Assembly (NCBI RefSeq): GCF_022026395.1
Contig: NZ_CP041767.1
Coordinates: 2,946,501-3,010,500, forward strand
DNA from: Brevibacillus brevis
GTDB lineage: Bacteria > Bacillota > Bacilli > Brevibacillales > Brevibacillaceae
Direction: 5' to 3'
DNA length: 64,000 bases
Shown: positions 1 to 64,000 of the stretch, in pieces
Numbering within the stretch: the first letter of the stretch is position 1
How the letters are laid out: the number at the start of each line of letters is the position of its first letter
Notes under the pieces: model-generated
The model's input: only the letters and a program-made list of their open reading frames with translations
What the model was told of the DNA's origin: nothing
Database searches by the model: none
Made by a program: the position numbers and the translations under genes

Positions 1-3000
1 CGCAATTGGCCCGCGTCTGGGAGCAAGTGCTGAATGTGGAACATGTAGGGGTTCTGGATGATTTCTTTGCAATTGGCGGTCATTCCCTACGTGCGATGAG
101 TGTGATTTCGAGCATGCATAACGAATATCAAGTCGATATTCCGCTTCGTATTTTGTTCGAAAAACCGACGATTCAGCAATTGGCTGCACACATCGAAGAG
201 ACAGCAAGAGGATATGTCATTTCGATCCAACCAGCACCTGCGCAAGAGTATTACCCTGTTTCATCGGCTCAAAAGCGCATGTATATCCTCCATCAGTTCG
301 AGGGAGTCGGCATCAGCTACAATATGCCTTCGACTATGCTGATCGAAGGAAAGCTGGAACCGGAACGATTAGAGACAGCGTTCAAGCGGCTGATTGCGCG
401 ACATGAAAGTCTTCGTACGTCTTTTGCCGTTGTAAATGGAGAACCTGTTCAGAAGATTCACGAGGAAGTATCTTTTGAACTTTCGTATACAACGATCACA
501 GAAGATCAGGCACAAGAGGTTCTTTCATCCCTTGTTCAGCCATTCGATCTGGGGGTAGCGCCGTTGCTTCGCGTCCGTCTCCTGCATATCGGAGAAGATC
601 GTCATGTGCTCTTTACCGACATGCATCACAGCATTTCCGACGGTGTATCCTCCGGCATTCTCCTGTCTGACTTAGTGAAGTTGTACCAAGGGGATGTTTT
701 GCCAGAGCTGCGAATCCAGTACAAGGACTTCTCCGTATGGCAACGGGAGCTTTTTGAGTCCGATGCCTTCAACAAGCAAGAACAGTACTGGGCTCAAGTG
801 TTTGCAGACGAAATTCCAGTGCTGAACCTGCAAACAGATTTCACCCGACCAAGCATTCAAAATTTCGCAGGAGATCAGTATAGCATCGGAACCGGTAAAC
901 AGCTTATGGAAGGCTTGAACCAGCTGGCTCGAGAAACGGGAACGACACTGTATATGGTGCTCCTCGCGACGTACAACGTACTGCTTTCCAAATATTCCGG
1001 GCAAGAGGACATCATCGTCGGCACGCCGATTACAGGTAGATCCCATGCTGATCTGGAACCAATCGTCGGTATGTTTGTCAACACATTGGCGATGAGAAAC
1101 AAGCCGCTTGCTGGGAAAACATTCACCGAGTTGTTGCTGGAAGTCAAGCAGAATGCACTGGACGCTTATGTTCATCAGGATTATCCGTTTGAGGAACTGG
1201 TGGAAAAACTCGACATTCCGCGAGACTTAAGCAGAAACCCGCTCTTCGACACGATGTTTACTGTGCAAAACAACACGGATGATGCTATCGACTTGCTCGG
1301 CTTGACACTCGCTCCTTTCATGACTGATCAGGCTGGCAACCATTCCAAATTTGATTTGACGTTGATTGCCACAGAAGAGCGTGAAGAGATTCGCATTGGC
1401 GTGGAGTACAGCACAAGCTTGTTTACGAGAGAGACAATTGAACGGTTAAGCAACCACTTCATGGCTATTGCCCAAATCGTTGTGCAAAACCCGCATATCC
1501 GCTTGAGCGAAATCGATATGCTCTCGACGGAAGAGAAGCAGCAAATTTTCGGGAAGTTCAATGATACAGGTGTTAGCTACGTACCGGACAAAACGATGCA
1601 TCAATTATTCGAAGAGCAAGTCGCGAAGACGCCAGATCAGGCAGCCATTCTCTTTAACGGTCAGTCACTGACGTACAGCGAGCTCAATGAGCGGGCCAAC
1701 AGACTGGCAAGAGTTTTGCGCACCAGGGGAGTTGGACCCGATCGTCTTGTAGCAGTCATGGCGGAGCGTTCACCAGAGATGATCATTGGCATCCTCGGTA
1801 TCTTAAAGGCAGGCGGAGCGTATGTTCCAATCGACCCGGCTTATCCGCAAGAACGCATCCAGTACCTGCTTGCGGACAGCAACGCAGCACTGCTTCTCTG
1901 CCAATCTCATTTATCAGAACTATTGTCTCGCGTGTCGAGCGGTCTTGACTGGCTTGATCTGAACGCAGAGCATGACAACAAGATGGATGGCTCCAATCTC
2001 TCATCACTCAATCAACCAACTGATCTCGCCTATGTAATCTATACATCGGGTACGACCGGTAAGCCGAAGGGCGTTATGATTCCACATCGAGGAATCGTCA
2101 ATTGCTTGCAGTGGAGAAGAGATGAATATGGATTCGGACCGGGAGACAAGGCGTTGCAGGTATTCTCATTTGCCTTCGATGGGTTTGTAGCCAGCTTGTT
2201 CGCTCCGCTTTTCGGAGGTGCTACTTGCGTCTTGCCGAGAGAGGAAGAAGCGAAAGATCCGGTAGCGCTGAAAAAGCTGATTGCCTCGACGGAAGTCACA
2301 CATTACTACGGTGTACCGAGTCTGTTCCAGGCAATTCTGGATTGCTCGACTGCTGCCGACTTCTCACCTCTGCGTTGCGTGACACTGGGAGGCGAGAAAC
2401 TACCTCCGCAGCTTGTGCAAAAAACGAAAGAAAAGCATCCAGCAATCGAGATCAACAATGAATACGGTCCGACCGAAAACAGCGTCGTCACCACCATCTC
2501 TCGTTCGATTGAAGCGGGGCAAGATATCACGATTGGACGACCGCTAGCCAATGTACAGGTTTACATCGTAGATACGCAACATCATTTGCAACCGATTGGC
2601 GTAGTGGGAGAGCTATGCATCGGAGGACCAGGACTGGCAAGAGGTTATTTGAATAAACCAGAGCTCACTCAAGAAAAGTTCGTTCCGAATCCGTTTGTGC
2701 CAGGGGAGCTCATGTATAAAACGGGTGACTTGGTGAAATGGCGGACGGATGGCACGATCGATTACATCGGCCGGGCTGACGAACAGGTGAAGGTGAGAGG
2801 GTACCGCATCGAGATCGGGGAGATCGAGAGCACTATACTTGCTTACGATGGCATCGATCAGGCAGTGGTAGTTGTGCAAGAGGATGACGTAACGGCCGGA
2901 CAGTATCTTTGCGCTTATCTCGTCCCAGCAGCAGAGGTATCCATTTCCGAGCTGAGAAGGTATCTGGCGAAGGAACTGCCTGCTTACATGGTTCCAAGCT

Positions 3001-4082
3001 ATTTTGTCCAGTTGGATCAACTGCCGCTTTCAGCCAATGGAAAAGTGGATCGCAAAGCGTTGCCGAAGCCAAAGCCATCGGATGCGGCCTCACGTGAGTT
3101 CGTGGCCCCAAGAAGTGCGACTGAGCATCAATTGGCTGCCATTTGGCAGGAAGTTTTGGGGATAGAACCAATCGGCATCACTGACCATTTCTTTGAACTG
3201 GGTGGGCACTCATTGAAAGCAACACTGTTAGTTGCAAAGGTGTATGAGTACATGCAGATTGAACTTCCGTTAAACCTTATCTTCCAGCATCCAACCATTG
3301 AGAAGGTAGCCGATTTCATCACGCACAAGAACTTCGAGGGCAACTCCGGTGGTCCCATTCTCTTAAATGAAGAGACGGCGAGAAAGGTATTCTGCTTTAC
3401 GCCGATTGGAGCCCAAAGTGTCTATTACCAAAAGCTTGCTGATGAAATCAAGGGCGTCTCCTTGTATAGCTTTGATTTCATCCAAGAAGACAATCGACTT
3501 GAGCAGTACATCGAAGCCATTGTAGCGATTGATCCAAAAGGACCCTATACGCTCATGGGGTATTCCTCTGGAGGCAATCTGGCATTTGAAGTCGCAAAAG
3601 AACTGGAGAACCAAGGATATGTCGTGACCGATCTCATCTTGTTCGATTCGTACTGGAAAGACAAGGTGATGGAGAGGACTCTGGCGGAAACAGAGAGTGA
3701 CATTGCCCAGTTATTTGCCGAAATTGGTGAGAACATCGAGATGTTCAACATGACGCAAGAAGACTTCAATTTGTACGCTGCCAATGAATTCGTCAAGCAA
3801 AGCTTCATTCGAAAAACGGTCAGCTACGTGATGTACCACAATCAACTGATCAATACGGGTGCAACGAACGCAGCGATCCATCTCATTCAATCAGAGCTGG
3901 AATCGGGCGAAGAAGATCTGGCCGCAGTCAAATGGAATGAAGCCGCTTGGACACAGGCTACGAAACGACTGATGACGTACGAAGGGTACGGTATCCACTC
4001 CAGAATGTTGGGTGGAAATTACGTGACAATGAATGCCTCCATCCTCCGAGACATCCTGCAAGAGCTGTTCATTCTGAAATAA
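1..4082 (+). CDS. NRPS, terminal Leu-type module with thioesterase (TycC/GrsB-like), 5' partial
   Basis: This is the 3' end of a non-ribosomal peptide synthetase that starts upstream of the window. About 1,358 residues are visible. In order they hold the end of a carrier domain (GGHS, Ser27 counted from base 6), a condensation domain with HHSISDG near residue 207, an adenylation domain (TSGTTGKPKG near 680), a second carrier domain (GGHSLKA near 1070) and a type I thioesterase (GYSSGG, Ser1187; a His lies in the C-terminal HSRML motif). Reading the adenylation pocket against PheA gives D-G-A-Y-T-G-E-V-V-K. That is the leucine code I know from the last modules of tyrocidine and gramicidin S synthetases. 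The thioesterase should release, and probably cyclise, the peptide. There is no epimerase domain, so the last residue should be L-Leu. Which decapeptide-like product is made cannot be told from this fragment. Confidence 0.93.
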   Translation, partial: QLARVWEQVLNVEHVGVLDDFFAIGGHSLRAMSVISSMHNEYQVDIPLRILFEKPTIQQLAAHIEETARGYVISIQPAPAQEYYPVSSAQKRMYILHQFEGVGISYNMPSTMLIEGKLEPERLETAFKRLIARHESLRTSFAVVNGEPVQKIHEEVSFELSYTTITEDQAQEVLSSLVQPFDLGVAPLLRVRLLHIGEDRHVLFTDMHHSISDGVSSGILLSDLVKLYQGDVLPELRIQYKDFSVWQRELFESDAFNKQEQYWAQVFADEIPVLNLQTDFTRPSIQNFAGDQYSIGTGKQLMEGLNQLARETGTTLYMVLLATYNVLLSKYSGQEDIIVGTPITGRSHADLEPIVGMFVNTLAMRNKPLAGKTFTELLLEVKQNALDAYVHQDYPFEELVEKLDIPRDLSRNPLFDTMFTVQNNTDDAIDLLGLTLAPFMTDQAGNHSKFDLTLIATEEREEIRIGVEYSTSLFTRETIERLSNHFMAIAQIVVQNPHIRLSEIDMLSTEEKQQIFGKFNDTGVSYVPDKTMHQLFEEQVAKTPDQAAILFNGQSLTYSELNERANRLARVLRTRGVGPDRLVAVMAERSPEMIIGILGILKAGGAYVPIDPAYPQERIQYLLADSNAALLLCQSHLSELLSRVSSGLDWLDLNAEHDNKMDGSNLSSLNQPTDLAYVIYTSGTTGKPKGVMIPHRGIVNCLQWRRDEYGFGPGDKALQVFSFAFDGFVASLFAPLFGGATCVLPREEEAKDPVALKKLIASTEVTHYYGVPSLFQAILDCSTAADFSPLRCVTLGGEKLPPQLVQKTKEKHPAIEINNEYGPTENSVVTTISRSIEAGQDITIGRPLANVQVYIVDTQHHLQPIGVVGELCIGGPGLARGYLNKPELTQEKFVPNPFVPGELMYKTGDLVKWRTDGTIDYIGRADEQVKVRGYRIEIGEIESTILAYDGIDQAVVVVQEDDVTAGQYLCAYLVPAAEVSISELRRYLAKELPAYMVPSYFVQLDQLPLSANGKVDRKALPKPKPSDAASREFVAPRSATEHQLAAIWQEVLGIEPIGITDHFFELGGHSLKATLLVAKVYEYMQIELPLNLIFQHPTIEKVADFITHKNFEGNSGGPILLNEETARKVFCFTPIGAQSVYYQKLADEIKGVSLYSFDFIQEDNRLEQYIEAIVAIDPKGPYTLMGYSSGGNLAFEVAKELENQGYVVTDLILFDSYWKDKVMERTLAETESDIAQLFAEIGENIEMFNMTQEDFNLYAANEFVKQSFIRKTVSYVMYHNQLINTGATNAAIHLIQSELESGEEDLAAVKWNEAAWTQATKRLMTYEGYGIHSRMLGGNYVTMNASILRDILQELFILK

Positions 4083-4102
4083 GATCGAGGCTTTGTGATG
4101 AT

Positions 4103-4131
4103 TCCCCTTGGGAACACGATTTCCAAGGGGA
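4103..4131 (+). repeat. Intergenic hairpin between NRPS and ABC exporter
   Basis: A 9-bp inverted repeat (TCCCCTTGG / CCAAGGGGA, 11-base loop) sits 21 bases after the NRPS stop and 35 bases before the transporter start. No T-run follows, so it is not a normal terminator. It could mark an mRNA processing or stabilising point inside the operon; this is inference. Confidence 0.5.
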
Positions 4132-4165
4132 GTTCATCCATTACATCCTTGGAGAGGAGCAGCAA

Positions 4166-5947
4166 ATGATTTTTACCAAGCAAGCTCAGCACAGAAAGAA
4201 AGAGCCCGTGTTTGGCTGGATACTCTCATATGTAAAGCCTTATCGAGGTTGGGTCATGATTTGTATCATTGCCTCGCTCCTTGTGGCTGTTGCAGACATT
4301 TGGATGGGAATCCTGATCAAAACCATGGTTGAACATACGAACAACTTCGACAAGCTGGTCAGTATTGCCCTTATCATTTTTTGTCTGACCATCGTCGGTT
4401 TTCTCTCAAAATATTTCATCACGTATTCGGCAGCTAGATTTAGTGCAAGAGCCATGAGAGATTTGAAAAACAGCATGGCTTCTCATCTTGAAAAAGTCCC
4501 CATGTCCACGATGGATAAATTTCATTCTGGCGATCTCGTTTCTCGCTTAACAACGGATGCCCAAATCTTGCAAAGCTTTTTGCAAAAGCATTTCTATCAG
4601 CTTTTTTATTTGCCGGTTGTTTTTGTCGGAGCTCTTGGACTGTTGTTGACGATCAATTGGAAGTTAATCATCTTCAGCGTTGCAATCCTCCCCGTCGCTA
4701 TCGCGATCACAGGGTGGATGAGCAGACCGCTTCAAAAATATTCGGAGCAAATGCAGGACCATCTGGGTAAAACGAACGCAATCGCTCAGGATACGCTTTC
4801 CGGGATTCACATGGTCAAAGCTTTTCAATTGGAAGGTGTCCTGTATCGTAAATACCATGCGGGTATGAAGCAGGTTTTGAAAAATGCGTTCCAGGCAGAG
4901 AAGAAACGTGCGTGGATGACAGCACCAGGGATTTTATTGTTTTCTTCCCCCATTCTGTTTTTTGTTGCTTATGGTGGGTACTTGATTCAGGCGGGAGAAT
5001 TGGATCTGGGCAGCTTGGTCGTTTTCAGCTATTTGCTTCACTTCATTATCGAACCTCTTTCACTCGCGCCCGTGTTGTTTGCCCAAGTACAAGAGACCTC
5101 AGGTGCGGCAAAGCGGCTGCAAGAAATTTTTTCACAGCCAGTTGAACAAAATGATCTGCCTGCGATTCCTGTTGATCCACAAGCGATTCCTGTACAGTTT
5201 GAGAACGTTACGTTTGGCTACGATCAGGTAAGGATTCTTGATGATGTTAGCTTTACGTTACATCCAAATAAGACCGTTGCGTTAGTTGGTGCAAGCGGAA
5301 GTGGAAAGAGCACCATCATGAAATTGCTGTGCGGGTTTTATCAAATGGAACCGGGCAACGGAAGACTCAATGTATTCGGGCATTCCATGACGGAGTGGAA
5401 TATGCCGGACATGCGGAGCTATCTTTCCATGGTTTCTCAGGATACGACGCTATTTCCCGTGTCTATTGCGGAAAATATCTCATATGGACGAATTGATGCG
5501 ACACAAGACGAGATTATCGCAGCGGCAAAAGCAGCCAATGCGCATCACTTTATCATGGAGCTGCCGCAAGGATATCAAACAAAAGTGGGAGAACGAGGCT
5601 CTCGTTTATCCGGAGGACAGAAACAGCGGATCGCGATTGCCCGAGCGATTTTGAAGGACGCCCCGATTCTGCTGCTGGATGAACCAACGTCTGCTTTAGA
5701 TACAGAATCGGAAGCTCTGGTACAGGAAGCACTGGAAAATGTAATGAAAAATCGGACGGTTCTCGTCATTGCTCATCGACTGTCTACGATAAAAGACGCG
5801 GATGAAGTGCTCGTTTTGGAGCAAGGACAAATTGTTGAACGGGGTACACATTATGATTTGCTTGCCCAAGACGGCGCTTACACCAGATTGTATCAAAAAC
5901 AGTTTGCCACAGAGACGCACAGCTCACTGGCAGCAGGGAGGGTATAG
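4166..5947 (+). CDS. ABC exporter, fused membrane and ATPase domains (TycD-like)
   Basis: This 593-residue half-transporter has an N-terminal six-helix membrane domain (about residues 30-320) and a C-terminal ATPase. The ATPase shows Walker A GASGSGKST near 374, the LSGGQ signature near 480 and Walker B ILLLDEPTS near 500. I placed the start at the ATG at 4166, preceded by GGAGAGGAG, rather than at an earlier in-frame codon that overlaps the NRPS gene. The size fits TycD, the first of two exporter genes behind the tyrocidine synthetase genes. The second exporter gene follows after two bases, so a heterodimer exporting or giving immunity to the peptide is likely. The exact substrate is inferred from position only. 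Confidence 0.92.
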   Translation: MIFTKQAQHRKKEPVFGWILSYVKPYRGWVMICIIASLLVAVADIWMGILIKTMVEHTNNFDKLVSIALIIFCLTIVGFLSKYFITYSAARFSARAMRDLKNSMASHLEKVPMSTMDKFHSGDLVSRLTTDAQILQSFLQKHFYQLFYLPVVFVGALGLLLTINWKLIIFSVAILPVAIAITGWMSRPLQKYSEQMQDHLGKTNAIAQDTLSGIHMVKAFQLEGVLYRKYHAGMKQVLKNAFQAEKKRAWMTAPGILLFSSPILFFVAYGGYLIQAGELDLGSLVVFSYLLHFIIEPLSLAPVLFAQVQETSGAAKRLQEIFSQPVEQNDLPAIPVDPQAIPVQFENVTFGYDQVRILDDVSFTLHPNKTVALVGASGSGKSTIMKLLCGFYQMEPGNGRLNVFGHSMTEWNMPDMRSYLSMVSQDTTLFPVSIAENISYGRIDATQDEIIAAAKAANAHHFIMELPQGYQTKVGERGSRLSGGQKQRIAIARAILKDAPILLLDEPTSALDTESEALVQEALENVMKNRTVLVIAHRLSTIKDADEVLVLEQGQIVERGTHYDLLAQDGAYTRLYQKQFATETHSSLAAGRV

Positions 5948-5949
5948 GC

Positions 5950-7749
5950 ATGTTCATCAAGAGTTTGATGCGGGAACTACTTCAACTGCTGTCGTTTATG
6001 AAATCGAAAAAGCGAGCGTATATATTGGGACTCGTAGGAGACGGAATCGGTCAAGCAGCTGTATTGGTATCTTTACCTTTCGTATTCATGGATCTGACGG
6101 ATTTTGCGAACACAAAAGACCCTGCTTTATTAACCAGAGCGATTGCCACCATGGCTGTGATGTTCCTCTTGCTAAGTATCCTGTCTCCATTTTTCAGCTA
6201 CATCTATCGTCGATGCGTCCGTGAGCTCATTGCCAACATTCGGCTTCATGTCTATCAACGTTTGAGCAAGCTGCCTTTCGATTACTATGAGCAGCACCAT
6301 TCGGGAGATACGATGTCGAGACTGGGCAATGATGTTGTCCTCATGGAAAACGCGTACGCAGAGCAATTGAAAACATTGAGCATCATCCTGCTGTCACTGA
6401 TTGGCTCGATCATAGGAATGTTTGCAATGGATTGGAAAATTGCCGTCGTCTTGTTGATCGTAAGCGCATTGACTCTTTATGTGAATACGCTGTTTGCCAA
6501 GTCTGTACGGCGCATTGGAGACCGAATGCAGCAGCAGATGGGGATTGGGACAGAAAGATTAAACGATTTTTTGTCTGGGTTGCCCATCATCAAAATGTTT
6601 CATTTACATAACGTTGTGACCGCCCGTTACACGGCAGCAAATGAAGAAGTAGCTTCGTCTGCCATCAAACAAGGGCATAAACACGGATTATTGGAAGGGA
6701 CCAATTTCTTCATCCAATTCGTAAGCTTCGGAGGAATGCTTGTTTTTGGAATCATGATGGTGTCCAAACAAATAATCGGGTTGGGTGTGCTGGTTGCTCT
6801 GGTTCAACAACAGATGCTTGTAACACTGGCCTTTCTCCAGCTTGGCCAAGTCATTACAGCGTTGCAGAGCTCGCTAGCTGGCGCTTCTCGGGTTGTCGAT
6901 TTTCTGAATGAACCTCTCGAACCGGAAGAGTATCAGCAGAGCACCGACAAACACCAGTATTGCGAAAGCATGCTGAAACTGGAGCAGGTCGTTTTCGGAT
7001 ACAACGAAGATACAAATGTGCTGGATGGTGTTTCGTTACGAGTCGAGCAAGGCCAAATGGCTGGCCTAGTCGGATCGAGTGGAAGTGGAAAAAGCACCGT
7101 CATGAAACTTCTGTTAGGGTATTACCCACCTGCGAGCGGCTCTCTTTATTTACTGGGCAAGCCCATGGGCGCCTATTCTCTCGCAGAAATCAGAAGCTTG
7201 ATCTCATACGTGCCTCAGGATGCCTTTTTGTTCGAAGGAACGATTGAAGACAATATCCGTTACGGCTGCTTGAATGCTTCGGAAGAGGATGTCATCCAGG
7301 CAAGCAAAGCTGCGTATGCGCATGATTTTATTATGGAACTGCCAGATGGCTACCAGACAAAAACAGGAGAACGCGGTGCCAAGCTATCCGGCGGCCAGCG
7401 TCAGCGAATTGCCATTGCCAGAGCTATCTTGAAAAATGCACCGATTCTTTTACTGGACGAAGCAACCTCTGCTTTGGATGCAGAATCGGAATATTGGGTG
7501 CAGCAAGCATTAACTGCACTCATGAAAGATAAAACAGTACTTGTCATCGCTCATCGCCTGTCGACTGTAGAGGCTGCCGATGTGATTTACGTGATGGATC
7601 AAGGAAAGGTTATCGAGCAAGGGCGCCATGTGGAATTAATGCAGTACAACGGCATCTATGCCAACTTGTATGAAGTGCAGCAGCGAAAGGATCGAGCAGA
7701 TCAAATGAGTAGCCTGGAATTGACCGAAAGAAGGGTGAGCGCTACATGA
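5950..7749 (+). CDS. ABC exporter, fused membrane and ATPase domains (TycE-like)
   Basis: This 599-residue half-transporter has the same layout as its neighbour: a membrane domain over roughly the first 310 residues and an ATPase with GSSGSGKST near 374, LSGGQRQR and ILLLDEATS. Both proteins carry complete ATPase motifs, so neither site looks degenerate. The ATG lies two bases after the upstream stop behind AGGGAGG, and its own stop overlaps the start of the phosphopantetheinyl transferase gene (ATGA). This tight coupling supports a heterodimeric exporter made together with the synthetase. It resembles TycE by order and size; the cargo is inferred. Confidence 0.92.
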   Translation: MFIKSLMRELLQLLSFMKSKKRAYILGLVGDGIGQAAVLVSLPFVFMDLTDFANTKDPALLTRAIATMAVMFLLLSILSPFFSYIYRRCVRELIANIRLHVYQRLSKLPFDYYEQHHSGDTMSRLGNDVVLMENAYAEQLKTLSIILLSLIGSIIGMFAMDWKIAVVLLIVSALTLYVNTLFAKSVRRIGDRMQQQMGIGTERLNDFLSGLPIIKMFHLHNVVTARYTAANEEVASSAIKQGHKHGLLEGTNFFIQFVSFGGMLVFGIMMVSKQIIGLGVLVALVQQQMLVTLAFLQLGQVITALQSSLAGASRVVDFLNEPLEPEEYQQSTDKHQYCESMLKLEQVVFGYNEDTNVLDGVSLRVEQGQMAGLVGSSGSGKSTVMKLLLGYYPPASGSLYLLGKPMGAYSLAEIRSLISYVPQDAFLFEGTIEDNIRYGCLNASEEDVIQASKAAYAHDFIMELPDGYQTKTGERGAKLSGGQRQRIAIARAILKNAPILLLDEATSALDAESEYWVQQALTALMKDKTVLVIAHRLSTVEAADVIYVMDQGKVIEQGRHVELMQYNGIYANLYEVQQRKDRADQMSSLELTERRVSAT

Positions 7750-8453
7750 TTGCCATTTACGCTTTGAAATGTCCTGCTGTCATGGAGAAAGAGTCGTTCA
7801 ACCGATTTTTACAAGCACTGCCCGAAGAAAAACGGGAACGGGTCAATCGTTTCAGAAATCCGGCTGACTCCTATCGGGCGTTGCTCGCGGACGTGCTGGT
7901 ACGTTCTCTCATTTGTGAAGTCTACGAGATTTCCAATGACGAAATCGAGTATGACTACAATGCATACGGAAAACCTTTTTTGAAATCATTTCCCAACTTC
8001 TGCTTTAACGTCTCGCATTCCGGGGAATGGGTCGTCTGCGCCACGCATGACGCGCAGGTGGGGATTGATGTGGAGCAAATATGTCCGATTGATTTGGATA
8101 TTGCCACTCATTATTTTGCAACAGCCGAAGTAGAGGATCTCTTGGCAAAACATCCAGATGAACAGGTTTCATATTTTTACGACCTTTGGACTTTGAAGGA
8201 GAGCTATATAAAAGCGAGAGGCATGGGGCTATCCATCCCGTTGCAATCATTCGCCATAAGAAAAAACCTGGACCAATCGATTACGATATCGCAAAGTGAT
8301 TCCCGCGATGCTTGGGCATTTCATCAGTATGAGATCGATCCAGGTTACAAATTATCAGTATGCGCGACTGCCAATCGGTTTGCTGCTCAAGTAGTGATGA
8401 GGGATTTACAAGATTTGGATCAGGCTATTTTTCATAGAAAGATGTCGAGATAA
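7746..8453 (+). CDS. 4'-phosphopantetheinyl transferase, Sfp/Gsp type
   Basis: The 235-residue product transfers the phosphopantetheine arm of CoA to the carrier-domain serines of the synthetase. It shows the family motifs in order: FNVSHSG near residue 91, VGIDVEQ near 105 with the metal-binding acidic residues, and WTLKESYIKARG near 158. The length is normal for Sfp-type enzymes. Its ATG overlaps the exporter stop, so it is translationally coupled. The known tyrocidine operon has no such gene at this place, whereas gramicidin S has gsp nearby, so this order is a point of difference from the textbook clusters. Confidence 0.93.
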   Translation: MIAIYALKCPAVMEKESFNRFLQALPEEKRERVNRFRNPADSYRALLADVLVRSLICEVYEISNDEIEYDYNAYGKPFLKSFPNFCFNVSHSGEWVVCATHDAQVGIDVEQICPIDLDIATHYFATAEVEDLLAKHPDEQVSYFYDLWTLKESYIKARGMGLSIPLQSFAIRKNLDQSITISQSDSRDAWAFHQYEIDPGYKLSVCATANRFAAQVVMRDLQDLDQAIFHRKMSR

Positions 8454-8482
8454 TACGCAATGAGGAAAGGGAGGGGTAAGAG

Positions 8483-9211
8483 ATGAAATTGTTCTGCTTT
8501 CCGTACGCAGGTGGGCTTCCCAGCATCTATTACGGGTGGAAGCGGGTAGTGTCGCCAGCGTTATTGGAAATTGATCCATTCGAGGTACGGCCTTCATTAA
8601 TTGGCGATAGCATGGTTCTTTCCACCTCGTTTTATGAGGTCTTGGAGGATGTATACAACCGGATTACACCAGAGCTGGGGGAAGAACCTTTTGCCTTTTT
8701 TGGCCACAGTATGGGCGGATTAATTGCGTTTGAACTGACGCGAAAGCTGTTGCAGAATGGAAAGCCACTGCCCCAGCACTTGTTCCTGTCTGCCTCCCGC
8801 GTGCCACATGCGTATCAGAAGCTGGTGAAAACATACAACCTGCCGCATGACGAGTTCATCGAATCGCTTCGTACACTTGGGGGCACTCCCAATGAAGTTT
8901 TGGATAATCACGAGATCTTGGAGGTATTTTTGCCTATGATTCGCGCTGATTTCCAGGCCGTGCAAACTTATGAAATGAATTATGAGCTTCCCAAACAAAT
9001 CCCTGTCAATATGACGGTATTGTTTGGGAAAGAAGATTCTATTGAAATCCAAGATATTGTGGCATGGCGAGACTATTGCGGGGGAGAATGCAAATTTTAC
9101 CCCATGCCTGGTGGGCATTTCTTTATTCATCAGCAAATGAATACGATCATGGTGATTATTCAAGACACATTGAAGGTAGAACAGGCAGTTGCAATCCGTG
9201 CACCATTTTAA
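8483..9211 (+). CDS. Type II thioesterase of the NRPS operon
   Basis: This 242-residue stand-alone alpha/beta hydrolase removes wrongly loaded or stalled acyl groups from carrier domains. It begins LFCFPYAGG, typical of TycF/GrsT-like editing thioesterases. The nucleophile is Ser76 in GHSMGG, an Asp lies in LFGKEDS and the His in PGGHFFI. The start has a clear site (AAAGGGAGGGG). It lies 29 bases after the transferase gene and is the last gene of the recognisable synthetase operon. Confidence 0.93.
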   Translation: MKLFCFPYAGGLPSIYYGWKRVVSPALLEIDPFEVRPSLIGDSMVLSTSFYEVLEDVYNRITPELGEEPFAFFGHSMGGLIAFELTRKLLQNGKPLPQHLFLSASRVPHAYQKLVKTYNLPHDEFIESLRTLGGTPNEVLDNHEILEVFLPMIRADFQAVQTYEMNYELPKQIPVNMTVLFGKEDSIEIQDIVAWRDYCGGECKFYPMPGGHFFIHQQMNTIMVIIQDTLKVEQAVAIRAPF

Positions 9212-9262
9212 CAATTGTGTACGGCAACAATAAATCCAAAGGTGAAGGTTGGTGTTCTTTTC

Positions 9263-10846
9263 ATGAATCAGAAAGCACTATCTCGTTTGCTAGCGGCCGT
9301 TACATTATCAACGGCGCTGGTCTACCCGCAAGCAGCAAGCGCAGCCGCTCCAGCTCCGGTTTTGCATGACGACAATCCAAGTGGTCATTTTGGTGACTGG
9401 TACACAGGTGCGGTTCCTCCCAATGCATCCAAAGACAAGCCCGTGATCCTGTTTGTCCAGGGTCTGCACTCCACCTACAATACCTGGTATACAACAGACG
9501 GATATTATGATGCAGCCTATAACGCCGGGTATCGTACCGCATTTGTACAACTGAAGGACGCGGATGGTACTGGTGGCAACATGTGGACAAACGGAGCGAA
9601 GCTCGCCGAAGTCATTAAAAAGGTTGCAGATTATTACGGTGTTTCCAAAATCAATATCATTGCACATTCCAAAGGTGGCATCGATACACAGACAGCGCTC
9701 GTTCACTATGGCGCACATCCGTATGTCAACGTAGTTCACCAGCTTTCCACGCCAAACAAAGGTTCAGAATTGGCTGACATGGCGTACAGCAACTGGGCGG
9801 GATGGCTCGCTGACATTCTTGGCAAAAAAGATGATGCCGTGTATTCCCTGCAAACGTCCTATATGGCCAACTTCCGTGCGCAGACTGACAGCCGTAGCGA
9901 AAATAGTTCAACAAAGACATACATGGCCGCTGGAACAGGGGATGATGGCTGGTTTAGTGCTACCTGGTTTGGTCATGCGGTTCTTCCTGGTGAAGACGAT
10001 GGAGCCGTTTCTGTTGAGTCTGCCTTCGGTTTGCCGTATGGGATCAAGAGCTTTACAAAAGACGTTTCCCACGGTCAAATAGCGAAAGCCTCACAAACAT
10101 GGGATCTGGTTCAGCCAAAATTGCAAAACGCATCCATTAAAGAACGTGCAAATAAAATAAGCAAAGACAAATCGAAAGAAACCACTGTGGAAGAAAGCTC
10201 CGTTATTCTCCGCGGAGGCGAAGTGGAAGACAACACCTCCGAAACATTTTTCTTGGAGAGCGGAATCGATAAGCTGAATCTTGATACGATGACCTCGTCG
10301 GAAGACACCGTTGTGACCCTGATCAGTCCGTCTGGCAAAGAGTATGAGGCCGATCTTAGTAAAAAAAGCAACTCGGAAGATGAGCCCGGGATATTCCAAG
10401 ATGCTGTTCATCACTTCATTGAAGTAGAGGAACCTGAAGCAGGCGAATGGACACTTGAAGTGGAGGGCTCTGACGACGCCTTTTTCATGGTTGGTTCCGT
10501 GGATGGTGGAGAAGAAGCGAAAGTAAAGGCGAGCAAAAAGGTATTCAAGAAAGGCGACAAAGCGAAGATTTCCGTCGACCTGGGCAAAAACGAAATTGAT
10601 CAATCGTTACTGGAAAAAGCAAACCTGACTCGTTCCATGAACGGCGAAAAAGCAAGCGTCCTTGATGAAGTGAAGTTTGCCGTAAAAGAAGATGAGCTTA
10701 CTGGCAATTTTACTGTGCCGACGAAGCCAGGTGTTTATAATCTCTCCTTTGACGTAACTGGCATCAATGAGGATGGCGAACCATTTACACGCTCTATTAA
10801 TTACAACTTTGCGGTAACAAATAACGATGGAGAATTAGAAAAATAA
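9263..10846 (+). CDS. Secreted alpha/beta hydrolase (lipase/esterase-like) with C-terminal beta domains
   Basis: The 527-residue product starts with a signal peptide (MNQKALSRLL..., Ala-rich end ASAAAPAP). The hydrolase domain shows an oxyanion segment VQGLHSTYNTW, nucleophile elbow AHSKGG (Ser136), a likely Asp in GEDDGAVS and a likely His in VSHGQIA. The last 220 residues look like one or two beta-sandwich domains (about 310-410 and 420-527) with many acidic residues, as in secreted multidomain hydrolases. I chose the ATG at 9263 because upstream in-frame TTG and GTG codons would put extra residues before the signal peptide; the ribosome site (AAGG, about 14 bases away) is only fair. The substrate is unknown. 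It follows the thioesterase by 51 bases and could be co-transcribed. Confidence 0.85.
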   Translation: MNQKALSRLLAAVTLSTALVYPQAASAAAPAPVLHDDNPSGHFGDWYTGAVPPNASKDKPVILFVQGLHSTYNTWYTTDGYYDAAYNAGYRTAFVQLKDADGTGGNMWTNGAKLAEVIKKVADYYGVSKINIIAHSKGGIDTQTALVHYGAHPYVNVVHQLSTPNKGSELADMAYSNWAGWLADILGKKDDAVYSLQTSYMANFRAQTDSRSENSSTKTYMAAGTGDDGWFSATWFGHAVLPGEDDGAVSVESAFGLPYGIKSFTKDVSHGQIAKASQTWDLVQPKLQNASIKERANKISKDKSKETTVEESSVILRGGEVEDNTSETFFLESGIDKLNLDTMTSSEDTVVTLISPSGKEYEADLSKKSNSEDEPGIFQDAVHHFIEVEEPEAGEWTLEVEGSDDAFFMVGSVDGGEEAKVKASKKVFKKGDKAKISVDLGKNEIDQSLLEKANLTRSMNGEKASVLDEVKFAVKEDELTGNFTVPTKPGVYNLSFDVTGINEDGEPFTRSINYNFAVTNNDGELEK

Positions 10847-10860
10847 GAGCAAACTATTTT

Positions 10861-10887
10861 ACGGCCCTGAAAAAGGGTCGTTTTTTT
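10861..10887 (+). terminator. Rho-independent terminator after the hydrolase
   Basis: The stem ACGGCCCT / AGGGTCGT with an AAAA loop is followed by seven T. It closes the transcript that includes the hydrolase. Confidence 0.85.
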
Positions 10888-10912
10888 CTGTTTACAACGG
10901 CATCTCAAAGAC

Positions 10913-10961
10913 AAAGATCACCACACCTGGCCAGACTGGCGTAGGTTGTGCGGAGATCTTT
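10913..10961 (+). repeat. Long imperfect hairpin
   Basis: AAAGATC and GATCTTT bracket a further imperfect pairing (CCACACCT with AGGTTGTGCGG, then GCC with GGC). The hairpin is about 49 bases long and lies between a terminator and the next gene. It could be a second terminator or a structured leader for the acfC-like gene; the rest of 10962-11102 shows only the ribosome site TGGAGGAAG. Confidence 0.5.
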
Positions 10962-11102
10962 ATTTATTCTTCACCAGTCTAGTTTTTCATCGTTTCATGT
11001 AACTTTCTAACTATTTCACAATTACAATCAAACCGTTTACAGCCTCCCTTCGTTTCCTTTGATAGTACCATTAAAAAACAAGTGTGAAATGGAGGAAGAA
11101 TC

Positions 11103-11906
11103 ATGAGGAAGACCGTGTGCCTAGCAGTTCTACTGCTTTTTTTCACTACGGCTGCCGGAATGTCAGCCTATGCACAAATGGACGGTAAGCCAGCGTCCCA
11201 GGCGACACCAAATTCTAGCCAAAGTGACCAAGTCATCCGGGTGTACGGACCAGGTGGACCACTTGGACCGATCAAAGAAGCTGCTGAACATTTTTCAGCT
11301 GAGACGGGAATGAAGGTGGAAATAACAGCCGGACCAGAGAGCAAGTGGATCGGTCAAGCAAAGCAAGATGCAGATATTATTTTCGGTGGCTCCGAGTATA
11401 TGCTGCAGGACTTTATCTTTAACTACCCCGACATGATCGACACCAAAACACGTACGGAGCTTTACGCACGTGCTGCAGGAATATTGGTGAGGAAAGGAAA
11501 TCCTAAGAAGATTGAAAGTCTGGAGGATTTAACGAAAAAGGGAGTAAAAATAATGGATGTGAATGGGGCTGGCCAGCTTGGCCTGTGGGAAGACCTGGCA
11601 GGCAGAAAAGGGCTGATCGGAGGCATTACTCAAAATATTACCGTTTCTGTAAAGTCGAGTGCCGAAGCCATTGAACGATGGAAATCGAATTCCAGTCTGG
11701 ACGCCTGGATTACCTATGAATCGTGGCATTACCGGCTCCAGGATGTGACTGACCTGGTCGAACTGCCCGAAGAAGAAAAACTCTATCGTGGAACGCCGAT
11801 CGCCCTGACAAAAATCACTGATCAGAAAAAAGAGGCACAGCAATTTATTGATTATTTAAGAACGGAAAAATCTCACCAAATCTTTCAAAAATGGGGCTGG
11901 AAGTAA
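11103..11906 (+). CDS. AcfC-like periplasmic-binding-fold protein
   Basis: This 267-residue exported protein resembles accessory colonization factor AcfC, a member of the molybdate/sulfate-type solute-binding superfamily. It has a signal peptide (MRKTVCLAVLLLFF..., end near AYAQ) and the hallmark VYGPGGPLGPIKEAAEHF, followed by the GPESKWI and ADIIFGGSEYML segments. No ABC permease lies nearby, so it may bind an anion or act as a sensor. It starts behind TGGAGGAAG, and the lipoprotein gene follows after 12 bases. The ligand is unknown. Confidence 0.85.
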   Translation: MRKTVCLAVLLLFFTTAAGMSAYAQMDGKPASQATPNSSQSDQVIRVYGPGGPLGPIKEAAEHFSAETGMKVEITAGPESKWIGQAKQDADIIFGGSEYMLQDFIFNYPDMIDTKTRTELYARAAGILVRKGNPKKIESLEDLTKKGVKIMDVNGAGQLGLWEDLAGRKGLIGGITQNITVSVKSSAEAIERWKSNSSLDAWITYESWHYRLQDVTDLVELPEEEKLYRGTPIALTKITDQKKEAQQFIDYLRTEKSHQIFQKWGWK

Positions 11907-11918
11907 GGAGGAACATAC

Positions 11919-12395
11919 ATGAAAAAAGTAGTTTTTACACTTGCACTGCTTTTGATTATTTTTGCTTTGGCTGCTTGTGGAAAAAGCACGGAGGTAAAAA
12001 CAGAGGCGGTTCAACCCGATCAAGCCCAAACGGAACCAACTAAATCGGAACAAGCCCTCCAGCTTTTGAAGAATGAAAAAGCTGGAGAGTATTTGGCGGA
12101 TCCACAGGGAAGGGCCCTGTATTACTTTAAAAAGGACGAAGCAGGAAAAAGCAATTGCAGCGGGGAATGCCTGGCAAACTGGCCGGCATTTACCCAGGAG
12201 AATTTCGCAGTCCCAGAAGGTTTTGACAAAAAGGATTTCGGTACGATCACAAGAGAAGACAACGGGAAGAAGCAGGTTACATACAAAGGCTTTCCTCTCT
12301 ATTATTTTGCAAAAGACCAGCAAGAAGGGGATATAAACGGACAAGGAGTAAAAGAAGTATGGTTTGTCGTAAACAGCGAAACAACATTTGAATAA
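11919..12395 (+). CDS. COG4315-type lipoprotein (YxFxxD repeats)
   Basis: The 158-residue product has a type II signal peptide with lipobox LAAC (Cys20). It carries two copies of the short secreted repeat: ALYYFKKDEAG with SNCSGECLANWP, and LYYFAKDQQEGD. This family is found in actinobacteria and Firmicutes beside ECF sigma factors; its role is not known, though the conserved Cys pair suggests a redox or metal link. The ribosome site is AAGGAGGAA. It forms a pair with the upstream acfC-like gene and ends at a terminator. Confidence 0.85.
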   Translation: MKKVVFTLALLLIIFALAACGKSTEVKTEAVQPDQAQTEPTKSEQALQLLKNEKAGEYLADPQGRALYYFKKDEAGKSNCSGECLANWPAFTQENFAVPEGFDKKDFGTITREDNGKKQVTYKGFPLYYFAKDQQEGDINGQGVKEVWFVVNSETTFE

Positions 12396-12403
12396 GCCTC
12401 CCA

Positions 12404-12440
12404 GGGAACGATCAGTCGCGGTCGTTCCCATCTTTACTTT
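12404..12440 (+). terminator. Terminator after the COG4315 lipoprotein
   Basis: An 8-bp stem (GGGAACGA / TCGTTCCC, loop of 10) is followed by ATCTTTACTTTT. It separates the binding-protein pair from the sigma factor operon. Confidence 0.65.
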
Positions 12441-12491
12441 TAAAAAAGGGTTATGGCAGTATAATTTTTATCCAAAAGCAGGGAGTGCCAC

Positions 12492-13037
12492 ATGAAAGAA
12501 AATTACGATGCGGAATTAATGCGATTGGTTAACGAAAAAAATGGTCACGCATTAGAGGAGCTCTATGATCGATATATAAAGCTTGTTTACGGCTTCGTTA
12601 TGAAGTTTTGCAATGGGAATGAGGATAAGACGAAAGAAATTATTCAGCTGGTCTTTTTGAGGCTATGGACAACAAACAGCCATTACGATCCTGCTCAAGG
12701 CAGCTTTGTAAATTGGCTGCTCACGATTACCCGCAATATATGCATTGACTACCTTCGCAAAGAGAAGAAGCATACGCAACACCATCAAGAGGAACATGAA
12801 GAGATCGCCGATCCTGCAAATGCAGTCGAGCAACGAGTAAATACGAATGATATTGCGATGGCGAAAAACAAATTGCCGACGGCCCAAAGAAAATTAATCG
12901 ATCTGCTATATTGGAAAGGGTATTCTCTTTCAGAGATCGCCAAGCTGGAACAAGAGCCGCTTGGCACGATTAAAAGCAGGCTTCACCAGGCTCTTAAAGG
13001 ATTGAGGAAGCATCTGGAACTGGAGGATATAAAATGA
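12492..13037 (+). CDS. ECF-family RNA polymerase sigma factor
   Basis: The 181-residue protein has only sigma regions 2 and 4, as in extracytoplasmic-function sigma factors. Region 2 covers about residues 18-90 (YDRYIKLVYGFV, then the NWLLTITRNICIDYLRK segment) and region 4 about 115-175 (LSEIAKLEQEPLGTIKSRLHQAL). The ATG follows GGGAGTG. The anti-sigma gene overlaps its stop by ATGA, so the two are made together and should form a switch. The two exported proteins upstream are plausible targets, but I did not find a convincing shared promoter. Confidence 0.93.
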   Translation: MKENYDAELMRLVNEKNGHALEELYDRYIKLVYGFVMKFCNGNEDKTKEIIQLVFLRLWTTNSHYDPAQGSFVNWLLTITRNICIDYLRKEKKHTQHHQEEHEEIADPANAVEQRVNTNDIAMAKNKLPTAQRKLIDLLYWKGYSLSEIAKLEQEPLGTIKSRLHQALKGLRKHLELEDIK

Positions 13038-13753
13038 GAAGGGTTTGTGATCATTTAATTTCATATATAGCAAATGAGCTCAAGGAGAGCGAACACATGG
13101 CCTTTGCTGAACATTTAAAGAATTGTGTGGAGTGTAAAAAAGAATATCAGGAATTATCCCAGGCCTGGCATGCTTTGCCGTTCGATTATACCGAAATCGA
13201 GGTGCCTGAATCGCTAAAAGGCGAGGTACTGGGGTTTGTTTTTGAGCCCAAAAGAAGCGGTACGGAAACATTCATGGCTAAGATGAGCAAGCTCGCCATG
13301 ATGCTTAAAAGCCAGTTCACTCCCGTTTCAACGAGTATGGTGACCGTCTTGTTTCTCGCGTTTATTGGCCTTGGAATAGCGAATATACAAGTAGAAAATC
13401 GCCATGCGGAAAATGTCCCCATTGAAATTGTAACGGCGATTCCCTTAAAAGCAGCCAATCAAAGCCACCCGGAAACAAACGGTATCGCCTATATTGTCCA
13501 GCAGGGATCAGAGAAAAATTTGGTGGTGCAGGTTCACGAATTGCCCGGCGTCGAAGGTTCACAGGTTTACCAGGTTTGGCTGCTGAAAAACAGCAAGAGA
13601 GAAAATGGTGGCATATTCAAGCCGGACGAAAACGGATTCGGATTACTGACCTACCAGCTCGCCGAAGGGCAGACTTTTGATCAAATCGGCATTACTGTCG
13701 AACCAGACGCAAACAGCAGACAACCAAGAGGAAAAAAAATAGCCGGCTCATAG
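13034..13753 (+). CDS. Membrane anti-sigma factor (RskA-like)
   Basis: The 239-residue protein has an N-terminal zinc-binding anti-sigma domain (CDHL near residue 4, then HLKNCVEC near 27-34), one membrane segment (about 103-118, VTVLFLAFIGLGIAN) and an extracytoplasmic C-terminal domain of RskA type (YQVWLLKNSKRENGG...). It is translationally coupled to the sigma gene. The outside domain would sense the signal and release the sigma factor. The signal is unknown. Confidence 0.9.
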   Translation: MRRVCDHLISYIANELKESEHMAFAEHLKNCVECKKEYQELSQAWHALPFDYTEIEVPESLKGEVLGFVFEPKRSGTETFMAKMSKLAMMLKSQFTPVSTSMVTVLFLAFIGLGIANIQVENRHAENVPIEIVTAIPLKAANQSHPETNGIAYIVQQGSEKNLVVQVHELPGVEGSQVYQVWLLKNSKRENGGIFKPDENGFGLLTYQLAEGQTFDQIGITVEPDANSRQPRGKKIAGS

Positions 13754-13917
13754 ATGGTAACAGAAAAGGACAGATTCATATTTTAAATATCTGGTTAACC
13801 GTATCGTGCGAACGTGTGCTCATCTTCAAGAAACTTCCCCTATGGATTCCGCATATGTCCACACGGCTCGGCCAGTTGAGCCTTATGGGTTCGATAGTAA
13901 GGCAAACACAAACAGAG

Positions 13918-13957
13918 GCTGCTGGTGTTAAAACCGGCAGCTATTACTCTATTTTTT
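13918..13957 (+). terminator. Terminator in the 13754-14222 gap
   Basis: The stem GCTGCTGGT / ACCGGCAGC is followed by a T-rich stretch ending in six T. It probably ends the sigma/anti-sigma transcript. The rest of this 470-base gap holds no convincing gene; a short frame at 13842-13928 is discussed among the findings. Confidence 0.55.
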
Positions 13958-14083
13958 ATTCTAATAAGAGATTGTTTCTTTTACATTTTAAAGTTTCTGA
14001 TTGACGTGCGTCATACAAGACGAAGGGCCATTTTTATTTAATTGTGTTTCGTTGTGAAAATTAATTATTTTCAGAATTATATA

Positions 14084-14112
14084 TTGTTGTTTTTTCATCT
14101 GCCGCTTATAAT
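14084..14112 (+). promoter_or_regulatory. Sigma-A-type promoter of the S12 hydrolase/dppA operon
   Basis: TTGTTG and TATAAT are spaced by 17 bases about 110 bases upstream of the hydrolase start. The -10 is a perfect consensus. Confidence 0.55.
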
Positions 14113-14148
14113 TCTACTAGTGCATGAACTTCATATCCTTGTTTTTTT

Positions 14149-14162
14149 GAAGTGTACACTTC
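14149..14162. promoter_or_regulatory. Perfect 14-bp palindrome, possible operator
   Basis: GAAGTGTACACTTC is a perfect palindrome about 36 bases downstream of the proposed -10 and 60 bases upstream of the start codon. Its position suits a repressor. No candidate regulator is adjacent. Confidence 0.4.
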
Positions 14163-14222
14163 GGAATTAAAAAACTGAAATTGCTTTCCGGTTTGTATGT
14201 AATAAATCTAAGGAGGTATGAC

Positions 14223-15644
14223 ATGAAGATGAATGAGTGGGAAGCGTCATTTGAAGCATACGTCGAAAAGCTGATGGATGATTTTCAGGTTCCCGGTGCG
14301 ATCATTGCGGTAGCCAAAGACGGGGAACTCGCTTACGAAAAAGGGTTTGGTTATCGAGACCGCGAAAAGCAAGCTCCTATCGATCTGGATACGGTATTTG
14401 GCATCGGGTCAATTACGAAGTCGTTTACATGCATGGCGATCATGCAGCTTCAGGAAGAAGGAAAGCTTTCCGTACATGATCCGGTCATCACGTATTTGCC
14501 TGAGTTTCGCACACCGGATGAAGCCCAAACGAAGAGCATCACCATTCATCATTTCATGACCCATACCCTCGGATTTCCACCACTTCCATCTCTCATTCCC
14601 GCAATGCTACGCAGTTTACAAGCCGATCCGACAGCACAAGAATTACTCCAACATTTTGAAGCGCAATGTAAACACCCAATCGATACCTTCGAAGACCTCA
14701 TGGCATATATAGAGAAGCTGCCCTTCGAATTGTTGGGACCTGCCGGGACAGAATTCAGCTATTCGAACGAAGCTTTTGGCTTGCTGGGGGCAATTATTGA
14801 GGGTGTCAGCGGCAAAACATATGAAGACTATGTTAAAGAGCATATTTTACAGCCGGTTGGCATGGAACGAACGGTTTTTCATGTAGAGGAATTAGGAGAG
14901 GACGACAATACTACCATGCTGTACACATGTCGCATGAATGATGGTGTTCGTGAGGTTGTACGTGCCCCTGGTTGGTGGGATGCTCCCTCCATGCGTGCAG
15001 CAGGCTTTCTCAAATCGTCCGCACGTGACATGCTTCGGTATGCGGATGTCTATCGGACAGGCGGGCTTTCAAATGGAGCGAGAATCATCTCGGGAGATAG
15101 CGTGTCACAAATGGCTGCTCCTCATGTACGCATTGACTTGAGTCGCAGCTATGGTTACGGACTCGGCGTACTTCCATTTACTGAAGATTACACGTTACTC
15201 ACCCATACCGGCGGCTTAAAAGGGATCACAGCACAAATGTTCATCATCCCAGAGGCGGGAGTAACCGGCGTTCTTTTGACCAACATGGATGATGCCCCCA
15301 TTACCAATCTGACATTAGGTTTATTGAACAGCATGTTCGGTCGCCCGCTCGAGACGCAGTTCGCCACGTTTCCCGATAGGGAAGTGTCGCTTGATTCCTT
15401 GCAGCAATGCCCTGGTACATATAAATCAGGAGAAGGAGACGCAGTAGAGATTAGATTCGATGAAGCACAGAGACAGCTCTTACTCGTTTTAGGCAATGAT
15501 GTGTTTCCACTGCGTTCCGTGGGCGAAGACACGTTTCTGTTCACGCGCCACAACATCGATTCACTCATCCGCTTTGTTCGCCATCCAGACGGTAAGATCA
15601 AGCGCATGGCCTTTGGATCACGCCAAATACCGAAAGCAACCTAA
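14223..15644 (+). CDS. Cytoplasmic S12-family serine hydrolase (beta-lactamase fold)
   Basis: The 473-residue protein has the class C beta-lactamase/D-peptidase fold: SITK (Ser63, Lys66), the tyrosine motif YSN and HTGG in place of KTG. A C-terminal extension of about 100 residues resembles the beta-barrel part of D-aminopeptidases and esterases. There is no signal peptide, so it is probably not a resistance beta-lactamase. The start at 14223 has an ideal site (TAAGGAGGT). It is 24 bases from dppA, which suggests a joint role in breaking down peptides that contain D-amino acids. It closely resembles the hydrolase at 53947, down to the numbering of the SxxK motif. Confidence 0.9.
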   Translation: MKMNEWEASFEAYVEKLMDDFQVPGAIIAVAKDGELAYEKGFGYRDREKQAPIDLDTVFGIGSITKSFTCMAIMQLQEEGKLSVHDPVITYLPEFRTPDEAQTKSITIHHFMTHTLGFPPLPSLIPAMLRSLQADPTAQELLQHFEAQCKHPIDTFEDLMAYIEKLPFELLGPAGTEFSYSNEAFGLLGAIIEGVSGKTYEDYVKEHILQPVGMERTVFHVEELGEDDNTTMLYTCRMNDGVREVVRAPGWWDAPSMRAAGFLKSSARDMLRYADVYRTGGLSNGARIISGDSVSQMAAPHVRIDLSRSYGYGLGVLPFTEDYTLLTHTGGLKGITAQMFIIPEAGVTGVLLTNMDDAPITNLTLGLLNSMFGRPLETQFATFPDREVSLDSLQQCPGTYKSGEGDAVEIRFDEAQRQLLLVLGNDVFPLRSVGEDTFLFTRHNIDSLIRFVRHPDGKIKRMAFGSRQIPKAT

Positions 15645-15668
15645 TCGAAGATAGGGAGGAAGTTTCTC

Positions 15669-16505
15669 ATGAAGGTGTTTATTTCGTTGGACATGGAAGG
15701 GATATCCGGACTTAGTGAATGGGAGGATGTGATCCCCGGTCGTAGACATTACGAAGCGGGGAGAAGACTGCTGACCCAAGATGTTAATGCGGCGATTGAG
15801 GGTGCACTGGAAGCAGGAGCTACCGAAATTATCGTCAATGAGTCTCATGGACCGATGAACAATATCATCCTGGAAGAATTGCACCCACAGGCAGATGTCA
15901 TCCGCGGTTTTTTCAAGCCTCTCTGTATGATGCAGGGAATCGACAGTAGCTGCGATGCCGCATTTTTCATCGGTTATCATGGAAAAGCGGGAACAGGAGA
16001 TGCAGTACTCAATCATACACTGTCTGGCCTCGCTATCCATAGGCTTATCTTAAATGGCAAAGAGGTGGGCGAAGCGGGTTTAAATGCAGCAATCGCAGGA
16101 GCCTTCGGTGTCCCAGTCGTACTCGTTACCGGAGATTCCCAAACGGCTAAGGAGGTGGAAGAACATATCCCTGGAGTCTTTACAGTCGCTGTAAAAACAG
16201 GGATAACTGGACTCTCGTCGCAAGCGATGCATCCCGTCCGTGCGAGAGAGCTGATCCGTCAGCGGGCAAAAGAGGCATTGCTCCATCGCAATACAGTGAA
16301 ACCGCTTGAGCAAAGAGTAGAGAATACGATAGAAGTCGAGTTTACAAAATCACAATTTGCCACAGCAGTCAGCTGGATGCCAGGAATTGAACTCATCGAA
16401 GGACGCACGGTACGCTTCCATTCGTCTGATCTTGTCAGTATGATGCCTGTCTTGCAAGCGATGCTGTTGATAACCGGGCAAGTAAATCAGATGATTACTG
16501 GTTAA
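15669..16505 (+). CDS. dppA: M55-family D-aminopeptidase
   Basis: The 278-residue protein matches DppA, a zinc-dependent peptidase that removes N-terminal D-amino acids such as D-Ala. It begins MKVFISLDMEGISG (Asp8 and Glu10 are metal ligands) and keeps NESHGPMNN and GYHGKAG with the other ligand histidines. The length is close to Bacillus subtilis DppA (274). Unlike there, no dipeptide ABC transporter follows; the partner is an S12 hydrolase instead. The ribosome site is GGGAGGAAG. Confidence 0.93.
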   Translation: MKVFISLDMEGISGLSEWEDVIPGRRHYEAGRRLLTQDVNAAIEGALEAGATEIIVNESHGPMNNIILEELHPQADVIRGFFKPLCMMQGIDSSCDAAFFIGYHGKAGTGDAVLNHTLSGLAIHRLILNGKEVGEAGLNAAIAGAFGVPVVLVTGDSQTAKEVEEHIPGVFTVAVKTGITGLSSQAMHPVRARELIRQRAKEALLHRNTVKPLEQRVENTIEVEFTKSQFATAVSWMPGIELIEGRTVRFHSSDLVSMMPVLQAMLLITGQVNQMITG

Positions 16506-16511
16506 GTAAGT

Positions 16512-16553
16512 AAAAAATGCAGCCCCTCTTCACGAGGATCGCTGCATTTTTTT
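16512..16553. terminator. Bidirectional terminator between dppA and the SLH gene
   Basis: AAAATGCAGC and GCTGCATTTT enclose an inner CCTC/GAGG pairing, with A-runs and T-runs on both sides. It serves the two convergent genes. Confidence 0.85.
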
Positions 16554-16556
16554 GTT

Positions 16557-17219
16557 TTAGTTCAAAGGCTTATGGTTTTTCAAATAAGCAAGGGCATTAT
16601 AAATAATTTCGGCTGCCTCTTCACGCGTGATGGGCTTTTGCGGATGGAGCTTGTTTTCCTTATCCAATTCGATCACATCTCTTGCCAAAGCTCGTTGAAT
16701 GGAGCCTTGATAATCCACGGTGAGGTCATGATCATCTTTGATTTCTACCGGCACTAGTTTGATCATGGGAAGATTACCTTTGGTCTCCATCACTCTCATC
16801 AGCTGGTGAATGAATTGCTCTTTAGTCCATTCAGCGTTCGGATCGAGATCAGCTGGTAACTCCAAACCGTTCACAGCCGCTATGATGAGACTCTCTGCAT
16901 ACCAAGCCTCGTTATCTGCTTTGGAAAAAAAGTCAGTGGCTTGTGGAGCTTTTACAAAACGGATCGCTGCCAGATTCAAATCAAAGGCATTTACAATCAG
17001 TTGAATACCTTGAGCAGCTGTTATCGTTTCATTAGGTGCGAACTTGTTATCATCTACGCCTTTTATCACACCTTCTTGCTGTAAGGAAAGAATTTTATCC
17101 TTTGCTCCAGATTGGACGAGATCCGTAAAAGGAGTCGTTGCAGCAAAGCTTGGTTGGGCGAATGACACGGTTAACAATGCAAGGAAAGAAAGAGAAATCG
17201 TACGTTGTCTGACATTCAT
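16557..17219 (-). CDS. Secreted S-layer-homology (SLH) domain protein
   Basis: The 220-residue product starts with a signal peptide (MNVRQRTISLSFLALL..., end near SFAA). SLH-type segments follow: FTDL...KDKILSLQQEGVIKG...FAPNETITAAQ, and near the C-terminus IQRALARDVI...PITREEAAEIIYNA. SLH domains bind pyruvylated cell-wall polymers. No catalytic domain is visible, so it may be a wall-bound accessory or structural protein. I placed the start at 17219 behind GAGGTGG; a longer frame has no signal peptide. Confidence 0.87.
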   Translation of the reverse strand: MNVRQRTISLSFLALLTVSFAQPSFAATTPFTDLVQSGAKDKILSLQQEGVIKGVDDNKFAPNETITAAQGIQLIVNAFDLNLAAIRFVKAPQATDFFSKADNEAWYAESLIIAAVNGLELPADLDPNAEWTKEQFIHQLMRVMETKGNLPMIKLVPVEIKDDHDLTVDYQGSIQRALARDVIELDKENKLHPQKPITREEAAEIIYNALAYLKNHKPLN

Positions 17220-17453
17220 GGTAGCCACCTCGTCTATTTTTGAAGTTTCACTCCATTTGACGAGCAATAATTGACAACGTTTCAGCTTTCCTTTGCTCCT
17301 ATCGAATATCAAGGGACCTTGAAAATTTTCAGTTTGTTTACAGTAAAAATATTTAAGGAAAACTTTATCTTTTGACCACGATTTCATTTAACATTGCCTA
17401 GTACCATCATATTGAAAAAAACAACATGCGCTCGAACCATGGAGGAAATGGAA

Positions 17454-18305
17454 ATGAAAAAGAGGTTTCTCTTACTAGGTATTCTTTTATTGCTATTGGG
17501 TTATCCATTCTTGCGGACATTCATAGATGCTTTATGGGAACAAAAAGAGCCGTACACGGCAGCTTTCCCGAAATACAAAGCGATTCGCGTTGAACAAGAC
17601 CAGATTTATCAGGGCGATCTGTTATTAGTCAACAAGAACCATCCGATCCATTCAGAGGCTGTCCCATCCGATGTGATCCTTTTGTCTTCGCACAAATATT
17701 TGGTGGAAGGCTATCGCTTGCAAGATAATTCTATTGAATTGTCTGAGAACGCAGCGGAGGCGTTCAACGAGATGGCCGGTGCAGCAAGCAGTGACAATGT
17801 AAATGATTTTATGATCAAAAGCGGCTATCGAAGTTTGGAAAAAACGGGAAAACCGGCTGAAGAAAAGGGACATGACGAAGGTGCATTGCCAGATTGTTTT
17901 AACGAACATCATTTGGGAACAGCCTTGGATGTTGCATCCACACAAATGAAAATCGACCAATCTCCTGAAGGGAAGTGGCTACAAGAAAACGCTTGGAAAT
18001 ACGGGTTCATTCTTCGCTATCCAAAGGAAAAGGTCACAATCACTGGCATTCCTTATAATCCTATGCATTACCGATTTATAGGTTTGCCACACAGCGCTAT
18101 TATGCAGGAGCGTCAATTCTCCCTGGAGGAATACGTGAATTACTTGCGAGAAGCAAAGGAAGTGTCGGGGAGTATAAATGGTGGCGACTACAAAATTTAT
18201 TATTATCCGGTAAATACTAGCATCATGATTCAAGTGCCTACCAATGGAAAATATGTGCTTTCAGGCGACAATCAGGAAGGTGTCATTGTGACAGAGTTTT
18301 TGTAG
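17454..18305 (+). CDS. VanY/LdcB-like carboxypeptidase homologue, active site altered
   Basis: The 283-residue protein has an N-terminal membrane anchor (MKKRFLLLGILLLLLG) and a peptidase M15B domain over the last 200 residues. It keeps the zinc motif HHLGTALDV and the ligand His in MHYRF. In the family the latter motif is normally E-P-W-H; here it reads N-P-M-H, so the usual catalytic Glu is Asn. The enzyme may therefore be inactive or use another base. A second possible remodelling is a short C-terminal tail rich in Tyr and Ile. The ATG at 17454 follows GGAGG by 8 bases. It is divergent from the SLH gene. Confidence 0.82.
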   Translation: MKKRFLLLGILLLLLGYPFLRTFIDALWEQKEPYTAAFPKYKAIRVEQDQIYQGDLLLVNKNHPIHSEAVPSDVILLSSHKYLVEGYRLQDNSIELSENAAEAFNEMAGAASSDNVNDFMIKSGYRSLEKTGKPAEEKGHDEGALPDCFNEHHLGTALDVASTQMKIDQSPEGKWLQENAWKYGFILRYPKEKVTITGIPYNPMHYRFIGLPHSAIMQERQFSLEEYVNYLREAKEVSGSINGGDYKIYYYPVNTSIMIQVPTNGKYVLSGDNQEGVIVTEFL

Positions 18306-18376
18306 TTTAATGATTCTTTTTCAAGGAGGGCGTAACGGAACATGTTTCTCTTGCTTCCTTCGTTACAGTGATGATG

Positions 18377-18409
18377 AAAAAGACTGCTGAAGCACTCAGC
18401 AGTCTTTTT
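18377..18409. terminator. Bidirectional terminator
   Basis: AAAAGACTGCTGA and TCAGCAGTCTTTT form a long stem flanked by A-runs and T-runs, between convergent genes. Confidence 0.88.
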
Positions 18410-18426
18410 GTGTTGCACGAAGATGA

Positions 18427-19170
18427 TTAAATCACACGTCTTCCAAGCTCAAAGCGTTTTTCCCAGGAAGTCCCTTTGAATTTAGTTGTTGTAACTCCAG
18501 GCTTACCGTACGTGTGCAGCAGCTTATTGTCTCCAGCGTAGATGGCAACATGGGTAATGCGAGAAGACGAGCTGCCATAGCTGTGGAAGAACACGAGATC
18601 CCCTTTTTGCAGTTGATCCTTCGAGACTTTTTGACCGACTTTGGACTGTTGTCGCGAGTCTCTAGGCAGTTTTACGCCAACCTCTTTAAACACTCGCTGT
18701 GTAAAGGAAGAGCAATCAAATGTACGTGTTGTTTTTTTGCTCGAACCGTATTTATAGGGAACGCCTTTATACTTCAATCCTTCGGAAATGACCTGATCGG
18801 CAATGTCGGAAGAGGAGGCAGAAGTATTGTGATCAAATGAAGGAGCAGTATCTTTCGTCTGTTTATTCAGATTACTATCAGTAGTACTTTCCTCGTTGGC
18901 TGCCAGGTCGTTATTCATACCATCTTGAACCATTTGATCAAATTGGTCCATTTCAGCCTGTCCATTGCCCTGATTTGCAATGGATTCTTCGATAATCTGT
19001 TGCAGGTTCTGGTCATTCTTATGTTTTTTCTGCAGTTTATCCTGATTATGTGTAGTTGTGGAGGTGAGACCTGTCTCAGAAGCCGCGTAGGCTTGTCCGT
19101 TCATGAGAAGAGAAGTTCCCATTAGAATAGCTACGACCGCAGTAGTACCTTTCCAGTTTCGCTTTGTCAT
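18427..19170 (-). CDS. Secreted NlpC/P60 peptidoglycan endopeptidase
   Basis: The 247-residue protein has a signal peptide (end near AYAA), a Gln/Asn/Asp-rich linker with a predicted helical character (about 35-120) and a C-terminal NlpC/P60 domain with Cys153, His207 and a third polar residue His219. Such enzymes cut the gamma-D-Glu to diaminopimelate bond in the wall. The start at 19170 is set by AAGGAGG. The gene is divergent from a two-component system, whose regulator is a likely controller; that link is inference. Confidence 0.92.
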   Translation of the reverse strand: MTKRNWKGTTAVVAILMGTSLLMNGQAYAASETGLTSTTTHNQDKLQKKHKNDQNLQQIIEESIANQGNGQAEMDQFDQMVQDGMNNDLAANEESTTDSNLNKQTKDTAPSFDHNTSASSSDIADQVISEGLKYKGVPYKYGSSKKTTRTFDCSSFTQRVFKEVGVKLPRDSRQQSKVGQKVSKDQLQKGDLVFFHSYGSSSSRITHVAIYAGDNKLLHTYGKPGVTTTKFKGTSWEKRFELGRRVI

Positions 19171-19317
19171 GATGTTCCTCCTTCTGAATGGTTCATCTTG
19201 TTGTATGTTTCTCATCCACGCTTTTATCGTACAGAATAAAACTAAGATTCCCGGTAGAATTTCATGAGAGTTTCCTGAGAAAACTGTTGGTAAGATATTC
19301 AAACGGAGATGATATGC

Positions 19318-20004
19318 ATGCCTACGCCAGATGGAAAAGGCTATTTGCTGCTCGTGGAGGATGAGCATAACTTGGCAAGATACTTACAGTTGGAGTTGGA
19401 GAATGAAGGATTTTCGACGGATATTGAATACGACGGGCTTTCCGGATTAGAAAAGGCACTGACGATTGAGTACGACCTCATTCTTCTGGATGTCATGTTG
19501 CCCGAATTATCGGGGATCGAACTATGCCGGCGCATACGGGAAACCAAGGATGTCCCCATTATCATGATCACGGCTCGTGGAGAGGTTCCAGATATCGTCA
19601 CGGGGCTAGACAGTGGAGCCAATGACTATCTGGCGAAGCCGTTTGCCATCGAGGAGTTGTTTGCCCGGATTCGGGCCTTGTTACGTCAGCGGGAATCAAA
19701 AGCAAATCAGGAGATAGTGGTTGGTCGCTTGCGTATCCAGCCCAACGCACGGCGAGTGTTCTTCGATGACGAGGAAATCATGTTGACCCCACGCGAGTTT
19801 GATTTGCTTTATTATCTGGTTCAAAACAAAGAGCAAGCGGTCTCGCGAGAGCAAATTCTTACAGCCGTTTGGGGCTTTGACTTTATGGGGAATACCAACA
19901 TCGTGGATGTGTATATCCGGTATTTGCGGAACAAGATTGAAAGTGATCCATCCGTCAAACTGATACATACTGTTCGAGGAATCGGCTATACACTACGAGA
20001 TTAG
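19318..20004 (+). CDS. OmpR/PhoB-family response regulator
   Basis: The 228-residue protein has a receiver domain (acidic VEDEH, phospho-acceptor Asp in LILLDVMLP, conserved Lys in YLAKPF) and a C-terminal winged helix (LTPREFDLLYYL, then VDVYIRYLRNKI). I chose the ATG at 19318, nine bases after GGAG, over an ATG nine bases upstream. The kinase gene follows after 12 bases. The 148-base gap to the divergent peptidase gene should hold both promoters. Confidence 0.95.
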   Translation: MPTPDGKGYLLLVEDEHNLARYLQLELENEGFSTDIEYDGLSGLEKALTIEYDLILLDVMLPELSGIELCRRIRETKDVPIIMITARGEVPDIVTGLDSGANDYLAKPFAIEELFARIRALLRQRESKANQEIVVGRLRIQPNARRVFFDDEEIMLTPREFDLLYYLVQNKEQAVSREQILTAVWGFDFMGNTNIVDVYIRYLRNKIESDPSVKLIHTVRGIGYTLRD

Positions 20005-20016
20005 AAGGAGAACGCA

Positions 20017-21381
20017 GTGCTTACACCTCGCAGATACTCACTCAAATGGAGACTGACACTGTTTTTTAGCTCTGGCATGCTGGTTTTGCTTCTCTTTTTG
20101 TCTATTTTTATTTTTTTCAGTACCTCTAATCTCGTCCATCAACATGAGCAAAAATTACTCAATCAAAAAGCGACGGCCATCGCAGCCGATTTGAAAACAG
20201 AAATCACCGAAGAAGCATCGCTGAGGATTCCCTATTTGACTCGTTTGTTAACGAATTACGCTGACGTCAATCAATTCATCAACATCAGCGACCAAAACGG
20301 CAAGGAAATCGCTTCGATACGGGGAGCCAATTGGACAAAAGAGCCGGAAGACTATTATGAAAGGACCTTGGTCGCTAAAGAACCTGTGCAGCTACCGTTC
20401 ACATCGGAGCTTTTGTTTGTGCAAATTTCTACTACGACAGAAGCGCTTGAATGGTATTTTTCCATCCTGCTCACGATTCTTTTTCTTTCGGCCTTTTTTA
20501 CCTTGCTACTTTCGGCGATAGGAGGCTACTGGTTGAGCAACTGGGGACTGAAGCCTCTCGATCATCTTATCCAGCAAATCCATTCCATTTTCCCTCAACG
20601 CCTCTCCCAGCGAATTCACCATCATCACGTAGAGAGTGAAATCTACGAGTTGATCCATGCCTTTAATCTGTTGTTAGATCGCATGGAAGAAGCAATGGTC
20701 TATCAGCAGCGATTCGTCACAGATGCCTCTCACGAATTGCGTACACCGCTCTCGATAATTGAAGGCTATGTAAGTCTTCTGCAAAGATGGGGGCAGCACA
20801 AACCTGAAGTAAGGGACGAAGCACTCGCAGCTGTGGAGCAGGAGTGTAAACGACTTTTCAAACTCATTGATGACCTGTTGTCGCTAGCCAAATTGCAGCA
20901 TAACTCACAACTAGGCTCAAGGAAAGTCGTGCAGCCACTAACCCCTCTGCTTCTGGAAGTAAAGCAAGCGTGGGTTCCCATTTTCCCTCCACAAATTAAG
21001 CTGCTTTTTGAATGGGAAGAAGCGATTGTCCTTTTGATGGATCGGGAGCGGATTCGCCAGTTGTTGGACATCCTTTTGGACAATGCACGGAAATATACAG
21101 ATGAAGGACAAGTGAAGGTACGCGCATATGGGGATGAAGAGGCTGTGCACATTGTGGTAGAGGATACAGGGATCGGTATTCAGGCAAAAGAGATTCCCCA
21201 CCTTTTTAAGCGATTTTATCGTGTGGACAAATCCCGTACGCGAAAAAGGGGCGGAAGCGGGATTGGTCTGGCCATCGCCCAAGCGATTGTCGCAGATCAC
21301 GAGGGAAGCATCTCTATTGCTCCTTCTGCGGATAGAGGCTTGAGTGTTCATGTTTCGTTGAAAAAAGCGGGAATAGATTGA
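20017..21381 (+). CDS. HAMP-domain sensor histidine kinase
   Basis: The 454-residue kinase has two membrane segments (about 15-36 and 148-175) flanking an extracytoplasmic sensor of about 110 residues. HAMP, the H-box DASHELRTPLS, N-box DNARKYTDEG and G-boxes DTGIGI and GSGIGLAIA follow. It begins at a GTG behind AGAAGGAGAA. The layout resembles CssS/ArlS-type envelope-stress kinases. Its signal is unknown; proximity to a wall hydrolase suggests a wall or secretion signal. Confidence 0.94.
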   Translation: MLTPRRYSLKWRLTLFFSSGMLVLLLFLSIFIFFSTSNLVHQHEQKLLNQKATAIAADLKTEITEEASLRIPYLTRLLTNYADVNQFINISDQNGKEIASIRGANWTKEPEDYYERTLVAKEPVQLPFTSELLFVQISTTTEALEWYFSILLTILFLSAFFTLLLSAIGGYWLSNWGLKPLDHLIQQIHSIFPQRLSQRIHHHHVESEIYELIHAFNLLLDRMEEAMVYQQRFVTDASHELRTPLSIIEGYVSLLQRWGQHKPEVRDEALAAVEQECKRLFKLIDDLLSLAKLQHNSQLGSRKVVQPLTPLLLEVKQAWVPIFPPQIKLLFEWEEAIVLLMDRERIRQLLDILLDNARKYTDEGQVKVRAYGDEEAVHIVVEDTGIGIQAKEIPHLFKRFYRVDKSRTRKRGGSGIGLAIAQAIVADHEGSISIAPSADRGLSVHVSLKKAGID

Positions 21382-21515
21382 CGACATGAAAGAGTAACGA
21401 TTGGCTCTGTGAGCGTGCATTCCAGAGCCTTCGTTTCTCATAGTGTTCTGATTTATGAACATGTAAAATGAAAGGGAGTCAATACAAAGAGTCATCCTTG
21501 ACGGAGGTGCTTATA

Positions 21516-21962
21516 GTGGGTAAGGCCCATAAATACATACATAGTAAAATCGAAATACGCCAAGATCAGATGAAGGGTTTTCAGCATCCCCAATACGTCA
21601 TTACAATCAATGACATCACTTTGAATGACTATTTGAATCAAAATACTCAGAGTCGTTCTTTTGATTTATTAGTGCCACCTATCGGACTGTTTGATAATCG
21701 CGATCAACAAAAAGTCCTCGCATTGCTTTCTTTTACAAATGTTGCTCTTCCTATTTTGGTTTGTTCGGATGACATGGATTTCTCTTGTACAGTTGTCACC
21801 ACGTATGTAGAGGAGGCGAAGGATTACATCATTTGGAAAACGTTCGGATATGGCGTGGAGATGTCAAAACCGATCCATGTTCCGCCTTTAGCTTTCGAAA
21901 AAAGCCAGTATAGAGAATTTGTTGAAGCGTTCAAAGGCTTTATTCATCGTGATTCCCTATGA
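21516..21962 (+). CDS. Hypothetical protein, 148 residues
   Basis: I do not recognise this family. The protein is acidic to neutral and cytoplasmic, without membrane segments. It contains ITINDITLNDYL near residue 40, a PPIGLFDNRDQQKVLALLSF segment and a WKTFGYGVEMS segment, which reads like a small alpha/beta fold of the kind seen in immunity or SMI1-like proteins; that is only an impression. The start is a GTG eight bases after GGAGGTG; an upstream in-frame ATG at 21468 lacks such a site. No partner gene is adjacent. Confidence 0.7.
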   Translation: MGKAHKYIHSKIEIRQDQMKGFQHPQYVITINDITLNDYLNQNTQSRSFDLLVPPIGLFDNRDQQKVLALLSFTNVALPILVCSDDMDFSCTVVTTYVEEAKDYIIWKTFGYGVEMSKPIHVPPLAFEKSQYREFVEAFKGFIHRDSL

Positions 21963-22036
21963 TAACCATAAGCTGCATTCATTTTCATTTTAAGCCGAAT
22001 ACAGGTGATTCATAAGTACCTGAGTACCTGACAAAT

Positions 22037-22053
22037 GATAGGGAATACCTATC
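22037..22053. promoter_or_regulatory. Inverted repeat, ATAGG-N7-CCTAT type
   Basis: GATAGGGAATACCTATC lies just beyond the 3' end of the LysR-type gene. A related palindrome lies before its start at 23049. The size suits a LysR-type binding site. Confidence 0.4.
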
Positions 22054-22122
22054 GAAATGATAACAACGATGCTATTGAACAATGATTCGCCTCATCATAA
22101 ACTAATCTTGACTCACGCATGA

Positions 22123-23016
22123 TCAACCTTCATCACGCTTAACCGAAGCAATCAACTGCTCCATAAAAACTCGGCTTGCTGCACACAAATACTTGTTTTT
22201 CCGGTAAACGATACCGATTTGCGCCGTCATATTAGGTTGTTGGATCGGAATCGTGCGAATCCGTTTATCATCGATATAGTCGAGGTAGCCTTTCGAAAGT
22301 ACCGTGACACCGACACCTTGCCCGACCATATTCGTAATCGATTCCATTGTGGTCATTTCCAAAACAGGCTGTGGCGAGAAGCCCAGCTCCTTACACCTTT
22401 CATCAATCAACTGACGCAAAAAGTACGTGTTCGGTAATAAAATGCAGGGGGTTTCTTTCAAAATCGCAAGCGAAACAAACGTTTCCTTCGCGAGCGGATG
22501 ATCCGCAGGAACTCCTAATGCCAGATTTTCTGTATAGAGCGGAATGGTTTCCAGATCGTCATGCTCCATAGGCAAAAAAACAATCCCCAGATCGAGTTCG
22601 TTTTTCAGAAGTCCTTCATAAATATCACCGGTTCTCAACCCGAAAACAGACAATTCAACCTTTGGATAACGCTGGTGAAACTCAATAACAGTAGGTGGGA
22701 GCAAGTAATTGACAACTGTCAGCAGTACACCAATCTTTAAGGCACCTCTGCTTAAGCCTTGCAGCTCGCTAATCGCTGCACGCGCCTGTGACAATTCATG
22801 AAACACATGATAGCTATGGTGAAGCAATGTTTTGCCTGCTTCCGTCATAACCGTTCGTTTGCCGATGCGATCAAACAAGGGCATGCCGATTTCATGCTCA
22901 AGCAAGCGGATTTGCTGACTGAGTGAAGGCTGTGCAATACCCAATTTCTCGGCTGCACGAGTAAAATTCAACTCCTGGCACAGTGCCATAAAGTACTCTA
23001 ATTGCTTGAGCTCCAA
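22123..23016 (-). CDS. LysR-family transcriptional regulator
   Basis: The 297-residue protein has an N-terminal winged HTH (LEYFMALCQELNFTRAAEKLGIAQPS) and a substrate-binding-like effector domain (about 90-295). The length is standard. It is divergent from the MOSC gene, and the region between them holds a palindrome of LysR type, so control of the MOSC gene and of itself is likely. The effector is unknown; overall it looks like the CynR/CidR branch. Confidence 0.94.
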   Translation of the reverse strand: MELKQLEYFMALCQELNFTRAAEKLGIAQPSLSQQIRLLEHEIGMPLFDRIGKRTVMTEAGKTLLHHSYHVFHELSQARAAISELQGLSRGALKIGVLLTVVNYLLPPTVIEFHQRYPKVELSVFGLRTGDIYEGLLKNELDLGIVFLPMEHDDLETIPLYTENLALGVPADHPLAKETFVSLAILKETPCILLPNTYFLRQLIDERCKELGFSPQPVLEMTTMESITNMVGQGVGVTVLSKGYLDYIDDKRIRTIPIQQPNMTAQIGIVYRKNKYLCAASRVFMEQLIASVKRDEG

Positions 23017-23048
23017 CGACCATCCCTCCAGCGATTTATGATCTAATA

Positions 23049-23063
23049 ATAGGATTTTCCTAT
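23049..23063. promoter_or_regulatory. Palindrome in the lysR/MOSC intergenic region
   Basis: ATAGGATTTTCCTAT is a perfect 6-3-6 palindrome 33 bases upstream of the LysR start. It has the T-N11-A form of LysR operators and shares its half-sites with the repeat at 22037. Confidence 0.5.
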
Positions 23064-23143
23064 CATTATAGAATAAACCATTATGAATTTATATGAATGT
23101 ACTGCACAATATACATTTTCATGAAAGTATGAGGTGATCGCTT

Positions 23144-23827
23144 GTGAATATCGAAATCCTTTCGATAAATGTAGGGAAACCCAAACAGGTACCGTATCAA
23201 AACAAAGAGGTTTCTACCGGTATTTACAAAACCCCGACCACAAAGGCTCTATATTTATCCTTTTTGAACTTGGAGGGAGATGGGCAAGCAGATCTTGTCC
23301 ACCATGGAGGGAAAGAAAAGGCTGTATGCGTCTATCCCTATGAGCACTACCCATTTTGGGAGGCTGAATTACAGACGGAGCTTCCAATCGGTGCCTTCGG
23401 AGAAAATTTGACGATCCGAGGATTAGTAGAAACGGATGTTTGTATCGGTGATACCTTTCAGCTAGGGGAAGCGGTCGTACAGGTGAGTCAACCGAGACAG
23501 CCCTGTTACAAATTGTCTGTACGATACGGTGTACCTGAAATGCTGCTTAAGGTACAGGAGACAGGCTATACCGGCTTCTATTTTCGCGTGTTGAAAGAAG
23601 GGCTGGTATCGCATTCAGATGTGTTGACAAGGCTCTCGCGCCATCCAAAGGCAATAACTGTATCGTATGCAAACCGAATCATGCATCAAGAAAAAGACAA
23701 TATCGATGGCATGAAGAATCTGTTGGAGGTAGAAGAACTGTCCTCAAATTGGCGAGCGACCTTTAGCAAACGATTATCCGGCGTGGAAATTGATACCCGT
23801 GAAAGGATGACCGGCCACCAAGCATAA
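23144..23827 (+). CDS. MOSC-domain protein, YiiM-like
   Basis: The 227-residue protein has the molybdenum cofactor sulfurase C-terminal (MOSC) fold: the LVHHGGKEKAVCVYP segment, GAFGENLTIRGL near 84 and the conserved Cys121 in QPRQPCYKL. A three-helix C-terminal part (about 165-225) matches YiiM-type proteins, which reduce N-hydroxylated bases with molybdenum cofactor. The start is a GTG eight bases after GAGGTG. Confidence 0.92.
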   Translation: MNIEILSINVGKPKQVPYQNKEVSTGIYKTPTTKALYLSFLNLEGDGQADLVHHGGKEKAVCVYPYEHYPFWEAELQTELPIGAFGENLTIRGLVETDVCIGDTFQLGEAVVQVSQPRQPCYKLSVRYGVPEMLLKVQETGYTGFYFRVLKEGLVSHSDVLTRLSRHPKAITVSYANRIMHQEKDNIDGMKNLLEVEELSSNWRATFSKRLSGVEIDTRERMTGHQA

Positions 23828-23958
23828 CGACAATAAAGGCAAGGAAGAATGTGATGGTTGTGTAGTACCATCTGAAGTTGCTCTTCGGCATAGTTACCTG
23901 TCATCAGGTAGCTACATAGGCTAAAGGGTAAATCCTTTACACTGGAGAGGAGATTGAG

Positions 23959-24528
23959 ATGTACAACAACTATTACCATTACCATCAAGGGTATTATCCC
24001 GTGCTTGCCGGCTGGAATAACAGCCATTTTCACTATGGGTGGAGCCCTCATTATTACAACTGGGGCCATGCAAATGGGAATCGATACTGGGATCGTTATC
24101 AGAATACCATCGAATTGAGAGATTATGGACCAAAGCCTTTTGTCGTGAATATTGAGCAAGCCACAAAGCAAAACAACACATTTCGTACGGCATTATGGAC
24201 AGGGAAGCACTTGCAGGTGACGCTAATGAGCATAAATGTTGGAGACGACATTGGTTTAGAAAACCATCCGAATACAGATCAATTCATCCGAGTGGAAGAA
24301 GGTCAAGGACTGGTTCGGATGGGCGATCGCCAAGATCATTTAGATTTTGAACGAAGAGTCAATGATAACGATGCCATCATGGTTCCCGCGGGCACATGGC
24401 ACAATGTCATCAATACAGGCAATACGCCGCTTAAGGTATATTCCATCTATGCGCCACCGCAACATCCCTTTGGCACTGTTCATGAGACAAAAGCCAGTGC
24501 CATGGCTTCTGAGCAAAACCCTCAATAA
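23959..24528 (+). CDS. Cupin protein with His/Tyr-rich N-terminus
   Basis: The 189-residue protein has an N-terminal region of about 45 residues very rich in His, Tyr, Asn and Trp (MYNNYYHYHQGYYP), like spore-coat or wall proteins, followed by a single cupin domain (about 75-165). The cupin metal motifs read ENHPNTDQFIRVEEGQG and PAGTWHNVINTG, giving two or three His/Glu ligands. The start follows GGAGAGGAG. A spore-associated metal-binding enzyme is possible but not shown. Confidence 0.85.
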   Translation: MYNNYYHYHQGYYPVLAGWNNSHFHYGWSPHYYNWGHANGNRYWDRYQNTIELRDYGPKPFVVNIEQATKQNNTFRTALWTGKHLQVTLMSINVGDDIGLENHPNTDQFIRVEEGQGLVRMGDRQDHLDFERRVNDNDAIMVPAGTWHNVINTGNTPLKVYSIYAPPQHPFGTVHETKASAMASEQNPQ

Positions 24529-24545
24529 GAAATGGTGCCAGAATA

Positions 24546-24577
24546 TCCCGCTCCTTTTTAAGGGGCGGGATTTTTTT
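24546..24577 (+). terminator. Terminator after the cupin gene
   Basis: TCCCGCTCCT and AGGGGCGGGA form a GC-rich stem followed by seven T. Confidence 0.9.
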
Positions 24578-24666
24578 AGTGGGATAGATATTTTCTCAAG
24601 GATATTTTCAACGGGCATAGAATATTAACATTATTCACAATCTTCGTTTAAGGAAGGTATAAACCT

Positions 24667-26487
24667 ATGGATAAAGAAGCTCAGCGAATCAACCTTAGAC
24701 AAGAACAGTTCAACATGAAAGAGCTGCTTCAGTCACTTGTTGAAACGACTACGGACGCGATTTCAATTAGGGACATGCAGGGTAATATACTTTTTTTGAA
24801 TAGTGCTTTTGAAAAAATCTATGGTTGGACATATCAAGATCTCCTGAATGACCCGTACTGTCTTGTACCTGAAGATCTCATTAACGAGACAAAGGACATT
24901 TTCCACGAGATTAAATTTGCAGGAAAAAATATAACGGGCTATGAGACCGTGCGTCAACGAAAAGATGGCGAGATCGTTCAAGTTGGTCTAACAGCTTCCC
25001 CTATAAGAGATACAGAAGGTACGATTGTAGGCACTTCAGTCATCGCCAGAGATATAACGGACCGCAAAATGGCGGAAGAAGCACTTGTGAAAAGCGAGGC
25101 AAAGTACCGCATCCTTGTAGAAAATACGAGTGATGTTATTTGCCAACATGATGTACACATGAATAATCTTTTTGTATCTCCTTCTATCGAACACCACTTG
25201 GGATACACTCAGGATGAATTTCTTCAAACGAATAGTTTTGATCTCATTCACCCTGATGATGTAAAAACCGTGAAAGATCTGCGTTCCTTAATCTCTATGC
25301 ATCCCCAAAATGTTCAAATGGAGATTCGATTACGTCATAAAAATGGATCGTGGGTGTATTGGGAGTCACGTTGTGTTCCGATTATGTCTGAGAACAAAGA
25401 GATTGATAGCTTTCTATTCGTTTCACGCAATATCACCGAGCGGAAACACTCCGAAGAAGCCTTGCGCAAGAGCGAGGAACAATATCGCTTCATTGCCGAA
25501 CACACGGCGGACTTCATTTCCGTGATGGATAAGTACGGTCACGTATCATATAGTTCACCTTCCCATGTGAAGAAATTAGGTACGAGCCATATTATTTTTG
25601 AGAACATACATCCAGAAGATGCAGCACTCGTCTGTGAGCGATTTTCCACGATGATTCAGTTCGATATCCCGGTTACATGTGAGTATCGATACAAACTGGA
25701 AAACGAGAAATGGATCTACCTCGAATCAAGAGGGATGCCGTTTTTTAGCTCGGATGGCGGAAATCAATACTTCATCAACATTACACGTGACATAACGGAG
25801 AGGAAACAAAATGAAGAACTTCTCCGCAGAACAGAGAAGTTGTCCGTCATCGGTGAATTGGCTGCAAGTATCGCGCACGAAATAAGAAATCCGCTTACGG
25901 CATTGAAAGGCTTTATCCAATATTTGCGGCCAACACTATCGGGGGGCGCTACTTATACAGACATTATGTTGTCCGAGTTAGATCGAATCAACTTTATCGT
26001 GAGTGAGCTACTTGTATTGGCCAAACCGCAAACGCTGAATGTGAAGCGGATTCTTTTACACCCGCTCATTGAAAGCGTGGTAAAGTTTCTTGAATCAGAA
26101 GCAAGTCTAAACAACACTACAATCAACACAATATTCAGTCATTCTCCGATAGCGATTAATGGAGAAGAAAATCAAGTAAAACAAGTCTTTATCAATATAT
26201 TGAAGAATTCCCTCGATGCTATCACGACGAATGGCATAATCAGCATAGAAACCACATGTCTACCTAATAACCAAGTGCTGATACGTTTTACCGACAATGG
26301 ATGTGGCATTTCCCAAGAACTGCTGCCCAGGCTCGGTGAACCGTTTTATACCACGAAAGAGAAAGGAACAGGCTTAGGTTTACTTGTCAGCAATAAAATA
26401 ATGAAAGATCATCAAGGAACCATCACCATCTCAAGTGAGATCAACCAGGGTACCATCGTGGAAATCATGTTTCCCATTTCGAAATAG
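24667..26487 (+). CDS. Soluble PAS-domain histidine kinase (sporulation-kinase type)
   Basis: The 606-residue kinase has three PAS/PAC units (about 15-138, 140-265 and 270-388, each ending DITDRK/NITERK/DITERK-like), then HisKA with SIAHEIRNPLTALKG and an HATPase domain (NSLDAI, DNGCGIS, GTGLGL). No membrane segment is visible. This layout is typical of KinA/KinE-like kinases that feed the Spo0A phosphorelay. No response regulator is adjacent, which fits an orphan phosphorelay kinase; the role is inferred. Confidence 0.92.
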   Translation: MDKEAQRINLRQEQFNMKELLQSLVETTTDAISIRDMQGNILFLNSAFEKIYGWTYQDLLNDPYCLVPEDLINETKDIFHEIKFAGKNITGYETVRQRKDGEIVQVGLTASPIRDTEGTIVGTSVIARDITDRKMAEEALVKSEAKYRILVENTSDVICQHDVHMNNLFVSPSIEHHLGYTQDEFLQTNSFDLIHPDDVKTVKDLRSLISMHPQNVQMEIRLRHKNGSWVYWESRCVPIMSENKEIDSFLFVSRNITERKHSEEALRKSEEQYRFIAEHTADFISVMDKYGHVSYSSPSHVKKLGTSHIIFENIHPEDAALVCERFSTMIQFDIPVTCEYRYKLENEKWIYLESRGMPFFSSDGGNQYFINITRDITERKQNEELLRRTEKLSVIGELAASIAHEIRNPLTALKGFIQYLRPTLSGGATYTDIMLSELDRINFIVSELLVLAKPQTLNVKRILLHPLIESVVKFLESEASLNNTTINTIFSHSPIAINGEENQVKQVFINILKNSLDAITTNGIISIETTCLPNNQVLIRFTDNGCGISQELLPRLGEPFYTTKEKGTGLGLLVSNKIMKDHQGTITISSEINQGTIVEIMFPISK

Positions 26488-26594
26488 GAAGGTGATCCTT
26501 ATGAATTCGCAAATCGTTTTTGATAAGGTAGCATTCACCAAATCTCCACCTACGCGCGTTGGAAAAGTCAGAATAATTAAAGGGGGAGAAATTC

Positions 26595-27236
26595 ATGTGG
26601 AGGAAGTTTCTGCTTCATCCGCTTGCAGTTCGATACAGTGTGTTTATGATCGGACTGGCGGTCATGGCGTTAGGCATAGGCATGATGATTGAGGCTCATT
26701 TAGGTGTTGCGCCATGGGATACACTGCATATTGGATTACAGAAGACATTTGGACTGACCATCGGCATATGGTCGCAGATCGTGGGAGCCATGATCATTCT
26801 CGCTTCCTACATCATTGGCAAGATCCGGCCTAACGTGGGTATGTTTTTAAACATGTTTTTCTTTGGGCTGTTTATTGACATTTTTATGTGGCTGAACTGG
26901 ATTCCTACAGGAGAGACGGTTGTAGAACGAGCTATTTTGTTCGTTGTCGGTCTGCTTATCTATACGATCGGAACAGGGATGTATATATCACCACGATTGG
27001 GAGCAGGTCCACGTGACAGTTTTATGTTAGCATTACATGAACGAATGGGATGGGGCATCGGTAAAGTCAGGATCGGTATAGAGTGCACGGTCATGGTGTT
27101 GGGCTTGTCACTTGGCGGGCCTGTTTCGGTGGGGACATTTGTGACGGCCCTTGCCATTGGACCGCTGATCAAGCAGTTTATTCCGATGTGGGAACGAATT
27201 TTGGCAAAACCGTACGGAACAGCAAAAACAGGGTAA
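26595..27236 (+). CDS. YczE/YyaS-family integral membrane protein
   Basis: The 213-residue protein has about five membrane helices with the family motifs GVAPWDTLHIGLQ and GAGPRDSFMLALHER, which form an internal repeat. In B. subtilis YczE lies near the surfactin locus and affects lipopeptide production; whether this copy does the same is unknown. The ATG follows GGGGGAGAA. Confidence 0.88.
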   Translation: MWRKFLLHPLAVRYSVFMIGLAVMALGIGMMIEAHLGVAPWDTLHIGLQKTFGLTIGIWSQIVGAMIILASYIIGKIRPNVGMFLNMFFFGLFIDIFMWLNWIPTGETVVERAILFVVGLLIYTIGTGMYISPRLGAGPRDSFMLALHERMGWGIGKVRIGIECTVMVLGLSLGGPVSVGTFVTALAIGPLIKQFIPMWERILAKPYGTAKTG

Positions 27237-27241
27237 AAGAA

Positions 27242-27270
27242 AAAAGGGTGCTCATACTGAGTACCCTTTT
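27242..27270. terminator. Bidirectional terminator
   Basis: AAAAGGGT and ACCCTTTT with an inner CTCA/TGAG pairing lie between convergent genes; the last bases overlap the MFS stop codon. Confidence 0.8.
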
Positions 27271-28469
27271 CAACTTTGTTGCGGCTTGCGTTCAGCCAGA
27301 TAGGATGCGATTCCCAAAATCAGACCCATTCCTACGAGCATCGCACCGACCCATGGGAGGGAGGTTATATCAAGATGTGTAATCACCCATCCACCAATGA
27401 AAGCGCCAGTAGCATTTCCTAGATTTCCGGCAGAATGACTGGAGGTAGAAGCAAGTGCTGGTGCATTCTGAGCGAGATTCATCACCCGTACTTGCAGCCC
27501 TGGAAATACAGCGAAAGAAGCAGCTCCCCAAAGAAAGATGGTCAATATGGCAGCTATGGGACTATACAGGGTAAACGTAAACAGCGTCAGAATGATGCAT
27601 ATTGTTAAGTAAAGTCCGAGAATGGAGGGCATCAGCTTCCAATCCGCAAGCTTTCCGCCCACGATATTGCCGATGGTCACACCACAGCCGAAGAGGACAA
27701 GAATCCACGTTACATGATACTCAGCAAAACCGGTAATTTGCGTCAGCAGTGGCGTTATATACGTAAATACGGTGAATAAACCTGCATTGCCTAGCGCTCC
27801 GATCAAGAGGTATAGAAGAAGCTTCGGCTTGAGTAGGGCAGTAATTTGCCCAGTGATACTCCCCGTATTTTCTTGCCGGATGTTTGGGACGAAAATGAGT
27901 ATTCCGATCAGTGCTATCATTCCCATGATCGCAATAGAGCCAAATGAGGCCCGCCATCCCATGTGTTGACCAATGAAAGTCCCCAGAGGCACACCAATAA
28001 TATTAGCAATCGTCAGACCTGCCATCATAATGGAAACCGCTGCGGCACGTTTGTCAGGACTTACAAGACTGGAGGCTACAACAGCCCCAACCCCAAAGAA
28101 CGTCCCGTGCGTCAAAGCGGTGATCAGGCGTGCTCCCATCAGTATTTCGTAGTTGGGAGCAAACACAGAGATTCCGTTCCCGAGAATAAATAGAATCATA
28201 AGGAGACAGAGTAGCTTCTTTTGGGGAATCCGATGGGTGAGGACTGTCAGGATCGGTGCGCCGACGGCTACCCCCAGAGCATACATGGTAATGAGTTGTC
28301 CCGCAGATGAAATACTGACATTCAAATCCTCTGCAACATTCGGCAAAAGCCCCATAATGACAAATTCCGTCATCCCAATGGCAAAAGAACCGACGGTAAG
28401 AGAGAGCAATGAGATAGAAGACTTTTCCTTGTTGACCTGTTTCTTGGTAGTAGTTTGAGATAACGCCAT
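27270..28469 (-). CDS. MFS efflux transporter, DHA1 family
   Basis: The 399-residue protein has twelve membrane segments and the start pattern SFAIGMTEFVIMGLLPNVAEDL, which is typical of AraJ/YdhP/NepI-like drug or sugar efflux proteins. The loop 2-3 motif GAPILTVLTHRIPQKK and the HGTFFGVGAVVAS segment support this. It is divergent from the metallophore operon. The substrate is unknown and the gene is probably unrelated to zinc uptake. Confidence 0.92.
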   Translation of the reverse strand: MALSQTTTKKQVNKEKSSISLLSLTVGSFAIGMTEFVIMGLLPNVAEDLNVSISSAGQLITMYALGVAVGAPILTVLTHRIPQKKLLCLLMILFILGNGISVFAPNYEILMGARLITALTHGTFFGVGAVVASSLVSPDKRAAAVSIMMAGLTIANIIGVPLGTFIGQHMGWRASFGSIAIMGMIALIGILIFVPNIRQENTGSITGQITALLKPKLLLYLLIGALGNAGLFTVFTYITPLLTQITGFAEYHVTWILVLFGCGVTIGNIVGGKLADWKLMPSILGLYLTICIILTLFTFTLYSPIAAILTIFLWGAASFAVFPGLQVRVMNLAQNAPALASTSSHSAGNLGNATGAFIGGWVITHLDITSLPWVGAMLVGMGLILGIASYLAERKPQQS

Positions 28470-28656
28470 GAAGTCAATACAACCTTTCTGTACGATAAAA
28501 TCCGTTTGTGGTGCGGGTAAAGATTACCTGTTCCACTTTGTTAAGTCAAGGTATTCTTCTTGTATAAATGTAAAAATCCTACTAGAAAATACTAGAGCGC
28601 ATCCCTGGAAGGGTGATCGAGTTCGAGAAAAGGAATAAAGAACGACAAGTCTACCG

Positions 28657-28685
28657 TTGACAGACACCCAAATTGTGGTTATGAT
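28657..28685 (+). promoter_or_regulatory. Sigma-A promoter of the cnt operon
   Basis: TTGACA and TATGAT are separated by exactly 17 bases. Start of transcription is expected near 28692, just ahead of the first Zur box. The rest of 28470-28656 shows no gene. Confidence 0.85.
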
Positions 28686-28699
28686 TTACTCGATAATAA

Positions 28700-28714
28700 T
28701 CGTAATCATTACGG
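28700..28714. promoter_or_regulatory. Zur box 1
   Basis: TCGTAATCATTACGG differs in one base from the 7-1-7 palindrome TCGTAATNATTACGA known for Bacillus Zur. It lies just past the expected transcription start, where bound repressor would block polymerase. Confidence 0.85.
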
Positions 28715-28735
28715 TTTATTTTTTTAAACATTAAA

Positions 28736-28750
28736 TCGTAATGATTACGA
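28736..28750. promoter_or_regulatory. Zur box 2
   Basis: TCGTAATGATTACGA is a perfect 7-1-7 Zur palindrome; the dyad extends to AATCGTAATGATTACGATT. Its centre is 36 bases from that of box 1 and about 57 bases upstream of the cntK start. Confidence 0.9.
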
Positions 28751-28799
28751 TTAATCTAAGGTCATTAGCTTTTTATCAAAAATAAGAGGGTAGGTTGAG

Positions 28800-29657
28800 A
28801 TGAAACGGGAAATCGATTTTATAAAGTTTAATCCCACACAAAATATGACCATTCTTGTGAAAAACGATCATCCAGCTGAAGAGTATACGCACATCGCCTC
28901 AAAAATGATGTCCTACGCTAGTGTCCATGCTGAACAAGTGGGTTTTATTGAAAAACCGAATAATCATGGAGCAGCAGCACATCTACAAATGGCTGGGGGT
29001 GAGTTTTGCGGCAACGCATGCATGGCATTAGCGTTGCTTATCGCACATGAAAATGGTCTACAGCATCATGATTTGACCGAAATTGTTTTGGAAGCTTCCG
29101 GCACAGATCATTTCGTTGTTTGTCAAGTGAAAAGAATTAAAGACGAATATTACTGTCAAGTTTCGATGCCTCTTCCCAAAAAGATCGAGCAGCAGTCAAT
29201 CAACTATGATGGCGACGAAATAAACATGGTGATTGTGAGGTATCAAGATTTCTTTCACATCGTGATTGAAGTAGACCAGTTCAGTGAGGCGGTAAGAAAA
29301 CGTGCGGAATCTTTAGCCAAGCTGCTTGGTGTAACAGTAGGGTTGAGTTTAATCGGGGTGCTATTGTATCAGCCAGCTTCGAATGAATTGGCTCCACTTA
29401 TCTTTGTTCCGTCATTAGATAGCATGATCTGGGAAAACGGCTGTGGGTCAGGTACTGCTTCACTTGGGGCCTATCTGGCTTGGAAAAAGCAAGGCGATAT
29501 TGCTGCTCACATCAGGCAACCGGGAGGCACGATTCATGTAACGGCCTCTTGGCAAAAAGAAGAAGTAACAAGTCTCAAAATAGAGGGTGCAGTCGGAATC
29601 GTGGCACAAGGCAAAGCATTCATCGAGATTCAAGATAGCAAGGGGAGAACAGAATGA
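28800..29657 (+). CDS. cntK: Histidine racemase of opine metallophore synthesis
   Basis: The 285-residue protein has the diaminopimelate-epimerase fold and its two catalytic cysteines, Cys70 in GEFCGNAC and Cys215 in ENGCGSGTAS. In Staphylococcus aureus CntK converts L-His to D-His, the first building block of staphylopine. Its position directly ahead of cntL and cntM identifies it as the racemase rather than a lysine-pathway epimerase. It is the first gene after two Zur boxes, and its stop overlaps the cntL start. Confidence 0.93.
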   Translation: MKREIDFIKFNPTQNMTILVKNDHPAEEYTHIASKMMSYASVHAEQVGFIEKPNNHGAAAHLQMAGGEFCGNACMALALLIAHENGLQHHDLTEIVLEASGTDHFVVCQVKRIKDEYYCQVSMPLPKKIEQQSINYDGDEINMVIVRYQDFFHIVIEVDQFSEAVRKRAESLAKLLGVTVGLSLIGVLLYQPASNELAPLIFVPSLDSMIWENGCGSGTASLGAYLAWKKQGDIAAHIRQPGGTIHVTASWQKEEVTSLKIEGAVGIVAQGKAFIEIQDSKGRTE

Positions 29658-30460
29658 ATAGACCAGAACAGTTGCATCAACAGTTGACTGCATTTCTAGA
29701 AAGGTTCACCCATTTAGCCGATCGATATGACGGTACCATCCATTACAGCTCGGAGTTAGAGACGATCATCGATGAGTATTCTACTTTCATAACGGATGAA
29801 AGAAACAAAGAAGCCTGGGAGCAGATAGAACAGCCAATCGCAAACCAATTGAACCAGCTTGTGGAGAATGTAAGGAAATCGTCGGCGATTTGCGTTGCGA
29901 TTATGGAGAAATATCGTGCGCTGAAGCTGCTAAAAGGGATTGACGATAAGACCGACTACTTTCAAAACATAGAATCTTGTATTGAAAAAGAATTTGGGAG
30001 TTTTCAAGTTACTGTTGATTCAAAGGTGTTGATGGTAGGCTCAGGTTCCTTTCCCATGACGCCATTATTGATTGCGAAGCGGACTGGAGCAGAAGTAGTT
30101 GGTATCGACATTGATGAGGAGGCCATCGAACTAGGGCGGAGTGTTGTAGAAAGGCTGGGAAGTGGATTGTCTATCCGCTTGGAGAAAGAGTTTGTGGAAC
30201 GACTTGATATGACGAAGGATGCAACCCATATCATCTTTAGTTCAACGGTTGCAAATAAGTATGATCTCCTGGAACAATTACATCCATTGACAAATGACCA
30301 AGTGATCGTGGCGATGCGATACGGCAATCAAATGAAATCCCTTTTTAACTACCCGATGAGAGAGGTAGATCAGCGGAAATGGAGGCTGATTGAAACCATC
30401 TTGCGTCCCGAGCATGTATTTGATATCGCGTTGTACAAAAAAGCATCGGCTGCATGCTGA
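29654..30460 (+). CDS. cntL: Nicotianamine-synthase-like aminobutanoyl transferase
   Basis: The 268-residue protein resembles bacterial nicotianamine-like synthases. A helical N-terminal part (1-110) is followed by a Rossmann domain with VLMVGSGSFPMTPLLIA near 126 and the acidic segment VVGIDIDEEA for S-adenosylmethionine. CntL moves the aminobutyrate group of SAM to histidine. The presence of cntK implies that D-His is the acceptor. It overlaps cntK by four bases. Confidence 0.93.
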   Translation: MNRPEQLHQQLTAFLERFTHLADRYDGTIHYSSELETIIDEYSTFITDERNKEAWEQIEQPIANQLNQLVENVRKSSAICVAIMEKYRALKLLKGIDDKTDYFQNIESCIEKEFGSFQVTVDSKVLMVGSGSFPMTPLLIAKRTGAEVVGIDIDEEAIELGRSVVERLGSGLSIRLEKEFVERLDMTKDATHIIFSSTVANKYDLLEQLHPLTNDQVIVAMRYGNQMKSLFNYPMREVDQRKWRLIETILRPEHVFDIALYKKASAAC

Positions 30461-30478
30461 TCTTAAAAGGAGGTTTCT

Positions 30479-31795
30479 ATGGGTGATATGAAACGAATCT
30501 TGCTATTGGGAACAGGTCCTGCTTCCATTCAAATGGCTGTCATGCTTAAAAAACATTGGAATTGTTGCGTCGGGGTCGTTGGGCGTGAGTCTGTTCGTTC
30601 CAAATCATTCTTTACTGCACTTAAGCAAAGCAGTCAGCAAATTCGCGCAGATATTCAAAATGAAAAGCATCAAAAGATGGAAGGCGAATGCCAAATCGAT
30701 CATGTATTCCATGGATACGGGAGCGTTACAGGGGAATGGGATACCTTCATATTATCTGTCACAACAGATGCATATACAGAGGTTTTACAACAAATAAATG
30801 ATCAGGTTTTACAACGAATAACGTGCATGGTTTTGGTTTCTCCCACCTTTGGTTCCAACAGTTTACTACGCCATTATTTAAACAGGATTGGTTCGAATGC
30901 GGAGATTATCAGTTTTTCTACATACCTTGGCGATACACGCTGGTTCCATGATAAGCCTTCAAATCGAGTGATTACGACAGGGGTTAAGAAAAAGCTTTAC
31001 ATCGGCTCGACGCGCTCTTTCTCCCCGAATGTAAAAAGACTTTGTGAGTTATTTGAGCAAGTAGGTATTCAGTTGGAAGTCATGGACTCTCCTATCGAAG
31101 CGGAAACGCGAAACATATCGCTATACGTGCATCCGCCACTGTTTATGAATGCTTTCTCCCTTCGTGTGATATTTGGAGAGGAACCAATCAAAAAGTACGT
31201 ATACAAAATGTTTCCAGAGGGCCCCATCACGCAATATCTCATACGCGATATGCTGGCTCAATGGAAAGAGATTACCAAAGTGGTGGAAAAGCTCAATATA
31301 AAAGGGCTCAATTTGCTAAAGTTCATGACAGATGACAACTATCCGGTCAGGCTGGAAAGTCTATCACGTGATGATATCGAAAACTTCGTTCAGTATGAAA
31401 CGATTCATCAAGAGTATTTATTGTTCATTCGATATACCTCACTGTTGATTGATCCTTTTTCGGAGCCAGATTCAGATGGTAGATACTTCGATTTTTCTGC
31501 TGTCCCCATCCAGAAAATATTTATGAATAAAGAAGGGTATTGGGATATCCCGCGCATGCCAAAGGAAGATTACTATCGGATAAAAATGATTCAGGGCATT
31601 GCAAGATACATAGATATCAGCTGCCCGACAATTGATACATTCATTGAAACGTACGAGAGTAAAATTTCGGAAGCTGCGCGAACACGTAAGGGTGAACAGT
31701 TATCGGATGCGTTCGTTGTGCAAAGCTTTGCAGAAGATTTGAAAATGATATGTAGTGAGATCGAAAAGGGTATCGGATCAAAGAAACCATACTAA
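30479..31795 (+). CDS. cntM: Opine dehydrogenase of metallophore synthesis
   Basis: The 438-residue protein has an N-terminal NADPH-binding segment (LLLGTGPASIQMA) and a C-terminal opine dehydrogenase domain (ETRNISLYVHPPLFMN, YDFSAVP-like YFDFSAVPIQ, IPRMPKEDYYR). CntM condenses the CntL product with a 2-oxo acid and reduces it. The segment STYLGDTR keeps an Asp (Asp152) that matches Asp150 of the S. aureus enzyme, linked with pyruvate use; Ala at this place goes with 2-oxoglutarate. A staphylopine-like product is thus predicted. The ribosome site is AAGGAGG. Confidence 0.94.
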   Translation: MGDMKRILLLGTGPASIQMAVMLKKHWNCCVGVVGRESVRSKSFFTALKQSSQQIRADIQNEKHQKMEGECQIDHVFHGYGSVTGEWDTFILSVTTDAYTEVLQQINDQVLQRITCMVLVSPTFGSNSLLRHYLNRIGSNAEIISFSTYLGDTRWFHDKPSNRVITTGVKKKLYIGSTRSFSPNVKRLCELFEQVGIQLEVMDSPIEAETRNISLYVHPPLFMNAFSLRVIFGEEPIKKYVYKMFPEGPITQYLIRDMLAQWKEITKVVEKLNIKGLNLLKFMTDDNYPVRLESLSRDDIENFVQYETIHQEYLLFIRYTSLLIDPFSEPDSDGRYFDFSAVPIQKIFMNKEGYWDIPRMPKEDYYRIKMIQGIARYIDISCPTIDTFIETYESKISEAARTRKGEQLSDAFVVQSFAEDLKMICSEIEKGIGSKKPY

Positions 31796-31819
31796 CACGT
31801 ATTTTCTGGAGGAAATGGT

Positions 31820-33427
31820 ATGACAAGAAGAATGGGATCTTTATTAAGGACTTTCATGGTCTCCGTCGTTCTGCTGGTTGGCTGCAGTAACGGTGATATG
31901 GAAAAAACGGAGTCAACCAATAAAGGGAAAGAGATCGTGTATGCCACTTCGAAAGATATTAACGATATGAACCCACATTTTTATTCCGGCTCCATGCCAG
32001 CTCAAGGGATGGTGTACGAATCGTTGGTGGAAAATACAGAAGATGGGATCAAACCTTCGTTGGCTGAATCTTGGGAAGTTTCCGAAGATGGAAAAGTCTA
32101 CACGTTTCATTTGAGAAAAAACGTGACGTTTCATGATGGAGAGCTGTTTAATGCGGAAGCAGTAAAAAAGAATATCGAAGCGGTGCAAAGCAATGCAAGC
32201 AAGCATTCCTGGATCAAGCTATCAACAAAGATCGTGGCCTGCAATGTACTCGATGAGTATACGGTTGAACTGGTCTTATCCGAACCGTACTACCCGACTC
32301 TGGTCGAATTGTCGATGACAAGACCTTATGTATTCATCTCGCCAAAAAATTTTGTGAACGGGGGAACCAAAGATGGTGTTAGTGGTTATAACGGAACGGG
32401 TCCCTATAAGCTCACTGAGCATAAAGTCGATCAGTATGCCGTATTTGAAACGAATGAAAATTATTGGGGTGGCCCACCTAAAGTGAAGAAAATCACAGCC
32501 AAAGTACTTCCCGCAGGAGAAACTACTTTCTTGGCACTGCAAAAGGGAGAAGTCAACTTTGTATTTACGGATGATCGAGGAGCTAATAGTCTCGATGTGG
32601 CAGCCATGAATCAATTTGTTGAATCAGGTGAACACCAAATCATTCGCAGTCAACCAATGAACACAGGCATAATTGTCGCCAATAGCAGCAAAACAGAGAG
32701 CCCTGTATATGAAAAGGCTGTACGCGTAGCGTTTTGGCATGCGATTGACAGAGAGACCATCAGCAAACAAATATTTGAAGGCACGGAACAACCAGCGTAT
32801 ACCCTTTTCTCTTCGAATGTGAATTACGCCAACGTGAAATTAGAGAAGCGGGGGTACGATTTGGAAAAAGCGAAGAAGATTTTGGAGGAGGAAGGCTGGG
32901 TTATCGGGAATGCGGGCGAATTCAGAACGAAAAACGGAAAGCCATTAACAGTGAAGCTCTATTATGATGTAAATTCGTCCACGCAAAAAACGCAGGCTGA
33001 ATTGATTCAAAATACGGTAAAAAGGATTGGGGTTCATCTGGAGATTATTGGCGAGGAGTCATCTTCGATTGCGAACAGAAGGTCTACAGGTGACTATGAC
33101 CTGCTTTTTAATCAAACATGGGGACTCGCGTATGATCCGCAGAGCACAATCGCTGCTTTTACCTCCAAGTCTTCCTATTACCATTCGACAAGAGGCATCG
33201 CGCAAGCTGATGAGCTCTATAAAAAAATAGAAGAAGTCATGGTGACGACTGATGAGGAACATAGAAAATCGTTATATACCGATATTTTGACCATGGTCCA
33301 TGAGGAAGCCGTATTTATTCCGATTACGAATGGAAGAGTCACGATCCTGGCTCCCAAAAACCTGCAGGGTATCTCGTTTAAGCAAACGCAATTCGAGCTT
33401 CCATTTGAGCGGATGTACTTTGAATAA
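31820..33427 (+). CDS. cntA: Metallophore ABC transporter, solute-binding lipoprotein
   Basis: The 535-residue protein is an SBP_bac_5 (nickel/peptide) binding protein with lipobox LVGC (Cys22) and typical segments (AESWEVSEDGKVYTFHLRKN, VRVAFWHAIDRE). As CntA it should capture the metal-loaded opine outside the membrane and deliver it to CntBCDF. Ribosome site TGGAGGAAA. It is placed, as in S. aureus, directly after the three synthesis genes. Confidence 0.93.
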   Translation: MTRRMGSLLRTFMVSVVLLVGCSNGDMEKTESTNKGKEIVYATSKDINDMNPHFYSGSMPAQGMVYESLVENTEDGIKPSLAESWEVSEDGKVYTFHLRKNVTFHDGELFNAEAVKKNIEAVQSNASKHSWIKLSTKIVACNVLDEYTVELVLSEPYYPTLVELSMTRPYVFISPKNFVNGGTKDGVSGYNGTGPYKLTEHKVDQYAVFETNENYWGGPPKVKKITAKVLPAGETTFLALQKGEVNFVFTDDRGANSLDVAAMNQFVESGEHQIIRSQPMNTGIIVANSSKTESPVYEKAVRVAFWHAIDRETISKQIFEGTEQPAYTLFSSNVNYANVKLEKRGYDLEKAKKILEEEGWVIGNAGEFRTKNGKPLTVKLYYDVNSSTQKTQAELIQNTVKRIGVHLEIIGEESSSIANRRSTGDYDLLFNQTWGLAYDPQSTIAAFTSKSSYYHSTRGIAQADELYKKIEEVMVTTDEEHRKSLYTDILTMVHEEAVFIPITNGRVTILAPKNLQGISFKQTQFELPFERMYFE

Positions 33428-33449
33428 ATACGGAAAAAAGGAGCATGCC

Positions 33450-34382
33450 ATGGGTAGCTATATCATCAAAAGGTTCATGCTATCGATTCCTTTGGTCCTG
33501 ATCGTATCGTTTGTAACGTTTTCTTTCATTCATCTATCTCCCATGGATCCTGCCGAAGTGGTCCTGCATTCGCAAGGCATCCCCACAATAACGGATGAGT
33601 TACTTGCGCAAACCAGAGCGAAACTTGGGATGGACCAACCCTTTTTGACCCGGTACGTAAACTGGGTTGCTTCATGCTTGCAGCTTGATTTTGGAGATTC
33701 ATACATAACGGGAAAACCCGTGTGGTCTATGCTAGGACCAGCCTTTTTCCACACATTAAAGCTGACGTTGGTTTCGGCCTTTGCCATCGTTTCGCTGTCC
33801 ATCGTTTTGGGAGTGGCATGCGCATTGAACGCAGGCAAATGGGTGGACAAATCAGTCAGAGGCGTTTCATTTTTCCTGACATCGATGCCGTCCTATTGGC
33901 TCGCCGCTCTGCTGATCTGGTATTTTTCCGTCAAGCTGGATTTGCTTCCGACAAGCGGAATGGAATCGTACAAAAGCTATGTATTGCCCGTTGTTGTGAT
34001 TACAATCAGCTATGCCGGCATCTATTTTCGAATCATCAGAAGTTCCATGTTAAGCAACATGAATGAAGACTATGTTCTCTACGCAAGGGCATGCGGCTTA
34101 TCGGAGAAAAAGATCGCGATGCACATTCTCAGAAATTCATTGCAGGTGGCCATTTCCGTATTTTGCATGGCGATTCCCATCATTTTGGGAAGCACAGTCG
34201 TCGTGGAAAACATCTTTGCTTGGCCGGGACTCGGTACGCTAAGCGTCAAATCCATTTTAAGCAGGGATTTTCCGATCATTCAAGCCTATGTCCTTGTGTT
34301 GGCAGTCGCTTTTATTCTGTTCAACACCGTTTCCGACATCATCAATGCGGCATTGAAACCCAAAATAAGGGATGGTCTATAG
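33450..34382 (+). CDS. cntB: Metallophore ABC transporter permease
   Basis: The 310-residue protein is a DppB/NikB-type permease with six membrane segments, a first helix (RFMLSIPLVLIVSFVTFSF) followed by a large loop, and the ATPase-contact region ARACGLSEKKIAMHILRN. I chose the ATG at 33450 behind AAAAGGAG; a longer frame would overlap cntA. The stop abuts the cntC start with no gap. Confidence 0.92.
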   Translation: MGSYIIKRFMLSIPLVLIVSFVTFSFIHLSPMDPAEVVLHSQGIPTITDELLAQTRAKLGMDQPFLTRYVNWVASCLQLDFGDSYITGKPVWSMLGPAFFHTLKLTLVSAFAIVSLSIVLGVACALNAGKWVDKSVRGVSFFLTSMPSYWLAALLIWYFSVKLDLLPTSGMESYKSYVLPVVVITISYAGIYFRIIRSSMLSNMNEDYVLYARACGLSEKKIAMHILRNSLQVAISVFCMAIPIILGSTVVVENIFAWPGLGTLSVKSILSRDFPIIQAYVLVLAVAFILFNTVSDIINAALKPKIRDGL

Positions 34383-35285
34383 ATGAATCGATTACAAAAT
34401 GTGTGGAAAGACAAGGTTGCTGTCCTATCCTTATCCATTATCTCGCTTACAGCAATGGCTGGGATATTTGCACCTTTCGTTGCACCGCATGATCCCGCAG
34501 AAGTACATATGGAGCTTCGATTTGCATCCGCATCATGGGAGTATCTCTTGGGCAACGACCACTTAGGGCGATGCGTTTTATCCAGACTCATTTACGCGAT
34601 TCGTCCCAGCATGCTATGGGTCTTCGCTGCGCTGCTCCTATCTGTATTGATTGGGTCAATTGTAGGGGTTCTTGCGGGTTACTTTCGTGGAAAAACAGAT
34701 GCCTTCTTGATGCGTGTTTGCGATGTAATCCTTTCTTTTCCGGGATATGTCATGACCCTGGCGATTATCGGCATTTTGGGAGTAGGCTTTGAAAATGTAA
34801 TCATCGCCTTTGTATTGATGAAATGGGCGTGGTTTGCTCGAATCATCAGAGCGTCAGTCATGCAATATGCGGAATCCGACTATGTAAAATTCTCAAAGGC
34901 AATCGGCGCAAGCAATATGGGAATCATGATCAGGCACATGATTCCGGTTGCATTGCCCGACATTGCTGTCATTTCAAGCAGCTCCTTCGGTTCGATGATT
35001 TTGCAAATATCGGGATTCTCTTTCCTCGGTTTAGGCATTCAAGCACCGGAAGCAGAGTGGGGCATGATGTTGAATGAAGCGAGAGACGTCATGTTTTCCC
35101 GCCCGGAATTCATGCTAGCACCCGGTTTGACCATCGTGATCGTCGTATCGGCCATTAACTATTTGTCTGATACGCTTCAAGTTGCTTTAGATCCCAAATT
35201 GATGACTTCTACCTATAACCAGCAAGGGTTAATAAGAGCCTCTGCCGTGAAGCTCGAAGGAAAAGGGGTGGCAACCGGGAGATGA
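34383..35285 (+). CDS. cntC: Metallophore ABC transporter permease
   Basis: The 300-residue protein is a DppC/NikC-type permease: a first helix near 20-35, the GNDHLGRCVLSRLIY segment typical of this family, and the coupling region YVKFSKAIGASNMGIMIRHMIP. It begins immediately after the cntB stop and overlaps cntD by ATGA. Confidence 0.92.
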   Translation: MNRLQNVWKDKVAVLSLSIISLTAMAGIFAPFVAPHDPAEVHMELRFASASWEYLLGNDHLGRCVLSRLIYAIRPSMLWVFAALLLSVLIGSIVGVLAGYFRGKTDAFLMRVCDVILSFPGYVMTLAIIGILGVGFENVIIAFVLMKWAWFARIIRASVMQYAESDYVKFSKAIGASNMGIMIRHMIPVALPDIAVISSSSFGSMILQISGFSFLGLGIQAPEAEWGMMLNEARDVMFSRPEFMLAPGLTIVIVVSAINYLSDTLQVALDPKLMTSTYNQQGLIRASAVKLEGKGVATGR

Positions 35286-36103
35286 ACATTTTGGAGGTAA
35301 ATAACCTGAAAATCTGGGACAGCCGCAATGATCAAGTGATCGTTCCAAACAGTTCCTTTCATGTGAAGCAGGGAAGCTGTCTGGCCATTGTTGGAGAAAG
35401 CGGAAGCGGGAAGTCGGTTACGTGCAAGGCTATCATGCGATTGAATAAGGCCGGGCTTCGCCAATCGGGAGACATTCTATTACGAGGAGAAAACCTCATG
35501 GAGCTCTCAGAACAGGAGATGAGGAAAAAGAGGGGAAAGCAGCTTTGTATGATTTTACAGAATGGCATGCGTGCCTTTGATCCCTCTTGCGTGGTGGGCG
35601 TTCATTTAAAGGAAACGCTAGTGGAGCATTTTGGATGGAGCCGTGACGAAATCACAACCAAAATGAAAAATGCCATGGAAAGCGTCATGCTGAAAGACCC
35701 GATAGAGGTAATGAATAAGTATCCCCACCAGTTGTCGGGTGGAACGCTGCAGCGGGTCATGATTGCGCTGGCTATCGTATTGGAGCCTGACATTCTGATT
35801 GCGGATGAACCCACGACAGCACTCGATACAATCTCGCAGTTCGAAGTGGTTGAACAGTTCCTGCAATTGCGCGATCGAATGGGCTGCTCGATGATCTTCA
35901 TCTCTCACGATTTAGGGATTGTCAAATTAATGGCAGATGAGGTTCTCGTCATGAAAGAAGGAGAAATTGTTGAAAACGGGATGACCCAAGCCATCTTCTC
36001 TGAACCGCAGCATACCTATACCCGCTACTTGCTCTCCACGAAGCTGGCGATGAATCAACATTTTAAGAGGGTCATGGGAGGAGTTAGTATTGCTGAGCGT
36101 TGA
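35282..36103 (+). CDS. cntD: Metallophore ABC transporter ATPase
   Basis: The 273-residue ATPase shows Walker A GESGSGKSV, signature LSGGTLQRV and Walker B ILIADEPTTAL. It pairs with CntF to power uptake of the metal complex. It overlaps cntC by four bases and cntF by 14. Confidence 0.92.
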   Translation: MNILEVNNLKIWDSRNDQVIVPNSSFHVKQGSCLAIVGESGSGKSVTCKAIMRLNKAGLRQSGDILLRGENLMELSEQEMRKKRGKQLCMILQNGMRAFDPSCVVGVHLKETLVEHFGWSRDEITTKMKNAMESVMLKDPIEVMNKYPHQLSGGTLQRVMIALAIVLEPDILIADEPTTALDTISQFEVVEQFLQLRDRMGCSMIFISHDLGIVKLMADEVLVMKEGEIVENGMTQAIFSEPQHTYTRYLLSTKLAMNQHFKRVMGGVSIAER

Positions 36104-36833
36104 GTGTGTAGAGAAATCATACAGAAAAGGCGGATTGTTCTCAAGGGAAAGAGAGCAAGTGTTGAGTAACATTAGCTTCGAATGCAAGTCTGGGGAGTGT
36201 CTCGGCATCATCGGAGAAAGCGGAAGTGGTAAATCGACATTAGGAAGATTGCTCCTGGGGATAGAAAAGCCTGATCGAGGTACCATCTTGTTTGAGGGCA
36301 AAAAAGTAGAGGATCGAAAAGTAAGAACAGGGAATATCAGCGCTGTATTTCAAGATTACACTTCTTCGATCAATCCATTATATACGATTGAGGATGCCAT
36401 TCGGGAGCCTTTGCAAATGAAAAGAAGGGGACGAAAAGATGTTCGAAGCGAGATTGATCATTTATTAAGTCAAGTAGGGTTGGATCCTTCCTATCGAAAG
36501 AAATATCCTCATGAGCTATCAGGGGGGGAGGCTCAGAGGGTATGCATAGCGAGAGCCATTTCAACGGAACCGAGATGCATTCTATTCGATGAAGCAATCA
36601 GTTCATTGGATGGGTCTGTGCAAATGCAAGTGCTTGATTTACTAAAAGACTTGAGAAAACGTTACAAGATTGGCTATATCTTCATCACTCATGATATACA
36701 GGCTGCCGCCTATATTTGCGACAGAGTCATGATCATACGAAATGGTGAGATCGAAGAGATTGTGAGGGTTGAAGAATTAAAAGATGTTCAATCCGCCTAT
36801 ACGAAGAAACTGCTGCAAATGACTATTGCTTAA
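36090..36833 (+). CDS. cntF: Metallophore ABC transporter ATPase
   Basis: The 247-residue ATPase shows GESGSGKST, LSGGEAQRV and ILFDEAISSLD; the usual Pro of the Walker B extension is Ala-Ile here. It starts at a TTG behind GGGAGGAG inside the end of cntD. The order D then F matches S. aureus. Confidence 0.91.
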   Translation: MLSVECVEKSYRKGGLFSREREQVLSNISFECKSGECLGIIGESGSGKSTLGRLLLGIEKPDRGTILFEGKKVEDRKVRTGNISAVFQDYTSSINPLYTIEDAIREPLQMKRRGRKDVRSEIDHLLSQVGLDPSYRKKYPHELSGGEAQRVCIARAISTEPRCILFDEAISSLDGSVQMQVLDLLKDLRKRYKIGYIFITHDIQAAAYICDRVMIIRNGEIEEIVRVEELKDVQSAYTKKLLQMTIA

Positions 36834-36883
36834 AGGAATTGGCAATGAGAGTGAGCAGAGGATCAGAGGGAGGAGCAAGAGCT

Positions 36884-38071
36884 ATGAGAGGGGCTCTGTC
36901 TTGGCCATTTTTACGATTATACATATTGACTCTTTTGTATTTTAGTGCGAACTCTATTCTGAATGTCATTATTCCGTTAAAGGGTGCAGAGTTGGGTGCG
37001 ACCAATACAACAATTGGAGTCGTTATGGGAGCGTATCTGTTTACAACCATGTTTTTTCGGCCGTGGGCAGGCCATATCATCCAAAAACATGGACCAATCA
37101 AAGTGCTCCGCACGATTCTTATTTTCAATGGAGCGGCTCTCATTTTATATACGTTTACTGAATTAGAGGGGTTTATTGTTGCCCGAATTCTGCAAGGGAT
37201 GTGTACCGCTTTTTTCTCCATGGCCTTACAGCTAGGGATTATTGATGCGTTGCCGGACAAGGATCGTTCACAAGGGATCTCTCTGTATTCCTTATGTGCT
37301 TATTTGCCTGGTATTATTGGCCCTCTACTCGCTTTAGGCATCTGGCAAGCGGGGGATAGCTCATATTTTACAGTTGCCATGGTCACCATTGCGATCCTTA
37401 CAGGAGTAGTGGGTTATAGCGCCAGCATCGACAAAAAAGTAGCTGAGCCTGCTCCGGGTCAGACTGAACAGGGAGCAACCATGCTTGGTTCCGTGAGCCA
37501 ATTGGTCAAAAACCCGTATTTATGTAAATGCAGCGTCCTGATGCTGGTGGCATCCATTATATTTGGAGCTGTGACAACCTTTATACCGCTGTACGCTGTA
37601 CAAATCAACTACGGGAATGCGGGAATTTTCCTGATGCTTCAAGCGGGTACCGTCGTATTATCACGGTTTGTGTTGAGAAAAAAAATTCCATCAGACGGCA
37701 AGTGGCGTTCCTCGTTTATGATGGGAATTATGCTCATTCTTGCGGTAGCGGCGTTAAGTGTAAGCTTTTCTAGCGTGGGTGGAGCAGCCTTTCTCTACGT
37801 AGGGGCCATATTAATGGGAATTGCTCAAGCCCTTCTTTATCCAACGTTAACGACGTATTTGACATTTGTTCTACCAAAGACGGATCGCAATGTGTTAATC
37901 GGGTTATTCATAGCTATGGCCGATTTGGGTGTTTCTCTGGGAGGAGTCATCATGGGGCCAGTTGCTGATCATTTCTCTTATTCCTTTATGTATATGATTT
38001 GTGCAATCTTAGGTGTGACGATGATCATTTTTGCCTATGAACGAAGCAAAGCTTCTGTTGGATTACAATAA
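36884..38071 (+). CDS. cntE: MFS exporter of the metallophore
   Basis: The 395-residue protein has twelve membrane segments and is the last gene of the cntKLMABCDFE block, where CntE exports the free metallophore. Motifs include FFRPWAGHIIQKHGPIKVLR (loop 2-3) and GISLYSLCAYLPGIIGP. I prefer the ATG at 36884 because AGGGAGGAG lies ten bases before it; in-frame starts at 36845 (ATG) and 36839 (TTG) have weaker sites. Confidence 0.9.
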   Translation: MRGALSWPFLRLYILTLLYFSANSILNVIIPLKGAELGATNTTIGVVMGAYLFTTMFFRPWAGHIIQKHGPIKVLRTILIFNGAALILYTFTELEGFIVARILQGMCTAFFSMALQLGIIDALPDKDRSQGISLYSLCAYLPGIIGPLLALGIWQAGDSSYFTVAMVTIAILTGVVGYSASIDKKVAEPAPGQTEQGATMLGSVSQLVKNPYLCKCSVLMLVASIIFGAVTTFIPLYAVQINYGNAGIFLMLQAGTVVLSRFVLRKKIPSDGKWRSSFMMGIMLILAVAALSVSFSSVGGAAFLYVGAILMGIAQALLYPTLTTYLTFVLPKTDRNVLIGLFIAMADLGVSLGGVIMGPVADHFSYSFMYMICAILGVTMIIFAYERSKASVGLQ

Positions 38072-38167
38072 AACCGATGATGTTCATTGCTGAAGCTCAA
38101 TCGTGGAAGCAAGAAAACGGTTATCCGTAGATCGTCTTTGGGCACGGAGGAAAATATTCAGGTGGCA

Positions 38168-38216
38168 AGCCGAGTACATGTTAGGAGATGATACCTAGCG
38201 TTTACTCGGCTTTTTC
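38168..38216 (+). terminator. Terminator of the cnt operon
   Basis: AGCCGAGTA pairs with TACTCGGCT, with an inner TAGG/CCTA pairing, and five T follow. It lies about 95 bases after cntE. The remaining gap to 38371 shows no gene; it holds the kinase ribosome site TGGAGGA. Confidence 0.82.
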
Positions 38217-38371
38217 ATACGCAGATGCAAAGAACAGCACAGTATCTATTTGACCATCATTTAGCGTCACAAAAGATAGGGGAAGGTACCTATTTGAAAG
38301 GTGCTCCCTGTCTTTTACGATTGGGTCATAGGGGAAATGATCCCAATATCTTTCAGTATGGAGGACCAATA

Positions 38372-39445
38372 ATGGATCAAAGTCCGACTTGTTTTGAACG
38401 CTCTGGCGATGAAGGAAAGGCGATGGATAACGGGTATCTGAAACAAATCTTCGACCACTTGCAGGACGGGATTATTCTCATGGATCAGGAACGAAAAATC
38501 ATGGTAATGAACCCATCCGCAGAGAAAATGACCGGTTGGAAACGAGGAGAAAAGGTCCCGTTCTGCTCCTACTGCCAAAACAGAGAGTTGGAACCGGGAG
38601 AAGAACGATGTTATTTGCTCGCCAAACGGGAGGTTCCCTATTTTCTTTCTGCGATGCCTACCTATGAAGGACGGTACGTAGACATGGAGATGAGCACGGC
38701 TGTCATCTATGAAAATGGTGAACAAAACATGCAGGATGTCCTATTAGTTTTAAAAGATATGACGGTCAAGAAAAAAGAAGAGGAGGTCAGAATCTCCAAG
38801 CAGGTGCTGCAAAAAACGCTAGAAGCTCAAGAAAATGAACATAAGCGCCTGGCCCGTGAGCTGCACGACGGCGTAGGACAATCCTTGTATTCCGTTTCGG
38901 TAGGCATTCAAGCGATTCAAGCGCGCCTCAACGAGAAAGGACAATTCCGGGACTTCATGCAAGAGATCGTAAATGAGCTGGAAAAAGCGATACAAGACGT
39001 CAAGCTGTATTCTCTACAGCTGCGTCCGCATAGTCTCGATCAACTGGGTCTGATTCCTACGGTACGGCATCTGGTTTCCAGCTTGAACAAAGCACATCAG
39101 GATGTTTCCATTACCTTTTCCTACAGTAATGTCAGTGATCATTTTCAGCCAAACTTGGAAATCAATCTGTACCGTGTCATCCAGGAAAGCTTACATAATG
39201 CACTGAAGTACGCGAAGGCGACACTCATTGAGGTGATCTTGTACAAGGAGGACGACCTACTGACTTTGCTGATTCAGGACAATGGAATTGGATTTGTGCG
39301 CGATCAGGTTCAAGTTGGTCTGGGCCTCAAACATATGGAAGAACGAGTGGATCAAATGGAGGGGACTCTTCAGATTCAATCCGTGCTTCACGAAGGTACT
39401 TCGATCAAGGTAACGGTAGTAGGACAGGGAGGGGGAGTAGAGTGA
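38372..39445 (+). CDS. PAS-domain histidine kinase with Cys motif (NreB/YhcY-like)
   Basis: The 357-residue cytoplasmic kinase has an N-terminal PAS domain and a HisKA_3 core (LARELHDGVGQSLYSVS, HATPase with DNGIGF and GLGLKHMEER). The PAS domain carries three cysteines spaced C-X2-C-X11-C (Cys65, Cys68, Cys80), as in the iron-sulfur oxygen sensor NreB, but the fourth NreB cysteine is absent. A redox, iron-sulfur or sulfur-species sensor is therefore plausible. The ATG at 38372 follows GGAGG by 8 bases. Its stop overlaps the regulator start, and sulfide oxidation genes lie downstream. Confidence 0.87.
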   Translation: MDQSPTCFERSGDEGKAMDNGYLKQIFDHLQDGIILMDQERKIMVMNPSAEKMTGWKRGEKVPFCSYCQNRELEPGEERCYLLAKREVPYFLSAMPTYEGRYVDMEMSTAVIYENGEQNMQDVLLVLKDMTVKKKEEEVRISKQVLQKTLEAQENEHKRLARELHDGVGQSLYSVSVGIQAIQARLNEKGQFRDFMQEIVNELEKAIQDVKLYSLQLRPHSLDQLGLIPTVRHLVSSLNKAHQDVSITFSYSNVSDHFQPNLEINLYRVIQESLHNALKYAKATLIEVILYKEDDLLTLLIQDNGIGFVRDQVQVGLGLKHMEERVDQMEGTLQIQSVLHEGTSIKVTVVGQGGGVE

Positions 39446-40086
39446 TACGGGTGCTTTTGGTTGATGATCACACGATGATTCGGAAGGGATTGCGTGTGCT
39501 TCTCGAAAGTTACTCTCAAATTAAAATTGTCGGAGAGAGTCACACAGGCAATGATGCCATCCTGAAAGCCAATGAGCTAAAACCCGATGTAGTGCTCATG
39601 GATTTGTCATTGCCGAATGGGCTGGATGGGTTTACCGCGAGCAATGAGATTCGCAAGTCGAATTCTTTCGCGAAAATCGTCATCTTGACCATGCATGACG
39701 AGGAGATTTTTGTCCAGAAAGCCATCACCGTCGGAGCCCATGGATACATTTTAAAAAACAGCCATGGAGAGCTGCTGTATCAAGCCATTGTGGAGGTTTA
39801 CAGAGGCAAGCGCTTTTACAAGACTTCTGTATCGCAAGAGATCATTAATCTATGGCTGAAATCGGATGCCAAAACGATACCTTCTGTTTTAACGCTACGT
39901 GAAAAGGAGCTAGTCAGACTCATTGTGCTTGGCTATACCAATAAGGAAATAGCAGATAAGCTGTTGATCAGTGTCAAAACTGTGGAGAACCACAAAACGA
40001 ATATCATGCAGAAACTAGGACTGGATTCTAAGCATCAATTGATCCAATACGCCATAAAAAATAGATATCTCGATTTGGCGTTTTAA
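39442..40086 (+). CDS. NarL/LuxR-family response regulator
   Basis: The 214-residue protein has a receiver domain (VDDH, phospho-acceptor Asp in VLMDLSLPNG, Lys in HGYILKNS) and a LuxR-type HTH (LTLREKELVRLIVLGYTNKEIA, VKTVENHKTNIMQKLG). It is coupled to the kinase by a GTGA overlap. A 16-bp palindrome 18 bases past its stop, upstream of the sulfide oxidoreductase gene, is a likely binding site. Confidence 0.93.
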   Translation: MIRVLLVDDHTMIRKGLRVLLESYSQIKIVGESHTGNDAILKANELKPDVVLMDLSLPNGLDGFTASNEIRKSNSFAKIVILTMHDEEIFVQKAITVGAHGYILKNSHGELLYQAIVEVYRGKRFYKTSVSQEIINLWLKSDAKTIPSVLTLREKELVRLIVLGYTNKEIADKLLISVKTVENHKTNIMQKLGLDSKHQLIQYAIKNRYLDLAF

Positions 40087-40104
40087 TTTGCATAGATCAA
40101 AAAG

Positions 40105-40120
40105 TAGGGGACTTCCCCTA
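40105..40120. promoter_or_regulatory. Palindrome TAGGGG-ACTT-CCCCTA, likely regulator site
   Basis: This perfect 16-bp palindrome resembles the GC-rich TAGGG...CCCTA sites of NreC/NarL-type regulators, though with a spacer of six rather than four. It directly precedes a possible promoter (ATATGG at 40120, TAAACT at 40143, 17-base spacing) for the sulfide genes, a normal place for an activator. Confidence 0.6.
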
Positions 40121-40219
40121 TATGGAAAAAAGGACAGGCGAATAAACTGAATAGAGAGACTACACCTTAAGAACCATCATCGTACACTTGGAAACCATAT
40201 CGTCGTCGAAGGAGGAACT

Positions 40220-41419
40220 ATGGCAAAACAAGTACACTATACGGTTGTCATCGTGGGAGCAGGCTCAGCCGGTATCTCTGTTGCTGCCCGTCTCGTCCGG
40301 GCTTCCAAAAGGCTCAGAGGACAAGTCGCCATCATCGATCCCGCATCCAAGCATTATTATCAGCCTTTGTGGACATTAGTCGGAGGTGGTGCTGCAAAAA
40401 AGGAGAAATCCGAGCGTGATCTCTCTGCACTGATTCCCGCAGGCGTCGACTGGATTTGCGATGCGGTCACCATGTTTCAACCAGAACAACATACGCTTCA
40501 TACGAAACAGGGGGCCGTCTTTTCCTATGACTACCTCGTTGTTGCTGCCGGTCTGCAACTAGATTGGGAAGGGGTAAAGGGCTTGAAGGATGCCGTTGGG
40601 AAAAACGGTGTTTGCAGCAACTACGCATACCAAACGGTTGAAAGTACATGGGAAGCCATCCGGAGTTTTAAAGGCGGTACTGCCATTTTTACCCACCCGA
40701 ATTCACCCGTAAAGTGTGGCGGGGCCCCTCAGAAAATCATGTATTTGGCCGATGACTACTTTCGCAAGCTACAAGTTCGCAATCAGTCACAGATCATTTT
40801 TGCATCGGCAAAGGGAAGTATTTTTGACGTTCCAACGTATGCTAATACCCTCAACAACGTCATTCGTCGAAAGAACATCGAAACGAGATACAAGCACAAC
40901 CTATTGGAAGTGCGGGCGGATACGAAAGAAGCTGTATTCGAGAATCTGGAAACCAAAGAGCAGGAAGTATGGAAGTATGACATGCTTCATGTGACCCCTC
41001 CCATGAAAGCGCCCGATTTCATTGCAAACAGCGCATTGGCAGACACAGGGGGTTGGGTGGATGTCGATCCATTTACACTTGTGCACAAAAGGTTTCCCAC
41101 TATTTTCGGTATTGGCGATTGCACGAATCTTCCCACGTCCAAAACCGGAGCTGCGATTCGCAAACAGGCACCAGTCGTCGAGAAAAACCTGCTCGCGCTG
41201 ATCAATGGGACTCCATTGGCTGCCAAGTATGACGGTTATACATCCTGCCCACTCGTAACGGGGTACAACAAACTCGTGCTAGCCGAATTTGATTACAACC
41301 TGACACCGTGTGAAACCTTTCCTTTTGACCAATCCAAAGAGAGATTCAGTATGTACCTGATGAAAAGAGAACTGCTTCCCATCCTTTATTGGAATGGCAT
41401 GCTTAAAGGATTGATGTAA
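40220..41419 (+). CDS. sqr: Sulfide:quinone oxidoreductase
   Basis: The 399-residue flavoprotein oxidises sulfide to sulfane sulfur and passes electrons to quinone at the membrane. It shows the FAD motif VGAGSAGIS near residue 13, the HYYQPLWTLVGGG segment, redox cysteines Cys166 (KCGGAPQK) and Cys343 (TSCPLVTG), with a further Cys132, and the second FAD segment FGIGDCTNLPTSKTGAA. Length and motifs fit type II enzymes. The ribosome site is AAGGAGGAA. It starts the sulfide-oxidation gene set. Confidence 0.92.
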   Translation: MAKQVHYTVVIVGAGSAGISVAARLVRASKRLRGQVAIIDPASKHYYQPLWTLVGGGAAKKEKSERDLSALIPAGVDWICDAVTMFQPEQHTLHTKQGAVFSYDYLVVAAGLQLDWEGVKGLKDAVGKNGVCSNYAYQTVESTWEAIRSFKGGTAIFTHPNSPVKCGGAPQKIMYLADDYFRKLQVRNQSQIIFASAKGSIFDVPTYANTLNNVIRRKNIETRYKHNLLEVRADTKEAVFENLETKEQEVWKYDMLHVTPPMKAPDFIANSALADTGGWVDVDPFTLVHKRFPTIFGIGDCTNLPTSKTGAAIRKQAPVVEKNLLALINGTPLAAKYDGYTSCPLVTGYNKLVLAEFDYNLTPCETFPFDQSKERFSMYLMKRELLPILYWNGMLKGLM

Positions 41420-41421
41420 AT

Positions 41422-41544
41422 GTGTCCACGCAAGTAGAGTATGGCGTGGCTGTCTTCCAAAAAGCAAAAGTGCGAGCCGAGCGTAAAAGCGAATCTGTTT
41501 CCGTGGCGCTTCTCGAAGTTCTCGCGGAAAAATTAAACGAATAA
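41422..41544 (+). CDS. Small ORF of 40 residues between sqr and the persulfide dioxygenase
   Basis: A GTG two bases after the sqr stop opens a 40-codon frame, MSTQVEYGVAVFQKAKVRAE followed by RKSESVSVALLEVLAEKLNE. It reads as a charged amphipathic helical peptide. AAAGGATTGATG lies upstream within sqr, so translational coupling is likely. I do not recognise it, and it is too short for many gene finders. The position inside a sulfide operon suggests an accessory peptide, but a fortuitous frame cannot be excluded. Confidence 0.5.
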   Translation: MSTQVEYGVAVFQKAKVRAERKSESVSVALLEVLAEKLNE

Positions 41545-41571
41545 GAGATGTTGTAAAGGGAGGAATGAACC

Positions 41572-42990
41572 ATGTTATTGCGTTACTTTTTTGATGAGAA
41601 ATTGGCCCATGCATCCTATCTGGTTGGCTGCCAAAAAACCGGGGAGGCGATTGTGATCGATCCTGCCCGTAATCTGGCTCCTTATTTTCAAGTCGCCAAA
41701 GCAGAGGGAGTTACCATTGTAGCCGCCACGGAAACCCACATTCACGCTGATTTTGTATCTGGTGCAAGGGAATTGGGGGCAGTTCACCAAGCGAAGCTGT
41801 TTTTATCCAATGAGGGCGATGAAGACTGGAAATATCAATACTTGGAGGGTTTGGACCATCAGCTTGTCCACGATGGAGATCGTTTTTTTATCGGAAACTT
41901 GCTATTTGAAGTTATGCATACGCCTGGCCATACGCCTGAGAGCATCTCCTTCCTTTTGACTGACCATGGAGGGAATGCAGATCGCCCCATCGGGATCTTC
42001 ACGGGAGATTTCGTCTTTGTCGGCGATATCGGCAGACCGGATTTGCTCGAAAAAGCGGCGGGAATGAAGGGTACGTCCGAGTCAGGTGCACGAGACATGT
42101 TCCAGTCCCTCCAAAAATTCAAGCAACTGCCGGATTATATGCAGGTATGGCCAGCTCATGGCGCAGGAAGTGCTTGCGGGAAAGCACTGGGGGCCGTGCC
42201 GTCTTCTACCGTCGGCTACGAAAAACTCTTTAACTGGGCGATGTCACACTCTAGTGAAGAGGAATTCGTTCAGGCACTCCTTGATGGACAACCAGAGCCG
42301 CCAACGTATTTTGCAGTGATGAAGCGCGTGAATAAGGAAGGCCCTGCTTTGCTCAAGGAACTCCCCGTTGTTCAAGAGTTCAACTCGCTTGAAGCGGTCA
42401 AGGAATCGGTGGAAAACGGACAGCTGATCGATACGCGTCCTTTTCAGAAATTTGCGAAGGGGCATCTGGCGGGAACTCTTCACATTCCTTTTAACAAGTC
42501 ATTTGCCAACTGGGCGGGCTGGATTGTCGATTACAATCGCCCGGTTCACATTCTGGCCAACCCAGATGAGCTGGACGAGATTTTGCAAGCCCTGCATTCC
42601 GTAGGGATTGATCATGTCACAGGATATATCGACTGCGGCAAGTTAATAGAAAGGGAAGCGTCTTCGCTCGAGACAATCGAGGAGGTAACACCGCTGGAGA
42701 TTGCAGATCGCGTGGAAAAAGGAGAGGTTCACGTAGTAGATGTTCGTAATTTGGCTGAGTGGAAGGAAGGACACATTCCGGATGCACAGCACATCATGCT
42801 CGGTACACTCGCCGTGCGGCTGGTTGAGATTCCTCGCGAGAAGCCACTTCTTGTACAGTGCCGTTCCGGTGCCCGATCCGCTATTGGCGCCAGCATTCTG
42901 AAAGCAAACGGATTCAAAGAAGTGATGAATTTGAGCGGCGGAATATTGAAATGGCAACGAGACGGCTTGGCAGTCGTAGAACTAGGATAA
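41572..42990 (+). CDS. Persulfide dioxygenase fused to two rhodanese domains (CstB-like)
   Basis: The 472-residue protein has an N-terminal metallo-beta-lactamase domain (THIHAD, His56/His58/Asp60; HTPGHTPES) of persulfide dioxygenase type. Two rhodanese domains follow (about 265-360 and 375-470). The first lacks a cysteine in its active loop (HILANPDE) and the second has one, VQCRSGARS near residue 429. Such fusions oxidise the persulfide made by SQR to sulfite or thiosulfate. It sits between sqr and a TauE/SafE permease, which completes a detoxification route. Confidence 0.92.
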   Translation: MLLRYFFDEKLAHASYLVGCQKTGEAIVIDPARNLAPYFQVAKAEGVTIVAATETHIHADFVSGARELGAVHQAKLFLSNEGDEDWKYQYLEGLDHQLVHDGDRFFIGNLLFEVMHTPGHTPESISFLLTDHGGNADRPIGIFTGDFVFVGDIGRPDLLEKAAGMKGTSESGARDMFQSLQKFKQLPDYMQVWPAHGAGSACGKALGAVPSSTVGYEKLFNWAMSHSSEEEFVQALLDGQPEPPTYFAVMKRVNKEGPALLKELPVVQEFNSLEAVKESVENGQLIDTRPFQKFAKGHLAGTLHIPFNKSFANWAGWIVDYNRPVHILANPDELDEILQALHSVGIDHVTGYIDCGKLIEREASSLETIEEVTPLEIADRVEKGEVHVVDVRNLAEWKEGHIPDAQHIMLGTLAVRLVEIPREKPLLVQCRSGARSAIGASILKANGFKEVMNLSGGILKWQRDGLAVVELG

Positions 42991-43020
42991 AACGAAGCGA
43001 GGAGTTGCAAGGGTGAGCCT

Positions 43021-43809
43021 ATGACTATCGACCTCGTAATCACACTGTTTGTTATCGGTTTCGCGGGATCATTTATCTCTGGTCTCGTCGGGATCGGGGG
43101 CTCCATCATCAAGTATCCGATGCTTCTGTACATTCCGCCCGCCCTTGGATTCGTTGCTTACACAGCTCACCAAGTATCCGGAATAAGTGCCGTCCAAGTA
43201 TTTTTTGCCACCCTGGCTGCTGTTTGGACTCTACGCAAAGATCAGCTTATCCATTACCAGCTCGTTGTGTACATGGGAAGTGCCATTATTGTAGGGAGCT
43301 TGCTTGGAGGATATGGAGGAAAATATCTTTCAGCAGATGCCGTCAATATCGTCTACGCCATTCTGGCCACCATTGCTGTAATCTTGATGTTCCTGCCAAA
43401 AAAGCGAATGGACGAACGTGAACAGACGACCGAGATGATCTTTCATAAGCCAACAGCTGTATTATCCGCTTTGATTGTCGGTGGTGCCTCTGGAATTGTA
43501 GGGGCAGCTGGCGCTTTTATTTTGGTTCCCATCATGTTGATCATCCTTAGGATACCGATAAGAGTTGCGATTGCTTCCTCTCTTGCCATCACCTTCCTTT
43601 CTTCCATTGGATCGACCATAGGAAAATGGATGGCAGGGGATATATTGTTTTGGCCATCCGTGATCATGGTATTCGCCAGCATCTTGGCAGCGCCGCTCGG
43701 TACAAAGGTCAGCAAACGTTTGGACACCCGGATTCTCCAAACCATTCTAGCCTTGTTGATCCTAGCCACGACAATTAAGATTTGGGCCGACATTCTTGCA
43801 TTTCCATAA
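43021..43809 (+). CDS. TauE/SafE-family permease
   Basis: The 262-residue membrane protein has about eight helices and the family pattern GFAGSFISGLVGIGGSIIKYP with the related C-terminal copy VGGASGIVGAAGAFILVP. TauE/SafE proteins move sulfite, sulfonates or related anions. Here it probably exports sulfite or thiosulfate made by the dioxygenase; this is inference from position. It ends the sulfide gene set. Confidence 0.9.
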   Translation: MTIDLVITLFVIGFAGSFISGLVGIGGSIIKYPMLLYIPPALGFVAYTAHQVSGISAVQVFFATLAAVWTLRKDQLIHYQLVVYMGSAIIVGSLLGGYGGKYLSADAVNIVYAILATIAVILMFLPKKRMDEREQTTEMIFHKPTAVLSALIVGGASGIVGAAGAFILVPIMLIILRIPIRVAIASSLAITFLSSIGSTIGKWMAGDILFWPSVIMVFASILAAPLGTKVSKRLDTRILQTILALLILATTIKIWADILAFP

Positions 43810-43826
43810 ATAATAAAGAAAAATAA

Positions 43827-43865
43827 AAGAATGTTCTATGAAATTACATTTCATAGAACATTCTT
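43827..43865. repeat. Perfect 18-bp inverted repeat next to the SAM-I aptamer
   Basis: AAGAATGTTCTATGAAAT and its exact reverse complement are separated by TAC. The right arm runs into the first strand of the riboswitch P1 helix (CTTATC starts at 43863). No T-run follows on the plus strand, so termination of the upstream operon is possible but not typical. Confidence 0.85.
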
Positions 43866-43990
43866 ATCGAGAGTGGTGGAGGGACTGGCCCGATGAAACC
43901 CGGCAACCTTCGTAATCTACGGTGACAAGGAGCAGTTTGCATAAAGCAACTGCTCTTTGTTGAAACTCGTTTCCCAATTGATGAAAGTAT
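43861..43990 (+). ncRNA. SAM-I (S-box) riboswitch aptamer, atypical 3' part
   Basis: The 5' half matches the S-box core very closely: CTTATC then GAGAG, GGAGGGACTGGCCC, GATGAAACCCGGCAACC (ending at 43908), a P3 hairpin (CGTA/TACG) and GGTGACAA at 43921. The P4 stem at 43930-43955 (GAGCAGTT / AACTGCTC) is followed by TTTGTTG and could double as a terminator. The expected P1 closing strand GATAAG is missing; a weak partner GATGAAAG occurs at 43980. The downstream gene is an aminopeptidase, an unusual S-box target. Confidence 0.8.
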
Positions 43991-44021
43991 CCTAAAATAA
44001 AGAAGAAAGGAGGATACTTTC
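43983..44021. repeat. 11-bp inverted repeat overlapping a Shine-Dalgarno-like sequence
   Basis: GAAAGTATCCT and AGGATACTTTC are perfect complements around a 17-base A-rich loop. The sequence AAAGGAGG (44006-44013) enters the right arm, so the hairpin could hide a ribosome site, yet no standard start codon follows at a proper distance. Confidence 0.6.
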
Positions 44022-44136
44022 AAACTGAAATCGGCAGAAAATTATCAGACTATACTGAACTTGAAGCGATCAAGAACGCTTTTCACAATCGATATCAATC
44101 CGTGAAGAAACTCACGAACGAAGGGGTATCAAACAT

Positions 44137-45399
44137 ATGACAAACACCATACATTCAATAGAATTCATCAAGCGCCGTCAAAAACTCGCGGAAAAAATGC
44201 CTGACCACAGCGCACTTGTCCTCTTTTCAGGGGTTGTCAAGACACGCAGCAATGACGATAAATATCTGTTTTCACCAAACCGCAACTTCTATTATCTAAC
44301 GGGCATTTCGCGCAGCAACCTCATTCTCATGATCACAAAACGCGCTGGCATCGTAAACGAAACGCTATTTCTTCAGCGCCCAAATGAGCTGGAAGCGAAA
44401 TGGACAGGGGCGGTCTTATCCGATCAAGAGGCGAAGGAGCAATCTGGTATTGAACACTTCGACTATCTCGATGAGTGGCTGGAGTCATTTGGAGTCTTTG
44501 TGAGGCGCTGCGAAGGCAAGTCCTCACTCTATCTTGACTTGTATCGCTATCAGTGGAGCGACGAGCTGACCCCTGCAGACAATTTTGCCGAAGACGCGCA
44601 GAAGAAATACCGGACCCTTCAAATTCACGATGCGGGCCCATGGCTGAAAGAACTGCGTATGTTGAAGAGTTCGGCCGAAATCGAAGAGATCAGACGTGCG
44701 ATTACGATCACGGATGAAGCAATCCGGCGCATGTGGTCGTATGCACGTCCTGGAATCATGGAATATGAACTAGAGGCGCACTATGATTTCACGTTGAAGT
44801 CGCACGGTGTTCGCGAGCTTCCTTATTTACCCATTATTGCTAGTGGCGTCAATGCTACTATCTTGCACTATGAAGCGAATAATCAGCGTGCGGTAGATGG
44901 TGACTTGGTCCTCCTCGACCTCGGTGCAGCATCGAATTACTATGCGGCTGATATTTCGCGAACGTTTCCCGTAAATGGTCGCTTTACTGAACGACAGAAA
45001 GCGATCTATCAACTCGTGCTCGAAGCAGAAATCAAGACCATCGAAGCAGTGAAGCCTGGTGTCACACTTTCAGAACTCAATGATGTTACGAAACAGGTCC
45101 TGACAGATGGTCTGCTACGTCTCGGTCTCATCCAAGACAGCAGTGAGCTCTCCAAATACTACTATCATTCCGTGTCACATCACCTTGGACTGGATACGCA
45201 CGATTTCTCAGATTACAATGTTGGCTTGCAGCCTGGTATGGTGATCACGATTGAACCAGGTCTGTACATAGAGGAAGAAGCCATTGGGATTCGGATTGAA
45301 GATAATGTGTTGGTAACAGCAGAGGGCTGCGAGATACTCTCGTCACAGATCCCGAAGGAAATCGAGGAAGTGGAAATGTTGATTGGGAAAAAGGAATAG
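44137..45399 (+). CDS. Xaa-Pro aminopeptidase (M24B)
   Basis: The 420-residue protein has the creatinase-like N-terminal domain (about 1-165) and the pita-bread metallopeptidase domain. The five metal ligands are visible: Asp in LLDLGA, Asp in AADISRTFP, His in SHHLGLD, Glu in TIEPGLYI and Glu in RIEDNVLV. It removes N-terminal residues ahead of proline, in the cytoplasm. The ATG at 44137 is preceded by GAAGGGG and overlaps the stop of an upstream open frame (ATGA). A SAM-I aptamer lies 150 bases upstream. Confidence 0.93.
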   Translation: MTNTIHSIEFIKRRQKLAEKMPDHSALVLFSGVVKTRSNDDKYLFSPNRNFYYLTGISRSNLILMITKRAGIVNETLFLQRPNELEAKWTGAVLSDQEAKEQSGIEHFDYLDEWLESFGVFVRRCEGKSSLYLDLYRYQWSDELTPADNFAEDAQKKYRTLQIHDAGPWLKELRMLKSSAEIEEIRRAITITDEAIRRMWSYARPGIMEYELEAHYDFTLKSHGVRELPYLPIIASGVNATILHYEANNQRAVDGDLVLLDLGAASNYYAADISRTFPVNGRFTERQKAIYQLVLEAEIKTIEAVKPGVTLSELNDVTKQVLTDGLLRLGLIQDSSELSKYYYHSVSHHLGLDTHDFSDYNVGLQPGMVITIEPGLYIEEEAIGIRIEDNVLVTAEGCEILSSQIPKEIEEVEMLIGKKE

Positions 45400-45556
45400 C
45401 GAAAGCTTAGTGTAACCATAACAAGCTCTGTTATGGTTACTTGCATGTGAACATCTCCTTACAAAAACTAGTAAAACGATAAAGAAATGTCTAATACATC
45501 TTCCAAAAAAAACCATTTGATTGTAAAATAAAGTAAAACTAAAAGGGTGATCCAAT

Positions 45557-46951
45557 ATGGGGGGACTGCTAGGGACATTGCACCAGTCGCTGCGGTCAGA
45601 AATCGAACAACATCGGCGAGCGCGCGGTTATACATTAAGCAAACTAGGGGATTTAACTGGTATTAATCCGGGGACATTGAGCGAGATTCTAAATGGGAAT
45701 CCACCTCGGGCTATCACAATAGGTCAATTAGATGCGCTCGCTTCGGTGTTTGGCTACGAGCCAGGCTGGATGTATGAACTATATCCCGATGAATGTTTAT
45801 ATGAAGGGAAAATTTCGCGCCCCCGATTGATACCTTATTTGATTCGAAGCGCTGAGAATAGGCGAAAGGATTGCATTGAAGCTGTTGCCTCCCAATTGTT
45901 GGAGAATCCCAAAAATATTTCCATCCTTTTTACTGTGGCAGAGCAATTATATGAGGAGGGAAAACTGGGAAAGGCGGTGCCATTCTATGAGTACGTAATT
46001 GAGAACGAGAAAGATAGCTACTCAACCCAGTTTGTGATGAGTCACTACCGATTATTTCAGGCAATTCTCGGGACAAATGCCGATGAAAATGAGAAGGCTG
46101 TTATTCGCTTTTCATTATATCGAAAGCGATTACCCGAAACGGATCAATTAGACGCCTTATTAAATTTGGCGAAGGTTTGTTTCACTTTGCAAAAATGGAG
46201 TGAAGCAGAAACTTACGCAGATGAGCTACGAGAGCTTTCCAAAATTATTTATCAAGATAAGCTGCAAAAACGCAGAAAAAATCGAGCGGCAGAGTTGATA
46301 AAAACAGAACGCCCACTCGTCTACTACTATGGAATGGGTTATTTATATAAAGGATTAGTCTTACAGATGCAAGGCGCTTATTCACACTCGAAAGAATATG
46401 TACAAGCATACGCCGATTTATATTGGTTTGAACTTCTGGACGATGAAGGGTTACGAATCGTTGAGCGGTTTGCTGTCTTTGCGAAAGCGAATTTTTACAC
46501 ACTGGAAGTATTAATGGGAAATGAAGATATCATTAAGGAATACACCGACTATCTGGCGGAGCAGCCTGATGAAATACTTCCGGGCCTCGTTACAATTATG
46601 GAAGCTGCTAATAAATATCATTTTTGTGTCGATGAGGTTTTATTACGCCTCTCTGAAGATATTGGTAGATTCCATGAACGAACATTGTTGGTTAATATGG
46701 TTCAGCACCTCCAATATCGATATCAGAAAGCAATATATGATTTTACAAAGTGGCGCATTGAAAGTGGACTCAATGAAACCCTGCACTGTTTCGTACTATC
46801 GAATTTGATGAATCGACATTATGATGCTCTGCAATGTGTACAGTTGTTTGAAAAATATCGACATCTTGCTTCTCCATCACAGATTCTCCAATATCAAGCC
46901 ATTGTAATTGGAGAGAAGAAGGCTGAAGCTACATTTATAAACGAGTTGTAG
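45557..46951 (+). CDS. HTH-tetratricopeptide receptor/regulator (RRNPP type)
   Basis: The 464-residue protein has an XRE-type HTH at the N-terminus (about 10-70, SKLGDLTGINPGTLSEILNG) and then a long helical region with tetratricopeptide-like repeats (about 100-450, such as VAEQLYEEGKLGKAVPFYEYVI and KVCFTLQKWSEAETYADELREL). This is the build of peptide-pheromone receptors NprR, PlcR and AimR. A gene for a small exported peptide starts 55 bases downstream on the same strand, as expected for such pairs. AAAAGGGTGATCC precedes the ATG. DNA targets are unknown; self-control is likely. Confidence 0.88.
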   Translation: MGGLLGTLHQSLRSEIEQHRRARGYTLSKLGDLTGINPGTLSEILNGNPPRAITIGQLDALASVFGYEPGWMYELYPDECLYEGKISRPRLIPYLIRSAENRRKDCIEAVASQLLENPKNISILFTVAEQLYEEGKLGKAVPFYEYVIENEKDSYSTQFVMSHYRLFQAILGTNADENEKAVIRFSLYRKRLPETDQLDALLNLAKVCFTLQKWSEAETYADELRELSKIIYQDKLQKRRKNRAAELIKTERPLVYYYGMGYLYKGLVLQMQGAYSHSKEYVQAYADLYWFELLDDEGLRIVERFAVFAKANFYTLEVLMGNEDIIKEYTDYLAEQPDEILPGLVTIMEAANKYHFCVDEVLLRLSEDIGRFHERTLLVNMVQHLQYRYQKAIYDFTKWRIESGLNETLHCFVLSNLMNRHYDALQCVQLFEKYRHLASPSQILQYQAIVIGEKKAEATFINEL

Positions 46952-47005
46952 GACGCTGTATCAACAATTACTAAAAAAGATGATAAGTAGAGAGGATGAA
47001 AAAGA

Positions 47006-47125
47006 ATGAAAAATGTATTCCTGGCCCTTCTTCTAACGTTTGGGTTTAGCAGTGGCATCGTTTACGAACCACAAAAGTCTGAGGCCCAACACGTAATTAA
47101 CTATCAGCATGGTGCAGATTTTTAG
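47006..47125 (+). CDS. Phr-like signalling pro-peptide, 39 residues
   Basis: The frame encodes a Lys-Asn start, a hydrophobic core (VFLALLLTFGFSSGIV) and a polar tail ending HVINYQHGADF. The size and plan match Phr, PapR and NprX precursors, which are exported, cut to a short C-terminal peptide and bound by the cognate tetratricopeptide receptor. Candidate mature forms lie in the last 5-8 residues (such as YQHGADF or HGADF); a signal-peptidase-like site near SEAQ is possible. GAGAGGATG precedes the ATG and a strong terminator follows. The gene is below the usual size limit of gene finders. Confidence 0.82.
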   Translation: MKNVFLALLLTFGFSSGIVYEPQKSEAQHVINYQHGADF

Positions 47126-47146
47126 AAACAGTTTTTATAAGACACG

Positions 47147-47177
47147 AAAAAACATCCTTTCGATAGGATGTTTTTTT
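47147..47177 (+). terminator. Terminator of the receptor/pro-peptide operon
   Basis: AAAACATCCT and AGGATGTTTT with a six-base loop are followed by a run of T. Confidence 0.92.
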
Positions 47178-47305
47178 CTATTCAATTTTTTCTTAGTTGG
47201 TGAATTCTTGCATATTGATTTATAGTTATTAATGTCATATTTTGTAAATCATAGGAGGTGCTTAACATAAAAGGTATCGCAAGTTCATTAGAAAGGGACG
47301 TCTCT

Positions 47306-47536
47306 GTGCACCCAGGAACATCCCCGAAAAGCAAGGGCACGTTCTGGGGCGCGGGAATAGAAGTAAGTCGCCACCACTTGGATCTGGAAACAAGCATCGA
47401 ACAACTACGACAGCAAATGATTGAATTGGCTGGAAAACATGGTCTAACAAGTGACGTAGTGTTGGGGGTAAGCCAGCAATTGGACAAGTATATAGTGATG
47501 GCGCAAAACAACCATAAAGTGGATAGCATTTGGTAA
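47306..47536 (+). CDS. Spo0E-like aspartyl-phosphate phosphatase
   Basis: The C-terminal half carries the Spo0E signature: IEQLRQQMIELAGKHGLTSD then VLGVSQQLDKYIV, with the SQxLD motif that acts on phospho-Asp of Spo0A-type regulators. The start is uncertain. I give the GTG at 47306 behind AAAGGGA (76 residues). The frame opens at a GTG at 47258 that is itself inside AGGAGGTG, and that ideal ribosome site is 6 bases ahead of an in-frame ATA at 47267. It lies next to the pheromone-receptor pair, so a link to sporulation timing is attractive but inferred. Confidence 0.8.
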   Translation: MHPGTSPKSKGTFWGAGIEVSRHHLDLETSIEQLRQQMIELAGKHGLTSDVVLGVSQQLDKYIVMAQNNHKVDSIW

Positions 47537-47576
47537 AGGATCCACGATCGGTCTATTAAAACTGATTGCAAAAGAG

Positions 47577-47606
47577 GAACCCTTAAGAAAAATGGGTTCT
47601 TTTTTA
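47577..47606 (+). terminator. Terminator after the Spo0E-like gene
   Basis: GAACCC and GGGTTC with an 11-base loop are followed by seven T. Confidence 0.8.
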
Positions 47607-47646
47607 CGTCATTTTTACCGCCGGATGGATGCTGACCGCTTCAGAG

Positions 47647-47690
47647 GAACCACCGAAGGATGAAAAATCCAGTGAGGTGGTTCTTTTTTT
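47647..47690 (+). terminator. Terminator-like hairpin upstream of ddlR
   Basis: GAACCACC and GGTGGTTC enclose an inner GGAT/ATCC pairing and are followed by seven T, only 44 bases before the ddlR start. It is a second terminator or an attenuator in the ddlR leader. Confidence 0.7.
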
Positions 47691-47733
47691 CTCTCGTCTC
47701 CCATGCCATCATTATAGACGGGGGCGATGAAGG

Positions 47734-49224
47734 ATGTTCCAGGATTTCAAGCTTGTTGGTGACCGTCCAGTCGCGATACAAGTGAAAGAATACGTCAAAC
47801 GTTTAATTATCAAAGGTGCGCTTCAGGCAGATCAAAAGCTGCCCTCCACCCGAGAAATGAGCAGTCTGTTAAAAGTGAGTCGCAATTCGGTCATTGCTGC
47901 ATACGAAGGTTTAGAGGATGACGGATTTACGTATGCGATTCCAGGAAAAGGCAGTTATGTTACCACGATGGTGGGCCATTTGACTGCGCATAACGAAGGA
48001 ACTGACGGCTATGCCTCCTGGCAAATCGACTGGAAGGCACGAATGAACGAATATGCTGTATCTGCTGTAGAACTAGACATGATGAAGCAAGGCATACGCG
48101 GCAAAAAAGGAACCATTTCATTCACAAGCATCGCGCCGGATGAGCAGTTATTTGACTTGGGGGATGTAAGGCGGGCGTTTTTGGATCGGATGGCAGTCGA
48201 AGGGCAGGTCTTACTCAACTACGGCTATGCCAAGGGCTACAAGCCACTGATCGATTACTTGATGCGATATATGGAGAATAAGGGCGTCGATTTAAGCGGT
48301 AAGGATATGCTGATAACAAACGGGTTTACAGAAGGGTTTGACATCGTGTTGTCGGTACTTCGTCCTTCTGCGCGCCGTGGGGCAGCCATTTGTGAAAATC
48401 CGACCCATCATACAGCGATCAAGAATTTGAAGTTGCAAGGATTTGAGATTACCGGCATTCCGATGGAGAGTGATGGTATGGATGTGGAGCAGCTTGAGGC
48501 GGTGTTGCATAAGCAGACAAACAGCTTCGATTTGGCCTATTTGACTCCTTCCTATCACAATCCGACAGGCATAGTCATGTCGCCAGCGAAGCGCAGTGCG
48601 GTTATGAAATTACTGATGCATTATCAGATTCCTGTGATCGAGGATGGATTCAACGAGGAGTTGCGCTACTCGGGAGCGCATGTTGCGCCATTAATCGCGA
48701 CAGCAGGGCAGGGGAATGGTGTCATCTATATTGGTAGCTTCTCCAAGGTACTGTTCCCTGGATTGCGAGTGGGCTGGTTGCTCGGAGACAAGGCATTGAT
48801 CGACAATCTGGAAAGCATTAAGCGTGCACGCACCATTCACACTTCAACCATCGATCAATCAATACTCTATCAATATTTGCTAAATGGAAACTTTGATAAA
48901 TATGTCAAAAAAGCCCGTATGGAATATAAGCGCAAATATGAACTGACAAAGGCATGCTGTGAAGTATATCTCCCTGAGGCGCAGTTAACTGGGGACGGGG
49001 GCTTGCATTTGTTTCTTACCTTTCCGCAAGGCGTAAATACACGCCAACTGCTAGAAGCTTGCACAGAGCAAGGGGTCATTTTTACACCGGGGGACAAGTT
49101 TTTTATTCAAGAAGGAACAGGGACGAATACTTTGCGACTAGGTTTTTCACGAGTAACGGATGAAAATATCGAGCGGGGCATTCAGATAATCGGCAAACAG
49201 GTGCGCCCCTTTCTGGAGAGATAA
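47734..49224 (+). CDS. ddlR: MocR/GabR-type regulator of D-Ala-D-Ala ligase
   Basis: The 496-residue protein joins an N-terminal GntR winged helix (about 10-80, LPSTREMSSLLKVSRNSVIAAYEGLEDDGF) to an aminotransferase-like domain with the PLP lysine in GSFSKVLFPGLR (Lys338). MocR proteins use this domain as a sensor rather than an enzyme. Its place 46 bases ahead of ddl matches DdlR, described in Brevibacillus brevis as a regulator of ddl. It probably senses a D-alanine-related ligand through PLP. Confidence 0.9.
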   Translation: MFQDFKLVGDRPVAIQVKEYVKRLIIKGALQADQKLPSTREMSSLLKVSRNSVIAAYEGLEDDGFTYAIPGKGSYVTTMVGHLTAHNEGTDGYASWQIDWKARMNEYAVSAVELDMMKQGIRGKKGTISFTSIAPDEQLFDLGDVRRAFLDRMAVEGQVLLNYGYAKGYKPLIDYLMRYMENKGVDLSGKDMLITNGFTEGFDIVLSVLRPSARRGAAICENPTHHTAIKNLKLQGFEITGIPMESDGMDVEQLEAVLHKQTNSFDLAYLTPSYHNPTGIVMSPAKRSAVMKLLMHYQIPVIEDGFNEELRYSGAHVAPLIATAGQGNGVIYIGSFSKVLFPGLRVGWLLGDKALIDNLESIKRARTIHTSTIDQSILYQYLLNGNFDKYVKKARMEYKRKYELTKACCEVYLPEAQLTGDGGLHLFLTFPQGVNTRQLLEACTEQGVIFTPGDKFFIQEGTGTNTLRLGFSRVTDENIERGIQIIGKQVRPFLER

Positions 49225-49270
49225 CGATTACAAACTACACAACCATTTGGAAGAAAAATGAGGTGTCATC

Positions 49271-50203
49271 ATGAAGATAGGCGTTATTATGGGTGGTATT
49301 TCTTCAGAGCGAGAAGTTTCGCTGAAGACTGGTCAAGAGATGATCAATCATTTGGATCGGAGTCGCTACGAGGCAGTTCCCATTGTCATTACTCAGCGAG
49401 CGGATTTAATCACGCAGGTACAGCAGGCTGGCATCGATTTCGCGCTGTTGGCACTGCATGGTCAATATGGTGAGGATGGCACAGTGCAGGGAGCACTGGA
49501 GACACTTGGTATTCCCTATACAGGAAGCGGTGTCCTGGCAAGCAGCCTATGCATGAATAAACAACTGTCCAAGATGCTGTTGAAGGCAGCGGGCATTCAA
49601 ACGCCTGCAGGACTTTACTGGAAGGACGTTTATGATCCACAAGCGGTGAAGCAATTGGGTTACCCGGTGATTGTGAAGCCAAACTTGGGGGGATCCAGCA
49701 TAGGTGTCCAGCTCGTGCAAAATGAGAAGGAGCTGCTGTCGGCTGTTCAGGAAGCCAGTCATTTGGATCAGGGGATCTTGATTGAGCCCTATTTGAAAGG
49801 GACGGAGTTAACCTGCGCGATTCTGGATGGCGAGGTACTACCGATAATCGGCATTCGCTCCGCACATTCAGAGTGGTTCGACTACCGAGCGAAATATGAG
49901 GATGGGGGCGCGGAGGAGAAGGTGATCGAGCTTCCTCCCGTTACCCAGCAGCGTGTGCGCGAGGCTGCGCTCGCAAGCTACCAACTGCTGAAGTGCAAAG
50001 TCTATGCAAGGGTCGATATGATTTTGTGTCAGGATATACCTTACGTATTAGAAGTGAACACCTTACCGGGGATGACCGCCAACAGCCTGTTTCCAAAGAG
50101 TGCAGGTGCAGCAGGTATGACCTTTACACATCTGTTAGACCGTATTATTGCCAGCTCGCTCCACGAACGGAAACGGGAATGGGGGAACACTGTAACAGGA
50201 TAA
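49271..50203 (+). CDS. ddl: D-alanine--D-alanine ligase
   Basis: The 310-residue ATP-grasp enzyme makes the D-Ala-D-Ala end of peptidoglycan precursors. It starts MKIGVIMGGISSEREVSLKTG and shows LALHGQYGEDGTVQGALE, the ATP-grasp segment VKPNLGGSSIGVQLV and the C-terminal EVNTLPGMTANSLFPKSA with metal ligands. The length is typical of the short DdlB form. The start follows TGAGGTGTC. It forms a pair with ddlR. Confidence 0.96.
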   Translation: MKIGVIMGGISSEREVSLKTGQEMINHLDRSRYEAVPIVITQRADLITQVQQAGIDFALLALHGQYGEDGTVQGALETLGIPYTGSGVLASSLCMNKQLSKMLLKAAGIQTPAGLYWKDVYDPQAVKQLGYPVIVKPNLGGSSIGVQLVQNEKELLSAVQEASHLDQGILIEPYLKGTELTCAILDGEVLPIIGIRSAHSEWFDYRAKYEDGGAEEKVIELPPVTQQRVREAALASYQLLKCKVYARVDMILCQDIPYVLEVNTLPGMTANSLFPKSAGAAGMTFTHLLDRIIASSLHERKREWGNTVTG

Positions 50204-50227
50204 CATCTATAAGAGTGATCTAACGGA

Positions 50228-50259
50228 AGAGAAACCCTACATGTATGGGGTTTCTCTTT
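50228..50259. terminator. Terminator between ddl and the XRE-cupin gene
   Basis: AGAGAAACCC and GGGTTTCTCT form a strong stem ending in T on the plus strand; it can serve both convergent genes. Confidence 0.88.
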
Positions 50260-50262
50260 GTT

Positions 50263-50820
50263 TCATTGACTGGAGTAGTGAATGACTACGGAACATTTTA
50301 CAATACGATCTCCGTTGTTTCGATAAATGTGGGGCCTGTCTGCTTTAAAAATAAGAGTATCCTCTGACTCAACTACGTAAACTTGTTCATTGACGACAAC
50401 CTCTAGCGTGCCTTCATTTACGAGAATAAACTCCTCAACGCCAGTAGTATGCGGTTCTGCTATACGCTCGCATCCTGGTTCAAGGGTTACTGAAAAGATC
50501 TCAAACTGCTGTTCGGGATTATATGGGACTAGTGGATACACACGATATTGACCGTTATTTTCAATAATGGGGTTTACTTCCTTCTTTTTTATGATCGTGA
50601 CATTCGGCTTGTATTGACTAACGAGTGAAGAAAAGGACAAGCGCAACCCACTAGCTATTTTCCAAAGGGTAGTGATGGTTGGAGCAGACTTGCCTCTCTC
50701 AATTTGTCCGAGCATCGTTTTGCTAACCCCTGTTATTTCAGAAGTTTTATCCAAGCTCAAGTTTCTTTCTTTTCGGATACGCTTTATATTCTCACCAATA
50801 TTTGTGTGAAACTCTTCCAT
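50263..50820 (-). CDS. XRE-family regulator with cupin sensor domain
   Basis: The 185-residue protein has an N-terminal HTH (IGENIKRIRKERNLSLDKTSEITGVSKTMLGQIERG) and a C-terminal cupin_2 domain (EPHTTGVEEFILVNEGTLEVVV, then FKADRPHIYRN). Such regulators often control an adjacent transporter or metabolic gene in response to a small ligand. Here the divergent side holds only a 22-codon frame, so its partner may be lost. The start at 50820 is set by GGAGG. Confidence 0.9.
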   Translation of the reverse strand: MEEFHTNIGENIKRIRKERNLSLDKTSEITGVSKTMLGQIERGKSAPTITTLWKIASGLRLSFSSLVSQYKPNVTIIKKKEVNPIIENNGQYRVYPLVPYNPEQQFEIFSVTLEPGCERIAEPHTTGVEEFILVNEGTLEVVVNEQVYVVESEDTLIFKADRPHIYRNNGDRIVKCSVVIHYSSQ

Positions 50821-50939
50821 AAATACCCTCCATTGAATTCGGACGTTATATTCCACGTATGTACGCTATATTCTGCAATTAATCTGTATATAGCTCGGAC
50901 CAGACACTATATAGTCCAAAATATACGAAAAGAGGTGCT

Positions 50940-51008
50940 ATGTCTATGGAGAACAAGATCTTTCAAGGATCACGGAAAATTCCGATGGAAATGTTGCTGC
51001 TGTGTTAA
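50940..51008 (+). other. 22-codon frame divergent from the XRE-cupin regulator, possible gene remnant
   Basis: ATG at 50940 behind AAAAGAGGTGC opens MSMENKIFQGSRKIPMEMLLLC and then stops. It begins like a real gene, with a good ribosome site and a dyad (GGAC/GTCC, about 50898-50920) upstream. It may be the 5' stump of the gene the regulator once controlled, or a small peptide. No continuing frame is visible in 51009-51120. Confidence 0.35.
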
Positions 51009-51125
51009 CGATTAATCATTCAGGTCTGAGCTATTAAAGCACAGATCCCTATGAATAATTCCAACCGTCCGATCTTGTTTACGAAATCAGGTGTCAAGAA
51101 CCACCGGGCTTTTTCATATTGCCTC

Positions 51126-51156
51126 TTGAATCTCAAGTGACATGAGGTTTTATAAT
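51126..51156 (+). promoter_or_regulatory. MerR-type promoter with 19-base spacer
   Basis: TTGAAT and a perfect TATAAT are 19 bases apart, the over-long spacing that MerR-family activators need. A dyad, CTTGA-ATC-TCAAG (51125-51137), and CTCA...TGAG in the spacer fit binding by the MerR regulator just downstream. Confidence 0.65.
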
Positions 51157-51179
51157 TGGCTAAAGGGGGGTGTTATAAC

Positions 51180-52202
51180 GTGCACGCAAAGGCGAGGAAC
51201 AGATTAGACACCACACAAAATCAACAGAACGATCTAACAACAAAGGAAGTGAAGTTCTCCATAGGACAAGTGGCGAAAATGACAGGATCTTCTGTACCCA
51301 CTGTTCGGTATTATGACGAGATTGGCCTGCTTTCACCTGCTGAGATAACTCCTGGAGGTCATCGTATGTATACAGCAGAGGAAATATGGCGGTTAAAACT
51401 GATCCTAACCCTGCGCTATTTAAACTTTGGAATTGATGATATTAAGAGAATGTTAGCTGGGGATATCCCTGTTGATATGGCGATAGAATGGCAAATCGAA
51501 GCTTTGGACATCCAAATGCGTACACTTGCCAGCATGAAGACTATTTTGGAACAAACAAAGCAGAGTAAGGACGGCAATGATTCTTTGAGCTATATGCACG
51601 AGCTTATTGAATCGATTTCCACAAATGCATTGGAACGAGAAAAGTTTATTTTGGAAAAAATGTTTTCGTCCGTTTTTCCTGAACAATTTCCGGTTGAATG
51701 GCGAGAGATATTTTTACTAGGGGTTAACGTCTCTTCGTTGCTGGAAGGCAATCTTTCGGCGGCGCAAACGGCTGCATTAGATGAGTTGGAGGCAATGTTT
51801 AATGATCCACAGATTGTCCGGGAAATGAAGCATAATGTTATGTCCTTCCTGGAAGTAGTTCACCTACCTAAAATCAGTGTGGAGATGTGGACTGCCAGAA
51901 TGCTTAAAAACCATAAACAGCTGTTGAAAGCAGCAGAGCAACATGCAACTCCAGATAGTCCTGTCGTACAGGCGAATATTCAAGAGTATGTGTTGCTGTT
52001 TGCGGATGTTGACGAACTTCCTGTCTCGCAATCATTTTTCCGTCGATTTGCTGAATGGTTGCTTTCAAGCCAAACCGAAAATCTCGAGCGCTTTAGAAGA
52101 ATTTGTATAATCCTGTACCCAGGTCTGCAATCGTATATGAAAACAAATGAATTATTCTACCAAGGAGTACAGTGGAAGCTTCAACAACTGGATAACGAGT
52201 AA
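51180..52202 (+). CDS. MerR-family transcriptional regulator with long helical effector domain
   Basis: The 340-residue protein has a MerR HTH (about 20-90, FSIGQVAKMTGSSVPTVRYYDEIGLLSPAEI) and the helical dimer region. About 200 further residues follow, longer than metal-sensing MerR proteins and more like multidrug or peptide-sensing members. I start it at the GTG at 51180, nine bases after AAAGGGGGG. The promoter just upstream has MerR-type spacing, so it probably controls itself and the binding-protein/hydrolase genes that follow. Confidence 0.9.
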   Translation: MHAKARNRLDTTQNQQNDLTTKEVKFSIGQVAKMTGSSVPTVRYYDEIGLLSPAEITPGGHRMYTAEEIWRLKLILTLRYLNFGIDDIKRMLAGDIPVDMAIEWQIEALDIQMRTLASMKTILEQTKQSKDGNDSLSYMHELIESISTNALEREKFILEKMFSSVFPEQFPVEWREIFLLGVNVSSLLEGNLSAAQTAALDELEAMFNDPQIVREMKHNVMSFLEVVHLPKISVEMWTARMLKNHKQLLKAAEQHATPDSPVVQANIQEYVLLFADVDELPVSQSFFRRFAEWLLSSQTENLERFRRICIILYPGLQSYMKTNELFYQGVQWKLQQLDNE

Positions 52203-52299
52203 AAGTACTCTTTGTTACAGCTTGCGGAGGAGGTGAAATCATCTGTCATCATCGGAAGTTCTTTCAAATTGAAAAGGGCGGGAGGTGGCATGCTGACAC

Positions 52300-53919
52300 A
52301 TGAAAAAAAACAACCGAAAAACGTACAGTGTCTTTATAGGGGGATTTGTCACGCTATGTCTGTTCCTGGTGGTTGGTTGCAGCACGCAAACAATTGTTCC
52401 AACCTGGCAACAGGAGAGTGCCAAACCAAAATCGGGCGGAACCATTACAGTAGCGTACCCTTATGAACCAGATACATTAGATGCTCACATGTCTGCTGGA
52501 TCTGCTGGGGTCTATACCTGGTTGCTCGGTGGATCTCTGCTCTATAAGGATCCTGCATCAAACGAATACAAGCCCTCTCTAGCTAGTGACTTTAAAATTT
52601 CTGAGGATGGCAAAACGTGGACCTTCACCATTCGTTCCGGGATTACCTTTCACGATGGGACACCGCTGACCGCAAAAAGTTTTAAGGAAACCTTCGATCG
52701 TGCACTTAATCCGCAGACAAAAGCAAAAACAGCCGCTGAGGTAATGGCTCCAATAAAAAGTGTGAAAGCGCCAGACGATCAGACCCTCGTTCTGGAACTA
52801 CATGAACCCAATACTGCCTTCCTCGATTCGCTAGGGAATTATATTACACAGCCCTTATCATTGAAAGCGATTGAAAACGCTGGGGAGGATTATGTCAGGA
52901 GTCCTGTGGGAGTAGGGCCGTGGAAGTTTGAGAGTTGGAATACGGGGGAAGCTGTCACCTATGTTAGAAATGAAGCTTTTCAGTGGGGAGAACCATATTA
53001 TGAAAATCAAGGTCCTCCAAGAGCCGACAAGCTTGTCATAAAAGCGATTGCTGACAGCCAACTCAGATTGTCAGCGCTAGAGAGTGGTGCTATCGATGTA
53101 GCAACGGAAATACCTGTGAAAGACGCGATCTATTATCGGAATAATTCGAAATATCAAGTGATAGAACGCTTGCGTCCAGGACTGGGCTTATTGATGGAGA
53201 TGAATTTGAAGAGACCACCGTTTGAAGATATTCAGGTGCGTAAAGCATTTCATATGCTCATCAATAAAGAAGCCATTGTCCAGGCTGTTACGAAGGGAGA
53301 AGGCGAAGTAGCCCATACGCCATTATCTCCATCGACGCTAGGGTATGACAAATCCTTAGAAAAGTACGGGTACGCGTATAATGTGAGCGAAGCCAAGAAA
53401 TTGTTGGACGATGCTGGTTGGAAAGTAAATGGAAGTGGTGTGAGAGAAAAGGACGGAAAAACACTGAGTCTGAATTTACTCAGTACCGCAGATTTTGACA
53501 AAGAAGCCCAATTGCTCCAAGCCATGCTGGGAGAGGCTGGTATCAACATAAAGATACAGAATCTGGAAATAGCAGGGTACATGCAGGAAGTCATCAAAGG
53601 AAATTTTGATGTAACGTTGATATCGGGCGTCTATGATGATCCTGATATTTTATACTTTTATTTCCATTCCACCGGTGCCTACAACCTGTCTGGTGTAAAA
53701 GACGACAAGCTGGACGCCCTCCTTTTGAAAGGGCGGACAACCTTACAGACTCATGTCAGAAAGCAAGTGTATATGGATGTACAAAAGCATCTCATTGAGC
53801 AAGCGTACGTTGTCCCTCTTTATTACGATAAGGCCTATACTGTCATAAATTCTCGAGTAAAAGGAGTAAAGTGGACATCTGTCATGCCGACATATAATGA
53901 CAGCTGGGTCGAGAACTAA
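52300..53919 (+). CDS. Oligopeptide/nickel-type solute-binding lipoprotein (orphan)
   Basis: The 539-residue SBP_bac_5 protein has lipobox VVGC (Cys27) and family segments (LASDFKISEDGKTWTFTIRSGITFHDGTPL, VRKAFHMLINKEAI). No permease or ATPase gene is nearby, so it must share a transporter elsewhere or act as a sensor. It lies between the MerR regulator and two cytoplasmic serine hydrolases, which suggests uptake of a peptide that is then cut inside. The ATG follows GGGAGGTGG at a slightly long distance. Confidence 0.92.
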   Translation: MKKNNRKTYSVFIGGFVTLCLFLVVGCSTQTIVPTWQQESAKPKSGGTITVAYPYEPDTLDAHMSAGSAGVYTWLLGGSLLYKDPASNEYKPSLASDFKISEDGKTWTFTIRSGITFHDGTPLTAKSFKETFDRALNPQTKAKTAAEVMAPIKSVKAPDDQTLVLELHEPNTAFLDSLGNYITQPLSLKAIENAGEDYVRSPVGVGPWKFESWNTGEAVTYVRNEAFQWGEPYYENQGPPRADKLVIKAIADSQLRLSALESGAIDVATEIPVKDAIYYRNNSKYQVIERLRPGLGLLMEMNLKRPPFEDIQVRKAFHMLINKEAIVQAVTKGEGEVAHTPLSPSTLGYDKSLEKYGYAYNVSEAKKLLDDAGWKVNGSGVREKDGKTLSLNLLSTADFDKEAQLLQAMLGEAGINIKIQNLEIAGYMQEVIKGNFDVTLISGVYDDPDILYFYFHSTGAYNLSGVKDDKLDALLLKGRTTLQTHVRKQVYMDVQKHLIEQAYVVPLYYDKAYTVINSRVKGVKWTSVMPTYNDSWVEN

Positions 53920-53946
53920 CTACATGCCAACAAAGGAGAGAAGCGC

Positions 53947-55383
53947 ATGCAACATAACGGATGGATTGATTCTTTTGAAAAATATGCCCAAAATTTGATA
54001 ACCAAAAGTCAGGTTCCTGGTGTTTGTATGGGATTAGCAAAGGATGGTGAAATCTTCTATAGTAACGGATTTGGCTTCCGTGATGTGGAACGGCAGTTAG
54101 GAGTTACAATCGATACGGTTTTTGGTATCGGATCGATAACAAAATCCTTTACCTGTGCGGCAGTCATGCAATTACAAGAGGCGGGTAAGTTATCCGTACA
54201 TGACCCTGTTGTCAAATACTTGCCGGAATTCCGTCTGAAAAATCTTGATGTGGGGCAAATCACGATTCATCATTTTATGACGAATACGAGTGGAATTCCC
54301 CCCTTGCCCACATTTTTGGCAAGTGTGATGCGAAGCTTGGAAGCGAACGAGGTAGAAGACCTTCCATTGATGCAAAACCAGGCAGATGAAACGGTCCCAA
54401 TCGATACGTACGAAGACCTGATGAGTGTAATCTCTACTTTAGATTTAGAGCTGCTAGGGCCACCAGGCACGGAGTTCAGTTATTCCAATGACTGCTTCGC
54501 CTTGCTGGGAGCGATCATTGAACGCGTCAGCGGGAAGTCGTATGAGGCTTATGTCAAGGAGCATATCATCGATCCAATCGGGATGGAGCACACGAGCTTT
54601 TTTCTGGAAGAGCTAAATGGCTATGAGAATATTACAAAGCTGTATATCATGCGAGACAGAGGCGATTACAAGGAAGTACTCTCATCTCCGAACTGGTGGG
54701 ATTCTCCCGCTTCTCGGGCGGCAGGATTTATAAAATCAACCGTGCGGGATATGTTGAAATATACGGACATGTTCTGCAAAGGTGGGCTTACCGCACGGGG
54801 TAATCGTATCCTGACCCCGGAAAGTGTACAACAAATGATAACCCCTTACTTTCCGACTGACTTGGTACCTGGTCAATTTTACGGATATGGCTTGGTCATA
54901 ACAACTGACTACTATGGAAAAACATTAGTGGAGCATAGTGGTGGTATTAAAGGGGTTACGGCTCAGATGTGCTTTTTTCCCGAAACAGGACTAACCGGAG
55001 TGGCACTGTCCAATCTAGAATTGTCGCCGGTTCTGGCGGTTATGGTGGGTGCGCTAAACAGTCTGGAAAACCGCCCTCCTGAATCCTCTCATCTGGTTAG
55101 CAAGATTGATTTCCTAACTGAGGAAGCAATGAATCAATTCGTGGGGGATTATCATTCTAGTGAGTTTGGGACATTGCCGGTCCGATTGGAAAATGGTCAG
55201 CTAATGCTCTCTTTTTTGGGAGAAAACTACGTAATGAAGCCGTTTTCTGAAGATCTCTTTGTAGTCCGGGCTTTTGGTACAGATTTCGCGGCACGGTTTA
55301 TCAGAGCTGAAAAGAATAAGATTGTTCGAATGGCTTTTTCGGGGAGACAATTTACAAAAACGAGTGGGGGAAACGAAAAATGA
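53947..55383 (+). CDS. Cytoplasmic S12-family serine hydrolase
   Basis: The 478-residue protein is a close relative of the hydrolase at 14223: SITK (Ser63, Lys66), YSN in SYSNDCFALL, HSGG in place of KTG, and the same C-terminal extension. It lacks a signal peptide. The likely activity is D-stereospecific peptidase or esterase rather than antibiotic beta-lactamase. It begins behind AAAGGAGAG, 27 bases after the binding-protein gene, and overlaps the next hydrolase by ATGA. Confidence 0.9.
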   Translation: MQHNGWIDSFEKYAQNLITKSQVPGVCMGLAKDGEIFYSNGFGFRDVERQLGVTIDTVFGIGSITKSFTCAAVMQLQEAGKLSVHDPVVKYLPEFRLKNLDVGQITIHHFMTNTSGIPPLPTFLASVMRSLEANEVEDLPLMQNQADETVPIDTYEDLMSVISTLDLELLGPPGTEFSYSNDCFALLGAIIERVSGKSYEAYVKEHIIDPIGMEHTSFFLEELNGYENITKLYIMRDRGDYKEVLSSPNWWDSPASRAAGFIKSTVRDMLKYTDMFCKGGLTARGNRILTPESVQQMITPYFPTDLVPGQFYGYGLVITTDYYGKTLVEHSGGIKGVTAQMCFFPETGLTGVALSNLELSPVLAVMVGALNSLENRPPESSHLVSKIDFLTEEAMNQFVGDYHSSEFGTLPVRLENGQLMLSFLGENYVMKPFSEDLFVVRAFGTDFAARFIRAEKNKIVRMAFSGRQFTKTSGGNEK

Positions 55384-56465
55384 CACTGGGAGCCAACGTA
55401 AGTGATGCAAGATGCCGCCAGCTTGATGAGCTTTTTTCTGCGATTGCTGAACAAAATAATTGGAGCGGCAACATCTTGATTTTGGAAGAAGGAAAACCTT
55501 TTTATCAAAATTCCATAGGAATGGCCAATCTGGAAACGGCCGAGAGATTGTCACCGCATTCTGTATTTGAGCTTGCATCCGTTTCCAAGGCGTTTACAGC
55601 AATGGGCATCATGATCTTGCAAGAGCAAGGGAAGCTCGACTATACAGATACAGTGAACAGCTTCTTCCCAGATTTCCCTTATGACGATATTACCGTAGAG
55701 AACCTACTTGTGCACACATCCGGTTTGCCAGATTACATGGATTTATTTGCAGAACATTGGGACAAATCGAAAATCGCGACGAATCAAGACATCCTCGAAC
55801 AGCTAATCAAGCATCGACCCACCGTATTGTTTCCACCCAATGAAAAGTATGAGTATAGTAATACTGGCTATGCATTATTGGCTTCTATCGTAGAACACGT
55901 AGCTGGTACACGATTTGCCGATTTCTTGCAGCAACACATTTTTCAACCACTAGATATGCAGCACACGAAAGTGTACAACCGAAGACATTCTCCTGAGTTG
56001 ATCCAGCATTACGCCTACGGTTACTTGTATTCTGCTCCATCTGAAGCACTAGTGTTACCGGATGAATCAAGTGAGCAGGATTTTGTCATTTATCTGGATG
56101 GCATTCAGGGAGACGGCGCGGTCAGTTCAACACTGGATGACTTGCGTAAGTGGGACAGAGCTCTCTACACAGAAAAGCTGGTCAAAAAAGCAACACTAGA
56201 GAGAGCGTTTTCCCCAGTGCAGCTTAGTGACAACAGTCTATCTCATTATGGGTATGGCTGGCGGCTACGTGAAGATCAGGTGACAGGAAAAGTCGTGCAT
56301 CACGGCGGAAGCTGGCCGGGGTATAGAAGCTGGCTAAGACGTTACATTCAAAAAGATAAAACGATTATTTATCTCACAAACGTGGACCAGGAACGGGAGT
56401 GGACAGAAAAAGTAGTAGAGGCAGTCGAGAATATTTTATTCGAACAACCGTATGTCATGCCGTAA
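55380..56465 (+). CDS. S12-family serine hydrolase, short form
   Basis: The 361-residue protein has only the beta-lactamase-like core: SVSK (Ser67, Lys70), YSN in EYSNTGYALL and HHGGSWPGYRSW near the end. It lacks the C-terminal extension of its upstream neighbour and has no signal peptide. Translational coupling by ATGA suggests the two enzymes act together. A strong terminator follows. Confidence 0.9.
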   Translation: MTLGANVSDARCRQLDELFSAIAEQNNWSGNILILEEGKPFYQNSIGMANLETAERLSPHSVFELASVSKAFTAMGIMILQEQGKLDYTDTVNSFFPDFPYDDITVENLLVHTSGLPDYMDLFAEHWDKSKIATNQDILEQLIKHRPTVLFPPNEKYEYSNTGYALLASIVEHVAGTRFADFLQQHIFQPLDMQHTKVYNRRHSPELIQHYAYGYLYSAPSEALVLPDESSEQDFVIYLDGIQGDGAVSSTLDDLRKWDRALYTEKLVKKATLERAFSPVQLSDNSLSHYGYGWRLREDQVTGKVVHHGGSWPGYRSWLRRYIQKDKTIIYLTNVDQEREWTEKVVEAVENILFEQPYVMP

Positions 56466-56481
56466 CCATTGTTAGGTACAT

Positions 56482-56519
56482 AAAAAAGAGGAGCCGCCAT
56501 CTACGGTTCCTCTTTTTTT
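56482..56519. terminator. Bidirectional terminator
   Basis: AAAAGAGGAGCCG and CGGTTCCTCTTTT pair with one mismatch and carry A-runs and T-runs on both sides. Confidence 0.88.
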
Positions 56520-56523
56520 CGAT

Positions 56524-57783
56524 TTACACAAGCATTTTTTTCACCAGTTGTGTCCGGTTGCTGACATCCATCTTTTCAAAAATGGATTTCAAATGCTTTT
56601 TTACCGTTACTTCGCTCAAATACAAGCGGGCAGCGATTTCGGCGTTCGTTAATCCCTCCAGAACAAGAGCGGCTACTTCCCTTTCTCGTACCGTCAGTAT
56701 GCTCATGTTCTACGAGGTAACCATGCCCTGTGAAGCTGGTAGAGCAGGAGATGGAACCGCTTCTTCTTCCAAATGCAAATCCGCATCCAATCCCGATCGT
56801 TTGAGCAGCTTTTGCAAGTAAGCGGGGAGATGCTCGCCTTGCGTATCACGAAAAAATACGAGTGTGGGTGTTACTCCATCGTAGTTGGTGTGGGTGGCAA
56901 ATTCGGCAATATCAAATCCCAAACTTTCATGGGCGGCTTTGAAAAAGGGAAATGGTGCAGGTGAACACAACAAAAACTCCCCAGTGAACATCAACCCATG
57001 CAGCAAATGGCCAATGGCAGTGTGTTGGGAAACATCCTCGTAATCGTCTTGATGAATCGTGTGAATGAACCAGCCTGCTCGTGCGTGTTCTGGCACGGAG
57101 AACCGTTCTAGGTCTTGTTTGGATAGCGCAGTAAAATAGGAACGGGAGCCGGAATGTTCCATCAGATAAGGAAGAGTTTTTTCATTGATGGGAACAACTG
57201 CGGCAAGTGCCGAGATCGCTCCGTTTTCATTGCGCAGAACGCGAAGTACGTCATACCCGAGAGAGAATAGTCGGTCATGATCAAGCCAATTCAATGGGTA
57301 CAAGGTTTGCTCCGCTGTCAGGTGAAAACCAAAATGGCGGTTTGTATGCGGATCAAACAGTTTGATTGTTTTAGGGGAGGGACAGAGTCGCTGGTTGCGG
57401 ATATACTCCAGCAGTTCTTCCCGATGACCAATGTGGATCGATTCGAATGGTTGGGGTAATGGATCGAACCAATTTAAAAAAGCGCGAATGAGTGCGTCAC
57501 CTAAAAAGAAGGTTAGCTCCAATGCCTCTGGAGTGCGGACCGAATGGGCTGACTTGGTGAACTTCTCATAATAGTAGTAAACGGACCGCTTTTGCAAATC
57601 TGCAAAATGAAGCGGAGTGCGTGCCCGCATGTCCTGGGCGATTGCTTCTCTCATCAAGGAATGAATCGTCCAGCCGCTGTCCACTTTCCGTACAAACGAA
57701 AATCGGATCAATTGGAAAAACTCGGACGCCGTAATTTCCCTTTTCAATAAAAAAGACAGATTATCCTGATTGAAGTGACGCAA
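56524..57783 (-). pseudogene. Broken LuxR-type (MalT-like) regulator
   Basis: Two adjacent open stretches lie in one frame. Bases 57783-56710 give 357 residues like the C-terminal half of large MalT-like regulators (AAAVLRHFNQDN, TIHSLMREAIAQDM). An in-frame TAG follows, then AAC and an ATG that opens a LuxR HTH of 60 residues (LTVREREVAALVLEGLTNAEIA, VTVKKHLKSIFEKM). The N-terminal ATPase part is missing; the frame starts at a TTG and runs into unrelated sequence near 57800. The gene thus seems to have lost its 5' half and gained a stop before the DNA-binding domain. The HTH could still be made separately from the internal ATG. Confidence 0.75.
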
Positions 57784-58054
57784 TACGGCAGCAGCTTCGA
57801 CGAGCGGACGCAGTATCTTTTTCGCTGATCCGAATTTTGATCCGGAGCATGCGGCGCTGACCGATGATCCCTATGTATTCGGCATCAATTTGGATCTGAC
57901 ACCCCAAGACCTGATCACAGCCGAGCGACTCGTCTCCTGCACAGAAGCTGGGTGCACAGGCTTGGATTTCGAGATTTGCAAACGTGCCTCCATCGGTCAT
58001 CCTAATCAAAAGGGAGCCCAGGCGTACGCGAACGCAATTTTGCCTCTTCTGTAA
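57783..58054 (+). pseudogene. C-terminal remnant of a SGNH/GDSL-like hydrolase
   Basis: A plus-strand frame without a start reads ...GRSIFFADPNFDPEHAAL..., FGINLDLTPQDLI, EAGCTGLDFEICKRASIGHP, NQKGAQAYANAILPLL and stop. The end with HPN and AYANAI is typical of the catalytic-His region of SGNH hydrolases. Nothing upstream continues it; instead the opposite strand is the cut-off LuxR-type gene. It therefore looks like a gene tail left at a deletion or recombination joint. Confidence 0.6.
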
Positions 58055-58180
58055 TCAAGCAAAGAAACATGGGATGATTGACAATGAAAAGCTGTTGGAG
58101 GAACTGATGTTCCCTAACAGCTTTTTCATGGTACAATGTAAATATAAGTAAAACTGAATACTATCGGAAGGATGATGGGC

Positions 58181-60436
58181 ATGAGCGAGTCTAATCAGGA
58201 GTATATCGTAATCTCGGGTGCGAGGGAAAACAATCTCAAGAACGTCTCCTTACGTATTCCCAAGCGGAAGATTACGATCTTCACCGGTGTATCTGGGTCC
58301 GGCAAGTCGTCGATCGTCTTCGATACGATCGCTGCAGAATCCACACGATTGCTGAATGAAAACTTCAGCATGTTCGTTCGCAATTTCCTGCCGCGCTATC
58401 CGCAGCCGGATACGGACGCGATCGAGAACCTGAGCATGGCAGTTATCGTGGACCAGAAGCGGTTGGGCGGCGGTTCCCATTCCACGATGGGCACGATTAC
58501 CGATATTTCTCCCATTCTCCGTCTTCTCTTCTCCCGAGTAGGAAAGCCCTATGTTGGACAAGCGCACATGTTCTCTTTTAACGATCCACAAGGTATGTGT
58601 CCCGAATGCAACGGGATCGGTCGCAAATTAGGCGTCGACCTCAGCAAGGCAGTAGACATGTCCAAGTCGTTGAATGAAGGGGCAATCATGCTGCCGGACT
58701 ATAAAGTGGACAGCTGGGATTGGACGATCATCGTGCAGTCGGGTTCGTTCGATCCAGACAAGAAGCTGAGCGATTATTCGGAAGTGGAACTGGAGCAACT
58801 GCTCTATGGCAAGGCGAGAAAAGTGAAGATGGATTTCGCAGGGAAGGCAACGAATATTACAGTGGAAGGCGTTATTGAGAAGTTCACCAACAAATACATT
58901 AAGCAGGATGTAAAGACGAAGTCTGAGCGTACACAAAAAGCTGTTGCGCCGTTCATCTCTGAGGGTCCCTGCCCAAGCTGCCTCGGAGCAAGACTCAGTC
59001 AAGCCGCGCTAAACTGCAAAATCAACGGACTTAATATTGCGGAGATGTCCTCCATGGAGGTCGGTCGGCTTATCCGCGTCATTCAAGAGATTGACGATTC
59101 AGTTGCTGCACCGATGGTCAAATCGCTGACGGAGCGGTTGCAGCATCTGGTCGATATCGGACTGGACTACTTGACGCTGGACCGTGAGACGGATACATTG
59201 TCCGGCGGCGAGTCACAGCGCGTCAAGATGGTGAAGCACCTGAGCGGCAGTCTGGTGGATGTCACTTACATTTTCGATGAGCCCAGTGTTGGCCTGCACC
59301 CGCGTGATGTGCATAGACTAAACGAATTGCTTCAGAAGCTGCGCGACAAGGGCAATACCGTCATTGTCGTCGAGCATGATCCTGATGTAATCAAGGTGGC
59401 AGATCATATCGTCGACGTCGGTCCTCACGCCGGCAGCCACGGCGGTACCATCGTGTATGAAGGAAACTTCCAAGGTCTGCTAGAGTCAGGGACTCTGACT
59501 GGTACCCATATGAATCGGCCGCTCCAACTAAAGCAAGATTCCAGGAAAGCGACTGGCAAGCTGACCATCGAAAACGCCACACTTCACAACCTGCAAAATG
59601 TTAATGTTGATATTCCAACAGGAGTGCTGACGGTCGTTACCGGTGTCGCGGGCTCCGGCAAGAGTACGCTGATTAACGAAGTATTCCTCGCCAAGCATCC
59701 AGATGCGATTGTCATCGACCAATCGGCGGTAGGCGTGTCAACGCGCTCGAATCCCGCGACCTACACAGGGATTATGGATGATGTGCGAAAGGCGTTTGCT
59801 TCCGCGAACAAGGTCAACCAAGGTTTGTTCAGCTTCAACTCCAAGGGTGCTTGCGAGAACTGCCAAGGACTGGGTGTTGTGTATACAGACCTTGCATTCC
59901 TTGAAAGCGTAAAGTTGCCGTGCGAAGTATGTGGAGGTAGACGGTTCAAGGAAGAGGTGCTCGCGTACAAACTGAACGGCAAGTCAATTGCAGAAGTACT
60001 GGAGATGACCGTGGAGCAGGCATTGGAATTTTTTGAGCTAAAAGAGGTTGTGCGCAAGCTCCAGGCGATGAGTGATGTAGGGTTGAACTATATTACACTC
60101 GGCCAGCCGCTCAGCACGCTCTCGGGCGGGGAATGTCAGCGCATCAAGCTGGCAAGCGAGCTGCACAAGAAGGGCAGCATCTATGTGATGGACGAGCCGA
60201 CGACTGGGCTGCATATGTCCGATATCGGTCACCTTCTGGAGATCATGAACCGCCTCGTGGATGCAGGCAATACGGTAATCGTCATCGAACACAACCTCGA
60301 TGTGATCAGCCAAGCGGATTGGATTATCGATATGGGGCCGGACGGAGGCAGCAACGGCGGTCAGGTGGTCTTCGAGGGCACACCTCCGCAGATCATCCAT
60401 GCGGAGCAATCGATCACGGGTAGATACTTGAAGTAA
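58181..60436 (+). CDS. UvrA-like ABC ATPase (short UvrA2/DrrC type)
   Basis: The 751-residue protein has the two ABC cassettes of UvrA (Walker A GVSGSGKSS near 40 and GVAGSGKST near 490; LSGGESQR and LSGGECQR; IFDEPSVGLHP and VMDEPTTGLH) with zinc-knuckle pairs (CPECNG, CPSCLG, CENCQG, CEVCGG). It is about 200 residues shorter than housekeeping UvrA and lacks part of the DNA- and UvrB-binding region. Such short forms are linked to resistance to DNA-binding drugs in producers. I prefer the ATG at 58181, nine bases after GGAAGGA. Confidence 0.92.
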   Translation: MSESNQEYIVISGARENNLKNVSLRIPKRKITIFTGVSGSGKSSIVFDTIAAESTRLLNENFSMFVRNFLPRYPQPDTDAIENLSMAVIVDQKRLGGGSHSTMGTITDISPILRLLFSRVGKPYVGQAHMFSFNDPQGMCPECNGIGRKLGVDLSKAVDMSKSLNEGAIMLPDYKVDSWDWTIIVQSGSFDPDKKLSDYSEVELEQLLYGKARKVKMDFAGKATNITVEGVIEKFTNKYIKQDVKTKSERTQKAVAPFISEGPCPSCLGARLSQAALNCKINGLNIAEMSSMEVGRLIRVIQEIDDSVAAPMVKSLTERLQHLVDIGLDYLTLDRETDTLSGGESQRVKMVKHLSGSLVDVTYIFDEPSVGLHPRDVHRLNELLQKLRDKGNTVIVVEHDPDVIKVADHIVDVGPHAGSHGGTIVYEGNFQGLLESGTLTGTHMNRPLQLKQDSRKATGKLTIENATLHNLQNVNVDIPTGVLTVVTGVAGSGKSTLINEVFLAKHPDAIVIDQSAVGVSTRSNPATYTGIMDDVRKAFASANKVNQGLFSFNSKGACENCQGLGVVYTDLAFLESVKLPCEVCGGRRFKEEVLAYKLNGKSIAEVLEMTVEQALEFFELKEVVRKLQAMSDVGLNYITLGQPLSTLSGGECQRIKLASELHKKGSIYVMDEPTTGLHMSDIGHLLEIMNRLVDAGNTVIVIEHNLDVISQADWIIDMGPDGGSNGGQVVFEGTPPQIIHAEQSITGRYLK

Positions 60437-60455
60437 TGAAACATAACGAAATCAG

Positions 60456-60486
60456 ATCTCCTCATGGGAAACCGGAGGAGATTTTT
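60456..60486 (+). terminator. Terminator after the UvrA-like gene
   Basis: ATCTCCTC and GAGGAGAT form the stem, followed by TTTTTG. Confidence 0.85.
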
Positions 60487-60524
60487 GTTATGTCAAAATA
60501 AATATCAGAAAATAAAAAATAATC

Positions 60525-60553
60525 TTGACATTAAATCGGGTGATTAGTAAAGT
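60525..60553 (+). promoter_or_regulatory. Sigma-A promoter of the tetR operon
   Basis: TTGACA and TAAAGT are spaced by 17 bases about 140 bases before the TetR start. Confidence 0.7.
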
Positions 60554-60572
60554 GGTGATTACAAACAGCCTA

Positions 60573-60588
60573 TCGATCGATCGATCGA
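60573..60588. promoter_or_regulatory. TCGATCGATCGATCGA palindrome, likely TetR operator
   Basis: Four direct TCGA units form a 16-bp palindrome about 20 bases past the -10, where a TetR-family repressor would act. The ATCG repeat is also a simple repeat. Confidence 0.55.
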
Positions 60589-60690
60589 CTAACCTCAAAA
60601 AGCAAATGATGGTACCTGGTACCGCCACAAGTAACTGGACATGAGGGACTCTCTTTTCCTGCAATCATCGGTAGAAAGGAGCGCGCTTTT

Positions 60691-61353
60691 TTGACAAAAG
60701 AAAAAATATTTCAAGCAGCATTACGGCTATTCGCAAGAAAAGGTTTTGAAGCAACCAGCATACGTGATATCGCCCTAGAAGCAGAGGTAACCTCTTCCAC
60801 CCTTTATCATTACATGAAGACAAAAGAGGATCTGCTCGTTGCCATCATGCAAGAAGGATTACAGACTCTTCTTGGGAATGCAAAGGAAGTACTCGCTGAG
60901 CTTGAAGCGCCCGAACAGCAATTGGCAGCATTTGTACAGCTTCATGTTACCAGCCATGCCATTGATAAGCTAACAGCGCTAGTAGTAGATACCGAGTTCC
61001 GTGCGCTGACAGGAAATACGCGCGAAGAAATTGCCAAGTTGCGCAGTGAATATGAGCTACTCTGGCAGCGTATTTTAACGGGCGGATTAGAGGGGGGCGT
61101 ATTTACAATAGAAAATACCAAGCTTGCCGTCCTGGCTTTGCTTCAAATGTGCACGGGCGTCGCCCATTGGTACTCGCCCGATGGCCCAAATTCATTGGAA
61201 GAAATCAGCTTGAATTTTTCGGATATGGCGCTTGCACTCGTTCAGGCAAAGCGAAACGGCCAACAACTGACTGTCGCTGATTTGGATCTGCCTGAACCCG
61301 CTCGTTTTTTTATGAAACCATGGCTGGGGGTTACGGCGGATGAACATTCTTGA
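60691..61353 (+). CDS. TetR-family transcriptional regulator
   Basis: The 220-residue protein has the TetR HTH (IFQAALRLFARKGFEATSIRDIALEAEVTSSTLYHYMKTKEDLL) and a C-terminal ligand domain of the TetR_C acyl-CoA-type class (about 80-195). It starts at a TTG ten bases after GAAAGGAG. It is the first gene of an operon with acyl-CoA enzymes and overlaps the next gene by 14 bases, so an acyl-CoA effector is likely. Confidence 0.93.
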   Translation: MTKEKIFQAALRLFARKGFEATSIRDIALEAEVTSSTLYHYMKTKEDLLVAIMQEGLQTLLGNAKEVLAELEAPEQQLAAFVQLHVTSHAIDKLTALVVDTEFRALTGNTREEIAKLRSEYELLWQRILTGGLEGGVFTIENTKLAVLALLQMCTGVAHWYSPDGPNSLEEISLNFSDMALALVQAKRNGQQLTVADLDLPEPARFFMKPWLGVTADEHS

Positions 61354-62224
61354 TGCCCGTGTCCGCTTGCCACAGCAGTTCCGTGAGGCGCGCCTAGGTG
61401 AAATGCGAAATGAGTACGTCGGGCAATATGATGCGGTGTTACAAGTAAGATCGACTATCACGAAAACGCTCGACGATTTGATTCAAGAAATGAAGGAATC
61501 AGGAGTAGACCACGCCATTATGCACGCAGAATACGAATTCGGCGAGGATGGGGATGCGCTGAATGAAGCATTGGCAAAAGTCATATCCGCTCACACCAGG
61601 CTCTTCTCAGGATTCGGTACGGTTTCAATGGAGCATTTCAGACCGATGCGCGCTGTCCAACAAGTGAGCCGCATCAAAGAACTGGGCTTTCTGGGAGTAA
61701 ACATCCAGCCTGCATTTTTTGAGATGCCGATCGATGATCGCAAATTATATCCCTTATACGCAAAGGCTGCCGAGTTAGGCTTGGCAGTTGCTATTCATAC
61801 CGGAATTAATTATTCGATGATTCATCCCATCCGGAATGAACACCCGCTGTTGCTGGATCAAGTCGCCTGTGATTTTCCGGAATTAACATTGATTGCGTGT
61901 CATGGGGGATGGCCCTGGGTGCCCGAAATGGTTGCCGTAGCGCGCAAGCACCCCAATGTTCTGATGGATTTGGGCGGGCTTTCTCCAAAGTATTTGGGAG
62001 TGCAAGGAGCAGGGTGGGAAATGATGTACAGGTTAGCTAACAACCTCTTGCAAGATCAAATCCTCTTTGCAACAGACTGGCCTGTATTTCCTCTGGAACG
62101 CGCGATTGCAGAATGGAAGGAATTAAGCATAAAGCCCGAGGTGCTGGAGAAGGTGCTCGGTTCGAATGCAAAAGCATTGATTTCCAAAATAAAGGCGGAG
62201 GTAAAAAAGGATGACAACACGTAA
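61340..62224 (+). CDS. Amidohydrolase_2-family protein with altered N-terminal metal motif
   Basis: The 294-residue protein matches the TIM-barrel amidohydrolase_2 family, which includes decarboxylases of aromatic and unsaturated acids. It keeps AIHTGIN near 153, LIACHGGWPW near 180 and FATDWPVFPLE near 245. The usual N-terminal D-x-H-x-H-x-x-P motif reads DARVRLP, with both His replaced by Arg. Metal binding must differ or be lost. It overlaps tetR by 14 bases and the hydratase gene by 14 bases. Confidence 0.85.
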   Translation: MNILDARVRLPQQFREARLGEMRNEYVGQYDAVLQVRSTITKTLDDLIQEMKESGVDHAIMHAEYEFGEDGDALNEALAKVISAHTRLFSGFGTVSMEHFRPMRAVQQVSRIKELGFLGVNIQPAFFEMPIDDRKLYPLYAKAAELGLAVAIHTGINYSMIHPIRNEHPLLLDQVACDFPELTLIACHGGWPWVPEMVAVARKHPNVLMDLGGLSPKYLGVQGAGWEMMYRLANNLLQDQILFATDWPVFPLERAIAEWKELSIKPEVLEKVLGSNAKALISKIKAEVKKDDNT

Positions 62225-62981
62225 GGCGGTGGTAGAGTGTGAGATCCATCAAGAGGTAGGCTGGATTCACCTGAATCGCCCCGAGCGGTTAAATGCGGTG
62301 ATTCCACAATTGGTAGAGGAGCTGTATGGATCGCTCGACAAGTTGGAACGGAAAGGAGTAAGGGCAGCAATACTGGCTGGCCGCGGGAATGCTTTTTGTG
62401 CAGGACATGATTTGCGGCATGAAGAAAAGCCTGCAAATGAGGCTGAGCTTCGCCTTAATTTACAGAAGATTCAGGATATAACCCGAAAGATCCAGCGTGT
62501 TCCTTTCCCGGTGATCGCTGCGGTCCATGGTTATGCATTAGGAGCAGGGTGTGAGTTTGCGCTCGGATGCGATTTGATCATCGCCGCTCAAGATGCCGAA
62601 TTCGGCTTTCCCGAAGTGAGTGTGGGACTTAGTGTTACCGGAGGGATTTCGCATATCCTTCCCATCACGATCGGACTGGTCCGGGCGAAAGAATTGCTGT
62701 TTTCGGGCGAAAGGTTTGGTGCATCGCAAGCACTGCAGTTAGGACTCGTCAACAAGGTAGTGGATCATAAAGTGTTAGCTGAAGAAGCTGACAAGTGGGC
62801 GAAACGGTTAGCAGAGCTCCCGCAAGTAGCGCTTGCAAAAGCCAAATTTGCGCTAAATCGCGGGGCACAATGCGATCTGGAGGCAGCTTTTGAATTGGAG
62901 ATCGAGCATGCGCTGGCAACCGTGCAAACGATTGAATCCAAGCAGGCGGCTGAAGGGTTCCGAAAAAAAGGATCGGTTTAG
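62211..62981 (+). CDS. Enoyl-CoA hydratase/isomerase family protein
   Basis: The 256-residue crotonase-fold protein shows HLNRPERLNAV, the oxyanion segments AGRGNAFCAGHDL and GYALGAGCEFALGCDLIIA, and a Glu in FPEVSVGL at the usual catalytic place. It should hydrate or isomerise an unsaturated acyl-CoA. It is coupled to its neighbours on both sides (14-base overlap, then a 20-base gap). Confidence 0.93.
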   Translation: MTTRKAVVECEIHQEVGWIHLNRPERLNAVIPQLVEELYGSLDKLERKGVRAAILAGRGNAFCAGHDLRHEEKPANEAELRLNLQKIQDITRKIQRVPFPVIAAVHGYALGAGCEFALGCDLIIAAQDAEFGFPEVSVGLSVTGGISHILPITIGLVRAKELLFSGERFGASQALQLGLVNKVVDHKVLAEEADKWAKRLAELPQVALAKAKFALNRGAQCDLEAAFELEIEHALATVQTIESKQAAEGFRKKGSV

Positions 62982-63001
62982 AGAAGGAGGGCTGAAACCT
63001 T

Positions 63002-64000
63002 TTGGACGTGCAAGAAATCAAGTCTTTGACGGCACGGGCGGCCAAACGATGGGGAGAAAAAATCGGGCTTGTCTTTGATGAATGGAATGAACAACTGTCA
63101 TTTAAGGAGATAGAAGACCGTTCCAACCAAATCGCCAACATGCTCCAAGTGCTGGGCGTTGGCTATGGGGATCGGGTAGCCGTCATGCTGAGGAACCAGC
63201 CGGAATTCCCGCTTACCTGGCTGGCGTTGGCAAAACTAGGCGCGAATATCGTGCCGATAAATATAAATTACAAAGAGTACGATGCACAGTATATCCTCCA
63301 CCACTCCGAAGCAATCGTTATCGTCACTTCACAGGAGTTTTTATCCCTGCTACAGAAGATCAGACCTTCCTTACAAACCCTCCAAACAATCCTCTCAGTA
63401 GACCAATCAGACGATCCCAACGTTGTCGATTTCAGAGCAATGTGTGAGACAGCGCCCACGACTCCAACAGCGCTTACCGTTTTTCCTGAAACTTTAGTCA
63501 ACATCCAGTATACATCCGGCACGACAGGCTTCCCCAAAGGGTGTATGCTCTCACATGAATATTGGCTCACCATAGCAAACAAGATGGTCGAGCAGCATCC
63601 CCATTTGACCCATTCAGATGTACTGTTAACGGCGCAGCCCTTTTACTATATGGACCCGCAGTGGAATTTGCTGGGGGCAATCGCTGTAGGGGCAAAGCTT
63701 GTGGTTCTCGATCGATTTCATCCCTCTACATTTTGGCAGAAAGTACGGCAATATGGCGTTACTTTTTTCTACTGTCTGGGAATCATGCCCACGCTCATGG
63801 TCAAAGCACCACGCTCACCATTTGACAGGGAAAATAACGTTCGCACCATCCTTTGCTCGGCCATTCCCCCGCATCTGCACCGCGAATTGGAAGAGCGATG
63901 GGGCGCGCCATGGTATGAGGTTTTTGGCATGACAGAGACAGGCGGAGATATTTCGGTTAAACCACAAGATCATGACCGATTGCTCGGAACAGGCTGCATC
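63002..64000 (+). CDS. Acyl-CoA synthetase (AMP-forming), 3' partial
   Basis: An open frame runs from a TTG at 63002 to the window end (333 codons). It encodes an ANL-superfamily ligase: FEDRS-like segment KEIEDRSNQIANML, the AMP motif YTSGTTGFPKGCMLSH near residue 170 and the A5-type motif EVFGMTETGG near 308. It would activate a carboxylic acid to its CoA thioester for the hydratase upstream. GAAGGAGG lies 11 bases before the TTG; a GTG at 63008 is an alternative start. Confidence 0.9.
   Translation, partial: MDVQEIKSLTARAAKRWGEKIGLVFDEWNEQLSFKEIEDRSNQIANMLQVLGVGYGDRVAVMLRNQPEFPLTWLALAKLGANIVPININYKEYDAQYILHHSEAIVIVTSQEFLSLLQKIRPSLQTLQTILSVDQSDDPNVVDFRAMCETAPTTPTALTVFPETLVNIQYTSGTTGFPKGCMLSHEYWLTIANKMVEQHPHLTHSDVLLTAQPFYYMDPQWNLLGAIAVGAKLVVLDRFHPSTFWQKVRQYGVTFFYCLGIMPTLMVKAPRSPFDRENNVRTILCSAIPPHLHRELEERWGAPWYEVFGMTETGGDISVKPQDHDRLLGTGCI

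Follow-up and report, generated by a model that had tools for sequence, protein, structure and literature searches.

Whether a receptor gene and the tiny gene behind it on the chromosome of Brevibacillus brevis make up a new signaling system or belong to one already described is the question raised by this locus. NprR-NprX, Rap-Phr and PlcR-PapR are each composed of a TPR receptor and an exported pro-peptide. A preliminary description of the B. brevis DNA had recognized a receptor/pro-peptide pair of this RRNPP kind, which the sequence comparisons support, and had considered it a new one that matched none known, which they do not: the genes form an AloR-AloP-spo0E locus and fall into the family reported by Voichek et al. 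(2020; PMC7425212), in which Brevibacillus had already been named. We have analyzed the whole stretch of 64,000 nucleotides that contains it (hereafter the window), part of a 6.16-Mb genome, and our analysis indicates that the pair is a member of the known Alo family, to which we add a predicted ligand, a predicted target and a candidate operator (Table 1). The genes around the locus look ordinary: the one upstream is of the aminopeptidase P type, and downstream there is a regulator of the GntR/aminotransferase (MocR) type.

Table 1. Features of the alo locus, in positions of the window.
Feature	Position	Strand	Basis
AloR-type receptor (aloR), 464 aa	45557..46951	+	ORF list; HTH_3; model; AloR13 homology
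Ribosome-binding region of aloP, AGAGAGGATG	46989..46998	+	Identical in 7 close sequences
aloP, 39-aa pro-peptide MKNVFLALLLTFGFSSGIVYEPQKSEAQHVINYQHGADF, signal-like N-terminus	47006..47125	+	ORF list; conservation
Predicted mature hexapeptide QHGADF	47105..47122	+	Predicted from conservation and analogy with AloP13 SHGRGG
Intrinsic terminator behind aloP	47147..47176	+	Core hairpin identical in 7 close sequences
Left half-site TATTCAA, candidate AloR operator	47179..47185	+	Predicted from a dyad across promoters
Right half-site TTGCATA, candidate AloR operator	47208..47214	+	Predicted; 6/7 complementary, 22 bp from left half-site
Putative -10 element TATAGT of the spo0E-like promoter	47221..47226	+	Predicted from conservation
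spo0E-like gene, 92 aa, probable receptor target, start codon uncertain	47258..47536	+	PF09388

The receptor frame is as the preliminary description had it, a helix-turn-helix (HTH) followed by tetratricopeptide-like helices. Pfam recognized HTH_3 (E 3e-8), at about residues 16-71, and gave a weak match to TPR_2 (20 bits against a cut-off of 27). The AlphaFold2 model (mean pLDDT 86) has an N-terminal HTH and an all-helical TPR-like superhelix. No NCBIfam family reached its cut-off. Among the PDB sequences matched with phmmer (6 matches, E up to 10) or with a profile of 13 receptor sequences (10 matches, E up to 10) there was no RRNPP receptor, AimR, NprR and PlcR included; the matches were HTH proteins, TPR proteins (PA4667 and designed ones) and likely chance matches. 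Structural alignment of the model (Foldseek, VIA-align) gave Z scores of 13-16 with NprR and Rap chains, among them NprR 5dbk_B (Z 15.6, 8.3 A over 319 residues) and RapI 4i1a_B (Z 15.5, 6.8 A over 305 residues), but unrelated TPR proteins of the LGN type aligned better, with Z up to 18.5, so that the fold has not been taken as proof of family. The predicted RRNPP membership of the receptor rests on its homology to AloR.

Alo systems (the name stands for autoinducer peptide locus) were described in Paenibacillus polymyxa as HTH-TPR receptors (AloR) with AloP pro-peptides of 32-50 aa, and in six of them a spo0E-like gene lies directly behind (Voichek et al., 2020; PMC7425212). According to the same source, AloR homologues are essentially confined to the Paenibacillaceae, Brevibacillus included, and an AloR-AloP pair has been reported on a plasmid of Brevibacillus laterosporus (PMC10075063). 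The published synthetic AloP13 pro-peptide (23-mer) had a 100% match in one of the 75 genomes of one genus (G419), together with two further matches of 96% and 83% in that genus, and only weak ones (E 0.2-0.8) in 4 of the 100 genomes of a second genus. The receptor beside the 100% match and that of the window shared 42.4% identity along 451 aa, or 97% of the query (blastp), above the 30% identity and 80% coverage by which AloR homologues are defined in PMC10075063. This receptor, AloR13, was the best of the 18 matches to the window receptor in its genome (E 4e-112; 42% over 450 aa), and the spo0E-like gene behind AloP13 was 40.5% identical to that of the window over a short alignment (37 aa, E 3e-4). 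The reverse comparison was less clean, AloR13 matching the four receptors of the window genome with 369, 365, 359 and 351 bits and that of the window ranking third, and we therefore consider the latter as of AloR13 type and not as a strict orthologue.

Both loci have the order receptor, pro-peptide and spo0E-like gene, and in both the signal sequence opens with MKxVFLxLLL and the C-terminus of the pro-peptide carries an HG core. They differ in the end itself, SHGRGG in AloP13 and QHGADF in the window, and in that the aloP of alo13 overlaps its receptor by 50 nt whereas that of the window begins 54 nt past the receptor stop. With an HTH and a TPR-like domain, a pro-peptide frame directly downstream whose length falls within the published range and a spo0E-like gene, the locus is, judging from its sequence, almost certainly an Alo module. 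The AloR of the B. laterosporus LMG 15441 plasmid (NZ_CP007807; PMC10075063) is 51.7% identical to the window receptor and is followed by an ORF with a different end, YEHGVGG (L081); unlike that of the window, this locus is plasmid-borne and shows no Spo0E motif within 900 nt.

The small gene had also been described correctly, as a 39-residue frame with a signal peptide and a terminator of its own. The signal sequence was assessed from hydropathy and charge only. The hairpin of the terminator (-14.6 kcal/mol) was reported by the terminator scan on the minus strand only; its stem is symmetric and a T-run is also present on the plus strand. No match to the small peptide was found in Pfam or NCBIfam. 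Receptors of the family were present in 18 of the 26 Brevibacillus genomes, and six of them were orthologues of the window receptor at 92-96% identity (the closest named loci being those of B. formosus, 95%, B. porteri, 94%, and B. fortis, 92%). In all seven of these close sequences, the window and the six orthologues above 90% identity in the 26 genomes, the small ORF was found beside the receptor, and in all seven the C-terminus YQHGADF was identical while silent sites varied. Over the whole ORF the pN/pS was 0.28, with 0.57 for the linker and 0.06 for the last ten codons, and in the last seven codons pN was 0 and pS 0.286. The mature peptide is most likely QHGADF, its cleavage being placed by comparison and its length taken from AloP13.

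We have extended the comparison to 87 receptors. An ORF was counted if it had 380 aa or more and a blastp E no higher than 1e-40, and duplicates over the last 380 residues were removed. Copies that are broken or below this length are thus not in the set, nor are homologues further away (21-31%), several of which have peptide-like ORFs of another type, and most receptors of the Paenibacillus side are absent from the counts. The preliminary description would have given up its reading had the small frame been unconserved beside receptor homologues, which is not the case. It is present in all seven close sequences, and a short ORF that begins like a signal peptide and has an HG end, a motif picked after the sequences had been inspected, was next to 56 of the 87, as against 5 of 1740 shuffled downstream regions, some loci extending less than 900 nt past the receptor (166 nt in L094). 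The remaining 31, including two of the four of the window genome, had no HG peptide ORF; at L068, which is among these, a similar ORF ends in ENGVGG. A strict Spo0E motif was found downstream of 49 receptors and a looser one, which can match unrelated frames (e.g. L034 at 4899), downstream of 54, compared with 35 of the 1740 shuffles.

The family has 28 different C-terminal heptapeptides. The receptors with YQHGADF formed a clade of their own (support 1.0), and the sister clade contained 6 receptors with YQHGSDG, NQHGTDA, HQHGTDA or YDHGTEG and 11 without HG peptide. Elsewhere in the tree HGxGG ends were the commonest. Thus the variable peptide end that the preliminary description had expected was found between paralogous receptor clades but not among the seven close sequences, in which the end is invariant and it is the linker that varies. 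The ends YEHGVGG and YDHGVGG recur across separate receptor clades and an acidic penultimate residue appears outside the clade of the window (L051), so that peptide ends track the receptor tree only broadly. Ends resembling the aromatic one of the window (YEHGAWF, YEHGANW and YEHGAGF at L117, L118 and L123, in genomes G333, G213 and G041 of family f4) were seen beside receptors only 42-44% identical to that of the window.

The third gene of the module, spo0E-like, lies beyond the part covered by the preliminary description and was omitted from it. PF09388 matched its product with E 1.1e-14 (score 54.5, cut-off 23). The frame has no ATG near its Shine-Dalgarno sequence, a GTG at 47258 overlaps the AGGAGG, and the stretch GGAGGTGCTTAACATAAA at 47253-47274 is identical in the seven close sequences; for these reasons translation may begin at a rare codon.

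The DNA from the terminator to spo0E was highly conserved in the seven close sequences. At the spo0E site a scan for sigma-70 promoters gave no consensus match, and the -10 element was assigned from conservation; a TATAGT/TATGGT element was present at 45 of the 49 receptors with the strict Spo0E motif. Nineteen non-redundant promoters, left once near-duplicates had been removed together with L119 and L033, two rows that were misplaced, were aligned on the -10. They have inverted half-sites, approximately TATTCCA and TGGGATA, which are separated by 21-23 bp and end 5-6 bp before the -10. The best pair of arms was matched at 0.63, whereas column shuffles gave a mean best of 0.47 (0 of 200 reached the observed value), and with small shifts allowed the pairing was 103, against a mean of 90.8 when the right halves were re-dealt (0 of 2000), both controls leaving the relatedness of the promoters in place. 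In fixed registers, with the same relatedness, the observed pairing was reached by 19 of 2000 re-dealings (arms at columns 9 and 37) and by 0 of 2000 (the other register). In the former register the row of the window pairs at only 2 of 7 positions, as a few others do at 2 or 3, and its 6/7 pairing requires a shift of one base. Such a 6/7 complementarity arises at 0.18% of the window positions (spacers 21-23). In alo13 there are also ATTCC/GGGAT words upstream of spo0E, but they are close together, while in the window the half-site words are about 22 bp apart, so the long spacer is not a feature of every Alo locus.

Based on this dyad, 47179-47214 is a candidate AloR operator, located just upstream of the putative spo0E -10. 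A motif taken from the close paralogues had been tried as a fixed string; it failed to generalize to the distant loci and was dropped for the dyad. Upstream of aloR this motif was not found at any of 87 loci (best 7-11 mismatches over 20 specified positions). The operator pattern, which was derived from alo loci and misses a diverged site behind the last receptor of the tandem cluster described below, had two matches in its own genome, both in alo loci. Over the 26 Brevibacillus genomes it matched 26 times, the matches being spread over 10 genomes, and a reversed control matched 3 times; 21 of the 26 were in alo loci by construction. Three others were located 7-10 kb beyond the tandem cluster (L145 13039, L144 11259 and L146 16146), two of these, and not the third, directly before a spo0E-like gene without adjoining receptor. 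The last two, both in G008, have no T-run and resemble chance matches. No Alo operator was found in the literature searched, which included the main text of PMC7425212. If confirmed, the operator would open the DNA side of Alo regulation to direct tests.

In alo13, spo0E is turned on by AloR and turned off by the peptide, and in B. subtilis SHGRGG lowers a reporter whose spo0E promoter depends on AloR13, from 10 nM upward (PMC7425212). The same parts in the same order imply the same switch in the window, with QHGADF as the ligand and a Spo0E-like phosphatase as the output. We infer its steps as follows, with the direction of regulation carried over from the published alo13 experiments. AloP would be made and exported by means of its signal sequence, and extracellular cleavage would release the C-terminal peptide, most likely QHGADF. 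An oligopeptide permease would bring the peptide back and it would bind to the TPR part of AloR; such a route of export and uptake is the general RRNPP scheme. At low density, in cells without peptide, AloR would activate the spo0E-like promoter, probably from the inverted half-sites, and the phosphatase would keep Spo0A unphosphorylated. At high density the peptide would make AloR release the DNA, spo0E would fall and the programmes driven by Spo0A-P, e.g. sporulation, would be freed. Identity and wiring taken together, an aloR-aloP-spo0E module of the AloR13 type is the probable reading of this locus. A switch tested in Paenibacillus would thereby be placed on a Brevibacillus chromosome with its receptor, predicted hexapeptide, terminator, candidate operator and target gene.

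A new RRNPP subfamily, apart from all those described, could be argued from PDB sequence relatives that are no better than matches to HTH or TPR domains, from the lack of an NCBIfam family at cut-off and from an identity to AloR13 of only 42%. Against this, AloR13 is the best match in its own genome, nearly over the full length and beside the same kind of neighbor gene and an HG peptide, Brevibacillus is listed among the AloR carriers (PMC7425212) and the AloR-AloP pair of the B. laterosporus plasmid is on record (PMC10075063). The comparison with AloR13 refutes a separate subfamily, unless AloR itself were split into several families, and we consider it extremely improbable. We give equally little credit to a true receptor whose small neighbor is a secreted protein with another job, for instance bacteriocin-like or membrane-active, instead of the ligand. 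The HG peptide gene is indeed missing at the 31 receptors mentioned above, but purifying selection is strongest at the last residues (with pN 0 in the last seven), the ends differ broadly by receptor clade, and the homologous end of AloP13 is a tested signal (PMC7425212).

An Alo module with another wiring deserves more attention, although it seems rather unlikely. AloR could repress spo0E in the absence of peptide, or its main targets could be elsewhere, in other alo genes or pathways. In P. polymyxa the addition of AloP13 lowered other aloP genes too (PMC7425212), and the direction is known from alo13 only. On the other hand, only 6 bp separate the candidate site from a -10 downstream of it that has no sigma-70 consensus, as expected of an activator-dependent promoter, and the two matches of the pattern in the genome, a pattern derived from such loci, are both in alo loci. 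The activating AloR13-type module is preferred.

The preferred module resembles the arbitrium system, AimR-AimP-aimX, in the order of receptor, peptide and target and in that AimP lowers the downstream gene (PMC6458997). The AimR operator has 37 nt, in which a 25-bp spacer separates two inverted boxes of 6 bp (PMC6458997), and that proposed here is similar, spanning about 36 bp with 7-bp half-sites approximately 21-23 bp apart. The output differs, being phage lysogeny via aimX in arbitrium and a spo0E-like gene in the window. One could speculate, and we do so tentatively, as we hold it to be somewhat less probable than its contrary, that a flexible AloR dimer bridges the distant half-sites to drive spo0E, that the peptide compacts the dimer and thereby keeps it from reaching both, and that the acidic penultimate residue (ADF, SDG, TDA, TEG) is the specificity code of the Brevibacillus clade of the window. 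If true, the long-spacer operator, which was called unusual for the phage AimR, would be common to a family of bacterial sporulation signaling.

The genome of the window carries three further receptors in tandem at 5.81 Mb (L005, G000:C1:5800000-5816000). The first is accompanied by a peptide ending in NQHGTDA and by spo0E; the other two have no recognizable peptide, and the last one is followed by another spo0E-like gene. Orphan Alo receptors were already known (PMC7425212). Alo receptors with 51-56% identity (L113, L119) appear also in a genome of a family other than that of the window (G120), two of the four with HG peptides, and may reflect transfer, mislabelling or contamination. Finally, the B. 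laterosporus phage SecTim467 (L142, KT151957, 64486-71790) encodes an AloR homologue (42%) with an annotated Spo0E upstream. None of the ORFs listed behind this homologue ended in HG, and the small ORF annotated there was considered as an AloP and rejected. This may perhaps be a phage orphan receptor beside a sporulation gene.
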